Source: Geomonas oryzisoli (GTDB lineage: Bacteria; Desulfobacterota; Desulfuromonadia; Geobacterales; Geobacteraceae). From it: DNA of 64,000 nucleotides. The DNA lies in NCBI RefSeq assembly GCF_018986915.1, contig NZ_CP076723.1, positions 3,707,501 through 3,771,500 of the forward strand, given 5' to 3'. The translations under genes were made by a program, and so were the position numbers. The notes beneath the pieces are model-generated. The model was not told the DNA's origin. It did not search any database and worked only from the letters and a program-made list of their open reading frames with translations. Below are positions 1 to 64,000 of the stretch, piece after piece; position 1 is the first letter of the stretch; every line of letters starts with the position of its first letter.

Positions 1-1
1 C

Positions 2-478
2 ATGCAGGGAGACGTCATTACCGGCTTCAACGGCGAAAACGTGAAGGACGTGCGCCAGTTGCAGCGCCTGGTCGGGGAGACCCCCATAGGCAAGAAGGTC
101 GACATCACCCTGTACCGCGACGGCAAAGAGGTCAAGGTCGCGGTCACCACTGCCCCGGCGGAGAGCACCCCGGCGCAGTCGCAGATGCAAAGGCCGGAGC
201 GTGAGGCCGGGTTGCTCGGGCTCTCCGTCGAGGAGCTGGGTCCGGAAATGCGGCGGCGCGGCATCACCGGCGTCGTGGTGAGCGACCTCGAACCCGGCGG
301 CATCGCGGAGGAGAGCGGCATCCAGCGTGGCGACGTCATCGTCTCGGTGAACCAGAAGAAGGTTCGCAACCTCGCGGAGTACCAAAAGGCGATGAAGGAT
401 GCCAGCAACCGGGGTGCCGTGGCACTCCTGGTACGGCGCGGAAATGCCAACATCTATTTCGCCTTAAAATTAAGATAG
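2..478 (+). CDS. C-terminal part of HtrA/DegP-type periplasmic serine protease (5' truncated by window edge)
   Basis: The reading frame is open from the left edge, so the start and the protease domain lie outside the window. The visible 158 residues hold the end of a first PDZ domain (about residues 1-50), a linker rich in Pro, Ala and Gln, and a second PDZ domain (about 70-155) with the GDVIVSVN signature typical of Do/DegP proteins. PDZ domains of this family bind exposed C-termini of misfolded envelope proteins and deliver them to the protease. The catalytic triad cannot be checked here. The frame stops at a TAG just before a short unknown gene. The family call is firm; whether it is DegP, DegQ or DegS is not decidable. 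Confidence 0.88.
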   Translation: MQGDVITGFNGENVKDVRQLQRLVGETPIGKKVDITLYRDGKEVKVAVTTAPAESTPAQSQMQRPEREAGLLGLSVEELGPEMRRRGITGVVVSDLEPGGIAEESGIQRGDVIVSVNQKKVRNLAEYQKAMKDASNRGAVALLVRRGNANIYFALKLR

Positions 479-537
479 AATCTTGAGGCAAAACTGCGTA
501 TAGTGTGCCCTGATATTTGACCGCCAGGGAGATTTCG

Positions 538-801
538 ATGAGTCTCATAGAAAACCAGGATCAGGCTAGACGGCTGGCCAGGGCCATCGTATCGGACGTT
601 GCCATGTACAACCGCGAGAAGGTCGAGCAGGGGATCAAGGAAGATAACATCTTCGAACTCCTAAACGAGCAACTGGCAGAAGGCAGGGAGCATTTCCAGT
701 CCCGGGTCAGCAAAGAACTGGCGGAATCCAACATCTTCGACATCGCCGTGGTCGACGTACTGATCAAGCGGGCGGGGAAGATAGAATCCAATATCTGGTA
801 G
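538..801 (+). CDS. Small conserved-looking protein of unknown function (87 aa)
   Basis: I do not recognise this protein. The ATG at 538 is preceded at a good distance by an AGGGAG ribosome-binding site at 527-532; a longer reading from 517 lacks this. The product is charged, contains no Cys, no signal peptide and no membrane segment, and reads as mostly alpha-helical, with repeated Glu/Lys/Arg pairs. It sits 59 bases after the HtrA-type protease gene and is followed by a strong hairpin terminator, so it may be co-transcribed with the protease. Cytoplasmic location is likely. No function is proposed. Confidence 0.75.
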   Translation: MSLIENQDQARRLARAIVSDVAMYNREKVEQGIKEDNIFELLNEQLAEGREHFQSRVSKELAESNIFDIAVVDVLIKRAGKIESNIW

Positions 802-830
802 GCAGTACAACTTCAACACTGACAGGTCCC

Positions 831-868
831 GGGCGCGCTTCCATTCAGAAACGCGCCCGCGCTTTTTT
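831..868 (+). terminator. Rho-independent terminator after the 538-801 gene
   Basis: GGGCGCG at 831-837 pairs with CGCGCCC at 852-858 and a run of six T follows at 863-868. It separates the protease unit from rluD. Confidence 0.8.
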
Positions 869-903
869 ACGGGAGTCACTCTCCCAGGAGAAACCAAGCA
901 AAG

Positions 904-1863
904 ATGGAACCGATTGAACTCACCTTCCCCTGCGACGCTGATCCCGAACGACTGGACAGCTTCATCGCCCGCAGCGTCCCCGAAATCACCCGATCCGCCG
1001 CGCTGAGGCTCATCGAGACCGGACAGGCCACGGTGAACGGCCAGCCACAAAAGCCCTCCCTCAAGCTCAAGGGTGGCGAAGCGGTCACGGTAACCATCCC
1101 GCCGCCGGCGCCGGCTCAACCGCAACCGGAGGAGATCCCGCTCGAGGTCCTGTACGAAGACAGCGACATCGTGGTGGTCAACAAGGGAGCCGGCATGGTG
1201 GTGCATCCCGGCGCCGGCAATGCCGACGGGACCCTCGTCAACGCGCTTCTTGCCCACTGCAAGGACCTCTCCGGCATCGGGGGTGAATTGCGGCCGGGCA
1301 TCGTGCACCGCATCGACAAGGACACCTCGGGAACCCTCGTTATCGCCAAGAGCGACCGGGCCCACAACGGCCTCGCCGATCAGTTCAAGGTGCACAGCAT
1401 CAAGCGGATCTACCTGGCGTTGGTGTACGGCAGCCCCAAGGAAGACCGCGGACGCATCGAGTCCGTGATCGGACGCCACCCCGTGGAGCGCAAGAAGATG
1501 TCGGGCAAGGCGCGGCACGGCAAGAACGCCATCACCCACTGGCGCGTCGAGGGGCGCTACCCCGGCGTGACGTTGGTGCGCCTGAGACTGGAGACGGGGC
1601 GCACGCACCAGATCAGGGTGCACCTCTCCGAGGCGGGACACCCGCTTTTGGCGGACGAAGTCTACGGCGGCGGCAGCCGGTTGGCCCAGTTGAAGGACCC
1701 GGTCCTCAAGCAGATGATCAAGGCGATGGGGCGCCAGGCGCTGCACGCCAAGACGCTCGGGTTCCTCCACCCCGTCACCGGAGAGTACCTGGAGTTCGAC
1801 ACGGAGCTGCCGCCGGACATGGCCGGCATCGTCGCCTATCTGGAAGAGAAAAACAGGGGCTAG
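904..1863 (+). CDS. rluD: RluD-type 23S rRNA pseudouridine synthase
   Basis: This 319-residue protein has the two-domain build of RluA-family pseudouridine synthases that modify large-subunit rRNA. An S4 RNA-binding domain covers about residues 15-75, and the catalytic domain carries the HRID motif with Asp138 as the expected nucleophile, followed by KDTSG. A GRTHQIRVH motif near residue 230 is also typical. A CAGGAG site lies upstream of the ATG. The last codons are AGG GGC TAG, and this sequence is the end of an intergenic repeat found twice more in the window, so the C-terminal Arg-Gly-stop may have come with the repeat. RluD versus RluC specificity is by resemblance only. Confidence 0.9.
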   Translation: MEPIELTFPCDADPERLDSFIARSVPEITRSAALRLIETGQATVNGQPQKPSLKLKGGEAVTVTIPPPAPAQPQPEEIPLEVLYEDSDIVVVNKGAGMVVHPGAGNADGTLVNALLAHCKDLSGIGGELRPGIVHRIDKDTSGTLVIAKSDRAHNGLADQFKVHSIKRIYLALVYGSPKEDRGRIESVIGRHPVERKKMSGKARHGKNAITHWRVEGRYPGVTLVRLRLETGRTHQIRVHLSEAGHPLLADEVYGGGSRLAQLKDPVLKQMIKAMGRQALHAKTLGFLHPVTGEYLEFDTELPPDMAGIVAYLEEKNRG

Positions 1864-1895
1864 GGACTAGGGACTAGGGGCTGGCGAAACCACCC
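1854..1895 (+). repeat. GGGGCTAGGGACTAG repeat, single copy overlapping the rluD stop codon
   Basis: The sequence from 1854 runs CAGGGGCTAGGGACTAGGG and continues with a second GGGACTAGGGGCTGGCGAAACC segment (1871-1892). It matches the repeat arms at 38496-38540 (same strand) and 38924-38967 (opposite strand). The TAG at 1861-1863 is the rluD stop. Confidence 0.8.
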
Positions 1896-1951
1896 GCCTT
1901 GCGTCCCCGCCCGTCGCCCCCCTTTAAAATGCATATAAAGAGGTGTCATAC

Positions 1952-2749
1952 ATGGAAATGCAGAAAGCAGGAAAGATCCAGTACCTGAAGCCGCGGGTCG
2001 CCGCAGGCGCTGTCGCCGGCTTCACCACACGCCACGAAGGGGTGTCGCGTCCCCCGTACAACTCGCTGAACCTAGGGAGCAACACGCTGGACTCGTCGCA
2101 CAACGTGGAAGGAAACCGCAGCCTGCTCGCCCGCAGCCTGGGTGCGACGCTGGACCGTTTCCTCACCGTAAGCCAGGTGCACGGCACCGATCTCCTCGTG
2201 ATCGACGCGCCCAACCCGGAGCTGTCCCACTTCCTGAAGCTTGAGTGCGACGGCATCGTCACCAACCAGCCCGGCATCATGATCGCAGTCTGCGTCGCTG
2301 ACTGCGTCCCCATCCTGCTGCACGACCCTGTGCAGAAAGTGGTGGCTGCGCTGCACGCGGGGTGGCAGGGTACGGCAGGCAACATCGCCGCCAAGGGGGT
2401 CGAGGCACTGGTGAACCTGTTCGGCAGCAACAAAAAGGACATCATTGCCGCGATCGGTCCCCACATCGGGGCCTGCTGCTACGAGGTCGATGCCCCGGTG
2501 CGGGACGCCTGCAAGCAGGCCGGCATCGCCTGGGATCTCTGTGCCACCGCGCAGGGGGAAGGGAAGTGGATGCTCGACCTGGGCAAGGCCAACCGCCAGC
2601 TGCTCTCCGACGCCGGCGTTTCCGCCGAGCACATCCAGGGGAGCGAACACTGCGTCAGCTGCAACCAGGAGCTCTTCTTCTCCTACCGCCGCGACGAAGG
2701 GGACACCGGCAGACAGGTGGGCTTCATCATGCTGGAAGGTGAGCAATAA
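1952..2749 (+). CDS. pgeF: PgeF/YfiH-type peptidoglycan editing factor (multicopper-oxidase-like laccase-domain protein)
   Basis: The 265-residue product belongs to the YfiH/DUF152 family, whose E. coli member PgeF removes misincorporated residues from peptidoglycan precursors and which was earlier described as a polyphenol oxidase. The conserved metal-site motifs are visible: VADCVPILLHD around residue 110 and HAGWQGTAGNIAAK shortly after, plus CCYEV and EHCVSC towards the C-terminus. An AAAGAGG site at 1937-1943 favours the ATG at 1952 over the in-frame GTG at 1943. It lies about 90 bases after rluD and may share its transcript. Confidence 0.88.
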   Translation: MEMQKAGKIQYLKPRVAAGAVAGFTTRHEGVSRPPYNSLNLGSNTLDSSHNVEGNRSLLARSLGATLDRFLTVSQVHGTDLLVIDAPNPELSHFLKLECDGIVTNQPGIMIAVCVADCVPILLHDPVQKVVAALHAGWQGTAGNIAAKGVEALVNLFGSNKKDIIAAIGPHIGACCYEVDAPVRDACKQAGIAWDLCATAQGEGKWMLDLGKANRQLLSDAGVSAEHIQGSEHCVSCNQELFFSYRRDEGDTGRQVGFIMLEGEQ

Positions 2750-2822
2750 GCTGTGGCGCTTCGGCCGAGCTTCTGATATAAGACGGCGGAGAGTTAGAAA
2801 CCTTTACAGGAGGCTTCAACAG

Positions 2823-3860
2823 ATGAGGATCTTGTTCAGACTTGCCCTGCTCGTGGTGGTGACCGGCGCCCTTTTCGGCTGCGCCCACAACTACTACAAC
2901 ATCCCCCAGGAAACCCTGGAGAAAAAGGTGCGCACCATCGGGGTGGCGCCGTTCTTCACCGACGCCGACAGTGACATCAGGCATCCCGAGAAGGCTGCCA
3001 TCATCTCCATCGTGCGCAGCTACAACGCAAAAAACGAGAAGGAACTGACCGCGAGGATCAGGAGCACCGGCATATTCTACGCGGTGCGCCCGGTATCGGC
3101 GGACCCGGACCGCCTCTTCAGCTCCCTGGTCTGGAACCGCGAGAAACGCGACGACGCCCGCATCGTCTACAACAAGTACTTCTTCAAGAAGGACGACTTG
3201 AAACAGCTCATGACCGACAACGGACTGGACGCCGTCCTTTTCGTGACGGTGAGCGGCCTGACCAAGCCGGGCAAGGTCTTCGCGAGCAACTTCCTGTCCT
3301 ATCTGGAAACGGACTACAACTACCTCTCCATGACCGCGGTGATGCTGGACCGGGAGGGGAACACGGTATGGGAGTACCCCAACTTCCGTCGTGATTCGCC
3401 GTCCTACCCGATGTTCTTCTCGCTGCAGTATCCGGACTTCGACGAGGCGGCGGCGAACCTCACCGAGAAGGTCGACGTGAAGTTCAAGACGGTGGCAGGC
3501 GTCAACGCGGCCTTCGCCAAGAGCGAGGCCTCAACCGTCCCCAACGGCCCCGACGTTTCCACACTCTACGTGAAGCAGTTCGACGAGATGCTCGCGCTGA
3601 TGCAGACCTACAAACCGCTCTTCGGCGCCAAGGAGAAGGAAAAGGAGACCCCGCCGGCTCCGGCCAGCGCCCCGGTCTACTACACACCGCCGGCGGCCCC
3701 GGCAGCGCCGGCAGCACCTGCACCGGCGGCACCTGCGCCTGCCCCGGCAGCACCTCAGGCTGTTGCACCGGCTCCCCAGCCCGCAGCGGCAGCGGCACCG
3801 GCGGGTCCGGCTCCGATCACCTCGGTGGACATCGTCCCGGAACAGCCTGCCGCGAAATAG
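2823..3860 (+). CDS. Putative lipoprotein with Ala/Pro-rich C-terminal tail
   Basis: The ATG at 2823 has a CAGGAGG ribosome-binding site at 2807-2813; the longer open frame upstream is antisense-like noise over pgeF. The first 20 residues form a lipoprotein signal ending in the lipobox LFGC, with Cys20 as the lipidation site. Next comes a folded domain of about 250 residues, and then a low-complexity Ala/Pro tail (about residues 278-330) that could span or associate with the cell wall. No enzyme motif is seen. The domain resembles lipoproteins of unknown function found in Geobacter, but I cannot assign a family. The alternative of a secreted periplasmic protein is unlikely given the lipobox. 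Confidence 0.85.
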   Translation: MRILFRLALLVVVTGALFGCAHNYYNIPQETLEKKVRTIGVAPFFTDADSDIRHPEKAAIISIVRSYNAKNEKELTARIRSTGIFYAVRPVSADPDRLFSSLVWNREKRDDARIVYNKYFFKKDDLKQLMTDNGLDAVLFVTVSGLTKPGKVFASNFLSYLETDYNYLSMTAVMLDREGNTVWEYPNFRRDSPSYPMFFSLQYPDFDEAAANLTEKVDVKFKTVAGVNAAFAKSEASTVPNGPDVSTLYVKQFDEMLALMQTYKPLFGAKEKEKETPPAPASAPVYYTPPAAPAAPAAPAPAAPAPAPAAPQAVAPAPQPAAAAAPAGPAPITSVDIVPEQPAAK

Positions 3861-3927
3861 TGGCGGCACCTTCCCCCACCCCCTAGCCCCCTCCCGCAAG
3901 GGGCGGGGGGACCAACGGCACAAACAA

Positions 3928-3967
3928 AAGGCGGCGCCGAGATCACTTCTCGGCGCCGCCTTCTTTT
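3928..3967. terminator. Bidirectional terminator between convergent genes
   Basis: A 13-base stem (GGCGGCGCCGAGA at 3930-3942 with its complement at 3948-3960) is followed by TTCTTTT on the plus strand and by TTTTGTTTG on the minus strand. It serves the lipoprotein gene and the small acidic gene that face each other. Confidence 0.88.
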
Positions 3968-3990
3968 ATTGCGCAGCCATTCGGCTCTAG

Positions 3991-4155
3991 TTACAACTCC
4001 TCGAACTCCTCCGGATCTTCCGGAGTTTCCTCGTCGTCTTCGGCCTCATCCTCGTCGTCATAGTCCTCGTCGACGACGCGCTTCAGAAATTCCTTATTGC
4101 TTTCGATGAGTCTCCGGATCTCACCGGCCAGTTCGTCGAGATCTTCGTGTTCCAC
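3991..4155 (-). CDS. Short very acidic protein of unknown function (54 aa), GTG start
   Basis: This frame starts with GTG at 4155, eight bases after a GGGAGG site, only four bases past the stop codon of glgA. It ends with TAA just before a strong terminator. The product begins VEHEDLDELAGEIRRL, a likely helix, and its second half is almost entirely Asp and Glu. Good translation signals, tight coupling to glgA and a following terminator all support a real gene, although it is short. I do not recognise it. It may act as a small binding partner of glycogen synthase or a DNA mimic, but that is speculation. Confidence 0.65.
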   Translation of the reverse strand: MEHEDLDELAGEIRRLIESNKEFLKRVVDEDYDDEDEAEDDEETPEDPEEFEEL

Positions 4156-4158
4156 AGG

Positions 4159-5619
4159 TTACGCCTCCCCTCCCTTGCGCAGCAACGCCTTGCGATACAG
4201 CTCCAGATACTTGTGCACCGAGTTCTGCCAGGAATAGTCGCTGCTCATGCCGCGACGCATCAGCTTCTTCCACAACGCCTTGTCCTGGTACGCCGTCACC
4301 GCCCGGTTGATCGCCTCCCAGAGCGCCTCCGCGCTGTACTCGTCGAAAACGAAGCCGTTGGGCGTCCTGTCGTTGTCCCGCGGGTCGAAGACGCTGTCGG
4401 CAAGCCCCCCGGTCCGGCGCACCACCGGAACCGTGCCGTAGCGCATGGCGATCAGCTGCCCCAGCCCGCACGGTTCGAAGAAGGAAGGCATCAGGAACAT
4501 GTCGCTGCCGGCGTAGATCTTGGGCGCCAGGGAATGGTCAAAGCCGCTGGCGAAGGCGATGTTGCGGGCGCCGGCGGCCTTGATGTCGTTGAAGGCCTTC
4601 ACGTAGCGCTCCTCGCCGTTGCCCAGCAGCACCAGTTGCATCGGGGCCTTGGCGATCATCGGCAACAGTTCCGCGATCAGGTCGAACCCCTTCTGGGCGA
4701 CCATGCGCGAGACCATGCCGAAGACCGGGATCTCCGGCGCGCTGGCAAGCCCCATGAGCCGCTGCAGCCCGATCTTGTCGACCATCTTGCCGGAGAGGGA
4801 GGCGTGGCTGTAGTTCTTCATGATCTCCCGGTCCATGGCCGGGTTCCATTCCTCGTAGTCGAGCCCGTTCAAAATGCCGACCAGGTCATCCTTTCTGGTC
4901 TGCAGCACGCCGTGCAGGCCGCACCCCATCTCCGGGGTCCGGATCTCGCGGCAGTAGGCCTCGGAGACGGTGGTCACGAGGTCGGCGGTGAGGATGCCCC
5001 CCTTCAGGAGGTTCACCTTGCCGTAGAATTCCAGCCCGTCGATGTTGAAGCACTCCTTGGAGAGCCCCATGGTCGCGAGCTCCTCCTTGGGGAAGAGCCC
5101 CTGGTAGGCCAGGTTGTGGATGGTGAAGATGACCCCGGTCCTGGCGAAGAAAGGATCGTTCTTCCTCTCGTGCTTCAGATAATGCGGGATCAGCGCGGTC
5201 TGCCAGTCGTGGCAGTGGATGATGTCCGGCCTGAAGTCCATCTTCTTCAACAGTTCCAGGACGCAGCGGCAGAAGAAGGAGAAGCGCTGGGCGTTGTCGG
5301 GATAATCGCCGCTGGGGGTGCCGTAGAGCTCCTCGCGGGCGAAGTACTCCTTGTTCTCGATGAGGTAGACCGGGATCTCCCCGAGTGCTGCCTGGCGCAG
5401 GAACCCCTTCTTCTCCACGCCGTCCACCATCACCGAGGCGCTCTTGCGTCCCTTGCGAACCGCCATCCCCCCCCGCTCGACCACCGAGTAGAAGGGCATC
5501 ATGATCCTCACGTCGTGACCGAGCGTCTTCAGAGTCTTCGGGAGTGCGCTGGCAACATCCGCCAGACCTCCGGTCTTGGCGAAGGGAGTGACCTCCGACG
5601 CAACAAACAAAATCTTCAT
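4159..5619 (-). CDS. glgA: Glycogen synthase (ADP-glucose type, GT5)
   Basis: The 486-residue protein has the N-terminal signature of bacterial glycogen synthases, KILFVASEVTPFAKTGGLADV, in two parts: the sugar-nucleotide-binding KTGGL loop at residues 15-19 and the preceding beta strand. The C-terminal GT-B half has the expected MPSFFEPCGLGQL segment with the conserved Glu and Cys. It transfers glucose from ADP-glucose (some bacterial members use UDP-glucose) to the growing alpha-1,4 chain in the cytoplasm. It lies downstream of a GH57 glycosidase and a sugar nucleotidyltransferase fusion on the same strand, which suggests a glycan storage unit. Length is normal for the family. Confidence 0.95.
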   Translation of the reverse strand: MKILFVASEVTPFAKTGGLADVASALPKTLKTLGHDVRIMMPFYSVVERGGMAVRKGRKSASVMVDGVEKKGFLRQAALGEIPVYLIENKEYFAREELYGTPSGDYPDNAQRFSFFCRCVLELLKKMDFRPDIIHCHDWQTALIPHYLKHERKNDPFFARTGVIFTIHNLAYQGLFPKEELATMGLSKECFNIDGLEFYGKVNLLKGGILTADLVTTVSEAYCREIRTPEMGCGLHGVLQTRKDDLVGILNGLDYEEWNPAMDREIMKNYSHASLSGKMVDKIGLQRLMGLASAPEIPVFGMVSRMVAQKGFDLIAELLPMIAKAPMQLVLLGNGEERYVKAFNDIKAAGARNIAFASGFDHSLAPKIYAGSDMFLMPSFFEPCGLGQLIAMRYGTVPVVRRTGGLADSVFDPRDNDRTPNGFVFDEYSAEALWEAINRAVTAYQDKALWKKLMRRGMSSDYSWQNSVHKYLELYRKALLRKGGEA

Positions 5620-5702
5620 GTAAAACCTCTAACACCCTGGAATTATAGGCATAGTCTAGATTAAGACGGCCCCCGGGTAAAGTTTTTTTGCAAAAGAAAA
5701 AT

Positions 5703-7919
5703 TTAAGATGGATCCGGTTCGCAAGGGGAAAGGTCCTTGAGCGCCCCCGTCTCCCCCCCCAGGCAGGTGCCCGCATAGGCGAGCGCCAGCGGCGCCTCCA
5801 TCGGCCAGCGGCCGAGCAGGTTGGGCCCGCGCGAGTGGGTCAGGTAGCAGCAGAGCCGGTCCCCCGCGTCCAGCCGCAGGGCCGGGAGCGGGATGCGCAG
5901 TTGCGCGCTGCGGCCGACCCAGTAGCGCCCCATCCCCCCGGAGGGCTGCCACGCCCCCTCCTTGAAAAGCTGCAGTTCCCCCTCGCCGTCGCCGGCCTGC
6001 ATCTCGATCCGGTATTCGCCGCCCCCCATGAGGTGCAGCGACAGACGGTCGCCCGGCTGCAGCAGCTTTTCCAGCGACTGCGCGGCGTCGATCCTGAAAT
6101 AGAAATAGTCGAGATCATAGCCGTAAAAGAACGACTGCAGCCCCGTTTCCGCGGCGTGCATCGCAGCCCCCTGCCGGGTCAGGTCGTACAACCCCGCCGA
6201 GAGCCACTCGAAGTAATCGTCGCCCGCCGGGCTTAACGAGGGGGTGATCAGCCGCGCCGGCCCCCGGACGAAGCCTGCCGGGCGCTGCTTCTTGATCGGC
6301 TCGTGCAGCTCCCCCGGGATCTCCAGCGCCAGCAGCTGGTAGACGTTGATCAGGTGGCTGCGGAACAACAGGTCGAAACTGCCGGAGTGGGGGGAGAAGT
6401 GGTCGTCGCCGTACCACCAGAACCAGTCGCTCCCCTGCGCGGCGTAGAGGGCCTTGCAGGCGCGCCGGGCCGCCTCGTCGCTGCTGGTCCCCCCGGAGAG
6501 GAGCTGGGCCACCTCGGGGCTCGTGTGCACCGCTGCCTCCCTCGCCTTGGCCAGATACTCCCATCCCAGGTTCTCCTCCGGATGGCCGATCCAGATGCCG
6601 TAGTCGGCATTGATCCAGGAGCCTGGATGCACGTGGCGCAGCACCCGCCGCTCCGGGACCCGCTCCAGCACCTCCGAAAACGTTGCCGGCTCCACCCCCG
6701 GGATCTGCGCCAGCGCGGCGTAGAGCCTGGAGAGGAAGGGAAGCCCGTTGTCGTGGTAGTGCTCCCAGGCGTTCTCCCCGTCCAGTATCACCGGAACCAC
6801 CCGGGGGGAACGACACTGCTGCCGGATCTCCTTGACCCGCCCCACGAAATCGGCGACGGCCCGCTCCGCGTCCCACTGCGAGTAGGTGAAGCCGATCTGG
6901 TCCGAGAGCACCTGGTCCCGGAAGAACAGGGCGATCTCCTCCCCTCCCTGCTGGAACAGATAGGGCTCGTACAGGGCTTCGCGTCCCCCCCCAAGCCCCC
7001 CGGGGAGGGTCTGGGCCAGCACCCGCTCGTCGGAGGCGGTCCAGCAAAGCCCCTCCCGGGCGAGGATCCCGAGTGCCTCGTCGCTTACCGACCCCTCCGG
7101 GGGCCACATCCCGCGCGGCCTGAAGCCGAACAGCCTCTCGAAGCTCTCGATGCCCCGGGCCACCTGTCCCCGTGCGTCTTCCGGATAACGGATGTCGATC
7201 TTCGGGAGGTTCGCCGCGGGAAGCGCCACCCGCGCGATCCGCGAGTCGCACAGAAGCGGCAGGATCGGGTGGAAATACGGGGTCACCGAAAGCTCGACCT
7301 TCCCCTCCTGATGCAGTCTTCTGTACAGCGGGATGATCTCCGAGATCAGCTCGCGCTGGGTTTCGAAGAGCAGGGCCTTGTCCCCGGCGTCGAACCCCCT
7401 CCCCTTGCGGATCAGCTCCTTGAATATCGGGAAGCGCCGGCGCGCCGCCTCCCCGGTCCAGGCGAGGTAGAACCAGACCTGCAGATCGAGCAGGTCCCGC
7501 TCCCCGAAGAGGGGCGCCCGGCAGGCGGCCGCACCGGGAACCCCGTCCCCGGCCATCCGGTACAGCTCCAGGTAGCGCGGGTAGGGCTCGATCATGCGCC
7601 GCTTGTTGGCGGAGAAGAAGTTTTCCAGGAGAAAGGCCCGCTCCGACGGATCCAGCTCGCCCGGTGCCTTGCGCGCAAGGGTGAGGTAGGGATCGACCGC
7701 CTCCCCCGAGGCGTAGTCCAGGATCTGCTCCAACAGCGAGGGGACCAGGTTGAAGACCACCTTGGCGCCGGGGCTCTCCGCGACGATGGCGGGCATGTCG
7801 TAGTAGTCCTTCACCGCATGGAGGTAGACCCAGGGGAGCAGGTACTCCCCCCGGACCGGATCCTTGTAGAAGGGCTGGTGCATGTGCCAAAGCAGCGTGA
7901 GATACAGTGGTTCGCTCAT
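5703..7919 (-). CDS. Glycoside hydrolase family 57 protein (alpha-glucan hydrolase or transferase)
   Basis: The 738-residue protein opens with LYLTLLWHMHQPFY, the first conserved region of GH57. The catalytic signature MWPPEGSVSD places the expected nucleophile at Glu275, and ILDGENAWEHY supplies the expected acid/base Asp380. GH57 members act on alpha-1,4 or alpha-1,6 glucans as amylases, branching enzymes or 4-alpha-glucanotransferases; the exact reaction cannot be read from the sequence. A C-terminal beta-rich region of about 200 residues follows. No signal peptide is present, so it should act in the cytoplasm on glycogen together with GlgA. An AAGGGGATAGG site precedes the ATG. Confidence 0.9.
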   Translation of the reverse strand: MSEPLYLTLLWHMHQPFYKDPVRGEYLLPWVYLHAVKDYYDMPAIVAESPGAKVVFNLVPSLLEQILDYASGEAVDPYLTLARKAPGELDPSERAFLLENFFSANKRRMIEPYPRYLELYRMAGDGVPGAAACRAPLFGERDLLDLQVWFYLAWTGEAARRRFPIFKELIRKGRGFDAGDKALLFETQRELISEIIPLYRRLHQEGKVELSVTPYFHPILPLLCDSRIARVALPAANLPKIDIRYPEDARGQVARGIESFERLFGFRPRGMWPPEGSVSDEALGILAREGLCWTASDERVLAQTLPGGLGGGREALYEPYLFQQGGEEIALFFRDQVLSDQIGFTYSQWDAERAVADFVGRVKEIRQQCRSPRVVPVILDGENAWEHYHDNGLPFLSRLYAALAQIPGVEPATFSEVLERVPERRVLRHVHPGSWINADYGIWIGHPEENLGWEYLAKAREAAVHTSPEVAQLLSGGTSSDEAARRACKALYAAQGSDWFWWYGDDHFSPHSGSFDLLFRSHLINVYQLLALEIPGELHEPIKKQRPAGFVRGPARLITPSLSPAGDDYFEWLSAGLYDLTRQGAAMHAAETGLQSFFYGYDLDYFYFRIDAAQSLEKLLQPGDRLSLHLMGGGEYRIEMQAGDGEGELQLFKEGAWQPSGGMGRYWVGRSAQLRIPLPALRLDAGDRLCCYLTHSRGPNLLGRWPMEAPLALAYAGTCLGGETGALKDLSPCEPDPS

Positions 7920-7956
7920 CCTATCCCCTTGACGCGGCGCAAGGCCGCGACGCCCG

Positions 7957-10467
7957 CTACTGGGCCAGCTCCTTTTTCCAGCGCTCCACCTTCTGCATGT
8001 ACTCCTCCAGGAGCTTCTGCGCCGTCTTGGGGTCCTTGGCCTCGGCCACCACGTGGATCACCGGCTGGTACTGGTCGGGGAGCACCAGCACCCAGTCGTT
8101 GCCGAAGGAAACCTTTATGCCGTCGATGAAGGAGGCCTCCTTGTCCAGGCTGTCCTCGCTCATCTTGCGCATGATCCCACCCTTCTTCTCCCAGACGCAG
8201 GGGACCTTCCCCTGCAGGAAGGAGCTCTTGGGGACCTCCTTCAAGACGCGCGACAGCGGCACCCCGGTGGCGCAGGAGAGCTCGATGGTCTTGGCGATGG
8301 TGAACATGCCGTCGAAGGCCGCCTGGAACTTCGGGAAGGCGAAGCGCCCGGCCATGGATCCGGCCATGACCACCTCCGGCGAAATGGCAGCCTCGATCAT
8401 GGAGCGGTCCATGCTCTTGGTGCGGCGCACCGAGCAGCCGTTCTCCTGGGCGATCTCCTCGATCACCGAGGGCGCCGACACCGGCACCGCGAAGGCGCCC
8501 CGGGCGCCGGTCTTCACCATGAGCAGCGTCATGAGCGCAAGGAACTCCTCGGGCTGGCAGATCCTGCCGGTCTCGTCCACCAGCACCACCTCCTCGACCG
8601 TGGGGTCGAGCCAGAAGCCGGCGCGCGCCTCCAGCGTCATCACGATCTTCGCGAGCTGCTGCAGGGAGTTCGGTTTCTCGTCCACGGTCTTCGAGCCGCG
8701 CTGCTCGTCAAGGTAGGTGTTGAGCCCGATCACCTCGCACCCCAGGTCGTTCAGGATCTGGGGGAGGATCTGCCCGGCCGGCGAGTGGTTGAAGTCGACC
8801 ACCACCTTGGGCCGGGAGCCTCTGATGAGCTGCTGGTCGACGCCGCGGAAGAACCCTTCCCGGTAGAAGTCCATCACCTGCGGAAGCTCGGTGATCCCAC
8901 CCGGTTCCATGTGGTGGGCGCGCCGGAAGTTCTCCTTGTAGAAGATGCGCTCGATGTTCTTGCCCATGGAGGAGGAGAAGTCGAGGCCGTCGGCGTCGAG
9001 AAAGACGATCTCGGTGGTGGCCGGGTCCTCGAGCGACTGGCGGAAGTGCACCCCACCCACCTCCCCGAAGGTGCGCAGCTTGTAGCGCAGGATCGGAAGC
9101 GACACCATCCTGATGTCGCGCACGTTGACCCCGGCGGAGAGGATCCCGCCCAGGAAGCTTCGTTTGAGCATGCGCGAGGAGAGGGTCGTGTCGCGGCCGA
9201 CCAGGACGTGGCTCCCCTTGGGGAGGGAGGTGCCGTAGGCGCAGCCAAGCTTCGCCACGAACTCGGGGGTGAGCTCGATGTTGGTGAGCCCCTTGATCAT
9301 CTCCCCCTCGAACAGGGACTTCTTCCAGCGCTCGCCCCAGATCAGGTTGCCGGTGACGGTGGAGCCCGCCTCGATCAGCTTGCGGGGCCAGATCTTCACG
9401 TCCCGCTTGATGTAGCTCTCCTCGCCGATGGCGGTATCGTCCGCGATCACCCCCCCCTCTTCCATCACGGTCGCGGTGCCCACGCTCACGTTGTTGCAGA
9501 TGACGCAGTCGACGACCTTGGCCCCCTTTTTGATGTAGGCGTTGTCCCAGACCACCACCCGGGTCAGCTTGACCCCGGGCTCGATGATGCAGTTGCGGCC
9601 GATGACGGTGTCCTTGATCTCCGCCCCGCCCTGGATCTGGGAGTTGTCACCGACGACCACCGTTCCCTCCACCACGGTCCCCTCGCCCAGCCTGACGTCC
9701 AGCCCGACCCGGAGGTCGACGCCGGCCATCTCCCGCCGGGGCTCGTCCACCTTGACGCTCACCTTCCCCTTGAGGATGTCGTGGTGCGCCTCCCGGTAGG
9801 AATCGGTGTTGCCGATGTCCCGCCAGTACCCCTTGACCGGGAACCCGAACAGCGGCGCCTTCTTCTTCAAAAGGAGCGGGAACAGGTCCTGGGAGAAATC
9901 GAAGTTCTCCCCCTCGGGGATGTACTTGAAGATCTCCGGTTCCAGGACGTAGATGCCGGTGTTGATGGTGTCGGAGATCACCTCGCCCCACCCGGGCTTC
10001 TCCAGGAACTGGGTGATGCGCTTCTCCTTGTCCGTGATCACCACGCCGAACTGCAGCGGGTCCTTCACCGAGGTGAGGGTGATGGTGGAGAGCGCCTTGT
10101 TCGCCTCGTGGAAGTCGATCACCTTCTGGAGGTTGAAATCGGTCAACAGGTCGCCGCTGATGATCAGGAAGCGCTCGTCCAGGTACTTCTCGGCGCACTT
10201 CACCGCGCCGGCGGTCCCCATGTCCTCAAGCGGCGTCACGTAGGTGATCCGCACCCCGAGGTCGGCGCCGTCCCGGAAGAAGTTCTTGATCACGCTGGGC
10301 TGGTGGTACAGGAGCATGACCAGGTCGGTCACGCCGTATTTCTTCAAGAGTTCCACGATGTGCAGCATGATCGGGCGGTTCATGAGCGGAACCATCGGCT
10401 TGGGGATGTTGCAGGTAAGCGGTTGCATGCGGGTGCCGAAACCACCCGCCATAATCACTGCCTTCAT
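7957..10467 (-). CDS. Mannose-1-phosphate guanylyltransferase-like fusion: nucleotidyltransferase, left-handed beta-helix and phosphomannomutase-like domains
   Basis: The 836-residue protein has three parts. Residues 1-235 form a nucleotidyltransferase with the pyrophosphorylase signature MAGGFGTRMQPLT; residues about 250-375 are hexapeptide-repeat beta-helix; residues about 385-830 resemble a phosphoglucomutase/phosphomannomutase. In that last part the phospho-serine loop TASHNP is not seen (VGGVHFRQS stands there), and the DGDxDR metal loop is also replaced (LDPTVEEVVL). The mutase half is therefore probably not a standard enzyme. Expected role is making NDP-sugar, GDP-mannose or NDP-glucose, for glycan synthesis. 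A GGAGG site precedes the ATG. It heads the GH57-GlgA unit. Confidence 0.85.
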   Translation of the reverse strand: MKAVIMAGGFGTRMQPLTCNIPKPMVPLMNRPIMLHIVELLKKYGVTDLVMLLYHQPSVIKNFFRDGADLGVRITYVTPLEDMGTAGAVKCAEKYLDERFLIISGDLLTDFNLQKVIDFHEANKALSTITLTSVKDPLQFGVVITDKEKRITQFLEKPGWGEVISDTINTGIYVLEPEIFKYIPEGENFDFSQDLFPLLLKKKAPLFGFPVKGYWRDIGNTDSYREAHHDILKGKVSVKVDEPRREMAGVDLRVGLDVRLGEGTVVEGTVVVGDNSQIQGGAEIKDTVIGRNCIIEPGVKLTRVVVWDNAYIKKGAKVVDCVICNNVSVGTATVMEEGGVIADDTAIGEESYIKRDVKIWPRKLIEAGSTVTGNLIWGERWKKSLFEGEMIKGLTNIELTPEFVAKLGCAYGTSLPKGSHVLVGRDTTLSSRMLKRSFLGGILSAGVNVRDIRMVSLPILRYKLRTFGEVGGVHFRQSLEDPATTEIVFLDADGLDFSSSMGKNIERIFYKENFRRAHHMEPGGITELPQVMDFYREGFFRGVDQQLIRGSRPKVVVDFNHSPAGQILPQILNDLGCEVIGLNTYLDEQRGSKTVDEKPNSLQQLAKIVMTLEARAGFWLDPTVEEVVLVDETGRICQPEEFLALMTLLMVKTGARGAFAVPVSAPSVIEEIAQENGCSVRRTKSMDRSMIEAAISPEVVMAGSMAGRFAFPKFQAAFDGMFTIAKTIELSCATGVPLSRVLKEVPKSSFLQGKVPCVWEKKGGIMRKMSEDSLDKEASFIDGIKVSFGNDWVLVLPDQYQPVIHVVAEAKDPKTAQKLLEEYMQKVERWKKELAQ

Positions 10468-10503
10468 AGGTGCAAGCCTCCAAAAGAAAGAATCAGGTTG
10501 AGG

Positions 10504-10878
10504 TTAAGGTTGAGAAAGGCGCTGCCTCTTGGCCAGGACCCGGGCAATCTCGTCTTTCAGCTCCTGCAGGTCGCTCGACTTCACCACGTAACCGTCGGCG
10601 AGCCAGGCGGAGAAGTCGTCCTTGTAGCAGGAGAAGGCGGTGCACAGGATCACCGGGATGGTGTGCCGCTCCTTGACGATGCGCTGCAAAAGTTCGATGC
10701 CGCTCTCGTTCTTCAGCTTTATGTCGATCACGGCGAGGTCGAAACTCTCCGACTCCAGCTTCTCGACCGCCTCCAGGGCGCTCCCCGCCGTCACCACCTG
10801 ATACCCCTCGTCGCTCAGCTCCTGCGAGTACAGCAGCCTGATGTTCGCCTCGTCGTCAACCACCAACAGTTTCGCCAT
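10504..10878 (-). CDS. Single-domain response regulator (receiver only)
   Basis: The 124-residue protein is one CheY-like receiver domain with no output domain. It has the acidic pair at residues 8-9 (VVDDE), the phosphorylation Asp at about 52 (VIDIK), the conserved Thr in LCTAF and the Lys in VVKSSD. The ATG lies one base after the stop codon of the histidine kinase gene at 10880-12502, so the two are translationally linked and probably form a pair. Output is presumably by protein-protein contact or further phosphotransfer. Confidence 0.92.
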   Translation of the reverse strand: MAKLLVVDDEANIRLLYSQELSDEGYQVVTAGSALEAVEKLESESFDLAVIDIKLKNESGIELLQRIVKERHTIPVILCTAFSCYKDDFSAWLADGYVVKSSDLQELKDEIARVLAKRQRLSQP

Positions 10879-10879
10879 C

Positions 10880-12502
10880 TCAGATGTTCTCCTTTCTGGT
10901 CAAAAGCCTGATGCTGTACGTATTGCCGCCCCCGGGGCGGCTGATGATCGACAGGGAATTCCCCTGCCTTTCCAGGATGGACTTGCACAGGGAGAGCCCC
11001 ACCCCCTCCCCGAGCTCCTGGGTCTGAAAAAAGGGAGCCGTGAGGGCCTCCTGCGCGGTCTGGGTGAGCGGCTTGCCGTCGTCGCTGATGCGCAAGAGCA
11101 CCCCGTCCCCGTCCAGCACGCTCTCGATGCGCAGCTCCCCCCCCCGCTCCATCGCGGCAAGGGCCGTGGTGGTGATGGTCTTCAGGCAGTAGCTGATCTG
11201 CTTGTAGTCGATGCGCACCATGGGAAGCTCCGGGGCCAGTTCCATCCGGCACCGCACCCCCGCCTGTTCCAGCGCCCCCTCGAGCTCCGTCATCGCCTTC
11301 CCCACCAGCTCGTTCAGGTCCCAGAAGTCGGTGACCGGGAACAGGGACTCCGAGTAATCGAGCACCTCGCTCAGCACATCCTCCAGCTGCCGCGTCTCGC
11401 GCACGATCGACTCCAGGTAGCCGCGCTTATCGTCCTGGTCCGGGGTCGCCTTCAACAGGGTCCGGGCAAAGCCGCCGATCACCATGAGCGGGTTCCTGAT
11501 GGAGTGGGCGATGCTGGAAGTGATCTTGCCCACCAGCGCCATCTTCTCCATCTTCACGATCAGCTCCTGCTGCTCGCGCAGCTTCACGTTGGCCGCCTTC
11601 TGTTTGGCCACCTCCTCCTGCAGGCGCTCGTACAGGGAGGCGCGCTCCAGCGCGAAGGCGACCGGGAAGGCGAAGGTCTCCAGCGACTGCATGTCCTGCA
11701 GGGTGATCGGCTTGTGGGTGATGCAGTTGTCCGCGATGATGACGCCGATGCGGCGGTTCCTGGAGATGAGCGGCATGACCAGGAAGGTATCGACGCCGAG
11801 GATGCGGGCCAGCCCCCGGTCCAGGTCGGGGTTGTTGAGCGCGTTTTCCACCAGGATCGGCTTCTTCCCGGTCAGGGCCCGGTTGAAGATGTGCCCCTGG
11901 TCGGTCATGGGGACCGTGAGCTGGTTCAGGATGTCGTGGAACTTCACCTTCTCGGAGCTGAGCTTGGTCTTCTGGAAGTCCCGCGCCAGCTGCCGCAGGG
12001 TGAAGTTGCTGCGGCCGATGTCCTCCCAGGTGCGCCAGGCCTCCTCGTAGTCCCGGGGACCGACCCCCAGGTAGCCGCGTATGTGGCGCCGGTCCTTGTC
12101 CGTCATCAGCAGGAAGGCCCGGTTCATCCCGAACCCCTTGCCGGCGGTGATCGCGGTCATGGCTATGGAAAGTACCTCGTCAAGGTCGAGCGAGGTCTGC
12201 AGCACCAGGCCCACCTCGCGCAGGAACTTGATCTCGCGGGTCTTGCTGTTCAAAAAGCTCAGCATGGCCCCCATCTGGGTCTTTTGTTCCTGGAACTCGG
12301 TCAGTATGTACGGGAGTACGTCCGAAAGCGGGTAACCCGACCCCTTCATGCGGGCCAGGTCGTTCTTGAAGCGGGGGCACTCAACGCACTTCTCCACGAT
12401 CCTGCGGCGCTGGGAAACCAACAGGTCCTCTTCCCCCTCGCCTATGTACGGGCAGTTTTCCGGCTCGATCTGTTCCTTACTCCAACAGCATTCCCAATCC
12501 AA
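10880..12502 (-). CDS. GAF-domain sensor histidine kinase, TTG start, with a substituted N-box
   Basis: The 540-residue kinase has a Cys-rich N-terminus (Cys5, 6, 17, 39 and 42), a GAF domain (about residues 100-290), a coiled linker, the H-box IAHSIRNPL with His333, and an ATPase domain with DDGKP (474-478) and GEGVGLSL (498-505). There is no transmembrane segment, so it should sense a cytoplasmic signal. The N-box reads KTITTTALAAM, with Thr446 where the Mg-binding Asn is expected. The start is TTG at 12502 behind GGAGGGAG; no nearby ATG fits, and the Cys-rich N-terminus argues for this start. It is coupled to the receiver-only regulator downstream. Confidence 0.9.
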   Translation of the reverse strand: MDWECCWSKEQIEPENCPYIGEGEEDLLVSQRRRIVEKCVECPRFKNDLARMKGSGYPLSDVLPYILTEFQEQKTQMGAMLSFLNSKTREIKFLREVGLVLQTSLDLDEVLSIAMTAITAGKGFGMNRAFLLMTDKDRRHIRGYLGVGPRDYEEAWRTWEDIGRSNFTLRQLARDFQKTKLSSEKVKFHDILNQLTVPMTDQGHIFNRALTGKKPILVENALNNPDLDRGLARILGVDTFLVMPLISRNRRIGVIIADNCITHKPITLQDMQSLETFAFPVAFALERASLYERLQEEVAKQKAANVKLREQQELIVKMEKMALVGKITSSIAHSIRNPLMVIGGFARTLLKATPDQDDKRGYLESIVRETRQLEDVLSEVLDYSESLFPVTDFWDLNELVGKAMTELEGALEQAGVRCRMELAPELPMVRIDYKQISYCLKTITTTALAAMERGGELRIESVLDGDGVLLRISDDGKPLTQTAQEALTAPFFQTQELGEGVGLSLCKSILERQGNSLSIISRPGGGNTYSIRLLTRKENI

Positions 12503-12548
12503 GCTCCCTCCGGGTGCGGCTCATGATATGGCAGGACGAAACGGCAAA

Positions 12549-12576
12549 AGTATAGCAGCCACTTCGGCCATAGCAA
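12549..12576 (-). promoter_or_regulatory. Likely sigma-70 promoter of the histidine kinase gene
   Basis: On the minus strand TTGCTA (12576-12571) and TATACT (12554-12549) are separated by 16 bases, about 47 bases before the TTG start. The -10 matches the consensus in five of six bases; the -35 is weaker. Confidence 0.45.
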
Positions 12577-12756
12577 GTACAATCCGGCAATTTACTTAAA
12601 AACATTAATTAATAATTTAGTTTCAATTGGTTGCGCGACCGAGCGGTCTCGGTAAAGGCGCAGGCAGCACAAGGCTCGGCGCGGTACTGCGGGGAAAGGG
12701 AATCGAACTAGCGGAGGCGGGGCGGGGAAAATATGGCTACAGTACCATTAACAGAA

Positions 12757-12789
12757 AGGGCCCCGCGGTCTAACCGGGGGCCCTTCTCG
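12757..12789 (-). terminator. Terminator of the Crp/Fnr-type regulator gene
   Basis: GGGCCCC and GGGGGCCC form a stem around 12761-12787, and on the minus strand the stem is followed by TTTCTGTT. It lies about 30 bases after the stop of the regulator gene. Confidence 0.65.
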
Positions 12790-12817
12790 TCTGCTGCTAT
12801 CGGTACCGCGGGGGAGG

Positions 12818-13501
12818 TTACTTCCCCGCTATCATCTTCAGCTTCTCCATCTGCATGATGGTCACCTTGTTGCCGTCCAGCTCGATGACCCCTTCGTCCT
12901 TCATCTTCTTGAAGGTGCGGGAGAGGGTCTCGCTCACGGTGCCCAGGCGCGAGGCAAGCTCGCCCTTGCGCATATCGAGCTCGAGGTAGGTCTTGCCCTG
13001 GTAGCTGGTGCTCTTGCGGGCGGCCAGGTCCAGGAGGTAGGAGGCGAGCCGGGACGGGGCGTCGGCGAAGGAGAGCTCCTCGATCTGCCGGGCGAAGCGC
13101 CGCAAAAGGAGCGAGAGCGAGGCGATCAGGTTCATGGAGAAGCGGGGGTTGCGCTCCAAAAGCCCCATGAAGGCGCCGCGCGGGAAGAACAGCACCTCGC
13201 CCCGCTCCACTCCGCGCGCCTCGGCCGGGTACTTGCCGTCGCCGAAGAAGGCGGCCTCGGCGAAGGTCTCCACCGGGTGCACCATGTGCAGCACCTTCTC
13301 GCGCCCGTCCGGGGAGATCTTGCACAGCTTCAGCGCGCCCGAGGCGAGCAGGTAGAACCCTTCCGCCTTCTCCCCTTCGGTGAACAGCGTCTCCCCCTTG
13401 GCGAACGGGCGCCGCACCGCGATATCGGCGAGCTCGACCAGGTACTCCTCTTCCAGACCCGAAAAAAGCAGGGCCTTCCTGATGATGTCCTTGTTTTCCA
13501 T
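12818..13501 (-). CDS. Crp/Fnr-family transcriptional regulator
   Basis: The 227-residue protein has a cyclic-nucleotide-binding-type beta-barrel (about residues 20-120), a long dimerisation helix (about 120-145) and a winged-helix DNA-binding domain with the recognition region ELASRLGTVSETLSRTFKKM near residue 180. It has no Cys cluster of the Fnr kind, so it should not carry an Fe-S sensor; the barrel does not show the full cAMP pocket either, and the effector is unknown. The ATG at 13501 has AAGGTGG just upstream; an in-frame extension to 13537 lacks a site. It is transcribed away from lptF and could regulate across the divergent region. Confidence 0.9.
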   Translation of the reverse strand: MENKDIIRKALLFSGLEEEYLVELADIAVRRPFAKGETLFTEGEKAEGFYLLASGALKLCKISPDGREKVLHMVHPVETFAEAAFFGDGKYPAEARGVERGEVLFFPRGAFMGLLERNPRFSMNLIASLSLLLRRFARQIEELSFADAPSRLASYLLDLAARKSTSYQGKTYLELDMRKGELASRLGTVSETLSRTFKKMKDEGVIELDGNKVTIMQMEKLKMIAGK

Positions 13502-13599
13502 GCCCACCTTTTTACCCAAAATGAAAACCGCGGTCAAGGGGTAGTTGAACTGCGTCCCTCCTTTACTTCCCCGGCCATCTCATGTAAGATCGCGAGTTC

Positions 13600-14763
13600 A
13601 TGAAAAAGACCCTGTACCGTTACATTTTCAACGAGATACCGCCCCCGTTCCTGGTAGGCATGGTGACCTTCACCTTCGTGCTTTTAATGGGGCGTTTCCT
13701 GAGGCTGGCCGAGATGGTGGTCGAGAAGGGGGTTCCCTTCGGCGACGTCGTGCGCATGGTGACCTACCTGCTCCCCTCCTTCTGGCTGTTCACCATCCCC
13801 ATGGCGCTGCTCCTCTCCATACTGCTCGCCTTCGGGCGCCTCTCCGGCGACAGCGAGGTGACCGCCATGAAGAGCTGCGGCATCAGCCTGTACGGACTGC
13901 TCCCCCCTCCGCTGGTCTTCTCGGTGCTGGCGACCCTGGGCTGCCTCTGGGTCACCATCTACGCCGTCCCCTGGGGCAACAGCTCCTTCAAGAAGCTGAT
14001 GCTGGACATAGCCCAAAGCAGCGCCGGCGTCTCCATCAAGGAGAAGGTCTTCAACAACGCCTTTCCGGACATGGTGATCTACGCGGACGGGCTGGACGGC
14101 AAGGGGCAGAACATGAACGGGGTCATCGTCCACGACGAGCGCGACCCGAAAACACCGACCACCATCTTCGCCGACACCGGCGCGCTCTTCTCGGACCCGC
14201 GCAGCCACTCCATGGAATTCCAGCTCAAAAACGGCTCGATCCACCGCAGCGAGGAGGGGGGCGGCTACCGGATGGTCCAGTTCCAGGAGTACATCCTGCG
14301 CGTCGCCCTGGCCGACACCACCCCCAAGGGGCCCAAGAAGACGAGCGAGATGACCATCGAAGAGTTGCGCCACCCGCCCGCAGGGACCCCGAAGAAGGAG
14401 GTGCGGCTGCGCCGCCAGGAGCTGTACAGCCGCCTGGCCCTCCCCTTCTCCTGCATCGTGTTCACCTTCGTCGGTGTGCCGCTGGGAATCCAGAACCGCC
14501 GTTCGGGAAAGGCCTCCGGGTTCTCGCTCAGCATCGCCGTCATCCTGTGCTATTACATCGCCCTCTCCGGCTTCGACACGCTGGGTGAGAAGCTCATCCT
14601 GCCGCCGCTCCTCTCCGGGTGGGGGCCCAACCTGCTGTTCCTGCTGGCGGGAGGATACCTGTTCATGAAAACCGCCGCCGAGGAACCGCTGCCGCTGGCC
14701 GCGCTGTACCAGCGCCTGAAGGATGCGGTCTCTGCCCGCCTGCACAGGGGGGAGAAGCGATGA
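13600..14763 (+). CDS. lptF: LptF-type LPS export permease subunit (YjgP/YjgQ family)
   Basis: The 387-residue protein has the LptF/LptG layout: an N-terminal pair of membrane helices, a soluble periplasmic beta-jellyroll-like domain (about residues 100-270) and four more C-terminal membrane helices. In the LptB2FG complex it extracts lipopolysaccharide from the inner membrane and passes it to LptC and LptA. Its TGA overlaps the ATG of the next gene, which is also of this family, as in most Gram-negative lptFG pairs. Which of the two is F and which is G follows gene order rather than a decisive motif. Confidence 0.88.
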   Translation: MKKTLYRYIFNEIPPPFLVGMVTFTFVLLMGRFLRLAEMVVEKGVPFGDVVRMVTYLLPSFWLFTIPMALLLSILLAFGRLSGDSEVTAMKSCGISLYGLLPPPLVFSVLATLGCLWVTIYAVPWGNSSFKKLMLDIAQSSAGVSIKEKVFNNAFPDMVIYADGLDGKGQNMNGVIVHDERDPKTPTTIFADTGALFSDPRSHSMEFQLKNGSIHRSEEGGGYRMVQFQEYILRVALADTTPKGPKKTSEMTIEELRHPPAGTPKKEVRLRRQELYSRLALPFSCIVFTFVGVPLGIQNRRSGKASGFSLSIAVILCYYIALSGFDTLGEKLILPPLLSGWGPNLLFLLAGGYLFMKTAAEEPLPLAALYQRLKDAVSARLHRGEKR

Positions 14764-15842
14764 GGATCCTGACCCGCTACGTGGCCAAGGCGTACCTGAG
14801 GATGCTGGGGCTTTGCCTGGGCTCCTTCGTCACCATCTACCTCGTGGTCGACTTCATGGAGAAGATCGGCCGCTTCACCCGCACCGGCGCGTCCTGGAAG
14901 TACCTGGCGCTGTTCTTCATCACCAAGATCCCGGAGATGATCAACGACTCGGCGCCGCTGGCGGTGCTCATGGCGACACTGCTCACCCTGGGTGCATTCT
15001 CGCTGAGCTCCGAACTGACCGCCATGCGCAGTTGCGGCGTGAGCCTCGTGCGCATCAGCGCCCCCATCCTCGCGATCTCGGTGCTGATGAGCCTGGTGGT
15101 CCTGATGCTGGGCGAGTTCGTGATCCCGAAGAGTTACTCGCAGCGCCTCTACATCCAGGAGGTGCTGATCCAGAAAAAAAGCCCGTCCATGTACTTCCGG
15201 CAGCACAACATCTGGTACCGCGAAGGTGAGACGGTGCTGCGGGCGAGCCTGTTCGAGCCGAGCCAGAACCAGCTCAAGGGGGTCACCCTGTGGGAGATAC
15301 AGCCCAAGACCGGGCTGCCGCTGAGGCGGGCGGACGCCTCCATGGGGCAACTGGGAGAGCGCGGCTGGAGTTTCACCGAGGTGACGGTGCGCGACTTCCG
15401 GGACGGCGAGGTCGTCCAGACCCGGAAGTACCCGGCGCTGGCCCTCCCCCTGAAACTGAAGCCGGCCGATCTCAAGGTGCTGGGCAAGTACTCGGACAGC
15501 ATGACCCTCAGGCAGCTCAACAGCTACTGCAAGAAGATCCAGGCCGGGGGGTACGATGCCACCCGCTACATCACCCAGTTCCACAGCAGGATCTCGCTCC
15601 CCTTCGGCTGCGCCGTCATGGCGTTTCTCGGCATCCCCTTCGCGCTGCGCGGCGGGAGGTCCAGCGGCATCGCCTTCGGCGTCGGGCTTTCCATCGCGGT
15701 GGGCTTTCTGTACGTGATCACCAACTCCGTGATCATTTCGGTGGGGCAGGTGGGCCTGCTCCCCCCCATGGTGGCGGCCTGGGCCACCAACTTCATCTTC
15801 CTGGCCGCGGGAGGATGGCTCGCTCTTACCATTGACAACTGA
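14760..15842 (+). CDS. lptG: LptG-type LPS export permease subunit (YjgP/YjgQ family)
   Basis: The 360-residue protein begins at ATG 14760, overlapping the previous stop as ATGA; a longer in-frame reading has no support. It opens with RYVAKAYLRMLGLCLGSF, typical of the first membrane helix of LptG, and has the same six-helix plus periplasmic-domain plan as its neighbour. It should partner LptF in the transporter that moves LPS out of the inner membrane. No lptB, lptC or lptA is seen in the window, so the ATPase must be encoded elsewhere. Confidence 0.88.
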   Translation: MRILTRYVAKAYLRMLGLCLGSFVTIYLVVDFMEKIGRFTRTGASWKYLALFFITKIPEMINDSAPLAVLMATLLTLGAFSLSSELTAMRSCGVSLVRISAPILAISVLMSLVVLMLGEFVIPKSYSQRLYIQEVLIQKKSPSMYFRQHNIWYREGETVLRASLFEPSQNQLKGVTLWEIQPKTGLPLRRADASMGQLGERGWSFTEVTVRDFRDGEVVQTRKYPALALPLKLKPADLKVLGKYSDSMTLRQLNSYCKKIQAGGYDATRYITQFHSRISLPFGCAVMAFLGIPFALRGGRSSGIAFGVGLSIAVGFLYVITNSVIISVGQVGLLPPMVAAWATNFIFLAAGGWLALTIDN

Positions 15843-15915
15843 CGGGCCGGGGCCGAAAATGGCTCCCGGCCTTCAGATTCCTGCTATCACATGTAGCTTT
15901 TTCGGAGGGAGACCC

Positions 15916-16809
15916 ATGATGCGCAACTTCGTCATATCCTTGCTTGTTTTGCTGCTGTGCGCCGCAGTAGCGCCGGCCCAGCAACTCCCCGCCCCGGCGG
16001 CTGATGCCGGCCGGCTGGCGCCGCTGAGCGTCCTCAGCATCCTCCCCGCCCAGGGCGAGCCGGGCACCACGGTCACCCTGAACGGCACCGGGTTCACCCC
16101 CGCCACCACGGTCATGCTGGGGAGCCGCGAGCTTCCCGCCCAGGTCGTCGGCGGGCGCATCATGACCTTCGAGCTCCCCGAGCTCCCGCCGGGCGCCTAC
16201 GCCCTGTTCCTGAAGCGGGACGACGGCGCCACCACCCGCCCCTTCAACTTCGTGCTGCAGGCGCAAAAGCCCACCGTTTCCTCCCTCATCCCCGATACGG
16301 TCACCAGTTGCGCCACCGGGCGCGAGCGCGAGGTGCTGGTCAACGGGGCCAACTTCAGGACCGGCACCCGGGTGCTGCTGGACGGTGCCGTGATCACCAC
16401 CCGCTTCATCTCGCCGGTCATGCTCGCCTTCACCGTGCCGACGCTCCCCGCCGGCGTGCACCAGGTGCAGGTGAAAAATCCCACCGATGCCACCTCGACC
16501 GTCCTCGCGCTCTTCATCGACGCCAAGCCGGAAATAGCGAACGTGTCCGTGGGGAGGGAATTCGTGAACTACTACGAACTGATCGTGAGCGGGAGGAACT
16601 TCCACCAGAATTCGGTGCTGGTCGTGGACGGCAAGAGGCTCGCCACCGGGAAACAGCTGGTGGGCGAGAGGGAGCAGCTCGTGTACGGCGGGTGCAACCA
16701 GATTACCTACCTGAGATTCCCCTACGACCCGACGCCGAAGGAGATCACCCTGCAGGTGGTGAACCAAAACGGCGAGGAGAGCGCCCTTTTCACCATCAGC
16801 GCCCCCTGA
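15916..16809 (+). CDS. Secreted IPT/TIG-domain protein
   Basis: A GGAGGGA site at 15904-15910 points to the ATG at 15916. The 297-residue product has a clear signal peptide (Met-Met-Arg, then about 17 hydrophobic residues, cleavage near APAQQ) and then two to three immunoglobulin-like IPT/TIG repeats. The first has SILPAQGEPGTTVTLNG and the second begins near SSLIPDTV. Such domains mediate protein or carbohydrate contacts at the cell surface or in the periplasm. The gene follows lptG by 73 bases and may be read from the same promoter; a functional link is not shown. Confidence 0.8.
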   Translation: MMRNFVISLLVLLLCAAVAPAQQLPAPAADAGRLAPLSVLSILPAQGEPGTTVTLNGTGFTPATTVMLGSRELPAQVVGGRIMTFELPELPPGAYALFLKRDDGATTRPFNFVLQAQKPTVSSLIPDTVTSCATGREREVLVNGANFRTGTRVLLDGAVITTRFISPVMLAFTVPTLPAGVHQVQVKNPTDATSTVLALFIDAKPEIANVSVGREFVNYYELIVSGRNFHQNSVLVVDGKRLATGKQLVGEREQLVYGGCNQITYLRFPYDPTPKEITLQVVNQNGEESALFTISAP

Positions 16810-16813
16810 CCTG

Positions 16814-17218
16814 TCAGTCGACCGGCTCCTCCAGCACCACGAGGTAGCCGTCCGGATCGAAGCACCAGACCTCGTAGGTGCCGTAGGGCTTGCGTTCCAG
16901 GGGATAGAGGATCTCGAGGTCCTCTTCCAGAAGCTCCTGGTAGATGTCCTCGATCCCCTCGACCACGAGGTGCAGCGTCATGCCGACCCCGCGCGGAAAA
17001 CCCTGCAGGCGCGCCTGCAGGATCGGGTGCAGCTGCGCCACCGCCGCATCGTCCACGAAGATGATCTGGAACCCGTCGGCCTCCAGAAGCAGATGCTCCG
17101 GCGCTCCCAGCGCGATGAGCGGACGCTGCACCGGCAGGCCGAGGATCCCGGCGTAGAAGGCCTCGGTGGTCCCGAGGTCGGACACGCAGAGCTGGATGGT
17201 AAGCGGGATCTCGTCCAC
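16814..17218 (-). CDS. VOC-superfamily (glyoxalase/bleomycin-resistance-like) protein
   Basis: The 134-residue protein is a single vicinal-oxygen-chelate domain, starting with IPLTIQLCVSDLGTTEAFY and ending with the PDGYLVVLEE strand typical of the family. Paired beta-alpha-beta-beta-beta modules are seen at about residues 6-60 and 75-130. The usual metal ligands are only partly evident, so the substrate cannot be named. It lies immediately downstream of ccdA on the same strand and is probably co-transcribed with the thiol-redox genes. Confidence 0.82.
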   Translation of the reverse strand: MDEIPLTIQLCVSDLGTTEAFYAGILGLPVQRPLIALGAPEHLLLEADGFQIIFVDDAAVAQLHPILQARLQGFPRGVGMTLHLVVEGIEDIYQELLEEDLEILYPLERKPYGTYEVWCFDPDGYLVVLEEPVD

Positions 17219-17236
17219 GGCGCTCCCCTCCGGGCG

Positions 17237-17953
17237 CTACTCGCCGAACCAGGCGCTGGTGTACCTGCTGATCAGCACCATCGAGTTGGTGAAGATCAGG
17301 ATGCCCACCACGACCATGAAGGCCCCGGTGATGATCTCGAACATCCGTATGTGCCGCTTGAAGCGGCGGAAGAAGATCAGGAACTGGTGCAGCGCGAGGG
17401 AGGCGATGAAGAACGGGATGGCGAGCCCCATGGAGTAGGACAGCAAAAGCCAGACCCCGCGCCCTTCCGTGGCGGCGACGGCGAGGATGGTGGCCAGGAT
17501 CGGTCCGATGCACGGCGTCCAACCGGCGGCGAAGACCACCCCCACCACGAAGCTCCCCAGGTACCCGGCGGGCTTTCTGTGCAGGGTGAGCTTCTTCTCG
17601 CCCAGCAGCATGGTGATGTCGAACAGCCCCGACACGTGGATGCCGAAGACGACGATCAGGATGCCGCCGATGCGGCGGATGGCGGTCTTGTGCTCGTGCA
17701 GGAAATCCCCGACCAGGGTGGCCGAGGCCCCCAGCAGGACGAAGACGCAGGTGAAGCCTGCGATGAAGAGCAGGGAGTGGATGATGGTCTGCTGCCGCAC
17801 CTTGTGGCTTGGGTGCTCCGCGTTCAGGTCCGCGAAGGAAAGCCCGGTGATGTAGGTGATATACGACGGGATGAGCGGCAGCACGCAAGGGGAGAGAAAC
17901 GACAGCAGCCCCGCCACGAAAGCGCCGATCATGCTGATGTTGTTCGTTTCCAT
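17237..17953 (-). CDS. ccdA: CcdA-type thiol-reductant transporter (DsbD transmembrane domain family)
   Basis: The 238-residue membrane protein has six predicted helices and the family signatures FLSPCVLPLIPSYI and GWTPCIGPILATI, each holding one of the paired catalytic Cys residues. CcdA takes electrons from cytoplasmic thioredoxin and passes them across the membrane to periplasmic thioredoxin-like proteins, mainly to keep apocytochrome c haem-binding thiols reduced. The ATG at 17953 follows an AGGAGG site; an in-frame extension to 18004 has none. It lies next to a TlpA/ResA-like lipoprotein, its likely electron acceptor, which fits the large cytochrome complement. Confidence 0.92.
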   Translation of the reverse strand: METNNISMIGAFVAGLLSFLSPCVLPLIPSYITYITGLSFADLNAEHPSHKVRQQTIIHSLLFIAGFTCVFVLLGASATLVGDFLHEHKTAIRRIGGILIVVFGIHVSGLFDITMLLGEKKLTLHRKPAGYLGSFVVGVVFAAGWTPCIGPILATILAVAATEGRGVWLLLSYSMGLAIPFFIASLALHQFLIFFRRFKRHIRMFEIITGAFMVVVGILIFTNSMVLISRYTSAWFGE

Positions 17954-18013
17954 ATGGTTCCTCCTGGCGTTTGACGGTTGCGCCCCCCGCGACATCGGGG
18001 GCAAGCGGCCGGC

Positions 18014-18528
18014 TTATTTGCCGGCCATGATTTCCTGCAGGGCCTGGATCACCTCGGGATGGCTCCAGTCCAGCCCCCCCACCACCTTCTTCCGGATCAC
18101 ACCCTTGCCATCGACCACGAAGGTCTCGGGGACGCCGGTGGTGCCGTAGCGTCTGGCTACCTGGCCGTCGGTGTCGAGCAGGGCGGGGAGCGTGACGCCG
18201 CCGCGCTTGAAGAACTCCTCCACCGCGCCCTTACCCCCCTCGTCGATGGAAATGGCGAGCATCTGGAAGTTCTTACCCTGCATCGCCTGGTTGAGCTTCA
18301 CCATGGACGGGATCTCCTCCCGGCAGGGGGGGCACCAGGTCGCCCAGAAGTTCACCAGCACCAGTTTACCCTTAAGGCTCGACAACTGCACCGGTTTGCC
18401 GGAGAGGTCCTTCAGTGTGAAATCCGGGGCGGGGTTCCCCTCCACGGCAGGCGCTTGGGCCTCTTTCTTTGCGCACCCAAAGGCCGCCAGCACGGCTACC
18501 ACGAGCAGGGCAGCGATCAAACGTCTCA

Positions 18529-18529
<1 letters not shown>
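18014..18529 (-). CDS. TlpA/ResA-like thiol-disulfide oxidoreductase lipoprotein
   Basis: The 171-residue protein has a lipoprotein signal ending in AAFGC with Cys19, followed by a thioredoxin fold of the TlpA/ResA class. The active site WCPPC is at residues 65-69 (Cys66 and Cys69). It should sit in the periplasm on a lipid anchor and reduce disulfides, for instance in CXXCH motifs before haem attachment. The gene precedes ccdA, which probably supplies its electrons. Its start codon overlaps the end of the upstream NtrC-type regulator gene by one base, so the three genes are one transcript. Confidence 0.92.
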
Positions 18530-19890
<1,361 letters not shown>

Positions 19891-20254
19891 GGTTTCCCGG
19901 ATGAGGACGAAAGGGGTCGTATAAGGAGACAGGTCAATTTTTAACCGATTTACCCAGCGAGGGCAACCCTTTTTATAATGAACCTAATCTCGGCGCCTCT
20001 GCCCCTGACGGGCGGCAGCCTGCGAAGTCGCCAGCGCCGCGGCTCGCCCAAAGGGGACCTCGCGCAGCAGGACACGGAACTCACATGAGGGATCTGACGG
20101 TGACGGGAGTAACGAAGGGTGCGTGAAGAAAGCCTGGGAGGATTCGAAAAGAGGGTAATTAAGGGAAAAAGAGGACGACTGGTGCCGCTTAAGCCAAGCG
20201 GTACCACTGTTGCCCCGGGTGGACAGCCCGGGCATGAACTGCGCCACGGTCGGG
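19891..20254. other. Structured intergenic region without a recognised gene
   Basis: The region contains a long-range stem CGGCGC/GCGCCG (19991-19996 with 20034-20039) enclosing GC-rich sequence, a strong hairpin with arms GGTGCCGCTT and AAGCGGTACC (about 20181-20205), and two CCCGGG palindromes (20215-20235). None matches a riboswitch family I can recognise. On the minus strand the hairpin at 20181-20205 is followed by TCCTCTTTTT and could terminate the 20255-20554 gene. Confidence 0.5.
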
Positions 20255-20554
20255 CTAGGGGCGACGCCCCCGGGGCCTGCGTGGGCCGCCGAAGTAGCTT
20301 TGGGTCAGCTCGCGGGTGCCGATCGCCAGAGGGAGCAGGTCTTCGTGCCGTTTCAGCGTCTCAGGCAGCGACGGCCCGTCCGTGATGATGAAATCGTCCT
20401 CGCCCAGACAGGTCTTGGCGAAGAAGCGCCCGGCGGCGCTGCAGAAGATCTTTATACTAAACACCTCTCCGTTCACTTCCAGTTCAGACGAGTGCAACAG
20501 CATCTCTTCGTCCACATCTCCCCCCGGAATTTCATAACACTGAATAGAAGACAT
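20255..20554 (-). CDS. Unknown small protein (about 99 aa)
   Basis: I do not recognise this protein. From the ATG at 20554 it reads as 99 residues, with a folded-looking centre (SELEVNGEVFSIKIFCSAAG, then FFAKTCLGEDDFIITDG) and a basic C-terminus. The ATG lacks a good ribosome-binding site. An in-frame GTG at 20515 right after a GGGGGGAG run, or the ATG at 20503, are alternatives that would remove 13 or 17 residues. The central part alternates strand and turn like a small beta domain. The neighbours give no clue to function. Confidence 0.55.
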   Translation of the reverse strand: MSSIQCYEIPGGDVDEEMLLHSSELEVNGEVFSIKIFCSAAGRFFAKTCLGEDDFIITDGPSLPETLKRHEDLLPLAIGTRELTQSYFGGPRRPRGRRP

Positions 20555-20756
20555 GGATTGAACAGCAAGAACTGCACCAAGGGGAGGGAAGCCCGGGCGG
20601 GCGGAGCCGGCGAATGCGGAAAGGCGCAATCCGGCTTGAGGAAAACAAATGAGCACCGGGTAACCGATGCTCATTAAGAATAGGTGAACGAGAAAAAAGC
20701 CTGTCGTTTTCCGAAAAAATGGCGGGAAAGCCGCTAAATGACGGGGCTCGGGACGG

Positions 20757-21725
20757 TTATTTGACTCGGGTCACCACGTAGTCGGCAAGCTCGGCAAGTG
20801 CCTCACGGGCGGCCGACGCGGGGAACTTCTCGAGGTGCTTCTTGCACAGGGCGACGTGCTCGCCGGCCGAAGCCACCGTGTGCTCGATGCCGCCGTAGCG
20901 TTGCACCAGGGCCAGCACCTGGCCGAAATCCTCGTCCGAGAGGAGGTCCTTCTCCACCACGCCGGCGATGAAGTCGCGTTCCTGGTCGCTGCACTGCTTG
21001 AGGGTGTGGATGAGCGGCAGCGTGATCTTCCCTTCCTCGAGGTCGTGTCCGATGCTCTTGCCGAACTGCTCTTCGCTGGCGGTGTAGTCCAGGGTGTCGT
21101 CCATGAGCTGGAAGGCGATGCCGAGGTCCATGCCGTAGTCCGCGACCGCCTGCCTGAGCTCGGGGTCCACGCCGCCGAGGATGGCGCCGACCTCGCAGGC
21201 CGCAGAGAGGAGAATGGCGGTCTTGCTGCGTACCACCTCGATGTAGCGCTCCACGGTGATCTCGAGGTCGCTGGTGCAGACCAGCTGCAGCACTTCGCCT
21301 TCCGCGATCATGGTCGTGGCGTCGGCGAGTACCTTGAGGATGCCCAGGTCGCCGTCGGCCACCATGAGCGAAAAGGACTTGGAAAAGAGGAAGTCGCCGA
21401 CCAGGACCGAGGCTTCGTTGCCCCAGAGGGTGTTGGCGGAGGCCAGACCGCGGCGCAGGTTCGCGTTGTCCACCACGTCGTCATGCAACAGGGTGGCGGT
21501 GTGGATGAACTCCACCACGCTGGCCAGCGGTACGCTGCGGCTCCCCTCGTAACCACAGAGCCTGGCCGCCAGAAGCACCAGCGCCGGACGGATCCTCTTC
21601 CCGCCGCTGGAAAGCACGTACTCGCCCACCTTGCGAATCAGCGGGACATCCGACTGCAGATCCTTCTTGAACTGCAGTTCCACGTTTTTGAGATCTTCCC
21701 CAATCAGGGCAAGCGCTGCATCCAT
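20757..21725 (-). CDS. Polyprenyl diphosphate synthase (long-chain trans-isoprenyl type)
   Basis: The 322-residue protein carries both Asp-rich motifs of trans-prenyltransferases: DDVVD at 82-86 followed by NANLRRG, and DDTLD at 209-213. GGKRIRP (41-47) is the usual substrate-binding segment. It condenses isopentenyl diphosphate units onto an allylic primer; the length and the small residues before the first motif point to a long-chain (C40-C50) product for the quinone side chain, such as menaquinone in this group. It acts in the cytoplasm near the membrane. IspB/octaprenyl-type naming is plausible but chain length is not provable from sequence. Confidence 0.92.
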   Translation of the reverse strand: MDAALALIGEDLKNVELQFKKDLQSDVPLIRKVGEYVLSSGGKRIRPALVLLAARLCGYEGSRSVPLASVVEFIHTATLLHDDVVDNANLRRGLASANTLWGNEASVLVGDFLFSKSFSLMVADGDLGILKVLADATTMIAEGEVLQLVCTSDLEITVERYIEVVRSKTAILLSAACEVGAILGGVDPELRQAVADYGMDLGIAFQLMDDTLDYTASEEQFGKSIGHDLEEGKITLPLIHTLKQCSDQERDFIAGVVEKDLLSDEDFGQVLALVQRYGGIEHTVASAGEHVALCKKHLEKFPASAAREALAELADYVVTRVK

Positions 21726-21781
21726 AATAAGGCCTCGGTTCTGCGACTCGCACTAGGGCTGTCTTAGGCTTAGAAATTATT

Positions 21782-21807
21782 AACGGCACGAAATCGCGCC
21801 GTTTTTC
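21782..21807. other. Stem-loop upstream of the polyprenyl synthase gene
   Basis: AACGGC and GCCGTT form a stem around an AT-rich loop, with a T run on the plus strand. It could be a terminator or part of the leader of the minus-strand gene. Confidence 0.4.
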
Positions 21808-21948
21808 TGCACCAGCAGGGCTGGGAATTTTAATGGGAAACGACGGAGCACTCTAACAAATCCGTATTCAATATTCAAGGCATTTCGTCTACGAAGATGA
21901 GGCGCGGACAGGGGAAACGGAGGGGTGCGGGGGGCAGATACAGCAAGA

Positions 21949-21976
21949 AAGGGCGGGACCGTCACGGCCCCGCCCC
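21949..21976 (-). terminator. Terminator of the Fis-like gene
   Basis: On the minus strand GGGCGGGG and CCCGCCC form a stem with loop CCGTGACGGT, followed by TTTCTT. It lies seven bases after the stop at 21983. Confidence 0.7.
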
Positions 21977-21982
21977 CCTGCT

Positions 21983-22453
21983 TCAGGCGGCGCGCTGCTC
22001 CTGGTTCACCAGGCCGCACAGCTTCAGTTCCTTTTCGAGCTTCGCCTTGGTGAGTCCCAACGCGCGGCACATCCTCTCCCGGTTGCAGTCGTAACGCTCC
22101 ATGGCCATGAGCAGCAGCGCCTTTCTGAGCGAGACCGAGAGCTTGTCCATGACGTGCTCCCTGGATGTCGCCGAGATCAGGGTGAAAAAGGGTTGCAGGC
22201 TTCTCTGGAAGAGCTGGGCGCTTTCATCGACATGCATCTTGCGTTCGGTATTCATCTTTCTCACCCTCATCAAGTTGGCTGCGATCTTGTCCATATCCTC
22301 ATTCAACAGATGCCAGACATCCGGATCGTAGGCCACGGTCAACACCACGGCGATCCGTTCCGCGTCAGGAATCTGCTGCCGCTTGACCAGCACCACCTCC
22401 ATCGCGCCGAACCCGTCTCCTGCCGTACAGGCCCCTCTATGATTGCTCACCAT
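21983..22453 (-). CDS. Unknown protein with Fis-like C-terminal helix-turn-helix
   Basis: The 156-residue protein starts at an ATG six bases after GGGAGG. The first 110 residues match no family I know; they are helical and include a stretch with many Met residues. The last 45 residues (MERYDCNRERMCRALGLTKAKL in two parts around residue 118-140) look like the Fis-type helix-turn-helix of sigma-54 activators, but there is no AAA+ domain. A DNA-binding regulator or a nucleoid-type protein is possible. It has its own terminator and no same-strand neighbour close upstream. Confidence 0.65.
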   Translation of the reverse strand: MVSNHRGACTAGDGFGAMEVVLVKRQQIPDAERIAVVLTVAYDPDVWHLLNEDMDKIAANLMRVRKMNTERKMHVDESAQLFQRSLQPFFTLISATSREHVMDKLSVSLRKALLLMAMERYDCNRERMCRALGLTKAKLEKELKLCGLVNQEQRAA

Positions 22454-22785
22454 GTCCCACCTCCCAGTCGCGGTATCGAACAGCGAACCCGACCGCGCCC
22501 GCTGTTCATTTTTGATGGCACCTTGTCCGTTTCAACTGCCGTACCAATTCCGGCGGCCGACGGACCAGGGCCCAAGCGCCTGGTTTTCCACGATTATTCC
22601 CGCATGCCGGCGCGACGTGCAGCGGGTCCCTGCCGAAAATGTTGTTCACAACTTGCACATCGCCGCCGGGATTGTGCAATTTAGGCCTAGCACGCTCCGA
22701 CTTGAATAAAAACTAATCTATGCTATCATGCCCCGACGCACATGAGAAAGACGCGGGCAACGCCCTAATCAAAACAGGAGGGGAC
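22454..22785. other. Divergent intergenic region upstream of pgi
   Basis: It separates the minus-strand Fis-like gene from pgi and contains the pgi promoter at 22702-22729 and the AGGAGGGG ribosome-binding site just before 22786. No gene is seen. Confidence 0.6.
22702..22729 (+). promoter_or_regulatory. Likely sigma-70 promoter of pgi
   Basis: TTGAAT (22702-22707) and TATCAT (22724-22729) are spaced by 16 bases in an AT-rich patch, 57 bases before the start codon. Confidence 0.6.
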
Positions 22786-24378
22786 ATGCAAAAGCTGCAG
22801 CTTTGGGAGCGCTACAAGAACCGGCTCTACCACCATGCCGAACTGGACCTTACCGTCGACACCAGCCGCATGAACTTTCCCGACTCATACCTCGATGAGA
22901 TGGAACCGCGTCTGCAGAAGGCATACGAAGCAATGGCCGAGCTGGAGGCTGGAGCCGTGGCGAATCCCGACGAGCAGCGCATGGTGGGGCACTACTGGCT
23001 CAGGGCCCCGGAGCTGGCGCCGACACCGGAGCTTGCCGAAGAGATCCGCGCCACCCTAGCCTCCGTGAAGGCCTTCGCCTCCTCCGTGCACCAGGGCAAC
23101 ATCGCCGCTCCCGACGGGCACCGCTTCGAAAACCTGCTGATCGTCGGCATCGGCGGCTCCGCACTCGGGCCGCAGTTCGTGGCGGACAGCCTCGGCGGCC
23201 CGCAGGACCGCATGAAGGTCTTTTTCTTCGACAACACCGATCCCGACGGCATGGACAAGGTGCTGGCCGAGATCGGCACCGGGCTCAAGCGGACGTTGAC
23301 CGTGGTGATCTCCAAAAGCGGCGGCACCAAGGAAACCCGCAACGGCATGCTCGAGGCGCGCCAGGCCTTCGAGAAGGCGGGGCTTCACTTTGCCGCTCAC
23401 GCGGTCGCCGTTACCGGCAGCGACAGCGAGCTCGACCGTACCGCATCGCAGGAGGGGTGGCTGGGCACGCTCCCCATGTGGGACTGGGTCGGCGGCCGCA
23501 CCTCGGTGACCTCCGCGGTGGGGCTCCTCCCGGCGGCCTTGCAGGGGATCGACATCGACCAGCTCCTGGCGGGCGCGGGAATCTGCGACCAGGCGACCCG
23601 CAGCCGCGTGACCAGGGACAACCCCGCCGCGCTCCTTGCCCTTTCCTGGTTCCACGCCACCGGCGGCAAGGGGACCCGCGACATGGTGCTCCTCCCCTAC
23701 AAGGACCGGCTGCTCCTGTTTTCCCGCTACCTGCAGCAGCTCATCATGGAATCGCTGGGCAAGGAACTGGACCGCGACGGCAACACGGTGCTCCAGGGGA
23801 TCACGGTCTACGGCAACAAAGGCTCCACCGATCAGCACGCCTACGTGCAGCAGCTGCGCGAAGGGGTTGCCAACTTCTTCGTCACCTTCATCGAAGTACT
23901 TAAGGACCGGGAAGGGGCATCCATGTTGGTCGAACCGGGAGCCACCTCGGGAGACTACCTGTCCGGCTTTTTCCAGGGGACCAGGTCGGCGCTCTATGAA
24001 AAGGATCGCGAATCGGTTACCATCACCATCCGCGAGGTCAGCCCCCGTAGCGTCGGTGCGCTGATCGCGCTGTACGAGCGGGCGGTCGGACTGTACGCCT
24101 CGCTCATCAACGTGAACGCCTACCATCAACCCGGTGTCGAGGCGGGCAAGAAAGCCGCCGGTACCGTGCTCAAGCTGCAGGGAGAAATCCTGGAGATGCT
24201 GCGGCGGCAGCCGGACCGGGAGTTCACCTGCGCGGACATGGCCATGACCCTGGCGCGCCCCGAAGATGTGGAGACGGTATTCATGATCCTGCGCCACCTG
24301 GCCGCGAACCCCGGCCACAGGGTGAGCGCCACCCCCGGGGACAAGGTGTGGGAGAACAGGTTCCGCGCCGCCAGATGA
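22786..24378 (+). CDS. pgi: Glucose-6-phosphate isomerase
   Basis: The 530-residue protein interconverts glucose 6-phosphate and fructose 6-phosphate in the cytoplasm. Family signatures include [13 protein letters not shown] near residue 125, [14 protein letters not shown] near 190 and [19 protein letters not shown] near 238. A C-terminal extension of roughly 80 residues past the usual core, ending in a wing-like HTH-type segment, is present. The ATG at 22786 follows AGGAGGGG; the longer reading from 22720 has no site. In a window with GlgA and GH57 it links glycogen and sugar-nucleotide metabolism. Confidence 0.93.
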
Positions 24379-24388
24379 AATCACACCC

Positions 24389-24427
24389 CTTAACGCAAAG
24401 GCGCAAAGACACCAAGACGCAAAGGAA
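24389..24427 (+). repeat. CGCAAAG repeat, half element
   Basis: The sequence TTAACGCAAAGGCGCAAAG followed by ACACCAAGACGCAAAG belongs to the same family as the paired copy at 39724-39802 and the tandem copies at 55806-56110. It lies just after the pgi stop. Confidence 0.7.
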
Positions 24428-24450
24428 CGACGAAACCGATGCATTAACGT

Positions 24451-24468
24451 CCCCCCCTTTGCGAAGGG
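24451..24468 (+). repeat. Left arm of a CCCCCTTTGCGAAGGGGG repeat split by the IS481 insertion
   Basis: The arm CCCCCCCTTTGCGAAGGG ends exactly at the insertion point; its continuation lies at 25735-25812. An undisrupted relative is at 27296-27391. Confidence 0.75.
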
Positions 24469-25734
24469 TGTATAGACCGGAGTCAAGGGTGACAGTCGTT
24501 CGGAGACATGGGTGACACTTTTTTCTCACCAATCCGGATCTCCCGGAGCTTGTGGTGGCAGTAGTAAATCAAAAATGTTCCGTCCTGATCCGTGGGGCGA
24601 AAAGCAACCGGTTCCCCTCGTAACGCCCTGGAGACCCTGAACACTTGGCCTTTGAAGAAGACGATCCCTTTGTCCTGCACTTTTCGGACGTGATCACCGG
24701 GCGCATACTCGATTCGCGGTGGCACCTCTGGGTACATCCGTGCACTTGGCTGATAGCGGGTAACTGGCGGCTTTTGCCCTAATGACTCATGTGGCCGCTT
24801 TGAGTTGTACAAGACTCTAAACTCGTCAAAAGCTTGTTGGCATTGAGCTAAATCGTCGAAATTTTTACCAGCTATTGCTTCTACAAGCAGGGTGCGGTGA
24901 AACCGCTCGTCTTTACCCTGGGTCTGAGGGTGGTATGGCCGTGAATGACTCACACCTACTCCGAGCCGGATTAACCAGGCTGTCAGCACAGTGAGTTGGT
25001 ATTCTCCGTCGTCTCCCCAGGGACTGCCATTATCCATGGTCATTCGGTCTGGCAATCCGTAGTTTCGAAAGGCGGCAACAAGAGCATTCTTTACGCTAGC
25101 AGTTGTCTCGTCGCCACAAGCTTGGAGCACCAGGTTGTAGCGAGAGTGGTCATCTAGGACCGTCAACGGGTGACAGCGGCCCTGACGGGTTAGAAAATGG
25201 CCTTTGAAGTCCATCTGCCACAGAGCATTCGGGTGGGGATGCTCAAAACGAATAAAAGCCCTGTGCTTTGCGGACTCTGCCGGGGCTAACTGACCGTTAC
25301 GGCGTAAGATCTCAGTAATCGTGGAAGCTGCAGGGAACACTTGTTTCCCGTCTGCTTCCAGACAAGCCTTGATCTTACGGCCACCCCAAGCCGGGTGCTC
25401 TTTTCTAAGCGCAAGGATTGCACTCTCGACGGAGACATCAGTCTGTACAGGACTGTTATGGGGGCGTCGAGAGCAGTCGTAAAGGCCAGCATCTCCATGC
25501 TCCTTATACCGACGAATCCACTTATAGCCTTTGTCGCGGCTGATGTTGAACTGCCGACAAAGCTGCGAAATATTGCTGCCGTCTTGAATCGCTAACATCA
25601 CGAACTCTGTCCTGAGGGTCATGGTCGTCACCTCTTGCCAAGGCATGCCCACCTCCAAAGAGGGAAGTAATTTCTTGGCAATAAGTGTCACCCATGTCTC
25701 CGAACATGTGTAACCTATGTCTCCGGTCTATACA
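24469..25734 (-). mobile_element. Complete IS481-family insertion sequence (1266 bp) with 5-bp target duplication
   Basis: The ends form imperfect inverted repeats of about 50 bases, both opening TGTATAGACCGGAG and both containing GGAGACATGGGTGACACTT further in. The motif GGAGACAT-GGTGACAC occurs more than once per end, so the ends carry internal subrepeats that may be transposase sites. The bases AAGGG at 24464-24468 and at 25735-25739 are identical direct repeats, the likely target duplication. The single ORF is intact. The insertion lies inside an intergenic repeat between pgi and the threonine aldolase gene. Confidence 0.92.
24483..25646 (-). CDS. IS481-family transposase (DDE)
   Basis: The 387-residue protein begins at the ATG at 25646 behind a GGAGGTGGGC site; the frame is open to 25691 but without a better site. 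An N-terminal helix-turn-helix region (about residues 10-60) precedes an rve-type integrase core with Asp146 (in WQMDF), Asp205 (in MDNGSPWG) and Glu247 (in QGKDERFH), the expected catalytic triad. It cuts and rejoins the terminal repeats of the element. The last residues are encoded within the left inverted repeat. No frameshift or stop interrupts it, so the element may still be active. Confidence 0.93.
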   Translation of the reverse strand: MPWQEVTTMTLRTEFVMLAIQDGSNISQLCRQFNISRDKGYKWIRRYKEHGDAGLYDCSRRPHNSPVQTDVSVESAILALRKEHPAWGGRKIKACLEADGKQVFPAASTITEILRRNGQLAPAESAKHRAFIRFEHPHPNALWQMDFKGHFLTRQGRCHPLTVLDDHSRYNLVLQACGDETTASVKNALVAAFRNYGLPDRMTMDNGSPWGDDGEYQLTVLTAWLIRLGVGVSHSRPYHPQTQGKDERFHRTLLVEAIAGKNFDDLAQCQQAFDEFRVLYNSKRPHESLGQKPPVTRYQPSARMYPEVPPRIEYAPGDHVRKVQDKGIVFFKGQVFRVSRALRGEPVAFRPTDQDGTFLIYYCHHKLREIRIGEKKVSPMSPNDCHP

Positions 25735-25812
25735 AAGGGGGGACAGGGGGGATTGCCTCTCCCCAAATAAAAGCAAATCCCCCTGAATCCCCCTTCGCAA
25801 AGGGGGACTTTT
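25735..25812 (+). repeat. Right portion of the CCCCCTTTGCGAAGGGGG repeat disrupted by the IS
   Basis: After the duplicated AAGGG, the sequence continues GGGACAGGGGGGATT, a central spacer, AAATCCCCCTGAATCCCCC and TTCGCAAAGGGGGAC. With the 24451-24468 arm removed from the IS it forms a palindromic element like the one at 27296-27391. Confidence 0.75.
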
Positions 25813-25850
25813 ATTGGGACACACCTTCAACACCGGATACAGAGGAGCAG

Positions 25851-26870
25851 ATGAAGACAGTAGACCTGAGAAGCGACACGGTAACACGCCCCTCCGAGGC
25901 GATGCGCCGGGTGATGACAGAAGCCAATGTGGGGGACGACGTTTACGGCGAGGACCCGACGGTAAACAGGCTGGAGGCTATGGCGGCCGAGCTGCTGGGC
26001 AAGGAAAAGGCAATTTTCGTCCCCAGCGGCACCATGAGCAACCTGACCGCACTCCTTTCCCACTGCGGGCGCGGCGACGAGTACATCGCCGGGCAGGACG
26101 CGCACATCTACCGCTGGGAGGGAGGCGGCGGCGCCATCTTCGGCGGTATTCAACCCCAGCCCCTGGACTTCGAGGAGGACGGGACGCTGAACCTGGACCG
26201 GGTGCGCCGCGCCGTGAAACCGGCGGACCACCACCATGCAGTGACCCGACTCCTCTGCCTGGAGAACACCCAAGGGGGCCGGGTGCTCCCCCTCCCCTAC
26301 CTCGCAGAAGCGGCGGCCGTGGCCAAAGAATTGGGTCTCGCCATGCACCTCGACGGCGCACGCGTCTTCAACGCCGCCGTCTACCTCGGGGTTCCGGTGC
26401 GGGAGATCGCCCGGCACTTCGACTCGGTGTCGGTCTGCCTCTCCAAGGGGCTGGGCGCGCCGGTCGGCTCGGTGCTGTGCGGCAGCGCCGATCTGATCAA
26501 CCGCGCGCACCGCTGGCGCAAGGTGGCCGGCGGCGGCATGCGGCAGGCAGGCATCCTGGCGGCGGCTGGCATCTACGCCCTGCAGCGCAACGTGGAGCGG
26601 CTCGCCGAGGACCACGAGAACGCGGAACTCCTCTCCAGCGGCCTGGGCCACATCGACGAACTCCTGGTGAGCCAGGCGCGCACCAACATCCTCTTCGTCA
26701 CCCCGCCCGCCGGAAGCGCACCGCAACTGCGTGAGGCGTTAGCCGCCGAAGGGATCCTGATCGGGGGAGGCGACGTGATCCGCCTGGTGACCCATCTCGA
26801 CATCGACGGCGCCGACGTGGAGCGCACCGTGGCCGCCTTCAAGCGCTTCTTCGCGGGCAAGGGAAAGTGA
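25851..26870 (+). CDS. Low-specificity L-threonine aldolase
   Basis: The 339-residue PLP enzyme opens with VDLRSDTVTRPSEAMRR, the hallmark of threonine aldolases, and has VPSGTMSNL, the aspartate segment MHLDGAR, and the Schiff-base lysine Lys199 in LSKGLGAP. It cleaves threonine or allo-threonine to glycine and acetaldehyde in the cytoplasm. An AGGAG site lies before the ATG. The next gene (csaA) starts one base after its stop, so both are co-transcribed. Stereospecificity is not readable from the sequence. Confidence 0.92.
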   Translation: MKTVDLRSDTVTRPSEAMRRVMTEANVGDDVYGEDPTVNRLEAMAAELLGKEKAIFVPSGTMSNLTALLSHCGRGDEYIAGQDAHIYRWEGGGGAIFGGIQPQPLDFEEDGTLNLDRVRRAVKPADHHHAVTRLLCLENTQGGRVLPLPYLAEAAAVAKELGLAMHLDGARVFNAAVYLGVPVREIARHFDSVSVCLSKGLGAPVGSVLCGSADLINRAHRWRKVAGGGMRQAGILAAAGIYALQRNVERLAEDHENAELLSSGLGHIDELLVSQARTNILFVTPPAGSAPQLREALAAEGILIGGGDVIRLVTHLDIDGADVERTVAAFKRFFAGKGK

Positions 26871-26871
26871 C

Positions 26872-27207
26872 ATGGCCGAGATAACCTGGAACGATTTCGA
26901 GCAGGTGGAGCTGAGGGTAGGGACCGTGCTGGAGGTGGAGGAATTTCCCGAGGCGAGAAAGCCCGCCTACAAGCTGGTGGTGGATTTCGGCGAAGCCGGC
27001 GTGAGAAGGTCAAGCGCCCAGATCACGAAGCACTACACGCGCGAGGAGCTGGTGGGGCGGCAGGTGATCGGGGTATGCAACTTCCCCAGGAAGCAGATCG
27101 GGCGTTTCTTCTCCGAGGTGCTCATCACCGGCTTTGCCGACGAGAACGGCGACATCGTCCTGGCCGCCCCGGAACGGGCGGTTCCCAACGGCAGCCGACT
27201 CTGTTAA
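26872..27207 (+). CDS. csaA: CsaA-type tRNA-binding-domain protein (putative export chaperone)
   Basis: The 111-residue protein is a single OB-fold of the EMAP/tRNA-binding type, with VELRVGTVLEVEEFPEARKP and a C-terminal PNGSRLC segment typical of CsaA. CsaA of Bacillus acts as a dimeric chaperone with affinity for SecA and preproteins, while the fold itself binds tRNA in other proteins. The start codon overlaps the region right after the threonine aldolase stop with no gap, so translation is likely coupled. Confidence 0.88.
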   Translation: MAEITWNDFEQVELRVGTVLEVEEFPEARKPAYKLVVDFGEAGVRRSSAQITKHYTREELVGRQVIGVCNFPRKQIGRFFSEVLITGFADENGDIVLAAPERAVPNGSRLC

Positions 27208-27242
27208 AAGGGGACTGGCTCCGCCAGGTGCCAGTCCCCTTA
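27207..27242 (+). terminator. Stem-loop after csaA, likely terminator
   Basis: AAGGGGACTGG and CCAGTCCCCTT form an 11-base stem at 27208-27241. There is no long T run, so it could also be an mRNA-stabilising hairpin. Confidence 0.6.
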
Positions 27243-27295
27243 GACTTGGGAGCGTTCCCAGCGACCACTTCCGCCCACGACGAATAGCTGTAAAG

Positions 27296-27391
27296 TCCCC
27301 CTTTGCGAAGGGGGATTTAGGGGGATCTAGGGGGATTTGACGTCGCTGAAGAGACAAATCCCCCCCGCCCCCCTTCGCAAAGGGGGGAGGC
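27296..27391 (+). repeat. Intact CCCCCTTTGCGAAGGGGG palindromic repeat
   Basis: The element begins TCCCCCTTTGCGAAGGGGG, has a central spacer near GACGTCGCTGAAGAG, and ends CCCCCCTTCGCAAAGGGGG. It is the sister of the copy split by the IS481 element at 24451-25812. Confidence 0.8.
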
Positions 27392-27403
27392 TTACCGCTT
27401 CAC

Positions 27404-28234
27404 CTACCCCTTGATCCTCAACGCCTCCGCGTACACCGCGCTCTTGTGCAGGCCCGTCTCCAGGGTCACCCGCTTCACCGCGTCCTTCAGCGACATCTCG
27501 CCGGAGGCCAGGTATTTCTGCAGCAGCTCCTCCATCCCCGGGCCGTCATCCGCCTCCGGCTCCTGGGTGGGGCCCACCAGTATGGCGACCTCGCCGCGGA
27601 TCTCCCTTGCTTCCACCTCCGCAACCAGTTGGGAAAGCCTGCCGCGCAGGAACTCCTCGTACATCTTGGTCAGCTCCCGTGCCACCACGACCTCGCGATC
27701 CCCGAAAGTCTCCAGCATGTCCTGGAGGGTTGCCAGCAACCGCTTGGGCGACTCGTAGAAGATCAGCACCGCCCGCTCCGCGGCGAGGGCCTGCAGCCGC
27801 TCCCGCCTTTTCCCCTGCTTGTTGGGAAGGAAGCCCGCGAAGCTGAAGTAGTCGGTGGGAAGCCCCGAGGCGGAGAGCGCGGTGACGGCGGCGCAGGCCC
27901 CGGGAATGGGGACCACGGAGATGCCGTCCGCAACGGCGTCGCGCACCAGCTGGTAGCCCGGATCGGAGATGCAGGGGGTGCCCGCGTCGGTGATGAGGGC
28001 GACGCTCTGCCCTTCCCGCAGACGGTCCAGGATCTGGTCCCCCTTCAGTTCCTTGTTGTGGTCGAAGTAGGAGGTAAGCGGCTTGGAGATACCGAAGTGA
28101 GTGAGGAGCTTGCGCGAATGGCGCGTGTCCTCGGCGGCGACAAGGTCCACCTCCTTGAGGATGCGCAACGCGCGCAGCGTGATGTCCTCGAGGTTCCCGA
28201 TCGGAGTGGCGACTATGTAGAGAGTTCCGGGCAT
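27404..28234 (-). CDS. rsmI: 16S rRNA 2'-O-ribose methyltransferase RsmI
   Basis: The 276-residue protein is a tetrapyrrole-methylase-fold enzyme with the RsmI signatures GTLYIVATPIGNLEDIT at the N-terminus and VALITDAGTPCISDPGYQLV near residue 75. It methylates the ribose of C1402 in the 30S decoding region using S-adenosylmethionine. A C-terminal RsmI-specific helical domain is present. It stands alone on the minus strand between repeat elements, with the phased GTTCAAC repeat immediately upstream of its start. Confidence 0.95.
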   Translation of the reverse strand: MPGTLYIVATPIGNLEDITLRALRILKEVDLVAAEDTRHSRKLLTHFGISKPLTSYFDHNKELKGDQILDRLREGQSVALITDAGTPCISDPGYQLVRDAVADGISVVPIPGACAAVTALSASGLPTDYFSFAGFLPNKQGKRRERLQALAAERAVLIFYESPKRLLATLQDMLETFGDREVVVARELTKMYEEFLRGRLSQLVAEVEAREIRGEVAILVGPTQEPEADDGPGMEELLQKYLASGEMSLKDAVKRVTLETGLHKSAVYAEALRIKG

Positions 28235-28245
28235 AACGACAAAAC

Positions 28246-28315
28246 ACGTTCAACGTTCAACGTTCAATGTTAAAACCGGGAATAGGTCTAAACGTCGAAC
28301 GTTGAACGTTGAACG
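28246..28315. repeat. Seven-base-phased GTTCAAC repeat, inverted pair
   Basis: The left arm repeats GTTCAAC/GTTCAAC/GTTCAAT with a 7-base period and the right arm (28291-28315) reads GAACGTTGAACGTTGAACG, its complement. The pair lies between rsmI and nadE. A related set occurs at 58602-58823. Confidence 0.8.
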
Positions 28316-28321
28316 GGTTCT

Positions 28322-29143
28322 TTATTTCCCCCAATCCCGCGCGTAGCGGAAGTCGCGGTCGATGGTGCGGTTGGAAACCTTGGCGATGATGGGAAGACGA
28401 CGCTTGAAGTGGGAGCCCTGCACCTTCCGGGCGACGTTGTCGATGAAGGCGGGATCGAACCCGGCGGCGATCAACTCCTCACGGTTCATGCGCTGGTCCA
28501 CCATCCGGTACAAAAGCTCATCGGCCTCACGGTAGGTGAAACCAAGCTCCTGCTCGTCGGTCTGCCCGGCCCAGAGATCCGCCGAGGGCTTCTTCTCGAT
28601 CACCTCGCTCGGCACCCCCATCGCCTCGGACAGGGCCCAGACCTGGCTCTTGTAGATGTCCCCGATCGGGTTCAGGGCACTCGCCATGTCGCCGTGCAAC
28701 GTGCCGTAGCCCAAAAGCAGCTCGGTCTTGTTGCTGGTGCCGAGCACCAGCCCGCCCACGGCCGCGGAGTGGTCGTACAGGATGGTCATGCGCTCACGGG
28801 CCATCTTGTTGCCGCGCCGCATGTTGTCGGCGTCCGGTGTGATCGTGAAGTACGCGTCGATCATCGGGGTGATCTCGATGACCTTGAAATTGATCCCCAG
28901 GCTCTCGGCGACGAGCCTCGCGTGCGCCTCGCTCTCCGGGTTGCTGGTCCGGTACGGCATGCAGTAGGCGTGCACGTTCTCCGGCCCGAGTGCCTCGGCC
29001 GCGATGTAGGCGACCAGCGCGGAATCGATGCCGCCGGAGAGCCCGAGAACGCCCTTGCGTACCCCGACCTTGTAGACCTCGTCGCGCACGAACCCGACCA
29101 GGATCTGGCGCAACAGTTTCGTATTAACAGTCAACCCGCCCAT
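28322..29143 (-). CDS. nadE: NH3-type NAD+ synthetase subunit
   Basis: The 273-residue protein has the ATP pyrophosphatase loop SGGIDS at residues 36-41 and the NAD synthetase body that adenylates and amidates deamido-NAD. It lacks an attached glutaminase domain; that role is probably filled by the carbon-nitrogen hydrolase encoded just upstream, whose stop codon overlaps this ATG by one base. The longer open frame to 29548 overlaps that gene and has no support. Together they appear to be a split glutamine-dependent NAD synthetase. Confidence 0.93.
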
Positions 29144-29994
29144 TAGCAGTCTTTCTCCCTGTCGATGCGTTTCAACTCTTTCACGGTGATGGCCAGATTC
29201 TCGTCCCGCATCATGGGGGAGAAGATCCTCTCGCGCCTGAGCGCGCCGCCGTCCACCTTGGCCAGCACGAAGTCCTCCTCGAGGATGGCGCCCCGGTCGG
29301 TCATCTCGCCGGAAGGCGCGATCGCCTCGGAACCGCCCCAGAAGTTGATGCCGTCCTCGTAGCCGACGCGGTTGCAGTAGAAGACCCGGCAGTTGAGGAA
29401 CATGGCGGTCGTGGTGGTGAGCTTCTGCCATGCCGCGGCCGAGCCCAGCCCCTCGGATTCGGTGACGCCGCGGCCGGGGCTCGAGGAGAGGCAGATGAGC
29501 GTCATGGCGCCGTCCATAGCCAGGATGTAAGGCGCGGAGAGGTGCCACATGTCCTCGCAGATAAGCATCCCGATGCGGCCGAAGCGGGTATCGAAGGCGC
29601 GGAAGCGCTCGCCGCGGGCCATGTAGCGCTGCTCGTCGAAGAGGCCGTAGGTCGGCAGATAGACCTTGCGGTGCACGTGGCGGATCTCGCCGTCCTCGAG
29701 ATAGACCGCGGAGTTGAAGAAACGGAAGTCGGCCGAGACCTCGACGAAGCCGATGGCGATGGAAATCCGCTCGGAAAGTTTCTTCAGCTTATCCATCTGG
29801 GGGGAGTCCAGGCGCAGCGCGACTTCGGGCACCAGGTCCTTCAGGAAGTAACCGGTAAGGGCCAACTCGGGGAAAACGACCAGGTCGGCGCCGGCGGCGA
29901 TACCCTTCTCGATGGCGGCCTCGGCGAGGGCCATGTTGTCGTCCAGGCAGCCCAGCTTAGGCTTTATCTGGGCCAGGGCAACGGTAAAATCCAT
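29143..29994 (-). CDS. Carbon-nitrogen hydrolase (amidase partner of NadE)
   Basis: The 283-residue protein is a nitrilase-superfamily enzyme with the triad Glu43 (FPELALTGY), Lys110 ([10 protein letters not shown]) and Cys146 (ICEDMW). The signatures are those of the glutaminase domains of NAD synthetases. Tight coupling to nadE suggests that it releases ammonia from glutamine for NadE. A role as a stand-alone amidase cannot be excluded. An upstream GGAG-like site supports the ATG at 29994. Confidence 0.9.
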
Positions 29995-30080
29995 GAGTTT
30001 CTCCGCAATTTTTTTCTCATTACTAGCACAGCGAAAGAGCCTTTGTAAACCTCAATGCTCTGAATAAGGCAACGGGGTTC

Positions 30081-30166
30081 TCCTCCTCCCCCCGGAGGGG
30101 GGAGGCCGGGAGGGGGGCTTGCGGCTGATGCCCCCTCCCCTGCCCTCCCCCTCCGGGGGAGGGAGC
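30081..30166 (+). repeat. CCTCCCCCCGGAGGGGGGAGG palindromic repeat, copy 1
   Basis: Two palindromes, one CTCCTCCCCCCGGAGGGGGG and the other CCCTCCCCCTCCGGGGGAGGG, are joined by a short spacer. The same layout recurs at 30768-30858, on the other side of the DUF4149 gene. Confidence 0.8.
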
Positions 30167-30178
30167 AAAAGCTTGCTG

Positions 30179-30619
30179 CTAGAGGAGTATGACCAGCGCC
30201 ACGCCGCCGGCGATGACCGAGAGGTTGCAGACCGCGGAGACGCCGTGCAGCTTGGAGAACTGGCGGCGCATGGGATCTTCCTTCGGGGTGGTCTCGAATG
30301 AAGGGATCTGCTTCTTGATCTCGGCGGCCTTGGGCTCGATGTAGAACGCCTGGATGGAAGAAAGCGTCAGCATGACGGCGATGATGACGGCAGCGGGGAC
30401 GGTCCCCTTGCCGGCCATGACCACGCGGCAGATGATGGCGATGACGCCGCAGGCCACGCCCCAGCGGAAGTAGCCGGGAAAGAAGAGTCCGACGATGCGT
30501 GCCGCCACGTCGCGGCTCTCGGAGCGGAACAGGATGGGGGTGAGGACAAAGGTGAAGAGTGCGGCCCCTCCGAGCCAGAGGGAGATGGCGAGGCGGTAGA
30601 TTGCTGCGACAACCTGCAT
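30179..30619 (-). CDS. DUF4149-type small membrane protein
   Basis: The 146-residue protein has four membrane helices and a conserved cluster RLAISLWLGGAALFTFVLTP at the N-terminus that matches the DUF4149/TMEM205-like family of unknown function. A hydrophilic loop before the last helix is charged. The ATG at 30619 follows an AAGGAGGAAAC site; the reading to 30736 lacks one. The gene is bracketed by two copies of a GC-rich palindromic repeat. Confidence 0.8.
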   Translation of the reverse strand: MQVVAAIYRLAISLWLGGAALFTFVLTPILFRSESRDVAARIVGLFFPGYFRWGVACGVIAIICRVVMAGKGTVPAAVIIAVMLTLSSIQAFYIEPKAAEIKKQIPSFETTPKEDPMRRQFSKLHGVSAVCNLSVIAGGVALVILL

Positions 30620-30767
30620 GTACGTTTCCTCCTTGGATGGTTCCATTTGATATCGTTCCCAAGGTCCACCTTGGGAACGCAAAGCCATTCGAAGCGTTCG
30701 TGATTTCATGAAATGGCGATTCATGCTGTACGACATGGCAGTTTCGTGGCTCCTCCTCCGCTAGGCT

Positions 30768-30858
30768 CCTCCCCCCGGAGGGGGGAGGTTGGGAGGGGGG
30801 GAAGCCTGAAAGAGCCGCTACGCGCCCCCTCCCTACCCCTCCCCCTCCGGGGGAGGGA
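30768..30858 (+). repeat. CCTCCCCCCGGAGGGGGGAGG palindromic repeat, copy 2
   Basis: CTCCTCCCCCCGGAGGGGGG is followed by a spacer and by CCCTACCCCTCCCCCTCCGGG ending GGGAGGGA. It parallels the copy at 30081-30166. Confidence 0.8.
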
Positions 30859-30882
30859 ACACATTGCACTGGGAGGAACACA

Positions 30883-31260
30883 CTAATACGCAAGATCGAA
30901 GGCGTTTCGGATGTGCTCGATGTCCGGCAGGTCGTGGTCGTGCAGCATGATCGCCACCACGTCGAAGCGCGCCTCGGCGTCGTAGAGCTTCTTCCTGGAG
31001 AGCCAGACCAGCGCCGCCTTGGAGATCTGGCGCTGCTTGAACGGCGTCACGGCGAGTTGCGGCGGGCCGTAGTTGTCGTTCTTGCGGCACTTCACTTCGA
31101 CGAAGACGATGGTGCGCCCGTCGCGCGCGACGATGTCGATCTCGCCGCAGGGACAGCGGAAGTTGCACTCGACTATCTTGAAGCCCTGCCCTTTGAGGTA
31201 GGTGGCCGCGATTGATTCGCCGGTGCCGCCGACAGAGCCGTTGCTGTTGCTGACTGGCAT
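30883..31260 (-). CDS. yraN: YraN/UPF0102-family protein (Holliday-junction-resolvase-like nuclease fold)
   Basis: The roughly 125-residue protein has the family core GESIAATYLKGQGFKIVECN, then CGEIDIVARDG and VFVEVKCRK, which carry the expected metal-binding Glu and Asp of the endonuclease-like fold. The function of the family is unsettled. It lies directly downstream of rnhB, a conserved arrangement. The ATG at 31260 is used; an in-frame TTG at 31302 is another option. Confidence 0.85.
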   Translation of the reverse strand: MPVSNSNGSVGGTGESIAATYLKGQGFKIVECNFRCPCGEIDIVARDGRTIVFVEVKCRKNDNYGPPQLAVTPFKQRQISKAALVWLSRKKLYDAEARFDVVAIMLHDHDLPDIEHIRNAFDLAY

Positions 31261-31356
31261 AGCCGCCCCCGCAGAGTTAGTGCCGTCCGGTGAACAAGAC
31301 AACAGTGTAGCAGCAAGTCCAGTGAGCGGATAGCTGAGAATAGGAAAATAGTGGGG

Positions 31357-32043
31357 TTAGAAGGAGAAAAGACCGGTGGATGCGTCGGAGGCAGCGCCGG
31401 GCTCGACGGGACAGTGTTCCTTGACGCCGCTGAAGCTCCTGCGGTGAATCGGGCAGGGGCCGAGCTCGGCGATGGCGGCCAGGTGCGACGCGGCGCCGTA
31501 CCCCTTGTGGCTGGCAAAGCCGTAGCCGGGGAACCGGGCGTCATAGTCGAGCATCATGCGGTCGCGGGTCACCTTGGCAATGATGGATGCAGCCGCGATG
31601 GAAAGGCTCAGCGAGTCCCCCTTCTTCACGGTGCGCTGCGGGATGTTCATGGGGACGCTGGAGATGCCGTCGATGAGGAGGAAGTCGGGGGTGATGCTCA
31701 GGCCGCGCACGGCGTCGCTCATCGCGGAGAGCGTGGCCTGCAGGATGTTGATGCGATCGATGAGGGCGTGATCGCCGATGCCGACTCCCACCGCCAGGGC
31801 CTCGCGATAGATCACGTCGAAGAGCTCTTCCCGTTTCTCCTCGGTGAGCTGCTTGGAATCGTTCACCTCGGGGAGAATGATCCCGGTGGGGAGGATCACC
31901 GCGGCGGCCACGACCGGACCCGCGAGCGGTCCGCGCCCGGCCTCGTCAACGCCCGCGATGCGCGCGTAGCCGCGCCGCAGCGCCTGCCCTTCCAGGGCAA
32001 GCATGTCGATGGGGGCATCAGGGGTGTCGAAGAGACCGGTCAT
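31357..32043 (-). CDS. rnhB: Ribonuclease HII
   Basis: The 228-residue enzyme cleaves the RNA strand of RNA-DNA hybrids and single ribonucleotides in DNA. The family signature IAGVDEAGRGPLAGPV is at residues 29-44 with catalytic Asp33 and Glu34, and further acidic residues follow (NDSKQL, LLIDG). The ATG at 32043 is taken; a longer reading to 32106 crosses a repeat. A repeat element of the GCCACGGAGAA family lies just upstream of the start. Confidence 0.93.
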   Translation of the reverse strand: MTGLFDTPDAPIDMLALEGQALRRGYARIAGVDEAGRGPLAGPVVAAAVILPTGIILPEVNDSKQLTEEKREELFDVIYREALAVGVGIGDHALIDRINILQATLSAMSDAVRGLSITPDFLLIDGISSVPMNIPQRTVKKGDSLSLSIAAASIIAKVTRDRMMLDYDARFPGYGFASHKGYGAASHLAAIAELGPCPIHRRSFSGVKEHCPVEPGAASDASTGLFSF

Positions 32044-32048
32044 ATAAA

Positions 32049-32182
32049 ACCCAAAACCATTGGCCACGGAGAAAATCTGAGAACTTCGGAGAAAACCTAG
32101 AACCAAAAAGACTTTTGGGTTAAACCCGAAGTCTTTTGCCTCTCTCGGATTTTCTCAGATTTTCTCCGTGGCTGATGGTTCT
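32049..32182. repeat. GCCACGGAGAAAATCTGAGAA repeat, paired arms around a central hairpin
   Basis: The left arm (AACCATTGGCCACGGAGAAA, then ATCTGAGAAC) and the right arm (CTCAGATTTTCTCCGTGGC) are inverted. Between them is a hairpin with arms AAAAGACTT and AAGTCTTTT (about 32106-32138). It lies between rnhB and rplS. Relatives are at 36753-36834 and 56427-56470. Confidence 0.8.
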
Positions 32183-32197
32183 CGTCTTGGTTTGAAC

Positions 32198-32232
32198 AAA
32201 AAAAGCCCCGGTCGCCGGACCGGGGCTTTTTG
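32198..32232 (-). terminator. Terminator after rplS (bidirectional shape)
   Basis: The stem AGCCCCGGTC/GACCGGGGCT is flanked by A and T runs on both sides. On the minus strand it ends with seven T, 15 bases past the rplS stop. Confidence 0.88.
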
Positions 32233-32246
32233 ATACGGCGTGCCGA

Positions 32247-32603
32247 TTACTGGGCGGCGACGTACTTCCTTTCCTTGATCCTGGAAGCCTTGCCGCGCAG
32301 TTTGCGCAGGTAGTACAGCTTCGCACGACGAACCTGGCCGCGGGTCACAACTTCGATCGCCTCGATGGACGGCGAGTGCAGCGGAAACACCCTCTCGACG
32401 CCGACGCCGTTGGAGATCTTCCTCACGGTGAAGGACTCACGGATACCGCCGTTCTGACGGCCGAGGCACACGCCCTGGAAAGCCTGGATACGGCTCTTGT
32501 CACCCTCGACGATCTTTACCTGCACCTTGATGGTGTCGCCCGGAACGAAAACCGGAATGTTCTTCTTCATCTGTGCCATTTCAATTGCGTCAATCTTGTT
32601 CAT
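32247..32603 (-). CDS. rplS: Ribosomal protein L19
   Basis: The 118-residue protein has the L19 signatures [20 protein letters not shown] and [21 protein letters not shown]19 sits at the 30S-50S interface. The start ATG has GGGAGGAAG just upstream. It follows trmD and an RNA methyltransferase gene in the usual ffh-rpsP-rimM-trmD-rplS arrangement and has its own strong terminator. Confidence 0.97.
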
Positions 32604-32699
32604 TTGGTACTTCCTCCCTTATCTGGAACCTCTAGTCATAAGACTTAATACTGACAGTGAACCTGCGTTACCTCGACTACCAATCTATCCGCTTGGCGC

Positions 32700-33269
32700 C
32701 TAGCGCCCGAAAAGCCTGTCCAGCATGATCGATGCCGCGGAACGTACCGAGAGGTGGTTGTACTCACCCGCCCCCTTGATCGGCTCCAGCACCAGATCGC
32801 TTTTGTTGAACACCTGCTCGATGAGCCCCCAACCGGTTCCCAAAAGCAGCAGGTAGGGCTGCTCGGGGTCCGCGTCGATGAGATCCTTCAGCTCGGCGAA
32901 GGTCACGCTGTTGGGCCTGCCGGAGGCGCCGGTGACGACGACCTTGGGCCTGCGCCCGGTGCGGCTCTCGATGTCCGCGATGGTCGACTCCAGCGACTCT
33001 TCGCACTGCAGCGTCTCCAGGGCCATCTTCCGCTTGGGGTTGTAGGTGGACCCCCAACCGGTGAGCCAGTGCTCCCGCACCTTCTCAACGAGCTTTATCT
33101 GCTCCTCAACCGGGGTCACGATGTAGTAGCGGGCCAGACCGAAGGTCCGGGTCAACCGCGCCATGTCGTGGATGTCCAGGTTGGTTACCGAGGTCGCCAC
33201 CACGTCCTTGTGCTTGTCGTACACCGGGAAGTGGATCAGCGCCATGCTGAAATTAGCAGCCGAGGTCAT
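32700..33269 (-). CDS. SAM-dependent RNA methyltransferase (PF09936-type)
   Basis: The 189-residue protein lies between trmD and rplS, where Geobacter and relatives often carry this family. The start reads [20 protein letters not shown], and the C-terminal part [15 protein letters not shown] and [20 protein letters not shown] is typical of knotted SPOUT-type RNA methyltransferases. The specific RNA target is unknown. The ATG overlaps the trmD stop as ATGA. Confidence 0.85.
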
Positions 33270-34063
33270 GCGGTTCCGCCTTCCGCCTTCGCTAAAGCTT
33301 CGGCGGACAGGTTCGCCGGCTTCGCCTTAACGTGGGGGTCCAGCCCCAGCTCTTTCAGAAGTTTCTTGTCCTGCTTGCTCCACTCGATCCCGTCGAGGAG
33401 CTCGGGACGTGAGGCGAGTGTTCGCCTGATCTGCTCCTTCCTGCGCCACTTGGCGATCTCGGCATGGTTGCCGGAAAGGAGGATGTCGGGAACCTTCTCA
33501 CCCCTGAATTCGGGAGGCCTCGTGTACTGCGGGTACTCCAAAAGCCCGTCTGCAAATGAATCGTATTGGGCCGACTCTTCGTGCCCCAGTACCCCCGGCA
33601 CCAGCCGGGACACCGCGTCGACGATCACCATGGCGGCGATCTCCCCGCCGGTCAGCACGAAATCGCCCAGGGAGATCTCGTCGTCCACGAACAGGGTACG
33701 CACCCGCTCGTCGACACCTTCATAGCGGCCGCAGATGATGATGAGCCCTTCCTCTCGGGAAAGCTCCTGCGCCACCTGGTGCGTGAAGGGTCGCCCTCCC
33801 GGTGTGGTGAGGATCACCTTCGAACCCGGCCGCTTTTCCTTGACGGCCTCGATGGCGCCGGAAAGAGGCTCGACCTTCATCACCATCCCGGCGCCCCCGC
33901 CGTAAGGCGAGTCGTCGGCGGTGGCATGCTTGTCCAACGCCCAGTCGCGGATGTTGTGCAGGCCGATCTCGATGAGCCCCTTGTCGCTTGCGCGCTTCAG
34001 GATGCTCTCGGTCAGCGGTCCCTCGAACATGGCCGGGAACAGGGTCAGGATGTCGAATTTCAT
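33266..34063 (-). CDS. trmD: tRNA (guanine-37-N1)-methyltransferase TrmD with repeat-derived C-terminal tail
   Basis: The 265-residue enzyme methylates G37 of tRNAs reading CNN codons. Signatures are [26 protein letters not shown], and [13 protein letters not shown] with the SAM-binding trefoil knot. The last part, [14 protein letters not shown], is encoded by a short palindrome (GCCTTCGCTAAAGCTTCGGC type) seen as a repeat in many genomes; without it the protein would be of normal length. The gene overlaps rimM upstream (ATGA) and the RNA methyltransferase downstream (ATGA). Confidence 0.96.
33281..33308. repeat. Small palindrome CCGCCTTCGCTAAAGCTTCGGCGG inside trmD
   Basis: The palindrome CCGCC...GGCGG with AAGCTT at its centre is the same small repeat that in other genomes is translated as FAKASAD-like peptides. 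Here it codes the [12 protein letters not shown] tail of TrmD. Confidence 0.75.
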
Positions 34064-34578
34064 AGATCGAGCAGCCCCTCGGGAAGAGAGACCGTCATGC
34101 GACCTGCCGCCAGGTCAACAGACAATACGACGTCCTCGAGCGCGGGGATAAGCACCTCGCGCCCGTCGTGTTTGACCACGTAGACGTCGTTGCTGCCGGT
34201 TTCAATGATATCGACCAGCTCTCCCAGCGCTTCCCCGTCCGACGTCACAACCTGGAGCCCCAGGAGGTCGGACCAGTAGAACTCGTCGTCGGGGAGTTCC
34301 GGGAGCGCCACCCGGTCGGCGTAGATCTCGCTGCCGACCAGGTGCAGCACCTGGTTGATGTTGTCAAACGGCTTCAGGGTCAGGATGACCCTTTTGCCGT
34401 TGGGCTTTGCGGAAACCACGGAGAACTCTTCCATGGCCCCCTTCGGAGACTTGATGAAAACGCACGTTAACTGCGAGATACTCGAAGCATCCCCCGCAAA
34501 GGGAATGACCCGCAACTGTCCCCTGATCCCGTGTGTACCCTGGATCTTGCCAATCAATAACTTTTTACTACCGGACAT
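34060..34578 (-). CDS. rimM: Ribosome maturation factor RimM
   Basis: The 172-residue protein binds ribosomal protein S19 and helps 30S maturation. It has an N-terminal beta-barrel starting [18 protein letters not shown] and a C-terminal PRC-barrel with [12 protein letters not shown] and [19 protein letters not shown]. Its stop overlaps the trmD start; the khpA stop is four bases before its ATG. Tight spacing suggests translational coupling. Confidence 0.96.
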
Positions 34579-34581
34579 CTA

Positions 34582-34812
34582 TCACTCTACGATTTTAAGG
34601 ATGGCTTTCTTGTTATCCTTTGTTGAGACAGCGTTGAGCAAAGTACGGATCGCTTTAGCCGTGCGACCCTCCTTGCCGATGATACGCCCCATGTCCTCTT
34701 TTGCGACGGTCAGCTTGATTACGTTGGTCTCTTCTTCCAACTCCTCGGTTGCTCTCACCTGGGTGGGATCGTCTACGAGTGCCCTGGCGATGGTCTCAAC
34801 AAGCTCTTTCAT
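34582..34812 (-). CDS. khpA: KhpA-type KH-domain RNA-binding protein
   Basis: The 76-residue protein is a single KH domain with the GxxG loop in GRIIGKEGRTAKAIRTLL. KhpA proteins bind small RNAs and mRNAs and affect cell division in some bacteria. The ATG at 34812 starts the conserved MKELVETIARALVDDP; the longer frame to 34956 overlaps rpsP and is not supported. It follows rpsP in the ribosomal cluster as is usual. Confidence 0.93.
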   Translation of the reverse strand: MKELVETIARALVDDPTQVRATEELEEETNVIKLTVAKEDMGRIIGKEGRTAKAIRTLLNAVSTKDNKKAILKIVE

Positions 34813-34862
34813 GTCGCTATCCTCTGTAGTGTGGGATGCCGGCTGGCCGGTACTAAGAGATA

Positions 34863-35129
34863 TTAAGCGGCAGGGGCGACGAACTTCTCCCAGATGCCGG
34901 TCTTCTTCAGGATCTGCTTGACGGTGTCGGTCGGCTGAGCGCCCTTGCCGAGCCACTCCAGAGTCTTCCCTTCTTCCAGGTTGTACACCGCCGGGTTCCT
35001 GTTCGGGTCGTAGGTACCGACGTTCTCGATGAAGCGCCCGTCCCTGCGGCTGCGGCAGTCAGCAACTACTACCTGGTAAAAGGGTTTCTTCTTAGCGCCC
35101 GCACGTGCAAGTCTGATCTTTATTGCCAT
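34863..35129 (-). CDS. rpsP: Ribosomal protein S16
   Basis: The 88-residue protein begins [20 protein letters not shown], the S16 signature, followed by [15 protein letters not shown]. It is a primary 30S binder. A GAGGAAG site lies before the ATG. It follows ffh and precedes khpA and rimM, the standard order. Confidence 0.97.
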
Positions 35130-35236
35130 TTCTTCCTCCTGGTATTCTCGGATCCTTGAGATCCGCCATTGCGTGTATTGTGTTTACGATTCTGGTAACT
35201 GTATCTGAGTTGGTGCAATAGTCAAAGGCAAACGGC

Positions 35237-36598
35237 TTAAAAGGGGAGCATCCCTTTACCCATGCCTTTCATCCCTTTCATAAGACCTTTCGGCCCCATC
35301 TTCTGTAACTGTTTGACGACCTTCTGAGCTTCCGTGAAACGCTTCAGAAGCTGGTTTACTTCCTGAACGCTGGTGCCGCTACCCTTGGCGATCCTCAGAC
35401 GGCGACTGCCGTTGATGATGGTATGGTTGGCGCGCTCCTTGGGAGTCATCGAATCGATGATGGCCTCGATTCTTTTCAGCTCCTTCTCGGAAGGCTGGGC
35501 GCCCTGCATCTGCTTCATCGCCTTCCCCATGCCGGGGATCAGGTTCATGATCGACTCGAGCGAGCCCATCTTCTTGATCTGCTGCAGCTGGTTTCTGAAG
35601 TCCTCGAGGTCGAACTGCCCGCTCTTCTTCATCTTCTGCTGCAGACGCTCGGCTTCCTTCTCGTCGAAGGTGGCCTGCGCCTTCTCGATCAGGGTAAGGA
35701 CGTCGCCCATGCCGAGGATGCGGGAAACCAGGCGGTCGGCGTGGAACACGTCCAGCGCGTCCAGCTTTTCGCCCAAGCCCACAAATTTAACGGGTTTGCC
35801 GGTGACCGCCTTGATGGAAAGCGCCGCGCCGCCCTTGGCGTCGCCGTCGAGCTTGGTCAGGATGACGCCGGTGATGCCGAGGCGGTCGTTGAAGCCCTGG
35901 GCCACGTTGACCGCTTCCTGGCCGGTCATGGCGTCGGCGACGAACAGGATCTCGCGCGGGGCGAGCTCGTCGCGGATCCCTTCCAGCTCCTCCATCAGGT
36001 AATCGTCGATCTGGTGGCGGCCGGCGGTATCGAAGATGACGACGTCGAAACCGTTCAGGGTCGCGTAGCGATGTGCGTCGCGGCAGATATCCAGCGGCTT
36101 CTGGGTCGCCTCCGAGCCGAACACCTCGATGTCGAGCTGACGGCCGAGCACCTTCAACTGCTCGATAGCGGCCGGGCGGTACACGTCGGCCGGAACCAGC
36201 AGCGGTTTTTTCCTCTGCGCCTTGAGGTACTTGGCCAGCTTGCCGCACGAAGTCGTCTTACCGGCGCCCTGCAGACCGACCAGCATGATCGCCACCGGCG
36301 GCTTGGCCGCCAGGTCCAGCGAGTTGTCCTCGCTGCCGCCCATGAGGAGCACCAGCTCGTCGTGGACGATCTTGATCACCTGCTGCCCGGGGGCAAGGCT
36401 CTGCAGCACCTCGGTGCCGATGGCACGGGTGCGCACCTTTTCGATAAAGTCCTTGACGACCTTGAAATTAACGTCGGCTTCCAGCAGCGCAAGACGGACC
36501 TCGCGCAGCGCGTCCTTAACGTTGTCTTCAGTCATCACCCCCTGGCCGCGGAGCTTCTTGAAGACCAGGTCGAGTTTATCGGAAAGAGTCGCAAACAT
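35237..36598 (-). CDS. ffh: Signal recognition particle protein Ffh (SRP54)
   Basis: The 453-residue GTPase has an N-domain (residues 1-90), a G-domain with GLQGAGKTTSCGKLA near residue 106, DTAGR near 190 and TKLDGDAKGG near 245, and a Met-rich M-domain (about 300-453) ending in MKGMKGMGKGMLPF for 4.5S RNA and signal-peptide binding. It delivers ribosomes making membrane proteins to FtsY. It heads the ribosomal cluster on the minus strand. Confidence 0.97.
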   Translation of the reverse strand: MFATLSDKLDLVFKKLRGQGVMTEDNVKDALREVRLALLEADVNFKVVKDFIEKVRTRAIGTEVLQSLAPGQQVIKIVHDELVLLMGGSEDNSLDLAAKPPVAIMLVGLQGAGKTTSCGKLAKYLKAQRKKPLLVPADVYRPAAIEQLKVLGRQLDIEVFGSEATQKPLDICRDAHRYATLNGFDVVIFDTAGRHQIDDYLMEELEGIRDELAPREILFVADAMTGQEAVNVAQGFNDRLGITGVILTKLDGDAKGGAALSIKAVTGKPVKFVGLGEKLDALDVFHADRLVSRILGMGDVLTLIEKAQATFDEKEAERLQQKMKKSGQFDLEDFRNQLQQIKKMGSLESIMNLIPGMGKAMKQMQGAQPSEKELKRIEAIIDSMTPKERANHTIINGSRRLRIAKGSGTSVQEVNQLLKRFTEAQKVVKQLQKMGPKGLMKGMKGMGKGMLPF

Positions 36599-36697
36599 CT
36601 ATAAACCTATAAGTCACCGAAATGACGAATTTATTTTGACTAAAAAATCGCACGGGCCGGCAAAAGCGCACAGGTATCCCGCGGCAAGAGAGTCACT

Positions 36698-36724
36698 TTA
36701 GTAAATATAGTCACAAATTGTCAA
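36698..36724 (-). promoter_or_regulatory. Possible sigma-70 promoter for the ffh cluster
   Basis: On the minus strand a perfect TTGACA (36724-36719) precedes TACTAA (36703-36698) by 15 bases, about 100 bases upstream of the ffh start. The short spacer lowers confidence. Confidence 0.45.
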
Positions 36725-36752
36725 GCTAAAACCTTTAGCAACAATGAAAAAG

Positions 36753-36834
36753 CCAAACCGTTAGCCACGGAGAAAAACTGAGAACTTTCTCTCTCTCAGA
36801 TTTTCTCAGATCTGCTCCGTGGCCAATGGTTTTT
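36753..36834. repeat. GCCACGGAGAAAATCTGAGAA repeat, paired arms, overlapping the yedF end
   Basis: The left arm reads CCGTTAGCCACGGAGAAAAA and CTGAGAAC; the right arm (36797-36834) is its complement, ending CCGTGGCCAATGGTTTTT. The right end meets the yedF stop. Confidence 0.8.
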
Positions 36835-37423
36835 ACAGCCGCACCACCGAGCGTGCCGAGAGCATGGTTTCGGCGATGGTGAACATGTTGGTCACCCCTC
36901 CCGCAGCCAGCGTCTCCTTCTTTTTGAAGAAGTCGAGGCAGATGCCGCAGGAGAGCACCTCGACGCCGCGGTTGCCCAGCTCGTTCAGCGTCTCGACCAC
37001 CTCGGACCCTTCGGCGGCGAGGAGGACGCCCGTATTGACGAAGAAGATCCGGTCGGGCAGCTCGTTCATCTCCAAAAGCGTCATGATGAAGTTCTTCATC
37101 AGGATGCGCCCCAGTTCCTCCGGGCCGTCCCCCATCCGGTCCGAGCCGATCAGCATGACGGTCGGGCCGGCGGCGACGGCAGGGGCCGGTATCGCCTCGC
37201 GCGCAGCCGTGACGCCGGGGCCGGTGATGGTGAAGGCGAAGCCGTCTTCCAACTGCTCCTCGTGCACCTGGTAGCCGCGCCCCTGCGCGAAGCGCTTCAC
37301 GTTCTCGCGCGGCGCGCCGTCGTCCAAGAGCACGTGCAGCTCACCCTGCGCCGACTCGAGCGCCCGTTTCACCTGCACCACCGGCAACGGGCACGCCATC
37401 CCCCTCACGTCAAGCTTGTTCAT
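36833..37423 (-). CDS. yedF: YedF-type selenium metabolism protein (TusA-like plus DsrE-like domains)
   Basis: The 196-residue protein combines an N-terminal TusA/SirA-like domain (residues 1-70; RGMACPLPVVQVKRAL with Cys11) with a C-terminal DsrE/F-like domain containing LGRILMKNFIMTLL and a CGICLDFF Cys pair. This is the architecture of the YedF protein linked to selenium metabolism in bacteria with selenophosphate synthetase. The gene for a DUF3343 protein overlaps its start by 14 bases, and such DUF3343 proteins are proposed sulfur or selenium carriers. The function is inferred from co-occurrence, not shown. Confidence 0.82.
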   Translation of the reverse strand: MNKLDVRGMACPLPVVQVKRALESAQGELHVLLDDGAPRENVKRFAQGRGYQVHEEQLEDGFAFTITGPGVTAAREAIPAPAVAAGPTVMLIGSDRMGDGPEELGRILMKNFIMTLLEMNELPDRIFFVNTGVLLAAEGSEVVETLNELGNRGVEVLSCGICLDFFKKKETLAAGGVTNMFTIAETMLSARSVVRL

Positions 37424-37682
37424 TCTCGTCTCCTATCTTCACGAAGCTGTCTCCGTTTTTTCTGTACAGGTCGCGCGGCAAAAGCCCTGCAGCGGCAAGA
37501 GCCCCCTCGACCTCGCCCCGCACGTCCTCGGCGTACCTGATCGCCAGACCGCAGTCGGCGGCGAGAGCGCGCGGCGCCGGGATGAGCAGTATTTTGAGCT
37601 GTTTATCCTTCAAGAGCCGTTCCGCCTCCATCACGCGGTGGATGGAATTGAAGATGGCCACGAAATCTCCGTCTTTTATCAC
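37410..37682 (-). CDS. DUF3343-family small protein (putative Se/S carrier)
   Basis: The 90-residue protein contains the family segment FNSIHRVMEAERLLKD and the motif DCGLAIRY, where Cys and Gly are conserved. DUF3343 proteins occur with YedF and selenium genes and are proposed to shuttle Se or S. It overlaps yedF by 14 bases, which indicates co-translation. No signal peptide. Confidence 0.8.
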   Translation of the reverse strand: MIKDGDFVAIFNSIHRVMEAERLLKDKQLKILLIPAPRALAADCGLAIRYAEDVRGEVEGALAAAGLLPRDLYRKNGDSFVKIGDENEQA

Positions 37683-37775
37683 AGCAACTCCTTATCCTGG
37701 TTGAAAAGCAAAGCAATAGAAGCACATTGACAAAGGGAGGTCAAACCCATAGTATTACCCACCCGAGAGGTAAAC

Positions 37776-38042
37776 ATGGAAACAGTGCTTTACGCAGCTG
37801 CACTCATGGTTGTGGCCACATTGATCAACATCCCCCTGGGGTACCAGAGACAGTCCTATCCGAAGTTCTCCTTCGGCTGGTACTTCTACGTCCACATCTC
37901 CATCCCCGCCATCATCTACTTCCGTATCAAGACCGGACTCGGCTGGGGATTCATCCCCTTCAGCATATCCAGCGCAGTGTTCGGGCAGATCATCGGCGGC
38001 AGGATGTACCGCAAGAGACACCCCGTTGACGAAGAGCAGTAA
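37776..38042 (+). CDS. Small unknown membrane protein (88 aa)
   Basis: The 88-residue protein has three hydrophobic segments (about residues 3-22, 33-48 and 57-76) and a basic, hydrophilic C-terminus, so it is probably an inner-membrane protein. An AGAGG site precedes the ATG. I do not recognise a family. It is transcribed divergently from the YedF/DUF3343 pair and reads into dciA without a gap. Confidence 0.8.
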   Translation: METVLYAAALMVVATLINIPLGYQRQSYPKFSFGWYFYVHISIPAIIYFRIKTGLGWGFIPFSISSAVFGQIIGGRMYRKRHPVDEEQ

Positions 38043-38052
38043 GCGTCCCAAG

Positions 38053-38505
38053 ATGAAGCGGCCGGCCCCGGTCACCGATCTTCTCACCGCCCTTTTGCGC
38101 GGCACCCCCGCCGAGTTGAGGCTCAAGGAGGGGCGCATCTGGGAAGTGTGGGACGAAGCCGTCGGCGACAAGATCGCCGCGCATGCCCAGCCCGCAGCCT
38201 TTCGCGAAGGCACCCTCACCCTCCACGTCGACAGTCCTCCCTGGCTGCAGCAACTCACCTACCTGAAGAAAGAGTTGATCACCAAGGTGAACGAAGCCCT
38301 GGACCAGGAACTCGTCAAAGAGATCCAGCTCAAGAGCGGCAAAGTCAGAAAGCCGGCCGCCACCAGCATCAAGAAACCCGTCCGGCGGGAACTGAGTGCG
38401 GAGGAGCAAGCTTGGGCCAAGGAGCAGGCCGAGTCTGCCGCGGACCCTGAACTGCGCGCCATCTTCGAGAGCCTGATCCGCAGAGACAAAGAACACAGGG
38501 GCTAG
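38053..38505 (+). CDS. dciA: DciA-like DUF721 protein
   Basis: The protein, about 150 residues from ATG 38053 (an in-frame TTG at 38026 would add nine), has the DUF721 core with RIWEVWDEAVGDKIAAHAQP and a VDSPPWLQQLTYLKKELI segment. In many bacteria DciA loads the replicative helicase in place of DnaC/DnaI. The last residues are His-Arg-Gly-stop, formed by CAC AGG GGC TAG, with the TAG at 38503-38505 inside the left arm of an inverted-repeat unit. Confidence 0.8.
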   Translation: MKRPAPVTDLLTALLRGTPAELRLKEGRIWEVWDEAVGDKIAAHAQPAAFREGTLTLHVDSPPWLQQLTYLKKELITKVNEALDQELVKEIQLKSGKVRKPAATSIKKPVRRELSAEEQAWAKEQAESAADPELRAIFESLIRRDKEHRG

Positions 38506-38967
38506 GGACTAGGGGCTGGGGGCTAGCAAAACCTGTCACCCTAACCTACGCCTTCGACTGCAGTGAACGTTGCAGCGAACGCAGCATCCTTCCCAGTTCG
38601 TCGCACTGCCGCAGAAGACCGTCGAGTATGACCGCCTCCAAATACCCCACCCTGGACCCTATCAGGAGCTGAGTTTCCAACTCAGCCAGAGAACCCAAGC
38701 TGATCGTCAGAAAATGAAGAAACTCTCTCCGCGAGCCGCGAGCGTGCCCCTCTGCGATGTTGGAGGGTACCGAGACTGCAGCCCTCTGTATCTGGCTGGT
38801 TAAACCAAAGACTTCAGATTTGGGAAACGAGCGTGTTATTTCATAAATTTGCCCAACCAGTTCCACCCCAACCTGCCACACCTTTAAGTCACGGTAGCTG
38901 CGAACATCCATGGTCCGCCTCCTGGTTTTGCCTTTACTAGCCCCTAGCCCCCAGTCCCTAGCCCCTG
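38496..38967. mobile_element. Putative 472-bp inverted-repeat unit carrying a four-helix-bundle gene
   Basis: The left arm (38496-38540) runs CAGGGGCTAGGGACTAGGGG, CTGGGGGCTAG and CAAAACC. The right arm (38924-38967) read on the minus strand runs CAGGGGCTAGGGACTGGGGG, CTAGGGGCTAG, then CAAAACC. Between them lies a single ORF (38546-38911). The outer ends supply the stop codons of dciA and of the trmN6-like gene. No transposase motif is present, so mobility would depend on another protein or on the ORF product. A solitary copy of the arm is at 1854-1895. Confidence 0.6.
38546..38911 (-). CDS. Four-helix-bundle protein of the S23/TIGR02436 type
   Basis: The 121-residue protein has the family features: MDVRSYRDLKVWQVGVELV at the start, FPKSEVFGLTSQIQRAAVSVPSNIAEG in two parts, and SLGSLAELETQL. 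Members are encoded by intervening sequences in 23S rRNA of some bacteria and as stand-alone genes; biochemical roles are uncertain, although the related Avd protein works with diversity-generating retroelements. The ATG follows AGGAGG at six bases. The gene is enclosed by inverted repeats, which is unusual. Confidence 0.88.
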   Translation of the reverse strand: MDVRSYRDLKVWQVGVELVGQIYEITRSFPKSEVFGLTSQIQRAAVSVPSNIAEGHARGSRREFLHFLTISLGSLAELETQLLIGSRVGYLEAVILDGLLRQCDELGRMLRSLQRSLQSKA

Positions 38968-39701
38968 CCTCTATAGATTCTCAGCTTTTCTTCCGAATAA
39001 CCGCTCCCCTCGCCTCTGACCATCAGGGGCGGTTCCACCTTCAGCTCTCCCGTTCTCCCCTTAGCCAACTCGATCATGAACATCCTGGCATCCATCGAGC
39101 TGTTGCCGTGCACCATGCGCAGTCTCAGCGGTGCGAGCTTTTGCACGGCAGCCTGCGCCATCAACTCCGCCAGGCGGCAGGTATGGTAGATGAGGCAGAT
39201 GCGACCGGAAGGTTTCACGAGGTACTTAGCCGCAGCCAGGAAATCGGCCAGCGTGGCACTGGTTTCGTGGCGGGCCTCGTCGCGTCCGGCGCGGGGGCTG
39301 ATCTTACCCGTACCGGGGCGGCGGTAGGGGGGATTGGAGACTACCAGGTCGAAGCTATCCACCGGGAAATGCGTCTTCAGCGACAGGACATCATCCTCGA
39401 CGATGCGTACCCGTTCCGTGAGGCCGTTCAGCGCGACGTTGCGGTTAGCGATGTCAGCCATCACCTGTTGGAACTCGATCGCCGTCACCGACGAGTTTTG
39501 TGCCAGGCGTGCCAGGAGCAGCGCGATCACCCCGCAGCCGGTGCCGAGGTCCGCGCAGGACTCGCCGTCGCGGACCCCGGAGAAGTCCGCCAAGAGCAGC
39601 GGGTCCACCGAGAACCGGTATCCATGTCGCGGCTGTATGATCCGCAAGTCATACCCGGACAACTCGTCCAAAGTTTCCAAATCAGAATTTAGGTTCTGCA
39701 T
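38958..39701 (-). CDS. TrmN6-like tRNA(1)(Val) adenine-37 N6-methyltransferase family protein
   Basis: The 247-residue protein is a Rossmann-fold methyltransferase with the NPPY motif (VVSNPPYRRPG), a SAM-binding DLGTGCGVIALLL segment and an N-terminal region DLRIIQPRHGYRFSVDPLLL typical of YfiC/TrmN6. It probably methylates adenine in RNA. The last residues are Arg-Gly-Arg-Gly-stop, from AGA GGC AGG GGC TAG, with the TAG in the right arm of the inverted-repeat unit. Confidence 0.88.
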   Translation of the reverse strand: MQNLNSDLETLDELSGYDLRIIQPRHGYRFSVDPLLLADFSGVRDGESCADLGTGCGVIALLLARLAQNSSVTAIEFQQVMADIANRNVALNGLTERVRIVEDDVLSLKTHFPVDSFDLVVSNPPYRRPGTGKISPRAGRDEARHETSATLADFLAAAKYLVKPSGRICLIYHTCRLAELMAQAAVQKLAPLRLRMVHGNSSMDARMFMIELAKGRTGELKVEPPLMVRGEGSGYSEEKLRIYRGRG

Positions 39702-39723
39702 TCAACATCCACAGCTGCTTACT

Positions 39724-39802
39724 CACGCAAAGCCGCAAAGGCGCAAAGACAGAAATCAAGGGCATCAGGCTTTCTTTGCGTCTTGGCGGCTTTGCGTGAC
39801 AC
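39724..39802. repeat. CGCAAAG palindromic repeat, paired arms
   Basis: The left arm CACGCAAAGCCGCAAAGG and the right arm CTTTGCGTCTTGGCGGCTTT plus GCGTGA are near-inverted copies around a 15-base spacer. It lies between the YfhO-type gene and the trmN6-like gene. Confidence 0.78.
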
Positions 39803-39808
39803 AGTTTT

Positions 39809-42268
39809 TTAAGCCCCCGCCCCTTTCGCGCGGCGCGCCAGCCACACCTCGCGCCCGAGGAAGAGGGCGAAGACGGCGAAGGAGACCAGGGTCAGGTACT
39901 TGCCGATCTTGAACGGCGTCGGATCGAAGACCATCTCGACTTTGTGCATGCCCGGGGTGAGGTATATTCCGCGCAACACGTGGTTCACCGGATAAATCTC
40001 CGCGATCTTGCCGTCAACGGTCGCCTTCCACCCCTTGTAGTACTTCTCGCCCATCACCAACATCGAGTTCATCGTCACCGCGGCGTCGAGATCGATCTTT
40101 TCCGCCTCGTACTTGTTGATACGCACCTGCCCGGGGCCGGTACCCGGCAGCGTGGCGCCGGGACCCAACATCGGTATCGGCGGGGGGGACTCGACGATGG
40201 CAATGATGCTGGGCTGGAACTGCGGATTCTGCAGCGCACCCAGAACATCGGCCGGATTCTGAACCTGCACCGCCACCGGAGCGAGCCACGCCTTGGGCAG
40301 CACGGTCTTGTTCTCCAGCACCATCATCGCGCCGTTGGGAGAGGTGAAGACCGGGACGTACTTGCCCGCGAGCGCTGCCTTGTCCTGCTCGTACTGCTCC
40401 TTGGTCGCCACCACGTAGCGCACGTTCAGGATGTCGGGCATCGTGGAGGCGAGGTTGAAGTTATCCAAAAACTCCTGCCAGCGTTGCTGCTGTACTGGAT
40501 TGGAGGTGAACATCACAGGGATCCGCGAAGCGATGTACGGCATCGGATCCCCTCCGAGGGGCAGAGCACGGAACTCTTTAGGTTGCTTAGCCAGAAAAGC
40601 AATATCGGGCGCTTGCACAGTGGCCGCCTTATGCGGCTCGTCCACCAAAAACATGAACTTAGAGTTGACCCTGCCGGTATCCACCAGAAACAGGCCGATC
40701 AGCACGAAGGGAAGCATCTTGGCCGCCAGCTTGCCACGCTGGTACATGGCAAAAACCACGGCGAAGATGGCGGCAAGACCTGCGGCGATCCATGTCTCGT
40801 TGATGAGGTTGTTCCAACGCTGCAGCACGAGTTTGTCGCTCTGCGGCTCGTATCGGGTCGGCTGGCCGATGATGTCGATGAACTTGTTGACCCAGAAGTT
40901 GCCGGTGGTCACCTCCACGCCGACCAACACCAGCAGCACTATCGGAAGTACTACCACCCCGATGACATAGCGCTTGAAGGCGCGGCTGGTGCGCACCGCC
41001 GGATCGAGCAGGAGATCAACCGCGAGCGCGGAGAGAACACCAAGCCCCATAACCGGGATGAACATGATCATCTTGGGCACCCGGAACCGGTTGATGCCGG
41101 GGAAGTAGTCAAAGAGCAGGTTGTAGAAGGGGGTATATTTCCCCATCGAAAACAGGATCCCCACCACCACAGCCGACAGCGCGAGCCAGGTGTAGCGGTC
41201 GCGCCGGAAGATGAGCGGCAAGGGCAACAAAAGCCATGGCAGGAGTCCCATGTAGCTCACGGTTTGAGTGAAAACCATCCTGCCCCAGTAATAAGACTCT
41301 ATGTTCTTCGGGTTTTCACCGCCTTCCTGCCGAGACAGGCCGAACATCCCGGGAATGACAAACGCAGCGATCTCCTCTGGGGGGAGCGACCACGACATCG
41401 CTTCTTCCCTGTTCATCACGGCGTTTGTTTGGCGGACATCACCAGCGCTAGCAGTAACGCGGCCGCCAGCATTGCCGCTCCGGTTGGTGTCTTTTGCCCA
41501 GTTGGCAAGGGGCAGCAAAGAAATGGATACAGTAGTCAGGAAGAAAACAAGGAGCACCGTGTTGAGGCCCAGCAGCCTCATGATCTCCTTCTTCCCTCCG
41601 GGTTCCTTCACAATGATTCCCACCGAACGGGCAATACCATACACGCCGATGGCGAGACAGGTGTAGTATGCAACCTGCCAGTGCCCATGGAAAAACTGGA
41701 AAGCAAGGACAATCCCTGAGGTAAGAAAAAATATGACGCGCTTGTTTTGAAGTCCTCGCTCGAAAAAGTAGAAGGCCCAGGGAGTGATGGAGATGGTAGC
41801 TATCTTCATCACGTGCCCAGCATTGATAAGTGAGGCATTTTCCGGCGCCACGACGAAAATCAGTCCGCCGAGGAAAGAGGCGAAGCGGCTCGCCCCGATG
41901 AGCCGGCAGTAACAGTAGACACCAGCAGCCCCAACAAAGAAGTGAAAAACAATGTACCAGGCAATGCTGGCCGGACGCGGAAAGAGCCAGAAGATCAACT
42001 TCTGGGTAAACAAGAAGTTTCCTGCAACCCCCCCTCCCTCGTTGGTAAACCCTGAGTTGGTGTACATATCCCAACCAGCACTGGACAGATTTACGCTCAG
42101 CAGCTTTGCTAAGGGTTGGTCAGACATGCTACGGACCCCCCAGTAGAACTCATTGAGGATATCAGGGGCTCGAATTATCTGATGGGTGAAGAGGATCCTA
42201 GAGAAAAGCATTATCAGCAGTGCAAAAAGTCCAAGGATAACCAGTGTTTCTTTTCTTCGTTCTGTCAT
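39809..42268 (-). CDS. YfhO-type multispanning membrane protein
   Basis: The 819-residue protein has about 12 hydrophobic segments and a large C-terminal soluble domain (about residues 530-760), as in the YfhO family of membrane glycosyltransferase-like proteins that in Bacillus helps glycosylate lipoteichoic acid. Here it sits at the downstream end of a polysaccharide operon, where it may add sugar residues or assist polymer assembly. The ATG at 42268 has GGAG at eight bases; a GTG reading to 42277 is also open. Exact activity is unknown. Confidence 0.83.
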   Translation of the reverse strand: MTERRKETLVILGLFALLIMLFSRILFTHQIIRAPDILNEFYWGVRSMSDQPLAKLLSVNLSSAGWDMYTNSGFTNEGGGVAGNFLFTQKLIFWLFPRPASIAWYIVFHFFVGAAGVYCYCRLIGASRFASFLGGLIFVVAPENASLINAGHVMKIATISITPWAFYFFERGLQNKRVIFFLTSGIVLAFQFFHGHWQVAYYTCLAIGVYGIARSVGIIVKEPGGKKEIMRLLGLNTVLLVFFLTTVSISLLPLANWAKDTNRSGNAGGRVTASAGDVRQTNAVMNREEAMSWSLPPEEIAAFVIPGMFGLSRQEGGENPKNIESYYWGRMVFTQTVSYMGLLPWLLLPLPLIFRRDRYTWLALSAVVVGILFSMGKYTPFYNLLFDYFPGINRFRVPKMIMFIPVMGLGVLSALAVDLLLDPAVRTSRAFKRYVIGVVVLPIVLLVLVGVEVTTGNFWVNKFIDIIGQPTRYEPQSDKLVLQRWNNLINETWIAAGLAAIFAVVFAMYQRGKLAAKMLPFVLIGLFLVDTGRVNSKFMFLVDEPHKAATVQAPDIAFLAKQPKEFRALPLGGDPMPYIASRIPVMFTSNPVQQQRWQEFLDNFNLASTMPDILNVRYVVATKEQYEQDKAALAGKYVPVFTSPNGAMMVLENKTVLPKAWLAPVAVQVQNPADVLGALQNPQFQPSIIAIVESPPPIPMLGPGATLPGTGPGQVRINKYEAEKIDLDAAVTMNSMLVMGEKYYKGWKATVDGKIAEIYPVNHVLRGIYLTPGMHKVEMVFDPTPFKIGKYLTLVSFAVFALFLGREVWLARRAKGAGA

Positions 42269-42288
42269 GTAGACCACTCCGATTGCAA

Positions 42289-43488
42289 CTATCCAAGCGA
42301 GGAAATTAATCTGTTATAAAAAAGGTCCAGATCGCGTGCAGCGGAGTTCCAATTAAATCGCTGCAACAGCGACGAGCGCGCAGCCCGCCCCAGACGGTCA
42401 CGCTGGATGGGATCACGGAGCAATTCGACAGTCTTGCCTGCCATCTCTTCGAAGTCCCGTGGGTCACACAAGACACCGGAATGCCCATCTTCAATATACT
42501 CGGCAAGCTGCCCTACCCGGTCAGCAACAACCGCGTTCTCAGCCAACAAAAGTTCAGTAAGCTTCGCCGGACATTTCGTGCGGTTTACTAAATTATCCGC
42601 AAATGGATAGATGGCCACGTTTCCCGCAGCCAGGTAGCTAGGCAACTCCGCTGGCTCGACCCAACCAGCCATTACCAACGCATCAAAAAACCCCTGTTGC
42701 CGTGCAGCATCCGCCAGCAGATTCTCTTCCCCGGCGCGCCCTTTGCCCACGACCAAGAAACGCACATTAGGCACCCGCTGATGAATGCTGTGAAATATCT
42801 GATGCAACTTCGCCTGCTCAAATTCGAAAAATCTGGTGTACAGTAGCACAACAGGTGCGTCAAGGGGAATGCCGAGTTTAGCGCGGGTAGCATCACCATC
42901 GCCACGCCGGCTATCGAAAACGCCATTGGGGAGATAAAGTATCCTCGACGGCGGGATTTCCATTCCAGAAACAAGTTGCTCTAACCCACGACTGGCCACC
43001 GTGACACCGGCCACCCTCCTGGTAATCCACTGTTCCTGAACACGATAGAACCTCTTCTCCAAGTCAGAGTAGCCATGCAGTTCATTCATGCCACCGTCCC
43101 CTTCCCAGTCATCGGTGTCCAGGAACAGTGGGGGAAGCCTGAGCCCTATCTGTTGTAGGCCGATATGCACCATTGCAGCGACACCACCGTAACCTTTAGG
43201 CTTGAATAGATGGATTACGTCTGGTCTCTCGCCCAATCCCGCCGTCAACATGCGCCATGCGAGGGAAGGCACAGCCAGCATCTTGTTTTTCGGGCCTAGT
43301 AGTATGTTCCGCAGTTTTACCCCTCGCACCACCTCGGTCTTTCCAGAATCTTCGGGGTTGGTATAGGGGGGGGCAACAACGACCACCTCGTGCCCAAGCT
43401 CCTGCAGCCCGACAGCCAGTGGCAACATTCGCGCTATGACCGTGCCCTTGGGACGGATCCCGAAAGGCGCCAAGAAGACTATTTTCAT
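42289..43488 (-). CDS. Glycosyltransferase of the GT4/GT-B type
   Basis: The 399-residue protein starts with MKIVFLAPFGIRPKGTV and has the donor-binding EX7E-like region in the second half (LTELLLAENAVVADRVGQLAEYI). The GT-B fold and sequence type are those of group 1 glycosyltransferases that use nucleotide sugars. Its ATG overlaps the upstream gene's stop as ATGA. Donor and acceptor are not readable. Confidence 0.87.
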   Translation of the reverse strand: MKIVFLAPFGIRPKGTVIARMLPLAVGLQELGHEVVVVAPPYTNPEDSGKTEVVRGVKLRNILLGPKNKMLAVPSLAWRMLTAGLGERPDVIHLFKPKGYGGVAAMVHIGLQQIGLRLPPLFLDTDDWEGDGGMNELHGYSDLEKRFYRVQEQWITRRVAGVTVASRGLEQLVSGMEIPPSRILYLPNGVFDSRRGDGDATRAKLGIPLDAPVVLLYTRFFEFEQAKLHQIFHSIHQRVPNVRFLVVGKGRAGEENLLADAARQQGFFDALVMAGWVEPAELPSYLAAGNVAIYPFADNLVNRTKCPAKLTELLLAENAVVADRVGQLAEYIEDGHSGVLCDPRDFEEMAGKTVELLRDPIQRDRLGRAARSSLLQRFNWNSAARDLDLFYNRLISSLG

Positions 43489-44591
43489 CTCATCTCCCGC
43501 CCGGCGTATAGATCACGGCAGAGCTCTACGTATTCAGGAACCCGTGATTCCATATTATATTTCTCCTGGACCAGAGCCCTCCCGGCAGCACCAAAACGGC
43601 TGCGGAGGGAGGGATCATCCAGGAGTTTCGAGATGCGGCCGCTCAAGCCTTCTACGTCTCCAGGCGGCACAAGATAACCGGTGACCCCGTCCACAACTAC
43701 CTCACGCATCCCCTCCAAATCCTGAGCGATCACCGGTACACCCGACGCCATGGCCTCAACGAGGGCCATGCCGAAAGATTCTTTCCACGACGTGTGCACG
43801 AGCAAGGTGCTCTCTTTCAATACAGATCGAATGTCCGCGGTCGGCCCAGGGAAGAATACCCTTCCTGCCAGGCCCCGCGTCTGCACCTCGCGTTTCAGGC
43901 CGGCCACGTAACCGTGGGCGGAGAGCCCAGTTGTCCCGTAAAAATAAAGCTCCACATCCTTTTGCGTGAGCTTTGAGAAGGCCTCGAGCAACAAGTTCTG
44001 CCCCTTCCCCTTGTTGATACTGGCAACCATGACAATACGACGCCGCGGCGTCTCGACTACGGGAGGAAAAGAGGCGGGATCAACAGCGTTGACCAGCACC
44101 CGCCGGGACCTTGCCGGGACGGCACTGTAGTGAGCGGCACAGGTATTGGAGCAGAAGACGACACAATCAGCCGTGGCGATTGCTCGTCTTAGAAGCGGCC
44201 CCACGGTGCGTGGAAGTTCATGCAGGTGATAAATCACGGTTGCGCCGAGAGCCTTAGCCACGATGACATGCAAGGCGCATTTGACGCTGTGGGCATGTAC
44301 GACATCGAAGGAGCCAAGCAGTGTCGCCAACTTGAAGTTCATGAGAAAGCGGTTCAATCTCCAGAGAAATGGAACCCGTTTCCCCATGGACCACACCTGG
44401 ACACCGCGTGCCCGAAGTTCCTCACTGTAGATCCCCTCGTAAGCGAACAGAGCTGAAGCCGTTACCGTGGAACGGTCCAATGCAAGAATGAGATTGGCCG
44501 CGACAGCAGGCACCCCGCTTCTTCGGGAATCGTGCAGGACGTGGAGGACCCGCACCGGCTGCTGGTCATCCTCAGAATCAGTGCGTGACAT
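43485..44591 (-). CDS. Glycosyltransferase of the GT4/GT-B type
   Basis: The 368-residue protein has a typical GT-B C-terminal half (SWKESFGMALVEAMASGVPVIAQD) with the conserved EX7E motif (FGMALVEAM). The ATG at 44591 has AGGAGG upstream; a longer frame to 44645 is not supported. It overlaps the next upstream gene by 14 bases, so the genes are co-translated in a dense operon. Confidence 0.87.
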   Translation of the reverse strand: MSRTDSEDDQQPVRVLHVLHDSRRSGVPAVAANLILALDRSTVTASALFAYEGIYSEELRARGVQVWSMGKRVPFLWRLNRFLMNFKLATLLGSFDVVHAHSVKCALHVIVAKALGATVIYHLHELPRTVGPLLRRAIATADCVVFCSNTCAAHYSAVPARSRRVLVNAVDPASFPPVVETPRRRIVMVASINKGKGQNLLLEAFSKLTQKDVELYFYGTTGLSAHGYVAGLKREVQTRGLAGRVFFPGPTADIRSVLKESTLLVHTSWKESFGMALVEAMASGVPVIAQDLEGMREVVVDGVTGYLVPPGDVEGLSGRISKLLDDPSLRSRFGAAGRALVQEKYNMESRVPEYVELCRDLYAGREMR

Positions 44592-45717
44592 CCCTTGCCT
44601 CCTGCGACCGCCCCCCTGGCGTCCGCTCCTTTCCGATGGCTGCAAGACGCCTGGCGATGGCTTTCTTTCCTTTCAAGGCGAGCACCAGGTATTTGCCCCA
44701 AAATCCCCCTCCGATGAAGCTGGTTTCTTCCATCTGGTCGGCGGTCCACTCGTACTTGTACGGCTCTGCTCCGAGGGCGAAATCGAATACTTGCACGCCA
44801 CGGCTGTAGCAGTGCTGCAGTAGGAAGTAGGTCAACACCCGGCCCGGCGAATATTTGGCGTAGCCTGGATCGTAAGCCGGCATCAAGTAATAGAACCGGT
44901 CGCCGTATAGATAACCAAAGTGAACGGCGATAATCTTGCCGTCGAGCGTGAGACACGATATGTGGGCATGCGGGTTTTCGGAAGCCTCTGTCTGATAGAA
45001 CTCATCATATCCCGGACGCATCAAGGCCCCCGCGACCCCTGTCTCCTCGAACTGCCGCCGCTTTTGGGTGACGAAAACCTCTACGGCATCTGCAGCACCG
45101 GGAGATGCCGCATCATCACTTTGCTGCGGTTTAACGATGCGGAACTCAAACACGCCAAGGGAAGCCATCCTCTTCATCTGCCGCAACGTGTCCGAACGCA
45201 TGTTCTTGCGGAATTGCCGCAGCGACTCCAGATAGGATTCGAAGTCCCCCACCAGCGGCACAAAAGGAGCAACCTCGTCGCGATAGTGAGTGAAGTTGCG
45301 CTCAAGGTAGTTAAAGGCGCGAGCATCCCTCCTGACGTTATGCAGATAGTACAGGTGAAATCCCACCTTCTTCTTTAGCAGGGCAAACGCCATATCCAGG
45401 AAAGCGTCGGCTGAGATCGAGGCATTCTGGTCAAAGAGGATATCGCCGTAGTCGACGATGTTGAGCCCCCCCATCCAGGTTAGAAATGGAAAGCCGCTGC
45501 GCATCAGGCACCCCGGAAAAACGGCCATCAACCTCTCGCCTTCCCAGCCAAGCACTACGGCAGGACGTGACTTTTCACCGTCGCCGGTTGCCTGCAGCCA
45601 GGATTTGAGAAAGCGGTGGTTTTGGAACAGGTGCCCCCCCGCCCGCGCTTCCAGCGATTCCCAATCCTTTGCTATCGAACAGAAGCCAGCACTATCGCCT
45701 ACGAACTCAAAGTTCAT
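44578..45717 (-). CDS. GNAT/FemAB-type acyltransferase (CelD/BcsL family)
   Basis: The 379-residue protein belongs to the acetyltransferase group with DUF482/CelD-type domains: the N-terminal half has EFVGDSAGFCSIAKDWESLE and the C-terminal half has a GNAT-like core (AVHFGYLYGDRFYYLMPAYD). It may acylate a sugar of the surface polymer, or make N-acyl sugar precursors. The start overlaps the aminotransferase stop by 11 bases. Substrate unknown. Confidence 0.8.
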   Translation of the reverse strand: MNFEFVGDSAGFCSIAKDWESLEARAGGHLFQNHRFLKSWLQATGDGEKSRPAVVLGWEGERLMAVFPGCLMRSGFPFLTWMGGLNIVDYGDILFDQNASISADAFLDMAFALLKKKVGFHLYYLHNVRRDARAFNYLERNFTHYRDEVAPFVPLVGDFESYLESLRQFRKNMRSDTLRQMKRMASLGVFEFRIVKPQQSDDAASPGAADAVEVFVTQKRRQFEETGVAGALMRPGYDEFYQTEASENPHAHISCLTLDGKIIAVHFGYLYGDRFYYLMPAYDPGYAKYSPGRVLTYFLLQHCYSRGVQVFDFALGAEPYKYEWTADQMEETSFIGGGFWGKYLVLALKGKKAIARRLAAIGKERTPGGRSQEARDVTH

Positions 45718-46780
45718 CGAAAACCTTCTTCAGCAGTGTCAGGTAGGTGGCCTCATGAAGCCCTTGGTGCAGCGGGAAATAAAGCATCCGGCGCCAGCGC
45801 GTGGTTGAGCCCAGGAGGTCGGCGGCGGCGACCTGCGCCGGGAGGCTCGGCCAAGTGTGAAGATCCAGCCCAAGCTTCCTGCTGGAGTTGAGGATTCTGC
45901 GCCAAAGTCCCGGTTCAGACACCTCGACGGGCAGGACCAGCGGAGAGTTGCCGTCCCGCAACAGACCCGGTATCTCGCTGATCTGCATACCGCGGCCCGC
46001 CACGGCTGCAGCAACCGATTGATATAAGGAACGACGCCGCTCCCTCACTCGGGTGCGGTCAGCCAGGACGTAAAGCTTTAGTGCCAGCGGATCCACACCG
46101 AAGCATCCAGGGGCACGGTCCCGGAAAGCAGCCGCATCGGCGTAGTCCGGTATGGGCCAAGGGTCGATGCCGAAGCTAGCTAGAAACGATTTGCAGAAAA
46201 AACGCAGGCGCGGCTCACTCGCCCCCTTATCGTTCAGCCGGTCCAGTTCCGTCTTGAATGGCAGATATCGCGGAGTATTAAAGCGGACGCAGGCGCCGTT
46301 TAGCGAGGGGAGCACCTTGCGAAAGCAGGTGAGACTGATGTCACCGTACTCCTCCAGTGGCTTCCCGCCGGCCATGCTGGCGAAGCCATGCGCGTTATCG
46401 CTGATCCAGGTCAGACCGTGACGTGCCGCGTAGGCCTCGATGGCAGCATAATCGATACTGGTGCCAAAATAGTTCACCGTGAGCAGGGCCTTCGTGCGGG
46501 GGAGAAGGTGCACGCTTTCCCAGTCGATTTGAAAATCCCGGGTCACCCCATAGTAAACCGGTTCTATACCCAGCTCTTCAAAGGGGAGCAACACAACGTC
46601 GCAGATGTACGCGGGAAGCAGGATTCTGTCGCCTGCGCCGAAGCCGAGAACCTGGAACAGGTTCTTCAGGGCAAAGCGCCCGTAACCTGCGAAGCTGGCA
46701 TTCTTGTCCCCCAACACCTCGACATGCGCCGCTGTACTGAAGAGTTCCAACAAGCTTGGGCGAGCGGATCTCTTGATCAA
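45707..46780 (-). CDS. DegT/DnrJ/EryC1-type aminotransferase (PLP), TTG start
   Basis: The 357-residue protein resembles DegT-type sugar aminotransferases: AYICDVVLLPFEELGIEPVYY, DNAHGFAS around residue 128 and the presumed PLP lysine in SLTCFRKVLP. The start is TTG at 46780, overlapping the deacetylase stop, behind AGGAGGG at ten bases. Members transfer an amino group to keto-sugar nucleotides. PLP binding residues other than these are not all obvious, so substrate is open. Confidence 0.75.
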   Translation of the reverse strand: MIKRSARPSLLELFSTAAHVEVLGDKNASFAGYGRFALKNLFQVLGFGAGDRILLPAYICDVVLLPFEELGIEPVYYGVTRDFQIDWESVHLLPRTKALLTVNYFGTSIDYAAIEAYAARHGLTWISDNAHGFASMAGGKPLEEYGDISLTCFRKVLPSLNGACVRFNTPRYLPFKTELDRLNDKGASEPRLRFFCKSFLASFGIDPWPIPDYADAAAFRDRAPGCFGVDPLALKLYVLADRTRVRERRRSLYQSVAAAVAGRGMQISEIPGLLRDGNSPLVLPVEVSEPGLWRRILNSSRKLGLDLHTWPSLPAQVAAADLLGSTTRWRRMLYFPLHQGLHEATYLTLLKKVFDEL

Positions 46781-47793
46781 TGTGTTACGACCCTCCTAAA
46801 GCGTCTGGCTATTGCGCTGTACATTCCGGAGAGGTAGATCGGGTTCAGCCGCTCGAACGCCCCCTGCTGCAGCGGAATCCTCGGCAGCAGATAGAGGTGC
46901 TGGATGTGCTCGTAGAACAGGTTTCCGATCCTGGTGGTAACCGCTGTCTTGAAACCCGCCTCCCTGGCAAGCTGTTCCTCACGCCAAGACGCCTCTTGCT
47001 CGGTGCCATACGGGTAAGAAAAGTGAAGCACCGGCTTCCCGATCCTTTGCTCCGTCTCAGACTTGGCCAGCACCATGTCACGAAGCGCCTCCTCGCGACC
47101 GAGTTTCCTGAGATTGCCGTGACTTGTCGTATGGCTTCCGATGGTGCAGAGTTCATCCCGGGAAAGTTGCAAGATTTCGTCCCATGACATGGCGAATCTT
47201 TCTTCCCGGTACTGCGAGCCATAGCGCTCCATCAAGTCCTCCAGAAAGTCCGCCTGCTCCTCGCGCCCAAGGGAAAGGAAGTGACGACGCAAAGTGCGGA
47301 ACGCGCCTCGGGGGTCCACCGCCGCAGGAATGACCACCGTCCCCATGGCGGAATCGATAAAGATCTCCTGGGTGTTGTTCACCACGGAGGCTAGCTTGTA
47401 CCACCAAAGGTCTGCCGTGCCATCAGGAAAGGAGGTAGTTACATATATTGTGAATGGGACGCGGTACTTTTGGAACAAGGGATAGGCGTAACGGTAGTTG
47501 TCCTGATAGCCGTCGTCGAGAGTGATGATCAGGTTCCTCTTGCGTCGGCTGCACTCCTCATAATTATCGAGGAGGTAATCAAGAGAAATAAAGCGCCAGC
47601 CACACCTCTTGCGCTCCTCAATGAAGGCTTCCAAAAACTCCGGAGTCACCTCATGACCGCCGTCGAGTCCTGTCGTTTGCTGCGCGGGCCTTACCCGGTG
47701 CAACAGGATTATCGAGGTATGGCCACCGTAAAAAGGAGTGAACAGACGGTACAGCCCCAAGTGGTGGACACCTGCTAACAGCAGTTTTTTCAA
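46777..47793 (-). CDS. Polysaccharide deacetylase family protein (NodB-like), TTG start
   Basis: The 338-residue protein has the NodB fold: LIITLDDGYQDNYRYAYPLF contains the catalytic Asp pair, SHTTSHGNL has the two metal-binding His residues, and HFSYPYGTEQ carries the later motif. No signal peptide is evident. It may remove N-acetyl groups from the polymer or from lipid-linked intermediates. The start is a TTG at 47793 following AGGGGC. It overlaps the next gene by four bases. Confidence 0.87.
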   Translation of the reverse strand: MKKLLLAGVHHLGLYRLFTPFYGGHTSIILLHRVRPAQQTTGLDGGHEVTPEFLEAFIEERKRCGWRFISLDYLLDNYEECSRRKRNLIITLDDGYQDNYRYAYPLFQKYRVPFTIYVTTSFPDGTADLWWYKLASVVNNTQEIFIDSAMGTVVIPAAVDPRGAFRTLRRHFLSLGREEQADFLEDLMERYGSQYREERFAMSWDEILQLSRDELCTIGSHTTSHGNLRKLGREEALRDMVLAKSETEQRIGKPVLHFSYPYGTEQEASWREEQLAREAGFKTAVTTRIGNLFYEHIQHLYLLPRIPLQQGAFERLNPIYLSGMYSAIARRFRRVVTH

Positions 47794-47799
47794 TGGTCT

Positions 47800-48726
47800 C
47801 TAGCCCCTGATCGCTTTCAGCAACAATTGAAGTAGCGCCGCGTACGTCTTCCACCAGAAGGGGCGCAACGCCAGAGCCTCGAGATAGTTGTTCAATGCAC
47901 GCCTGAACTCACCAAGTTTGCAGTACTCCATACCGAGAATGAAACGGTTCTGCCCACGCCGGGTCTTGTACACCCTGCGCAGCAAGGACTCGGGATAGGC
48001 TTTCTCCTGCGACAACTGATCCAGGTGGTGATTTACGACATTGAACACGTTGCCGTGATGGTACTCGATACGCGAAGTGACACATCCCTCCACTCTGAGA
48101 TATTCGCCCAGTACCTCTGAGAGATGACCAAAGCGTGCTCCAGCCTTAGCCAAACGGAGCCAGAACTCGTAGTCTTCGGCGCTATTGAATTCGGGGCTTT
48201 CGGAGAAGCCGCTTATTGATTGCGCCAGTTCCCGCCGCACCGAAGTCGCGGATGTCGACAACTGGTTCCCCACAAACAGCAGGTGCTCAAAAACGGGGTC
48301 CCGTAGGGGATGATAATGAAGAATCCTTTTAGTCCCATCCGAGGAGGTCTCAACCTCGTCGTGGTAAATCACGTCAAGGGTCCGATTTTGTAGCGCAAAC
48401 TGGGCAATTTTTTCGAGCTTTGCAGGATACCACAGGTCATCAGCGTCAAGAAAGGCAATAAAGTCACCGGCAGCTCTAAACAAACCGTTGTTCCGTGCAC
48501 CGCCGATCCCCTTGTTTTCCTGTCGAGCGTAACACACTGGAAAAGATGGATGCTTCTCGGCGTACCGTCTGACAACTTCGCCGGTATCATCTTTTGACCC
48601 ATCGTCCGTGATTAAAACCTCAAACGCGGGGTAGCTTTGGTTTCTGACCGAATCCAAAGCTTTTTCTATGAAGGGCGCCGCATTATAGGCAGGAATAACA
48701 ACGCTGAATTTAATGGAATTACTCAC
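47800..48726 (-). CDS. GT2-family glycosyltransferase, GTG start
   Basis: The 308-residue protein has the family 2 N-terminus FSVVIPAYNAAPFIEKALDS, the donor-binding DDGSKDDTG and the DxD-like FLDADDLW motif. The start GTG at 48726 follows AAGGAAG. It transfers one sugar from a nucleotide donor to a lipid or polymer acceptor. The C-terminal 60 residues are helical without clear membrane spans. Confidence 0.9.
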   Translation of the reverse strand: MSNSIKFSVVIPAYNAAPFIEKALDSVRNQSYPAFEVLITDDGSKDDTGEVVRRYAEKHPSFPVCYARQENKGIGGARNNGLFRAAGDFIAFLDADDLWYPAKLEKIAQFALQNRTLDVIYHDEVETSSDGTKRILHYHPLRDPVFEHLLFVGNQLSTSATSVRRELAQSISGFSESPEFNSAEDYEFWLRLAKAGARFGHLSEVLGEYLRVEGCVTSRIEYHHGNVFNVVNHHLDQLSQEKAYPESLLRRVYKTRRGQNRFILGMEYCKLGEFRRALNNYLEALALRPFWWKTYAALLQLLLKAIRG

Positions 48727-48760
48727 GGTCTCTTAGCTTCCTTACCTGTGAAGTACAAAC

Positions 48761-49981
48761 TCACTCACTCTTTAGCAGCTCTGCGTACTCCCGAGCCATT
48801 CTCTGCGCTGTGAAGTGCTGCAGGTATCGGGAAAACCCCTTTTCGCCCTGCTCTTTACGCAACTTCTCGTCCCGCAGCAAGTTTATTACGTGTGCCGCAT
48901 AGGAATCAACATCGTCGCGCTCGGTACAGAATCCCCCCTCACCGTCCACAACGACTTCCGGCAATCCCCCGACCTTGGTTGCCACCACCGGCACGCGACG
49001 TGCCATCGCTTCTACGCATGTCAGGCCGAAGGACTCGAATTCCTGCGATCCGACCAAAAGAACATCGCACTGCGCGAGAAGCTCCATTGCATCGTCTCTG
49101 AAGCCTAGCAAGTGCACCCTGCCAGCCAAGCCGAGACGATCCACCTCGCTCTGAACCACTGCGACTTCTTCTTTATTACCATATCCGCACATCAGAAAAT
49201 GTGCCTGTGGAATTGCATCCATGACAACTCGGAACGCCTCCAGCAGGAAGGCGTGTCCTTTATGCGGATGATAAGCACCAAGCATAAGGCAGAGCGGAGC
49301 AGCTTTACTTAGGCCAAGGTCTCGGCGGATGTCAAACTCTCTCTCAGCCACGGCCTCTTGAAGGGGGCCTTCAATTCCGTTGTAGATGTAACTCACCTTG
49401 TCCATTGGGATTTTATCCCGGACAGACATCGATGCGGCAGCAGCCTGCGACACAGTGACAAACGCTTTTGTCTTTTTCACCAGTATGGCATCCACGGCAT
49501 TTTCCTGGGCTCTCGTGTAGAGGCGTGAACTCGTGGCAAGACTGTGGAAGCTGTGGATGCTACATGGCTTGCCAGAGAACAATCCCCACGCAATACCGGC
49601 CGCGCGACAAGCGTCTCCTCCTGGGTAACCGCCATTTATTATCAACAAGCGTTCTCCCTGAAGCTGTGCGAACAGCTTACGCAGAAGAATCACCTCATGA
49701 GCCAGAAACAGGTAACGCAGCAGCGGAGACGCAGCGAGCCGTACAGCATTCACTACTCGATTTTTCCTCGTGTAGTGAGCCCAACCGGCGTACGTAGTGA
49801 AGTCATAGGCGACGAAGCTGCAGGGTCTTCTGAGTCTATCCCCGACTGCGTCGGCCCCAGGATATTCCCTATTCGAAACTAAGACGAACTCATCATCATC
49901 AGGCCAGGCATTGATAAGGGTCGCAGTGAAGGTGTCGAGCCCCCCGCGATAGTAATTTTCGGTAAAAAGGATGATCTTCAT
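48761..49981 (-). CDS. Glycosyltransferase of the GT4/GT-B type
   Basis: The 406-residue protein starts MKIILFTENYYRGGLDTFTA and has FESFGLTCVEAMARRVPVVATKVGG in the donor-binding half. It is a group 1 glycosyltransferase. A longer frame to 50035 has no site, and the ATG at 49981 has only a weak one. It lies close to the acetyltransferase gene at 49989. Confidence 0.87.
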   Translation of the reverse strand: MKIILFTENYYRGGLDTFTATLINAWPDDDEFVLVSNREYPGADAVGDRLRRPCSFVAYDFTTYAGWAHYTRKNRVVNAVRLAASPLLRYLFLAHEVILLRKLFAQLQGERLLIINGGYPGGDACRAAGIAWGLFSGKPCSIHSFHSLATSSRLYTRAQENAVDAILVKKTKAFVTVSQAAAASMSVRDKIPMDKVSYIYNGIEGPLQEAVAEREFDIRRDLGLSKAAPLCLMLGAYHPHKGHAFLLEAFRVVMDAIPQAHFLMCGYGNKEEVAVVQSEVDRLGLAGRVHLLGFRDDAMELLAQCDVLLVGSQEFESFGLTCVEAMARRVPVVATKVGGLPEVVVDGEGGFCTERDDVDSYAAHVINLLRDEKLRKEQGEKGFSRYLQHFTAQRMAREYAELLKSE

Positions 49982-49988
49982 TGTCACA

Positions 49989-50534
49989 TCACTGAACAGG
50001 GGGAGTGTTTCTAATCTTTCGTGCAGGGACACCACCCCACAACTCGCCGCCGGGTACTTTTTTTGTGACGACGGCTCCCGCAGCTATTACGGAACAATCA
50101 CCAATCTCTGTGCCGGGGGTAAGTACCGCTCGTGCTCCAATCCAGACTCCCGCCCCGATTGATACAGGAAGAGCCTGGTCTCCAGTTTCGGTATGGTTCA
50201 CGTTCTCAAAACAGCAAAAGGGGCCTACCTGGCAGCGGTCACCTATAACAACTGGTGCCGCACCCTCGATGCGACACCCGATATTCATGAATACACCTCT
50301 ACCTATTCGCAAATGACTAAGGTCGGAACACCAAAGCGGGGAACGTACGTACGCGTCCATGATGGATATACTAGCCCCTCCCCATTTCAAGAAGATGTTT
50401 CGCAGGGGGGACAGAGTATAAAAGTCTGGGATTAGGTTGAAGAAGTAGAGGAAAAATCGAGCCCGGAGGAATCGATAATCAACAGCCACCTTAGTCACAA
50501 CATGAAAGTGGAAAAACTTCCTAAGTTTATTCAT
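49989..50534 (-). CDS. LbH-type sugar O-acetyltransferase (WbbJ-like)
   Basis: The roughly 181-residue protein is a left-handed beta-helix acetyltransferase with hexapeptide repeats (IGRGVFMNIGCRIEGAAPVVIGD) and the catalytic region AVLTPGTEIGDCSVIAAGAVV. A His in VNHTETG is the probable catalytic residue. It may O-acetylate a polysaccharide sugar. The ATG at 50534 is chosen; an in-frame GTG at 50543 is an alternative. Confidence 0.85.
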   Translation of the reverse strand: MNKLRKFFHFHVVTKVAVDYRFLRARFFLYFFNLIPDFYTLSPLRNIFLKWGGASISIMDAYVRSPLWCSDLSHLRIGRGVFMNIGCRIEGAAPVVIGDRCQVGPFCCFENVNHTETGDQALPVSIGAGVWIGARAVLTPGTEIGDCSVIAAGAVVTKKVPGGELWGGVPARKIRNTPPVQ

Positions 50535-50629
50535 ACCTGTCACCAGCCCTGTTGAATCTACTTATTTTCAGCAATTCATTCAGCACACGATCACTTCTGG
50601 ACGCCCCTCATGGCGAGACCAACTGAAAC

Positions 50630-52201
50630 CTAAGCCTTAAACAAGGCCGACAGCTTAAAGGCACTTATCTCGTGACGCGACAATCCGGCTATCCGCGGCA
50701 CCAGGAATATTATGCCAAGCAGCGCGGTGCAGTAGACGAGGCCCGAACCGACGAAGGCAACGCCATTCGCAAAGATGTCGTCGGCCCGATCGGCAAAGAA
50801 GCTGCTCGCAACAGCCTCAGAAATAAGTGATGTCGCTTTAGCAGTTAGGTACACCGCAGGGATCATGCTGAGTTGATACGCAAGCCACTTGGCGTAGGAG
50901 ATGCCGAGGTAACGGGTATTGCAGAAAAGTTGCATATTGGTGGCAAAAAACTGCACCAAAAGCATCTTCAACGCCAAGCCACTTGCCCCCATGGCTAACC
51001 CGGGCACGGCAAAATTCGAGGGAGCCAACAAAAAGTAGGTGATGGGTACGCTACCGATCAACATGAACAGGCCGATACGTGAATACAGTCGCGTCTGCCC
51101 AGTCGCCATCAGCAATGCACCGCTTAGTTGCCCGAACGTCTGATGTATCGGGTACAGGGCCATGATTGCAATCGGCATCGCCGCCCCTCTGAACTTGTCG
51201 CCCCCTATTAACTTGATGATAGTCTCGCTCTCGGCAGAAAGGAAACAGCTGATCACAGCGGCAATGAAGAGGAAAAGCTTGATTCTGTCAAAGAGTCGGA
51301 CCAGCCTCTCTGTGTTTTTCTCTTCGTGCGCAAACGCAAACTCGCGGGTCAACAGGGGCGTCATGGCATTGGTAAAGACGAAGGCTATAGCTCCAAGCCG
51401 GTCTGAAATCCCGAAATACCCTTGCTGCACAGAACCACCGATCAACTGTAGAAACCAGCGGTCGAAGTAGAGAAAGAGAAATCCACCAGCCATGAGAATA
51501 GTGAGCGGCTTCGCGTAGTGCCATGCGAAAGACCAGTAATCCCGTATATCACTCCGGTTGAATGTCCAAACCGCAAGAGCGCGCCCGTCACAGGCGTTCT
51601 GCTTTCTGAGCCAGAAGGCCGAAAGCAGAACGCTCAGCGCCATGACCGCAATCTGCCCCAAAAAATAACTATGCAGGTTCATCACGCCCACGAGGACCAG
51701 CCCCAGCAGGATCGCAGCCTTCAACACGTTTTGCAAAAGCCTGATCCGCTCCAACCCGACCGTTAGTGACATTCCATCGGCCAGAAAAACCAGCAACTGG
51801 TAGAGAAAGACGATTACGGTGAACAGGAAGGCTTCCCACAGGTAAGGAGCATCAACCCCCGGCCAGAGCAGCGAGTGGGTCCCGGTGAGAACGGTCGTCG
51901 CTATGAAGAGCGCAAAGACTACTGCGGCAATTACCGAAAAATACAGTGTTACGCCTGAGGCGACGTCTGTCTCTTCTTTATGCCCCTTGCGCGACACCCA
52001 GTTGAAAAAGGCCACTGGCACTTGGAGCGTTACGGTGTCGAGGATCAGTTTGAAGTTGTTCGTAATGAACTCAAACTTGCCGAAGTTTTCGGGCCCAAGA
52101 GCACGTGGGATAAAGGCCATGGTAATCAGGCCGAGCAGTACGCCTGTGATATTACTGAATAGCTTGAATTTAAACCTGCTTTTTAGGGAATGCTCACTCA
52201 C
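50630..52201 (-). CDS. Wzx-type polysaccharide flippase (MATE-like)
   Basis: The 523-residue protein has about 14 membrane segments and the N-terminal pattern of polysaccharide exporters. The start GTG at 52201 follows AGGAATAGT. A flippase that moves lipid-linked repeat units across the inner membrane is the simplest reading, consistent with several glycosyltransferases around it; no polymerase (Wzy) or ligase is recognised in the window. Confidence 0.88.
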   Translation of the reverse strand: MSEHSLKSRFKFKLFSNITGVLLGLITMAFIPRALGPENFGKFEFITNNFKLILDTVTLQVPVAFFNWVSRKGHKEETDVASGVTLYFSVIAAVVFALFIATTVLTGTHSLLWPGVDAPYLWEAFLFTVIVFLYQLLVFLADGMSLTVGLERIRLLQNVLKAAILLGLVLVGVMNLHSYFLGQIAVMALSVLLSAFWLRKQNACDGRALAVWTFNRSDIRDYWSFAWHYAKPLTILMAGGFLFLYFDRWFLQLIGGSVQQGYFGISDRLGAIAFVFTNAMTPLLTREFAFAHEEKNTERLVRLFDRIKLFLFIAAVISCFLSAESETIIKLIGGDKFRGAAMPIAIMALYPIHQTFGQLSGALLMATGQTRLYSRIGLFMLIGSVPITYFLLAPSNFAVPGLAMGASGLALKMLLVQFFATNMQLFCNTRYLGISYAKWLAYQLSMIPAVYLTAKATSLISEAVASSFFADRADDIFANGVAFVGSGLVYCTALLGIIFLVPRIAGLSRHEISAFKLSALFKA

Positions 52202-52208
52202 ACTATTC

Positions 52209-54014
52209 CTATCTAGCCTTTAACCCTGCATTGAAGATTGAGAGAAATTCCCGACTCCACAAGGAGACCGAGTCATGGGACGTCCGGCCAAACACGTTGC
52301 AGAACTCCTGTCGTGCCCGCTGTCTTTCAGGCTGGTTCCACCAGATTTCCACATCGGCGTAGACTTCGTTCACAACTTGGGCCGCCTGCTGCGGTGTATC
52401 ATGCAGGATGCCGGCTTTCCGTAACAGGTCCAAATTGCGCTGCGCTTCGCCTCGGACCGAATACCTCTCACGGTTGAAAAACATAACTGTGGGCTTGTTG
52501 GCGGAAAGCGCCTCTATGTAAGTTGTTGAAACATGGTCGGCAATGAAAAGACGGCACGCAGCCAGGCTGTCAGAGAAGTTGGCACTGGCGCCCTCCTCTT
52601 CCAGGTACACCTCCGGAAAAGCTGCCCTCCAGCGGTGTTTGAGGTCCCAGCCAAGGTCTTCCGCCAATAGCCTGACTGAAAGGTCCTTACGGCGTCCCTC
52701 ATCGAGGGTGGCGCAGAACAGTTGCTGCCATGCCAAATAGTCGTCGAAGTACTCTGGCAAAAACGGGAACTGGACGAGGTATCTAAAGCTTGCCGTCGAG
52801 GCGAGCAAGATCCTTTTTTTGCTATTGTCAGCGCCAATCGTCCTGCGCCCGGTCAGCTTCGCGGCAGGAAAGGGGGTCACGACAGGGTGGCCATCGTCGT
52901 GCCAGCCCCATGAATAGTACCGATCGCAGATAGCTGCTTCGTGCTCCTGAGGTTTCAGACACTTCGCGACACCATAGTTGCCGCCATGCTGTGATCCCAG
53001 CAGCAAAGCTCCCTTTTCCGCACTGGCGCCCGCCCAGACCTTGAAGGCCTCATCGTAGAAGTAGGCATTAGAGGAAAAGACCGCCGTGGGATTTAACGGA
53101 TATTGCGAAGCCTCGTCAGCCAATTCTCTGAATCCCTCAAGGAAACAGCGCGGAAGGTCGAGCGGAACCACCTGTTGCAGAAAAGCCCTGAAATCGTCAC
53201 CGGCCGGGAGGTACGACGCCAAGCGTCCGCGCAGGGTGCTGTCAGTAGGCCCGACGGCCCCTCTGACCGGCTTTCTGCCGACCGGCCGGAACTTGCCGCG
53301 CGTTCTCAAAAACAGCTGCAGTTCAACGTCTGGAGAGAAGTAGGAACTCTTGTACAGGATCCCCGGCCTGTCCTTGATTGCGGTGCATGCCTTCTTAACC
53401 GCAAAGTTGGCTGCTTTCAATAGGAAGAGACGCGTTGTCAGTTTCTCTTTTGAGGTCTGCTTGGCTGCCTGTGGTAACTCTGGGGCCTCCACCGTAGGGA
53501 AGTCATGGCCCAAAAAGGTGAAGACCCGGCTGTAAAGCTGCAGGTTGAACAGATCCGTCTTGCAGAGGTCTACAGCCTCCATGGTGTCACGCGGTACTAC
53601 AAAGGACTGTTCAGAAAGTGCAACTGTGGTCAGGTCCGGGTGTTGCGCGAAAACGTCCTTGATGCGCACGAACCGGTCCAGGTTGGTGTGCACGTAGTAG
53701 AAGAGCCATGGTCCGATCACGATGCGCCAAAAGCGCAGCGAGTGAGACGTGCCGTGGATCTCGTTCAAAGCCTCTGTCAAAGCAGTCAACAGCTCTTCAC
53801 AGATCTCGGAGGCGCAGGCGTAGTAATGCTCGACCGCAGCCAGCGTCTGGTAGGGACTTTGCGCAACGGTAGCGTCAAGAGTTTGCCAGTATTCTTTCCT
53901 GCTGAAGAGCCGGCACCATTCGCCCAGAAAGACAATCCGCTTCTCCGTATCCCAGAAAGCTTCCTGCGCAGTCGTTGCAAGAAAGAATGGCTCGGTAGTC
54001 GATGCTATAGTCAT
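52209..54014 (-). CDS. LIC12162-family putative transferase
   Basis: The 601-residue protein opens with FLATTAQEAFWDTEKRIVFLG and has the features of the LIC12162 family found in spirochetes and other bacteria beside surface-sugar genes: GSQHGGNYGVAK near the middle and DHVSTTYIEALSANKPTVMFF near residue 500. The C-terminal half resembles a GT-B fold. Reaction is not established. It overlaps pseG as ATGA, suggesting a shared pathway with pseudaminic-type sugars. Confidence 0.85.
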   Translation of the reverse strand: MTIASTTEPFFLATTAQEAFWDTEKRIVFLGEWCRLFSRKEYWQTLDATVAQSPYQTLAAVEHYYACASEICEELLTALTEALNEIHGTSHSLRFWRIVIGPWLFYYVHTNLDRFVRIKDVFAQHPDLTTVALSEQSFVVPRDTMEAVDLCKTDLFNLQLYSRVFTFLGHDFPTVEAPELPQAAKQTSKEKLTTRLFLLKAANFAVKKACTAIKDRPGILYKSSYFSPDVELQLFLRTRGKFRPVGRKPVRGAVGPTDSTLRGRLASYLPAGDDFRAFLQQVVPLDLPRCFLEGFRELADEASQYPLNPTAVFSSNAYFYDEAFKVWAGASAEKGALLLGSQHGGNYGVAKCLKPQEHEAAICDRYYSWGWHDDGHPVVTPFPAAKLTGRRTIGADNSKKRILLASTASFRYLVQFPFLPEYFDDYLAWQQLFCATLDEGRRKDLSVRLLAEDLGWDLKHRWRAAFPEVYLEEEGASANFSDSLAACRLFIADHVSTTYIEALSANKPTVMFFNRERYSVRGEAQRNLDLLRKAGILHDTPQQAAQVVNEVYADVEIWWNQPERQRARQEFCNVFGRTSHDSVSLWSREFLSIFNAGLKAR

Positions 54015-55138
54015 TTCGCCGAGGTACCCGCACCCTTCAAAGACGTGTCACAAAGGATCTGTGCCAGAAGAGCAGCTCCCGTCGAGGCTGCCCCCCCCAT
54101 AAGAGCGAAGCCGCATGCCGTCATCTCCAGCAATGCCTTCGGATCACTCAGCACCCGTCTTATGATTCCCGCCAAACCAGTTGAATCGACGTCCTCGTAC
54201 CATCCCACATTGAGCGTCGCTCCCTGCACGCCGACGGCAGTGGTGGTCGCGGCCTGATTGTCGGCGACGATGAGGGTGATTGAAGGGAGACCAAGGAAGC
54301 AGCGCTCCCAAGTGGTGCTGCCGCCGGCGCCGATGGCGAGATCGGCTGCGGCCATCATTTGGGCCATGTTGTTCACGTTGCAATGGAACGAGACGTTAGG
54401 GAGTCCGGCACATAACTGCCGCAACTGCTCCCGGTGCGGATTGGCCCCACCGACGACGACATCAACCGATATGTCGTCGCGCCCCACCGTGCGCCACGCC
54501 TCCAGGGCCTTGGCTGTCTCATTGCTGGCATCCCCGCCGCCAAAGGTGATCAGGATGCGCTTGACGGAACCGTCTCGCTCCCGCAAAGAGCGGCGCGCCT
54601 GTACGAATTCATCACGAAGCAGGGCGTAGCGAGGTCCGAGAAACTTCGTGCAATGCTCCGGCACCAGCCCGTCGTAACGCGACTCCATGTTCTCATAGAG
54701 ATTCTGGTCCAGCAGGAGGTCGCAGTCGTGGCGGCGGTTGGCAACATCGTCGATCACCATGATTTTGCCGACCAGCGAACGCAAGGGCGTTTCCCATGAT
54801 TCATCCACGCCGTAATGGTCAATGACCAGCCAGTCGACGTCCTGCTCCTGCCGCAGAATCTCGGCGGTCCGGGCGATGTCCGCCGGTACATCCAAGGCAA
54901 AGGGCACGTCAGGGGTAGGAATCTTCTCAACTGGAATGCGGAACACGGGGTAGCCGGCGGCCTCGACATTAGCGGAGATGTTCCCGGGGAGATCACGGCT
55001 GATAAAAGAGACCGCACAGCCGCGCTCGCGCAATGCGGCCGCCAAGGTGAGGCAGCGCATGACGTGACCGGCACCGAGGTCCACTGAGGAATCGGCTCTG
55101 AAGACGACCTTTAAGCTTTTGCTCGATACGCCGGACAT
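54011..55138 (-). CDS. pseG: PseG-like UDP-2,4-diacetamido-2,4,6-trideoxy-altropyranose hydrolase
   Basis: The 375-residue protein has the PseG start VVFRADSSVDLGAGHVMRCLTLA and the GT-B-like C-terminal half (FGGGDASNET; AADLAIGAGGSTTWERCFLGLPS). PseG releases UDP from the precursor of pseudaminic acid. No PseB, PseC, PseH, PseI or PseF is seen here, so the rest of the pathway must lie outside or the enzyme acts on a related sugar. It starts one base after the regulator stop. Confidence 0.87.
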   Translation of the reverse strand: MSGVSSKSLKVVFRADSSVDLGAGHVMRCLTLAAALRERGCAVSFISRDLPGNISANVEAAGYPVFRIPVEKIPTPDVPFALDVPADIARTAEILRQEQDVDWLVIDHYGVDESWETPLRSLVGKIMVIDDVANRRHDCDLLLDQNLYENMESRYDGLVPEHCTKFLGPRYALLRDEFVQARRSLRERDGSVKRILITFGGGDASNETAKALEAWRTVGRDDISVDVVVGGANPHREQLRQLCAGLPNVSFHCNVNNMAQMMAAADLAIGAGGSTTWERCFLGLPSITLIVADNQAATTTAVGVQGATLNVGWYEDVDSTGLAGIIRRVLSDPKALLEMTACGFALMGGAASTGAALLAQILCDTSLKGAGTSAK

Positions 55139-55139
55139 G

Positions 55140-55745
55140 TCAGCTCCGCCCCGCCTGGTGGATCCGTTCGGGGGTCACGCCCATGCGCAGCAATTCCTCG
55201 CGCAGAGCATCGCCTCGCTTCATCGAGGTAATAACTATATTGTGGTTGCCGGACAACAGACCGATCGCCGGGGTTACCACCGACTTGTCAAAGAACTTCC
55301 GTCCGGCCGCCTCGGCGTCCATCGCCACCGTCAGCTCCATTCCGGCTTCCTTCAACGAGAGGTAAGCGATCTCGGCGACTTCGTCGATGCCGCAGAAGGC
55401 TACCTGCTTGACCCCGTGCGCCGACATGGACTTGAACAGCTTCAGGTAATCCTGACGGGCAACCGTGTAGAGGCCGGAGAAGTAGCTCAGGTGCTGGTAG
55501 GCAAGGCGGCTTTTTTCGGCGAAACCTTTGGGGGTGAGGAGGTAGGCGTAACGGTTCTTGGGGAAGTTGTTGACCCGGACGAACCCTTTGGCTACCAAGT
55601 TCTTCAGGTAGGAGTTGACCAGTCCCAAGGCGATACCGAGGCGTTTCGCCAGCTCGCGTTGCGAGAGCTGCTGGTCACCGGAGATCTCCGAGAGGAGGAG
55701 AAAAGAGCGATAAGTATCTAAAACCTTTTCGTCGTCACCGTTCAT
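55140..55745 (-). CDS. Winged-helix transcriptional regulator at the head of the polysaccharide operon
   Basis: The 201-residue protein has an N-terminal winged helix (about residues 10-75: LSQRELAKRLGIALGLVNSYLKNLVAKG, in two parts) and a C-terminal alpha/beta domain (about 95-195) containing VAFCGIDEVAEIAYLSL, which looks like a small-molecule or nucleotide-sugar-sensing fold. The start is taken at 55745; a frame to 55784 is also open. It is first in the operon and reads directly into pseG, so it may control the locus. A 21-bp palindromic repeat array lies upstream. Confidence 0.82.
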   Translation of the reverse strand: MNGDDEKVLDTYRSFLLLSEISGDQQLSQRELAKRLGIALGLVNSYLKNLVAKGFVRVNNFPKNRYAYLLTPKGFAEKSRLAYQHLSYFSGLYTVARQDYLKLFKSMSAHGVKQVAFCGIDEVAEIAYLSLKEAGMELTVAMDAEAAGRKFFDKSVVTPAIGLLSGNHNIVITSMKRGDALREELLRMGVTPERIHQAGRS

Positions 55746-55752
55746 GAGCTGA

Positions 55753-55781
55753 ACAGTAGTACAAACGCTGGACCTTTTCAA
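55753..55781 (-). promoter_or_regulatory. Possible promoter of the polysaccharide operon (near leaderless)
   Basis: On the minus strand TTGAAA (55781-55776) and TACTGT (55758-55753) are spaced by 17 bases. The -10 is only about eight bases before the proposed start codon at 55745, so transcription would begin almost at the ATG; the start or the promoter may be misplaced. Confidence 0.3.
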
Positions 55782-55805
55782 CAAAAAAAGAAAACCATGA
55801 ACAAG

Positions 55806-56110
55806 CGGTTACGCAGAGAACGCCAGGCATCCGCGATGAACGCAAAGGAAATCCTTTTTATGGGAAGGCAAAAAGCCTTTACCACCGGCATCAAGGTTTT
55901 CTTCACGTTCTTCGCGCGTCCTCCGCGTGCTTTGCGTAACTGCTTTGGATCTGATTTGAAGCTGAAAGCGGTTGCGCAAAGAACTCAAGGTATTCGCGAT
56001 GAACGCAAAGGAGACCCTGATTCGAGGGGGAGGCAAAAAGCCTTTACCCGCTTGCATGGTTTTCTACCCGTTCTTTGCGCATACTCCGTGTGCTTTGCGT
56101 AACTGCTTTT
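55806..56110 (+). repeat. Two tandem copies of a CGCAAAG-family repeat
   Basis: Each copy of about 150 bases contains GCGATGAACGCAAAGGA, GGCAAAAAGCCTTTACC and ends GTGCTTTGCGTAACTGCTTT. The copies are at about 55806-55942 and 55965-56110. They resemble the repeats at 24389 and 39724. Confidence 0.75.
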
Positions 56111-56131
56111 GACTTAAATGGTTTTACGGCT

Positions 56132-56424
56132 TGTAACGCTTACATGAGGCTATGTAACGGTTACATGGGCTCCTGCAATCGTTACATGGGGCAATATTGT
56201 CACATTTGGCCCGAATGCGGCGCCTTCATGAGGGAATGCAACCGCTACAACGAGAAATGCAGCGGTAAAAATCAGAAAAAACGCGTGAAAGGGGCCTATG
56301 CGGTCATCGCAAGGGGACATGCAGCCGCTGAAGGAGGCAATGTAACCGTTACAAGGTCCCATGTAACCATTACAAAGGACCATGTAATCATTACATGGGA
56401 AATTTCTGCGTTACATCCGGAAAT
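56132..56424. repeat. Array of about fourteen diverged 21-bp palindromic units
   Basis: Units start at 56132, 56153, 56174, 56195, 56216, 56237, 56258, 56279, 56299, 56320, 56341, 56362, 56383 and about 56404, all 21 bases apart except one 20-base step. The best units read TGTAACNGTTACA plus about eight bases, a near-perfect palindrome; the middle ones are degenerate but keep the phase. The array lies between the glycosyltransferase gene at 56458 and the tandem CGCAAAG repeats, upstream of the regulator at 55745. Because 21 is a multiple of three, both strands are open in some frames, with translated heptads such as CNGYMGS. Confidence 0.85.
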
Positions 56425-56426
56425 GT

Positions 56427-56470
56427 TTTCTCAGATGTTCTCAGATTTTCTCCGTGGCTAACGGTTTTGG
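56427..56470 (+). repeat. GCCACGGAGAA repeat, single arm overlapping a stop codon
   Basis: The arm reads TTTTCTCAGATGTTCTCAGA, TTTTCTCCGTGGC, TAACGGTTTTGGG. The stop codon of the glycosyltransferase at 56458 is TAG (minus strand) inside it. Confidence 0.75.
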
Positions 56471-57639
56471 GTTTTCAGGTTTTGGTAGATGCCGGCGAGG
56501 TCTTTGCCGCGGGCTTGCCAGGAATGCAGCTTGACTGCGCGCTCGCGCCCTTCGGCTCCGAGATCTTCACGAAGTTCGCGGTCGCCTGCCAGCCGGCCGA
56601 TGGCTCCGGCCAGGTCTGCGGCATCGCCGAACTTGGCGTACAGCGCGGCGTCTCCGAGAATCTCACGGTTGACGGGGGTGTCGAATACGACGGTGGGAAG
56701 GCCGCAGGCGATGTAGTTGAAAAGCTTGCCGTTGGCTTCGGTGAGGGAAACTTTGGGGGAGACGGCAAGATCGCCGGCACTCAGGTACAGCGGCGCCTCA
56801 TCGTACGGGATCCTGCCGGTGAAGGTGATGATGTCGGCGATCCCCATCGCCTCGGCCTTCTCGCGATAGGCCGCGTCTGGGAATCCCATGATTAGATAGT
56901 GGATCTTCGCCCCCTGCCCCTTCAGATAGGCAGCCGCTTCCAAAAGGAGATCCACTCCCTGGTAGCTATTCATCAGCCCGAGGTACGCGACGACAGGACG
57001 CTTCTCGGGAAGTCCCAGCCGCGCACGGATCTCCGCTTTGGGCTGCGGTGCGAAGACGTCGGTGTCGACGCCGTCGATCAGAGCCCGTACCCGGTCCTTC
57101 GGCACGCCATCCTTCAGCAGCAGATCGACGGTGGGACTGGCGCTGGTGACGATGAAGTCGGAGCTGCGGTTGATCCAGCGCTCGAGGGTGGCGAAGAAGC
57201 GCTGCAAAAGGGAGCCGGGCTTGACGAAGCCGTGGTCGGTAATCTCGGCGGTGAGACTCCCCTGGCAGTCGAACAGCATGGGGACACGGATCAGCATCTT
57301 GAGGAACGCACCGAAGAAGGCACCTTCGTGGAGATGAGCGTGAATGACGTGCGGCTTGAACTCCCGCGCGACCTGGAAGGCCTTGAAGAGGAGTTGAACG
57401 TCGAGGAAGGGCTTCACCCAGGAAGGGCCGGCCTCCAGCTTTTTGTACCAGGAGAACCCGGCGATCCTATCGGTACGGACGCCGGGGACGTCGCGCCCGA
57501 TGTGGTAGGTGACCAGGCGCACATCCGCCCCGCAGGCAATGGCCGCCCGCGCTTCCTCAAGGATGCGGACGTGGCAGCCGCGGTCCGCGAAGAACGGGGT
57601 CGGCGCCAGCACCAGTACGCGCAGCGTAGTGTCAGGCAA
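56458..57639 (-). CDS. Glycosyltransferase of the GT4/GT-B type
   Basis: The 393-residue protein has the acceptor half starting LRVLVLAPTPFFADRGCHVRI and the donor half with LSAGDLAVSPKVSLTEANGKLFNY, carrying a conserved Glu in SLTEANGK. It is a group 1 glycosyltransferase. Its ATG overlaps the stop of the GT2 gene at 57632 by eight bases. The last codon before the stop lies at the edge of an intergenic repeat. Confidence 0.88.
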   Translation of the reverse strand: MPDTTLRVLVLAPTPFFADRGCHVRILEEARAAIACGADVRLVTYHIGRDVPGVRTDRIAGFSWYKKLEAGPSWVKPFLDVQLLFKAFQVAREFKPHVIHAHLHEGAFFGAFLKMLIRVPMLFDCQGSLTAEITDHGFVKPGSLLQRFFATLERWINRSSDFIVTSASPTVDLLLKDGVPKDRVRALIDGVDTDVFAPQPKAEIRARLGLPEKRPVVAYLGLMNSYQGVDLLLEAAAYLKGQGAKIHYLIMGFPDAAYREKAEAMGIADIITFTGRIPYDEAPLYLSAGDLAVSPKVSLTEANGKLFNYIACGLPTVVFDTPVNREILGDAALYAKFGDAADLAGAIGRLAGDRELREDLGAEGRERAVKLHSWQARGKDLAGIYQNLKTQNR

Positions 57640-58576
57640 AGTTGATCTTTTCCTTGATGTTGTAGATCGGTTTGCCCTGCGCCTCGTAGTAGGTGCGGGC
57701 GCTCAGTTCCGCCAGAAGTCCCAGTACGATGAACTGGACCCCCATGAAGAGCAGGAACGCGGTCAGGATCAACAGCGGGTTGCGGTTCATGCTGGTGTTC
57801 TCGAAGAACTTCATATAGACCGTGACGGCACCGCTCAGGAACCCTGCACACAGGGTGTAGATCCCCCAGCGGCCGAAGAGCTGGATGGGCTTGGTCGAGT
57901 AGCTCAACAGGAACTTCACCGTCATCAGATCGAGGATCACCTTCATGGTGCGGGAGATGCCGTATTTGCTCTTGCCGTGCAGCCTTTCGTGGTGGCGAAC
58001 CGGCATCTCGGTGACCCGGGCGCCGACCTGGTGCGCGAGCGCCGGGACGAAGCGGTGCATCTCGCCGTACAGGTTAACATCGTCAAGCACCTCGCGCCGG
58101 TAGGCCTTCAGGGTGCAGCCGTAGTCGTGCAGATGCACGCCGGTCATCTTCGAGATAATCGAGTTGGCCAGGATGGAGGGGAGCTTGCGGTTTACGAAGG
58201 TGTCCTTGCGGTCCTTGCGCCAGCCGGACACGACGTCGTATCCCTCGTCGATGCGCTGCAAAAGCAGGGGAATGTCGAGCGGATCGTTCTGCAGGTCGCC
58301 GTCCATGGGAACCACTACCCTGCCCGACGCGGAATCGAAGCCGGCGGCCATCGCTGCCGTCTGACCGAAGTTGCGGCGCAGGCGAATGACCTTGACCCGG
58401 TCATCCTTCGACGACAGGCGTTTCAAAGCCGGATACGAGTTGTCGGAAGAACCGTCATCAACCAGGATCAGTTCGTATTCCAGCCCGGTGTCGATCAGCG
58501 CGTCGCTGATCCGCTCGTGCAGGATCGGGATGTTGTCTTCCTCGTTGTATATCGGAACTACTATGCTCAGATCCAC
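57632..58576 (-). CDS. GT2-family glycosyltransferase with C-terminal membrane helices (dolichol-phosphate-mannose-synthase-like), GTG start
   Basis: The 314-residue protein has VDLSIVVPIYNEEDNIPILH, LVDDGSSDNSYPAL and PMDGDLQNDP, the DxD region, and two C-terminal membrane helices (about residues 230-255 and 265-290), as in ArnC/GtrB-like enzymes that charge polyprenyl phosphate with sugar. The start is a GTG at 58576 with AGGGAG at seven bases; the ATG at 58603 lies in a repeat and lacks a site. The product likely supplies a lipid-linked sugar. Confidence 0.9.
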   Translation of the reverse strand: MDLSIVVPIYNEEDNIPILHERISDALIDTGLEYELILVDDGSSDNSYPALKRLSSKDDRVKVIRLRRNFGQTAAMAAGFDSASGRVVVPMDGDLQNDPLDIPLLLQRIDEGYDVVSGWRKDRKDTFVNRKLPSILANSIISKMTGVHLHDYGCTLKAYRREVLDDVNLYGEMHRFVPALAHQVGARVTEMPVRHHERLHGKSKYGISRTMKVILDLMTVKFLLSYSTKPIQLFGRWGIYTLCAGFLSGAVTVYMKFFENTSMNRNPLLILTAFLLFMGVQFIVLGLLAELSARTYYEAQGKPIYNIKEKINFA

Positions 58577-58601
58577 TTTCGTCTCCCTAAAAACCGAGAA
58601 C

Positions 58602-58823
58602 ATGTTCTACGTTCTATGTTCTACGTTAATTGCATTGCATGGTCTTCGCAGCTGCCAACAACCGTTCAACGTTCAATGTTCAACGTTCGACACGGCCAGC
58701 CGTCTTCGCTTCAATTGCTCCGCGACAGCTAGATCAGTAACCCGTTATTTAGGTCACACGCCGCCGGGATGCCTCCCCAAAATCGGAGGATTGCCGTTAA
58801 CGTTGAACGTTGAACGTTGAACG
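58602..58823. repeat. Three groups of 7-base-phased GTTCAAC-type repeats
   Basis: At 58602-58628 the units read TTCTACG, TTCTATG and TTCTACG; at 58663-58688 GTTCAAC, GTTCAAT and GTTCAAC; at 58796-58823 the complement GTTGAAC units. The second and third groups are inverted around about 107 bases. The third group is translated into the glycosyltransferase at 58754. Confidence 0.78.
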
Positions 58824-59797
58824 GCATCACCGCCAGGTTGGACGGCTTCACCAAAAGGTTTGACGCGGCTCACTTCGACATCCCAGTGGGTCTGCTTGCC
58901 GCCGCGGTACCGGGGACGGAGCAGACCGCGAATGACACCGGCCCCGTAAACCAGATGCAGCGTCGGGTACACCAACAAAAGGCGGGGAAAAAGGGCTGCA
59001 TCCTTCCCGGTCAGGCTTCCCTGCAACGACGCCAGCAACACGATGAGGGCGTACGCCAAAAGCGGCAGGTTAAGCAGCGGGACTCCCAGCAAAGGCACCA
59101 CCAACGCGTACAGCAGGAAAAGCGACGGCGCAAGCGTGATCGGCTTCAAGGTCCCTGCGATCAGGGTCTGCTCGCCGCGGCCGCGCCCGTAGCCGTACAT
59201 CTGCCGGAGGTAGGCGCGGTAGGTACGACGCTGGCTGCGCTGGACCGCGAGCTCGGGGTCGTGCACCAACTGGTGCCCCTCCCGCTGCAGCCGGTCCATC
59301 AGCTCGTTTTCCTCGTTGGGATAAAGGCGCTCGTCCAGCCCCTCGTGCGCCAGGAAGATCTCGCGCCGAAAGCTCAGGTTGCACAGGATCAGTTCGTTGT
59401 CGCTGCTGTAACGGGCCGAACCGACCTTCCTATAGCGATTGCGGACGCCGCCGCCGCCGACTGCGGAGGCAAAGGCGATGCCGATGGCCCGCTGCAGGGG
59501 GGAATCGGTGGCCGGGGTAAGCGAGGGGCCACCGACCGCGGCCACATTCTCTTCCTGGTAGTGCCCTGCCGCGCGGTCGAGAAACTCGGGCGCCACGCCG
59601 GAATCGTCATCCAGGAAATAGAGGATCTCACCACGGGCCTCGCGCGCCGCCGTGTTCCGCTGCACGCTCGGCTGGCAACCGTAGGCAACCAGCACCTCGA
59701 AGAGGTCGTCGGGATAGGTCGCCTTGGCAAGCCCCGCGAGCGCGCGCACCTCCCCGCCCGGCTTCACCGGGATTATGATCGAAAACTTCGGCAGCAT
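58754..59797 (-). CDS. GT2-family glycosyltransferase with repeat-derived C-terminus
   Basis: The 347-residue protein opens PKFSIIIPVKPGGEVRALAGL and has FLDDDSG and FRREIFLAHEGLDERLYPNEENELMDR, in two parts, of family 2. About two membrane helices follow (residues 225-275). The last roughly 25 residues, ending AVQRSTFNVNGNPPILGRHPGGV in two parts, are coded by an intergenic repeat: STFNVN comes from GTTCAACGTT units. The natural end was therefore probably earlier. Donor is unknown. Confidence 0.87.
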   Translation of the reverse strand: MLPKFSIIIPVKPGGEVRALAGLAKATYPDDLFEVLVAYGCQPSVQRNTAAREARGEILYFLDDDSGVAPEFLDRAAGHYQEENVAAVGGPSLTPATDSPLQRAIGIAFASAVGGGGVRNRYRKVGSARYSSDNELILCNLSFRREIFLAHEGLDERLYPNEENELMDRLQREGHQLVHDPELAVQRSQRRTYRAYLRQMYGYGRGRGEQTLIAGTLKPITLAPSLFLLYALVVPLLGVPLLNLPLLAYALIVLLASLQGSLTGKDAALFPRLLLVYPTLHLVYGAGVIRGLLRPRYRGGKQTHWDVEVSRVKPFGEAVQPGGDAVQRSTFNVNGNPPILGRHPGGV

Positions 59798-59860
59798 CAG
59801 TGGACCTGTACGCAGGCGGGAAAGGGAGCGTGACCTGGGTGGGGAGACGTCGGAGGTTGG

Positions 59861-60862
59861 CTACTGCTGTTCAATGGCTTTCACCCGGTCGTAGCGCAAG
59901 GTCCTGTGGCAACCGACGGAACAGCCGCCGCCGGTGGGGGTGGCTTCGAAACGGATCGGGATGTCCCACGTTCCGAATCCTTCCGCCTTGGGATAGATCA
60001 GGCGCTCCTGCTGCTCGGCATGCGGATTGTGGCACACCCTGCAGGAACGGGCCTTGGTCTTGTTGACGTGAACCGCATGCAGGTTGCGCTCGCCGTTTCT
60101 GAACTTGGTGAACCGGTCGGTGGTTTCCGCAGCGACGAGCTTGGGGTCGTGACAGCGGAAGCAGATCGGGAAGGCGTCGTAGCTGAAAGGCTTGTACAGG
60201 ACCGTGGGATAATCGTCCTTGAGCAGCTTACGGTAAGGGCCGCCGTGGATCTGATGGCAGTTGACGCAGTCGCCGTTACGCACCGGCTGGTGTACGGACT
60301 TGCCCATGGCGATCTTGCGGTCGTGACACATGAAGCAAAGCTCGCTGCCGGGCTTTCTGAGCAGGGACTTGCTCTCGGACTGGTGCGCGTCGTGGCAGGC
60401 AAGGCAATCGCCGTCGGCTACCGGCTTGTGGGTAAAGGCGCCGGTGAAATGATTCTGGGGATGGCAGCGGAAGCAAAGCGCGGGGGAAGGATCCTTCAGA
60501 AGCGACTTCACCTCGGCGCTATGGGCCATGTGGCAGTTGGTGCACTGGCCGAGGCCGACCGGTTTGTGCAGCACCGGTTTCTGGACCAGGTGGCCGTGAC
60601 AGGTGGCGCAGAGTTTTTCCTTTTTGACCTTGAACCCCATGCTGTCCTTGTCCAGGGGGTGGTTGTCGTTGAACTGCTGGTGGCAGTCCAGACAGCGGCC
60701 GGAGGCAACCGGCTTATGCGGCACACTCCCCCGGATCAGATCCTTGTGGCAGATGCTGCACTTGAACGGCTCCGCGAGGGCGTCACCCGGAGTGAGGGTG
60801 ACGCCGACGCAGAGCAGGTACAGTGCTGTTGCCAAAAGATATGCCGCGAGGGAGTGTCGCAT
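59861..60862 (-). CDS. Periplasmic multihaem cytochrome c (10 CXXCH plus one CXXXCH)
   Basis: The 333-residue protein has a signal peptide (about residues 1-30) and haem-binding motifs CSICH, CLDCH, CATCH, CTNCH, CFRCH, CLACH, CFMCH, CVNCH, CFRCH and CRVCH, which is ten CXXCH sites, plus CSVGCH near the C-terminus, a CXXXCH variant. The spacing and the paired CXXCH motifs fit cytochromes of the doubled-CXXCH type. It should carry electrons in the periplasm. The gene is downstream of ccsB and resB, which build c-type cytochromes, in one operon. Confidence 0.93.
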   Translation of the reverse strand: MRHSLAAYLLATALYLLCVGVTLTPGDALAEPFKCSICHKDLIRGSVPHKPVASGRCLDCHQQFNDNHPLDKDSMGFKVKKEKLCATCHGHLVQKPVLHKPVGLGQCTNCHMAHSAEVKSLLKDPSPALCFRCHPQNHFTGAFTHKPVADGDCLACHDAHQSESKSLLRKPGSELCFMCHDRKIAMGKSVHQPVRNGDCVNCHQIHGGPYRKLLKDDYPTVLYKPFSYDAFPICFRCHDPKLVAAETTDRFTKFRNGERNLHAVHVNKTKARSCRVCHNPHAEQQERLIYPKAEGFGTWDIPIRFEATPTGGGCSVGCHRTLRYDRVKAIEQQ

Positions 60863-60886
60863 CGATCGGTTTACCTTATGAGGGAA

Positions 60887-61735
60887 CTACTTCCCGTAGC
60901 TGTGCAGGCCGGAAAGGAAGAGGTTGACCCCCAGGTAGCAGAAGATGGTGGCGGCGAAGCCGATCACGGAAAGGATGGCGGCCCTGCGCCCGACCCAGCC
61001 GCGGGTGATGCGGGCATGGAGGAACGCGGCGTACACGAACCATACGATCAGCGACCAGGTCTCCTTCGGGTCCCAGCTCCAGTAGGTACCCCAGGCGTAG
61101 TTGGCCCAGGCGGCGCCTGTGATGATGCCGAGGGAGAGCAGCGGGAAGCCGATCATGATCGCCTTGTAGTTCAGGTCGTCCAGGATCTTGATGGACGGGA
61201 ACATGGAGAGCAGGCCGCCGGCCTGGACGTTGCCGCCACCTTTTTCAATGGATTCACGGATCAGGTACATGATCGAGATGCCACAGGCGACCGCGAAGGC
61301 GGCGTAGCCAAGGAAGCAGGTGATGACGTGGTACATGAGCCAGTTACTCTGCAGCGCCGGGACCAGCGGCTCGATGCCGCTGTCCAGGCCGAGCTGCGCC
61401 CAGGCCATGCCGAACAGCGCGAACGGGATGACGAAGAAGCCGATGGCGCGGTACCTGTACTTGAAGTCGATGATGAGGAAGATGAGAACGATGGTCCAGG
61501 AGAAGAAGACCACGGACTCGAACAGGTTGGACAGCGGCGCGTGGCCGTGCCCCTGTTCGTAGGACTCCTTCCAGCGCAGCCCGATGGCGGCGGTCTGAAC
61601 CAGGAATCCGAAAAGAGCGGCATAGGTACCGGCAAGCCCCACAGCCTTGGCGCGCGAGGCGAGGAACGCAAAGAATATGCAGGTGGAGACCATGTAGATA
61701 ACCATGGTCACGTTGAAAAGCATAGAACTGGACAT
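60887..61735 (-). CDS. ccsB: CcsB/ResC-type cytochrome c biogenesis protein (haem handling)
   Basis: The 282-residue membrane protein has about eight helices and the WWD-type haem-binding segment WGTYWSWDPKETW at residues 215-227, with conserved His residues nearby (such as His136 and His278). It works with ResB/Ccs1 in the System II pathway that delivers haem to apocytochromes. The start ATG at 61735 follows CGGAGGG; the frame to 61780 is less likely. It is preceded by resB. Confidence 0.93.
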   Translation of the reverse strand: MSSSMLFNVTMVIYMVSTCIFFAFLASRAKAVGLAGTYAALFGFLVQTAAIGLRWKESYEQGHGHAPLSNLFESVVFFSWTIVLIFLIIDFKYRYRAIGFFVIPFALFGMAWAQLGLDSGIEPLVPALQSNWLMYHVITCFLGYAAFAVACGISIMYLIRESIEKGGGNVQAGGLLSMFPSIKILDDLNYKAIMIGFPLLSLGIITGAAWANYAWGTYWSWDPKETWSLIVWFVYAAFLHARITRGWVGRRAAILSVIGFAATIFCYLGVNLFLSGLHSYGK

Positions 61736-61803
61736 ATCGATATTACCCTCCGGACGTTCAGTTAGAGCGGCATGGGGCAAGCCCCGTTATGGTTTTTATC
61801 CTG

Positions 61804-63165
61804 TTAAGCCTTGCCGACTTTCTCGACCAGGTCATCGAAACAGATCTCAAAGCCTGCCGGGTTCTTGCTGGCGGAACCGCCCAGGGTGACCCCGGAATCG
61901 GTAACGCGTGCCCACACCCGCTTGTGGGACATGAAGAACGCCATGCAGATACCCACCACCATCAGGAAGCAACCGAACCACACCACCCAGACGCCCGGGT
62001 CGTGCGCCACCTGCAGGCCGGTGTAGAACTTCTGGTCCATACCGTCGAAGGTGATCAGCAGGTCGCCGCCGTGCTGCGCGTTGAAGGACTCGTACTTGTC
62101 GGAGAGGATCACGAACGGCTGCGGGTTGCCGCCGGCCGGGGTGAACTCAACCTGTGCACCCGGACCGTCGAAGCCCCTCATGAAGGGACGTACATCCATG
62201 GTCGCTTCCATCACGGAGAGGAAGGCCCCGCCGGGAAGTGCGATGCGCTCGCCCTGACGGGCGTTCAGCTTGACCGGCGCGCCCCCCTTGCGATCACGCA
62301 CGGTGAGGTGGTAGAGCGAACCCTCGTCGGACTGCCCGAAGCTGGACTGGTAGAAGGTGATCCCCTTGTAGGTAAGCGGATCGTTGACGATGATCGGGCG
62401 GCTCTGGAAGCCCGGCACCGGTTTGCCGTTCTCCATGACGGTCAGGATGCTCTTGAATTCTTTCGGCGCGCCGGTGTCGTAATAGGAAACGGTGAACTTC
62501 TCGCAGCGGACCTCGAAGCCCAGCGGGATCATCTTGCCGCTCTGGGTCTGCACCTGGGAAACGGCGCCACCCTCGGGGATGTTGGTGTAGGCCTTGTAAC
62601 CGGCAAAGGAGCCGATCAGGGCCCCGATGAAGATGACGATGATGGAGAGGTGCACCACGTAGACGCCGAGGCGGCACCAGGGGCTCTTCTGCGCGAAGAG
62701 GTGGTACTCGCCGTCCTTCTCGGTGACGACCGGTGCGGCGAACTCGCTGCGCAGGAATGCCTCCATGCGCGACTTGAGCTCATCCTTGGAACCCTTGAGC
62801 TTCAGGTCCTTGACGTTGGGCAGCGACTTCTCGAAGTTGTCGTCCATGACCAGGACCGGCTCGGAAACGACCTTCCAGACGCGCGGCAGCCTCTTGATGG
62901 AGCAGCAGATCAGGTTGAGGGTGAGCAGGTACAGCAGGAGGATGAACCACCAGGAGTGGTACATATCGAAGAAGCCCAGGGCACTGTACAGGCGGATCTT
63001 CGTCTCAGAGAGAGTCGCCAGGTATTCACGCTGCGGCCCCTGCTGGATGACGGTGCCGATGATCGATACCAGCGCGAGCCCGATCAGCAGGAAAATGGAA
63101 AGTTTCAAGGAACAGAAGAAATCCCAAACCTCTTGTGCAAATCCTCGTTTGTTCGTCGTTGTCAA
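61804..63165 (-). CDS. resB: ResB/Ccs1-type cytochrome c biogenesis protein
   Basis: The 453-residue protein has membrane helices at about residues 15-37, 60-85, 160-185 and 400-425, and a large extracytoplasmic domain between the third and fourth, as in ResB/Ccs1. Segment KLSIFLLIGLALVSIIGT near the start is typical. With CcsB it forms the System II haem-attachment complex. It is the first gene of the resB-ccsB-cytochrome operon. Confidence 0.93.
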   Translation of the reverse strand: MTTTNKRGFAQEVWDFFCSLKLSIFLLIGLALVSIIGTVIQQGPQREYLATLSETKIRLYSALGFFDMYHSWWFILLLYLLTLNLICCSIKRLPRVWKVVSEPVLVMDDNFEKSLPNVKDLKLKGSKDELKSRMEAFLRSEFAAPVVTEKDGEYHLFAQKSPWCRLGVYVVHLSIIVIFIGALIGSFAGYKAYTNIPEGGAVSQVQTQSGKMIPLGFEVRCEKFTVSYYDTGAPKEFKSILTVMENGKPVPGFQSRPIIVNDPLTYKGITFYQSSFGQSDEGSLYHLTVRDRKGGAPVKLNARQGERIALPGGAFLSVMEATMDVRPFMRGFDGPGAQVEFTPAGGNPQPFVILSDKYESFNAQHGGDLLITFDGMDQKFYTGLQVAHDPGVWVVWFGCFLMVVGICMAFFMSHKRVWARVTDSGVTLGGSASKNPAGFEICFDDLVEKVGKA

Positions 63166-63267
63166 GGCCGTCTCCCGGTAAGGTTATGTACAGCTGTCGT
63201 AGCAGGTTTGCCATTATAGACAAATTGTCAATAAGCGCAAAACAAAAATTACGAATACACAACCAGA

Positions 63268-63301
63268 CAAAAAAAAGGGTAACAGGCGAACCTGTTACCC
63301 C
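63268..63301 (-). terminator. Terminator of ppcA
   Basis: GGGTAACAGG and CCTGTTACCC form a ten-base stem with loop CGAA (63277-63300), followed on the minus strand by eight T. It lies 32 bases after the ppcA stop. Confidence 0.92.
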
Positions 63302-63332
63302 TAACTCTGCAATTTGCTTCCCGTAAGGGAGA

Positions 63333-63602
63333 TTACTTCTTGTGGCACTCACCACACTTGGTCGGGCCGCCCTTGGCAGCGTGGCACTCTTTGCAAGCCT
63401 TGCCGTGTGCCGCATCCTTGTTGATAGCGATCTTGGTCGGTGCGCCGTCGCCGTGGCAGACTTTGCACTCGTTTTTGCCCTGGTGAGCCTTGTGGTTGAA
63501 GGTGACGTTGCCCATTTTTGCGGGGTAAACGACGGAATCAGCGGCCATTGCGGTAAAGGCAAAGGCGAGGGTCAGAGCTACTGCAGCGAAAACCTTTTTC
63601 AT
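63333..63602 (-). CDS. ppcA: PpcA-type triheme periplasmic cytochrome c7
   Basis: The 89-residue precursor has a signal peptide (about residues 1-21, cleavage after AMA) and a mature form of about 68 residues with three CXXCH sites, CKVCH, CKECH and CGECH, plus extra His residues as axial ligands. It closely resembles Geobacter PpcA, including the ending GPTKCGECHKK, and carries electrons across the periplasm in Fe(III) and other metal respiration. The ATG follows GGAGGG by eight bases. It sits between purE and resB, as in Geobacter sulfurreducens by my recollection. Confidence 0.95.
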   Translation of the reverse strand: MKKVFAAVALTLAFAFTAMAADSVVYPAKMGNVTFNHKAHQGKNECKVCHGDGAPTKIAINKDAAHGKACKECHAAKGGPTKCGECHKK

Positions 63603-63643
63603 GAGTGTTCCCTCCATTTTTTTGAGACTGAAAACGGGCCGAA

Positions 63644-63670
63644 GGTATACAAACCGGGGCTCATTGTCAA
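63644..63670 (-). promoter_or_regulatory. Likely promoter of ppcA
   Basis: A perfect TTGACA (63670-63665) precedes TATACC (63649-63644) by 15 bases on the minus strand, about 42 bases before the ATG. Confidence 0.5.
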
Positions 63671-63693
63671 GGAAAATCAACTGCAAACGGGCA

Positions 63694-64000
63694 TCACTTC
63701 TGCAGTGCGGCCTGCAGCGCCCGGTCCTTTTCTTCCACCTCTTCGGCCATGCGCGTCTTGTAGGCGACGAACTTCCCGCGCAGTTCGGGGCAGGACAGGG
63801 AGAGCATCTGCACCGCGAGCAGACCTGCGTTCTTGGCGCCCGCCTTACCGATGGCCATGGTGGCGACCGGCATGCCGCCGGGCATCTGCACCATGGCATA
63901 GAGCGCGTCCACGCCGTTCAGTGCCCCGCCCGGCATGGGGACGGCGATGACGGGGAGCGGCGTTTCCGCGGCGACGACGCCGGCCAGGTGGGCGGCCATG
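63694..64000 (-). CDS. purE: PurE, N5-carboxyaminoimidazole ribonucleotide mutase (C-terminal part)
   Basis: The 101 visible residues match the C-terminal part of Pur[21 protein letters not shown], then [28 protein letters not shown]. The start lies beyond the window's right edge. PurE converts N5-CAIR to CAIR in purine synthesis. It precedes ppcA on the same strand, but with a separate promoter in front of ppcA. Confidence 0.95.

Follow-up and report, generated by a model that had tools for sequence, protein, structure and literature searches.

The window, that is, the whole stretch of 64,000 nucleotides of the Geomonas oryzisoli genome that was analysed, contains a short unit composed of two facing repeat arrays and a single gene, located where the genes for DciA and a small methyltransferase converge (Table 1). 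The gene encodes a protein of 121 amino acids, which is a member of the S23 / 23S_rRNA_IVP family with 131.4 bits against PF05635 (cut-off 33.8) and 125.7 bits against TIGR02436 (cut-off 24). An earlier note, made from the letters of this DNA, had described a single S23/TIGR02436 ORF with a good ribosome-binding site and no transposase in the unit, and both readings are borne out: the AGGAGG motif lies 6 nt before the ATG, and no recognisable transposase is found in the window unit, S23 being its only ORF.

The two arms are 91% complementary over 35 ungapped nucleotides, with a spacing of 402 nt between them. The near-identical facing arms of about 44 bases that had been claimed are indeed inverted, but the greater length is reached only through a small indel and the stretch GCAAAACC, which is common to both arms just inside them. 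In their primary structure the arms are tandem heptads (GGGGCTA GGGACTA GGGGCTG GGGGCTA), i.e., a 7-bp repeat of the form CTRGGGR, and this pattern, with at most 3 mismatches allowed, gave 6 matches in the window against 0 in 100 shuffles. The same note had placed the unit exactly between convergent stop codons, which has to be corrected: the TAG stops of both neighbours (DciA, 38503–38505; methyltransferase, 38958–38960) fall inside the arms and are supplied by them, so that the unit reaches into the ends of both genes rather than being confined to the space that separates them. The note did not recognise the arms as heptad arrays, nor did it see how general such an architecture is among S23 genes, or the probable kinship with the intervening sequences (IVS) of 23S rRNA.

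Table 1. Features of the S23 unit and related repeats in the window (positions are those of the window)
Feature	Position	Strand	Remarks
Left heptad array	38496–38530	+	Inward strand G-rich, CAGGGGCTAGGGACTAGGGGCTGGGGGCTAGCAAA; gives the TAG stop of DciA
Right heptad array	38933–38967	-	Repeats the left arm in inverted orientation (35 nt, 91%); gives the methyltransferase TAG stop
S23 / 23S_rRNA_IVP four-helix-bundle gene, 121 aa	38546–38911	-	PF05635, TIGR02436, dN/dS
Ribosome-binding site AGGAGG	38918–38923	-	6 nt upstream of the S23 ATG; sequence reading
DciA (PF05258) gene, ends ..EHRG*	38026–38505	+	Stop codon in left arm
Small methyltransferase gene (MTS, PF05175), ends ..GRG*	38958–39701	-	Stop codon in right arm
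Solo CTRGGGR array, same repeat family as the arms	1854–1886	+	3' end of a gene (..KNRG*), gives its stop codon

Since dN/dS of the window S23 is only 0.03–0.08 among same-site relatives, and 0.03–0.09 in most measurable S23 pairs (0.18 in one very close pair), S23 is under purifying selection as a protein. The transcript of the unit folds strongly (z -4.5), and its complementary termini form a stem around the S23 ORF. The stop codon given by the solo array parallels the stops that the arms supply to DciA and the methyltransferase. Supplying stops as a designed property of the arrays was considered and rejected, as a stop occurs on the inward strand of 37 of 77 heptads, where 32.4 (sd 3.6) would be expected, which is no enrichment. 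A further, gene-less inverted array pair of period 8 (CACGCAAAGCCGCAAAGGCGCAAAG) lies at 39725–39800 of the window and adjoins the methyltransferase gene; that methyltransferase has a GxxExxY gene as its neighbour in six relatives.

Distribution of the unit and its repeats

Among the 19 genomes of the genus, the unit occupies the same site in three others (G002, G012 and G013), and a deleted relic with 21 codons of S23 is left there in G018; that is to say, five genus genomes hold the unit or a relic at one site. G014 carries an S23 of 65% identity with the same kind of arms elsewhere, flanked by ffh and a TusA-domain gene. The search for arms plus a four-helix ORF in related genomes returned a related unit at a different site, and presence at the first site varies among relatives; neither of the two refuting outcomes named in the note, a unit fixed at one locus or arms absent around similar genes elsewhere, holds, and the earlier description of a discrete element, whether a passenger mobilised in trans or one with a product that aids mobility, is upheld. 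In most other genus genomes the site between DciA and the methyltransferase is without S23 and holds other inverted repeats, which gives it the look of a place where elements have landed repeatedly. Among the relatives no clean empty counterpart was found for the window unit, the site being occupied by other repeats.

Matches to the CTRGGGR pattern are dispersed in 17 of the 19 genomes. Close opposite-strand array pairs, as read from the CTRGGGR and CGTTCAA pattern matches in the genus, are convergent in all 30 cases and divergent in none (p = 2e-9), and 20 of the 21 S23 genes lie between inverted arrays (E 1e-3). The array units of these S23 genes differ, including CTAGGGR, CGTTCAA, GTTCTAC, AGTTCAA and AGATAA. 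For CGTTCAA, 15–97 matches are present in genus genomes with the cognate S23 and 0–16 elsewhere; copy number is associated with the cognate S23 at p 1.7e-4, or 0.0015 if the pseudogene of the window's genome (G000) is counted as absent, while CTAGGGR shows a weaker trend (p 0.011), all these values being uncorrected for phylogeny. The pseudogene is a frameshifted CGTTCAA-type S23 (L016, G000:C1 3641000–3642300), and 90 CGTTCAA pattern matches remain in that genome. Exceptions to the trend are G009, G003 and G004, which carry many CTAGGGR arrays without the cognate S23. G009 has 79 CTAGGGR matches, the most in the genus, and no S23 was found there by a search with the window protein.

Array pairs without S23 have unrelated interiors. 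An origin of these pairs by deletion of S23 was rejected, as their interiors contain no S23 remnant beyond the repeats themselves. At one locus (L257, G002:C32:121250–123050), an array pair of period 9, AACAGGGAT, lies nested within a pair of CGTTCAA arrays, where terminator-like hairpins are also present. In addition, GxxExxY genes (TIGR04256; PF13366 PDDEXK_3, placed in PD-(D/E)XK by Pfam) are flanked on both sides by inverted tandem arrays, in most cases with a period of 8–10, at 28 of 29 genus loci (L093–L122); of random positions, 9 of 180 were so placed. This suggests that a second class exists in parallel, with the same architecture as S23 but a nuclease-like gene. The window's own genome has such loci at G000:C1 2738648, 3406727 and 4404317.

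The architecture extends far beyond the genus. The main S23 sample comprised 80 named loci of public genomes, the best 80 of 527 confirmed matches, which lean towards relatives of the query; 77 of them were testable for inverted repeats flanking the gene within 400 bp. Inverted short-period arrays surround S23 at 64 of the 77 loci, in many phyla, against 2 of 276 random positions on the same contigs, and arms were not seen at the other 13. The best arm period is 7 in 54 of these 64, and in a second sample, from the window's phylum, arms are present at 21 of 27 loci. The arms hold about 4.5 heptads each (about 4–5 copies of a repeat of about 7 bp), the units are about 465 bp long (about 420–560 bp overall), G exceeds C in 90 of 101 arms read inward, and the common arm pattern is AGGGANT. 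Neither phages (no S23 match in 50,697 records) nor, by a crude motif scan of the sampled loci, rRNA genes gave a convincing S23 locus. Multi-copy S23 in G232 (L233 and L234; G232:C1, 3063–3088 kb) was set aside as a tandem amplification, of no use for finding element ends; the S23 fragments there are amplified in tandem units of about 215 bp next to an apparent CRISPR array.

Over 77 non-redundant S23 proteins, protein identity correlates with heptad similarity (Mantel r 0.486, p <= 2e-4), and continues to do so after correction for the GC content of genomes and arms (r 0.48, p <= 3e-4). The gene and its repeat are shown to travel as one unit over deep time. This signal would also be expected from a passenger S23 inherited with its arms, and by itself is no proof of binding. 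Such a passenger, with the arrays acting as MITE-like ends that an unrelated transposase or nuclease moves in trans and S23 as cargo of some other use, seems unlikely to us. Its attraction is that S23 has no known catalytic motif, that array pairs without S23 are many, as are the CTAGGGR arrays in genomes without the cognate gene, and that co-inheritance alone could yield the Mantel correlation. However, the same kind of gene lies between arrays in many phyla and no transposase gene was seen inside any S23 unit, end sequences so diverse would require equally many enzymes acting in trans, and array number tends to track the cognate S23.

Clean insertions in cyanobacterial plasmids

Among conjugative plasmids of Nostocales, the unit is found in those of Trichormus variabilis and Scytonema (L250, L274) and is missing from those of Aulosira and Fremyella (L272, L273). 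The filled and empty backbones are 97–98% identical, and the insertion of about 420 bp has S23 as its only gene. The empty allele reads AAAAAGTAATTAACAAAT; in the filled allele, AAAAAGTAAT is followed by AAATCAGAATTCAG, the S23 gene, GAGTTCTTCTTTG and finally TAATTAACAAAT. On alignment the flanks share 5 bp, GTAAT, as the target duplication, which shrinks to 4 bp should the G be part of the element. A second insertion is common to pNsp_a of Nostoc ATCC 53789 and pC052_D of Nostoc C052 (L285, L290), with L286 and L289 as empty alleles (flanks 91–96% identical) and the duplication TTCT(A). A third is filled in L286 and empty in L289, where the duplication, AATG/TATG, is only approximate. Other pairs were discarded: in L246 and L248 the divergence is too great to fix the ends exactly, and the comparison of L283 with L287 is not clean.

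The elements of L250, L284 and L285 are 78–82% identical over 416–419 bp and sit at three unrelated sites, and beyond the element ends, exactly at the arrays, they cease to be similar. Members of the class insert cleanly, with S23 as their only gene and target duplications of 4–5 bp. The empty sites and target duplications that the earlier note had proposed to look for are present for the unit's relatives in plasmids; the window unit has no clean empty site. A duplication of 4–5 bp is generally not expected from a Y1 enzyme (RAYT/TnpA-REP of REP/REPIN). L275 holds a decayed copy of the element, and S23 units are shown to decay in place.

These insertions bear directly on whether the arrays are mobile at all, since they could be local hairpins (terminators or insulators) grown by slippage, with S23 persisting nearby for a structural reason. 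Consistent with this, arrays often sit directly after stop codons, they vary by whole heptads between close relatives (one arm differs by two heptads between L250 and L274), and the five genus genomes keep the unit or relic at one site. Against it stand the filled and empty sites with target duplications on the nearly identical plasmids, and the similar elements at unrelated sites that end exactly at arrays. We regard a non-mobile origin as hardly probable at all, and for the class it is already largely refuted.

Likeness to known elements

The closest known counterparts are the IVS of 23S rRNA, which, like the window unit, have the S23 ORF as their only gene, measure about 430 bp and possess stem-forming terminal inverted repeats. 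That of Coxiella burnetii carries an S23 ORF, terminal inverted repeats and three GACAGAT heptamers (PMC4990558), so that there, as in the window unit, heptamer repeats adjoin the ORF; rRNA insertions of CPR bacteria likewise encode 23S_rRNA_IVP (PMC11270868). Earlier authors suggested that the IVS ORF might be a mobility component (PMC4990558, PMC11270868). By location the window unit is not an IVS, since it is intergenic, between DciA and the methyltransferase, whereas the IVS sits in rRNA. Moreover, its arms consist plainly of tandem heptads whose repeat unit is specific to the lineage, and clean DNA insertions with duplications of 4–5 bp are shown for relatives. The IVS of 23S rRNA and the S23 heptad unit are probably of one kind.

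With MITEs and insertion sequences the class has in common the terminal inverted repeats (window unit), the short target duplications (plasmid relatives) and the gene-less derivatives. It differs in that the S23 unit is without a transposase, its ends are tandem short repeats that vary widely among lineages, and a four-helix protein is its only gene. The STRR-type heptameric repeats of Nostoc and Xanthomonas (PMC4692102) and the heptad stems in the P6b of the Nostoc trnL intron (PMC4476775) were both described without reference to S23 or mobile elements. Their period is the same, and GGGGAYT, GGGAATC and NNTGAGT fit AGGGANT (PMC4692102, PMC4476775); heptads of this type also form convergent inverted pairs, 70–75 in two Xanthomonas genomes (PMC4692102).

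A third comparison is with Avd (bAvd, PF22296) of diversity-generating retroelements (DGRs), which belongs to the same four-helix-bundle superfamily. The window S23 matches the bAvd profile weakly, at 25.8 bits, below the cut-off of 40, and on this profile comparison S23 is a distant relative of Avd. The window unit, unlike a DGR, has no reverse transcriptase, template repeat or variable gene. The unit might nevertheless be a retroelement: a reverse transcriptase supplied in trans would mobilise it by way of the hairpin RNA, and S23 would take the part that Avd plays in DGRs. In favour of this route are the distant kinship with Avd, the strong fold of the unit RNA and the position of S23 relatives in rRNA (PMC4990558). 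We consider it very unlikely: eight genus genomes with S23 units, each at least 99% complete (G000, the window's own, G004, G005, G006, G008, G010, G012 and G014), gave no RVT_1 match, which weakens this route; an earlier reverse transcriptase may since have been lost there, or the RVT_1 model may miss the family of a present one. Elsewhere in the genus, at G017:C147 27656–29102, a reverse transcriptase adjoins a bAvd-like gene; this is probably a diversity-generating retroelement, and its Avd has no inverted arrays.

Proposed role of the S23 protein

The nearest solved relative of S23 is XCC0516 (2gsc), and homology to it settles the fold of S23; this Xanthomonas protein is reported to form a pentamer in the crystal, as cited in PMC4990558. 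In 101 S23 proteins, P30, Q40, R43, E54, R58, G73 and E77 are invariant, and W12, S47, N51, A53 and S74 are 98–99% conserved, which would seem to exceed what a plain scaffold needs. A role of the S23 family in DNA mobility is likely. Our preferred reading, which we hold to be probable, is that the window unit belongs to a class of minimal, IVS-like mobile elements spread across bacteria, in which the S23 oligomer recognises the heptad ends of its own element.

We propose that the S23 oligomer binds the cognate heptads at both ends, perhaps with one subunit per repeat, and pairs the two ends of the element. It would then drive or recruit a staggered cut at the target, the cutter being either a host nuclease that is brought in or S23 itself, acting through the polar residues that are invariant in it. 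The same protein could also move S23-less arrays in trans. The S23-encoding 23S rRNA IVS would belong to these elements as well; rRNA would tolerate them since RNase III removes the strongly folded hairpin that their transcript forms. A more far-reaching possibility, which we put forward tentatively and with more doubt than belief, is that S23 itself is the recombinase: a four-helix protein of about 120 residues with a conserved Q-R-S-N-E-R-S-E constellation, which would form a ring on the tandem heptads and cut DNA. If this is true, it would be a kind of transposase not known so far, and S23 elements, the rRNA IVS included, would be autonomous and among the smallest mobile elements.

In the open-access literature, to which the search was confined, no paper joining S23 with inverted heptad arrays was found, and priority is not established. 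S23/TIGR02436 proteins are common in bacteria and had been without a known function. The family now gains a genomic definition, namely a gene between inverted heptad arrays, together with a testable role in recognising its own ends and exact insertion sites with target duplications. Three puzzles, i.e., the rRNA IVS, the heptameric repeats of cyanobacteria and Xanthomonas, and the dispersed intergenic hairpins, are brought into one frame, and the long-standing idea of the IVS ORF as a mobility gene becomes open to direct test.
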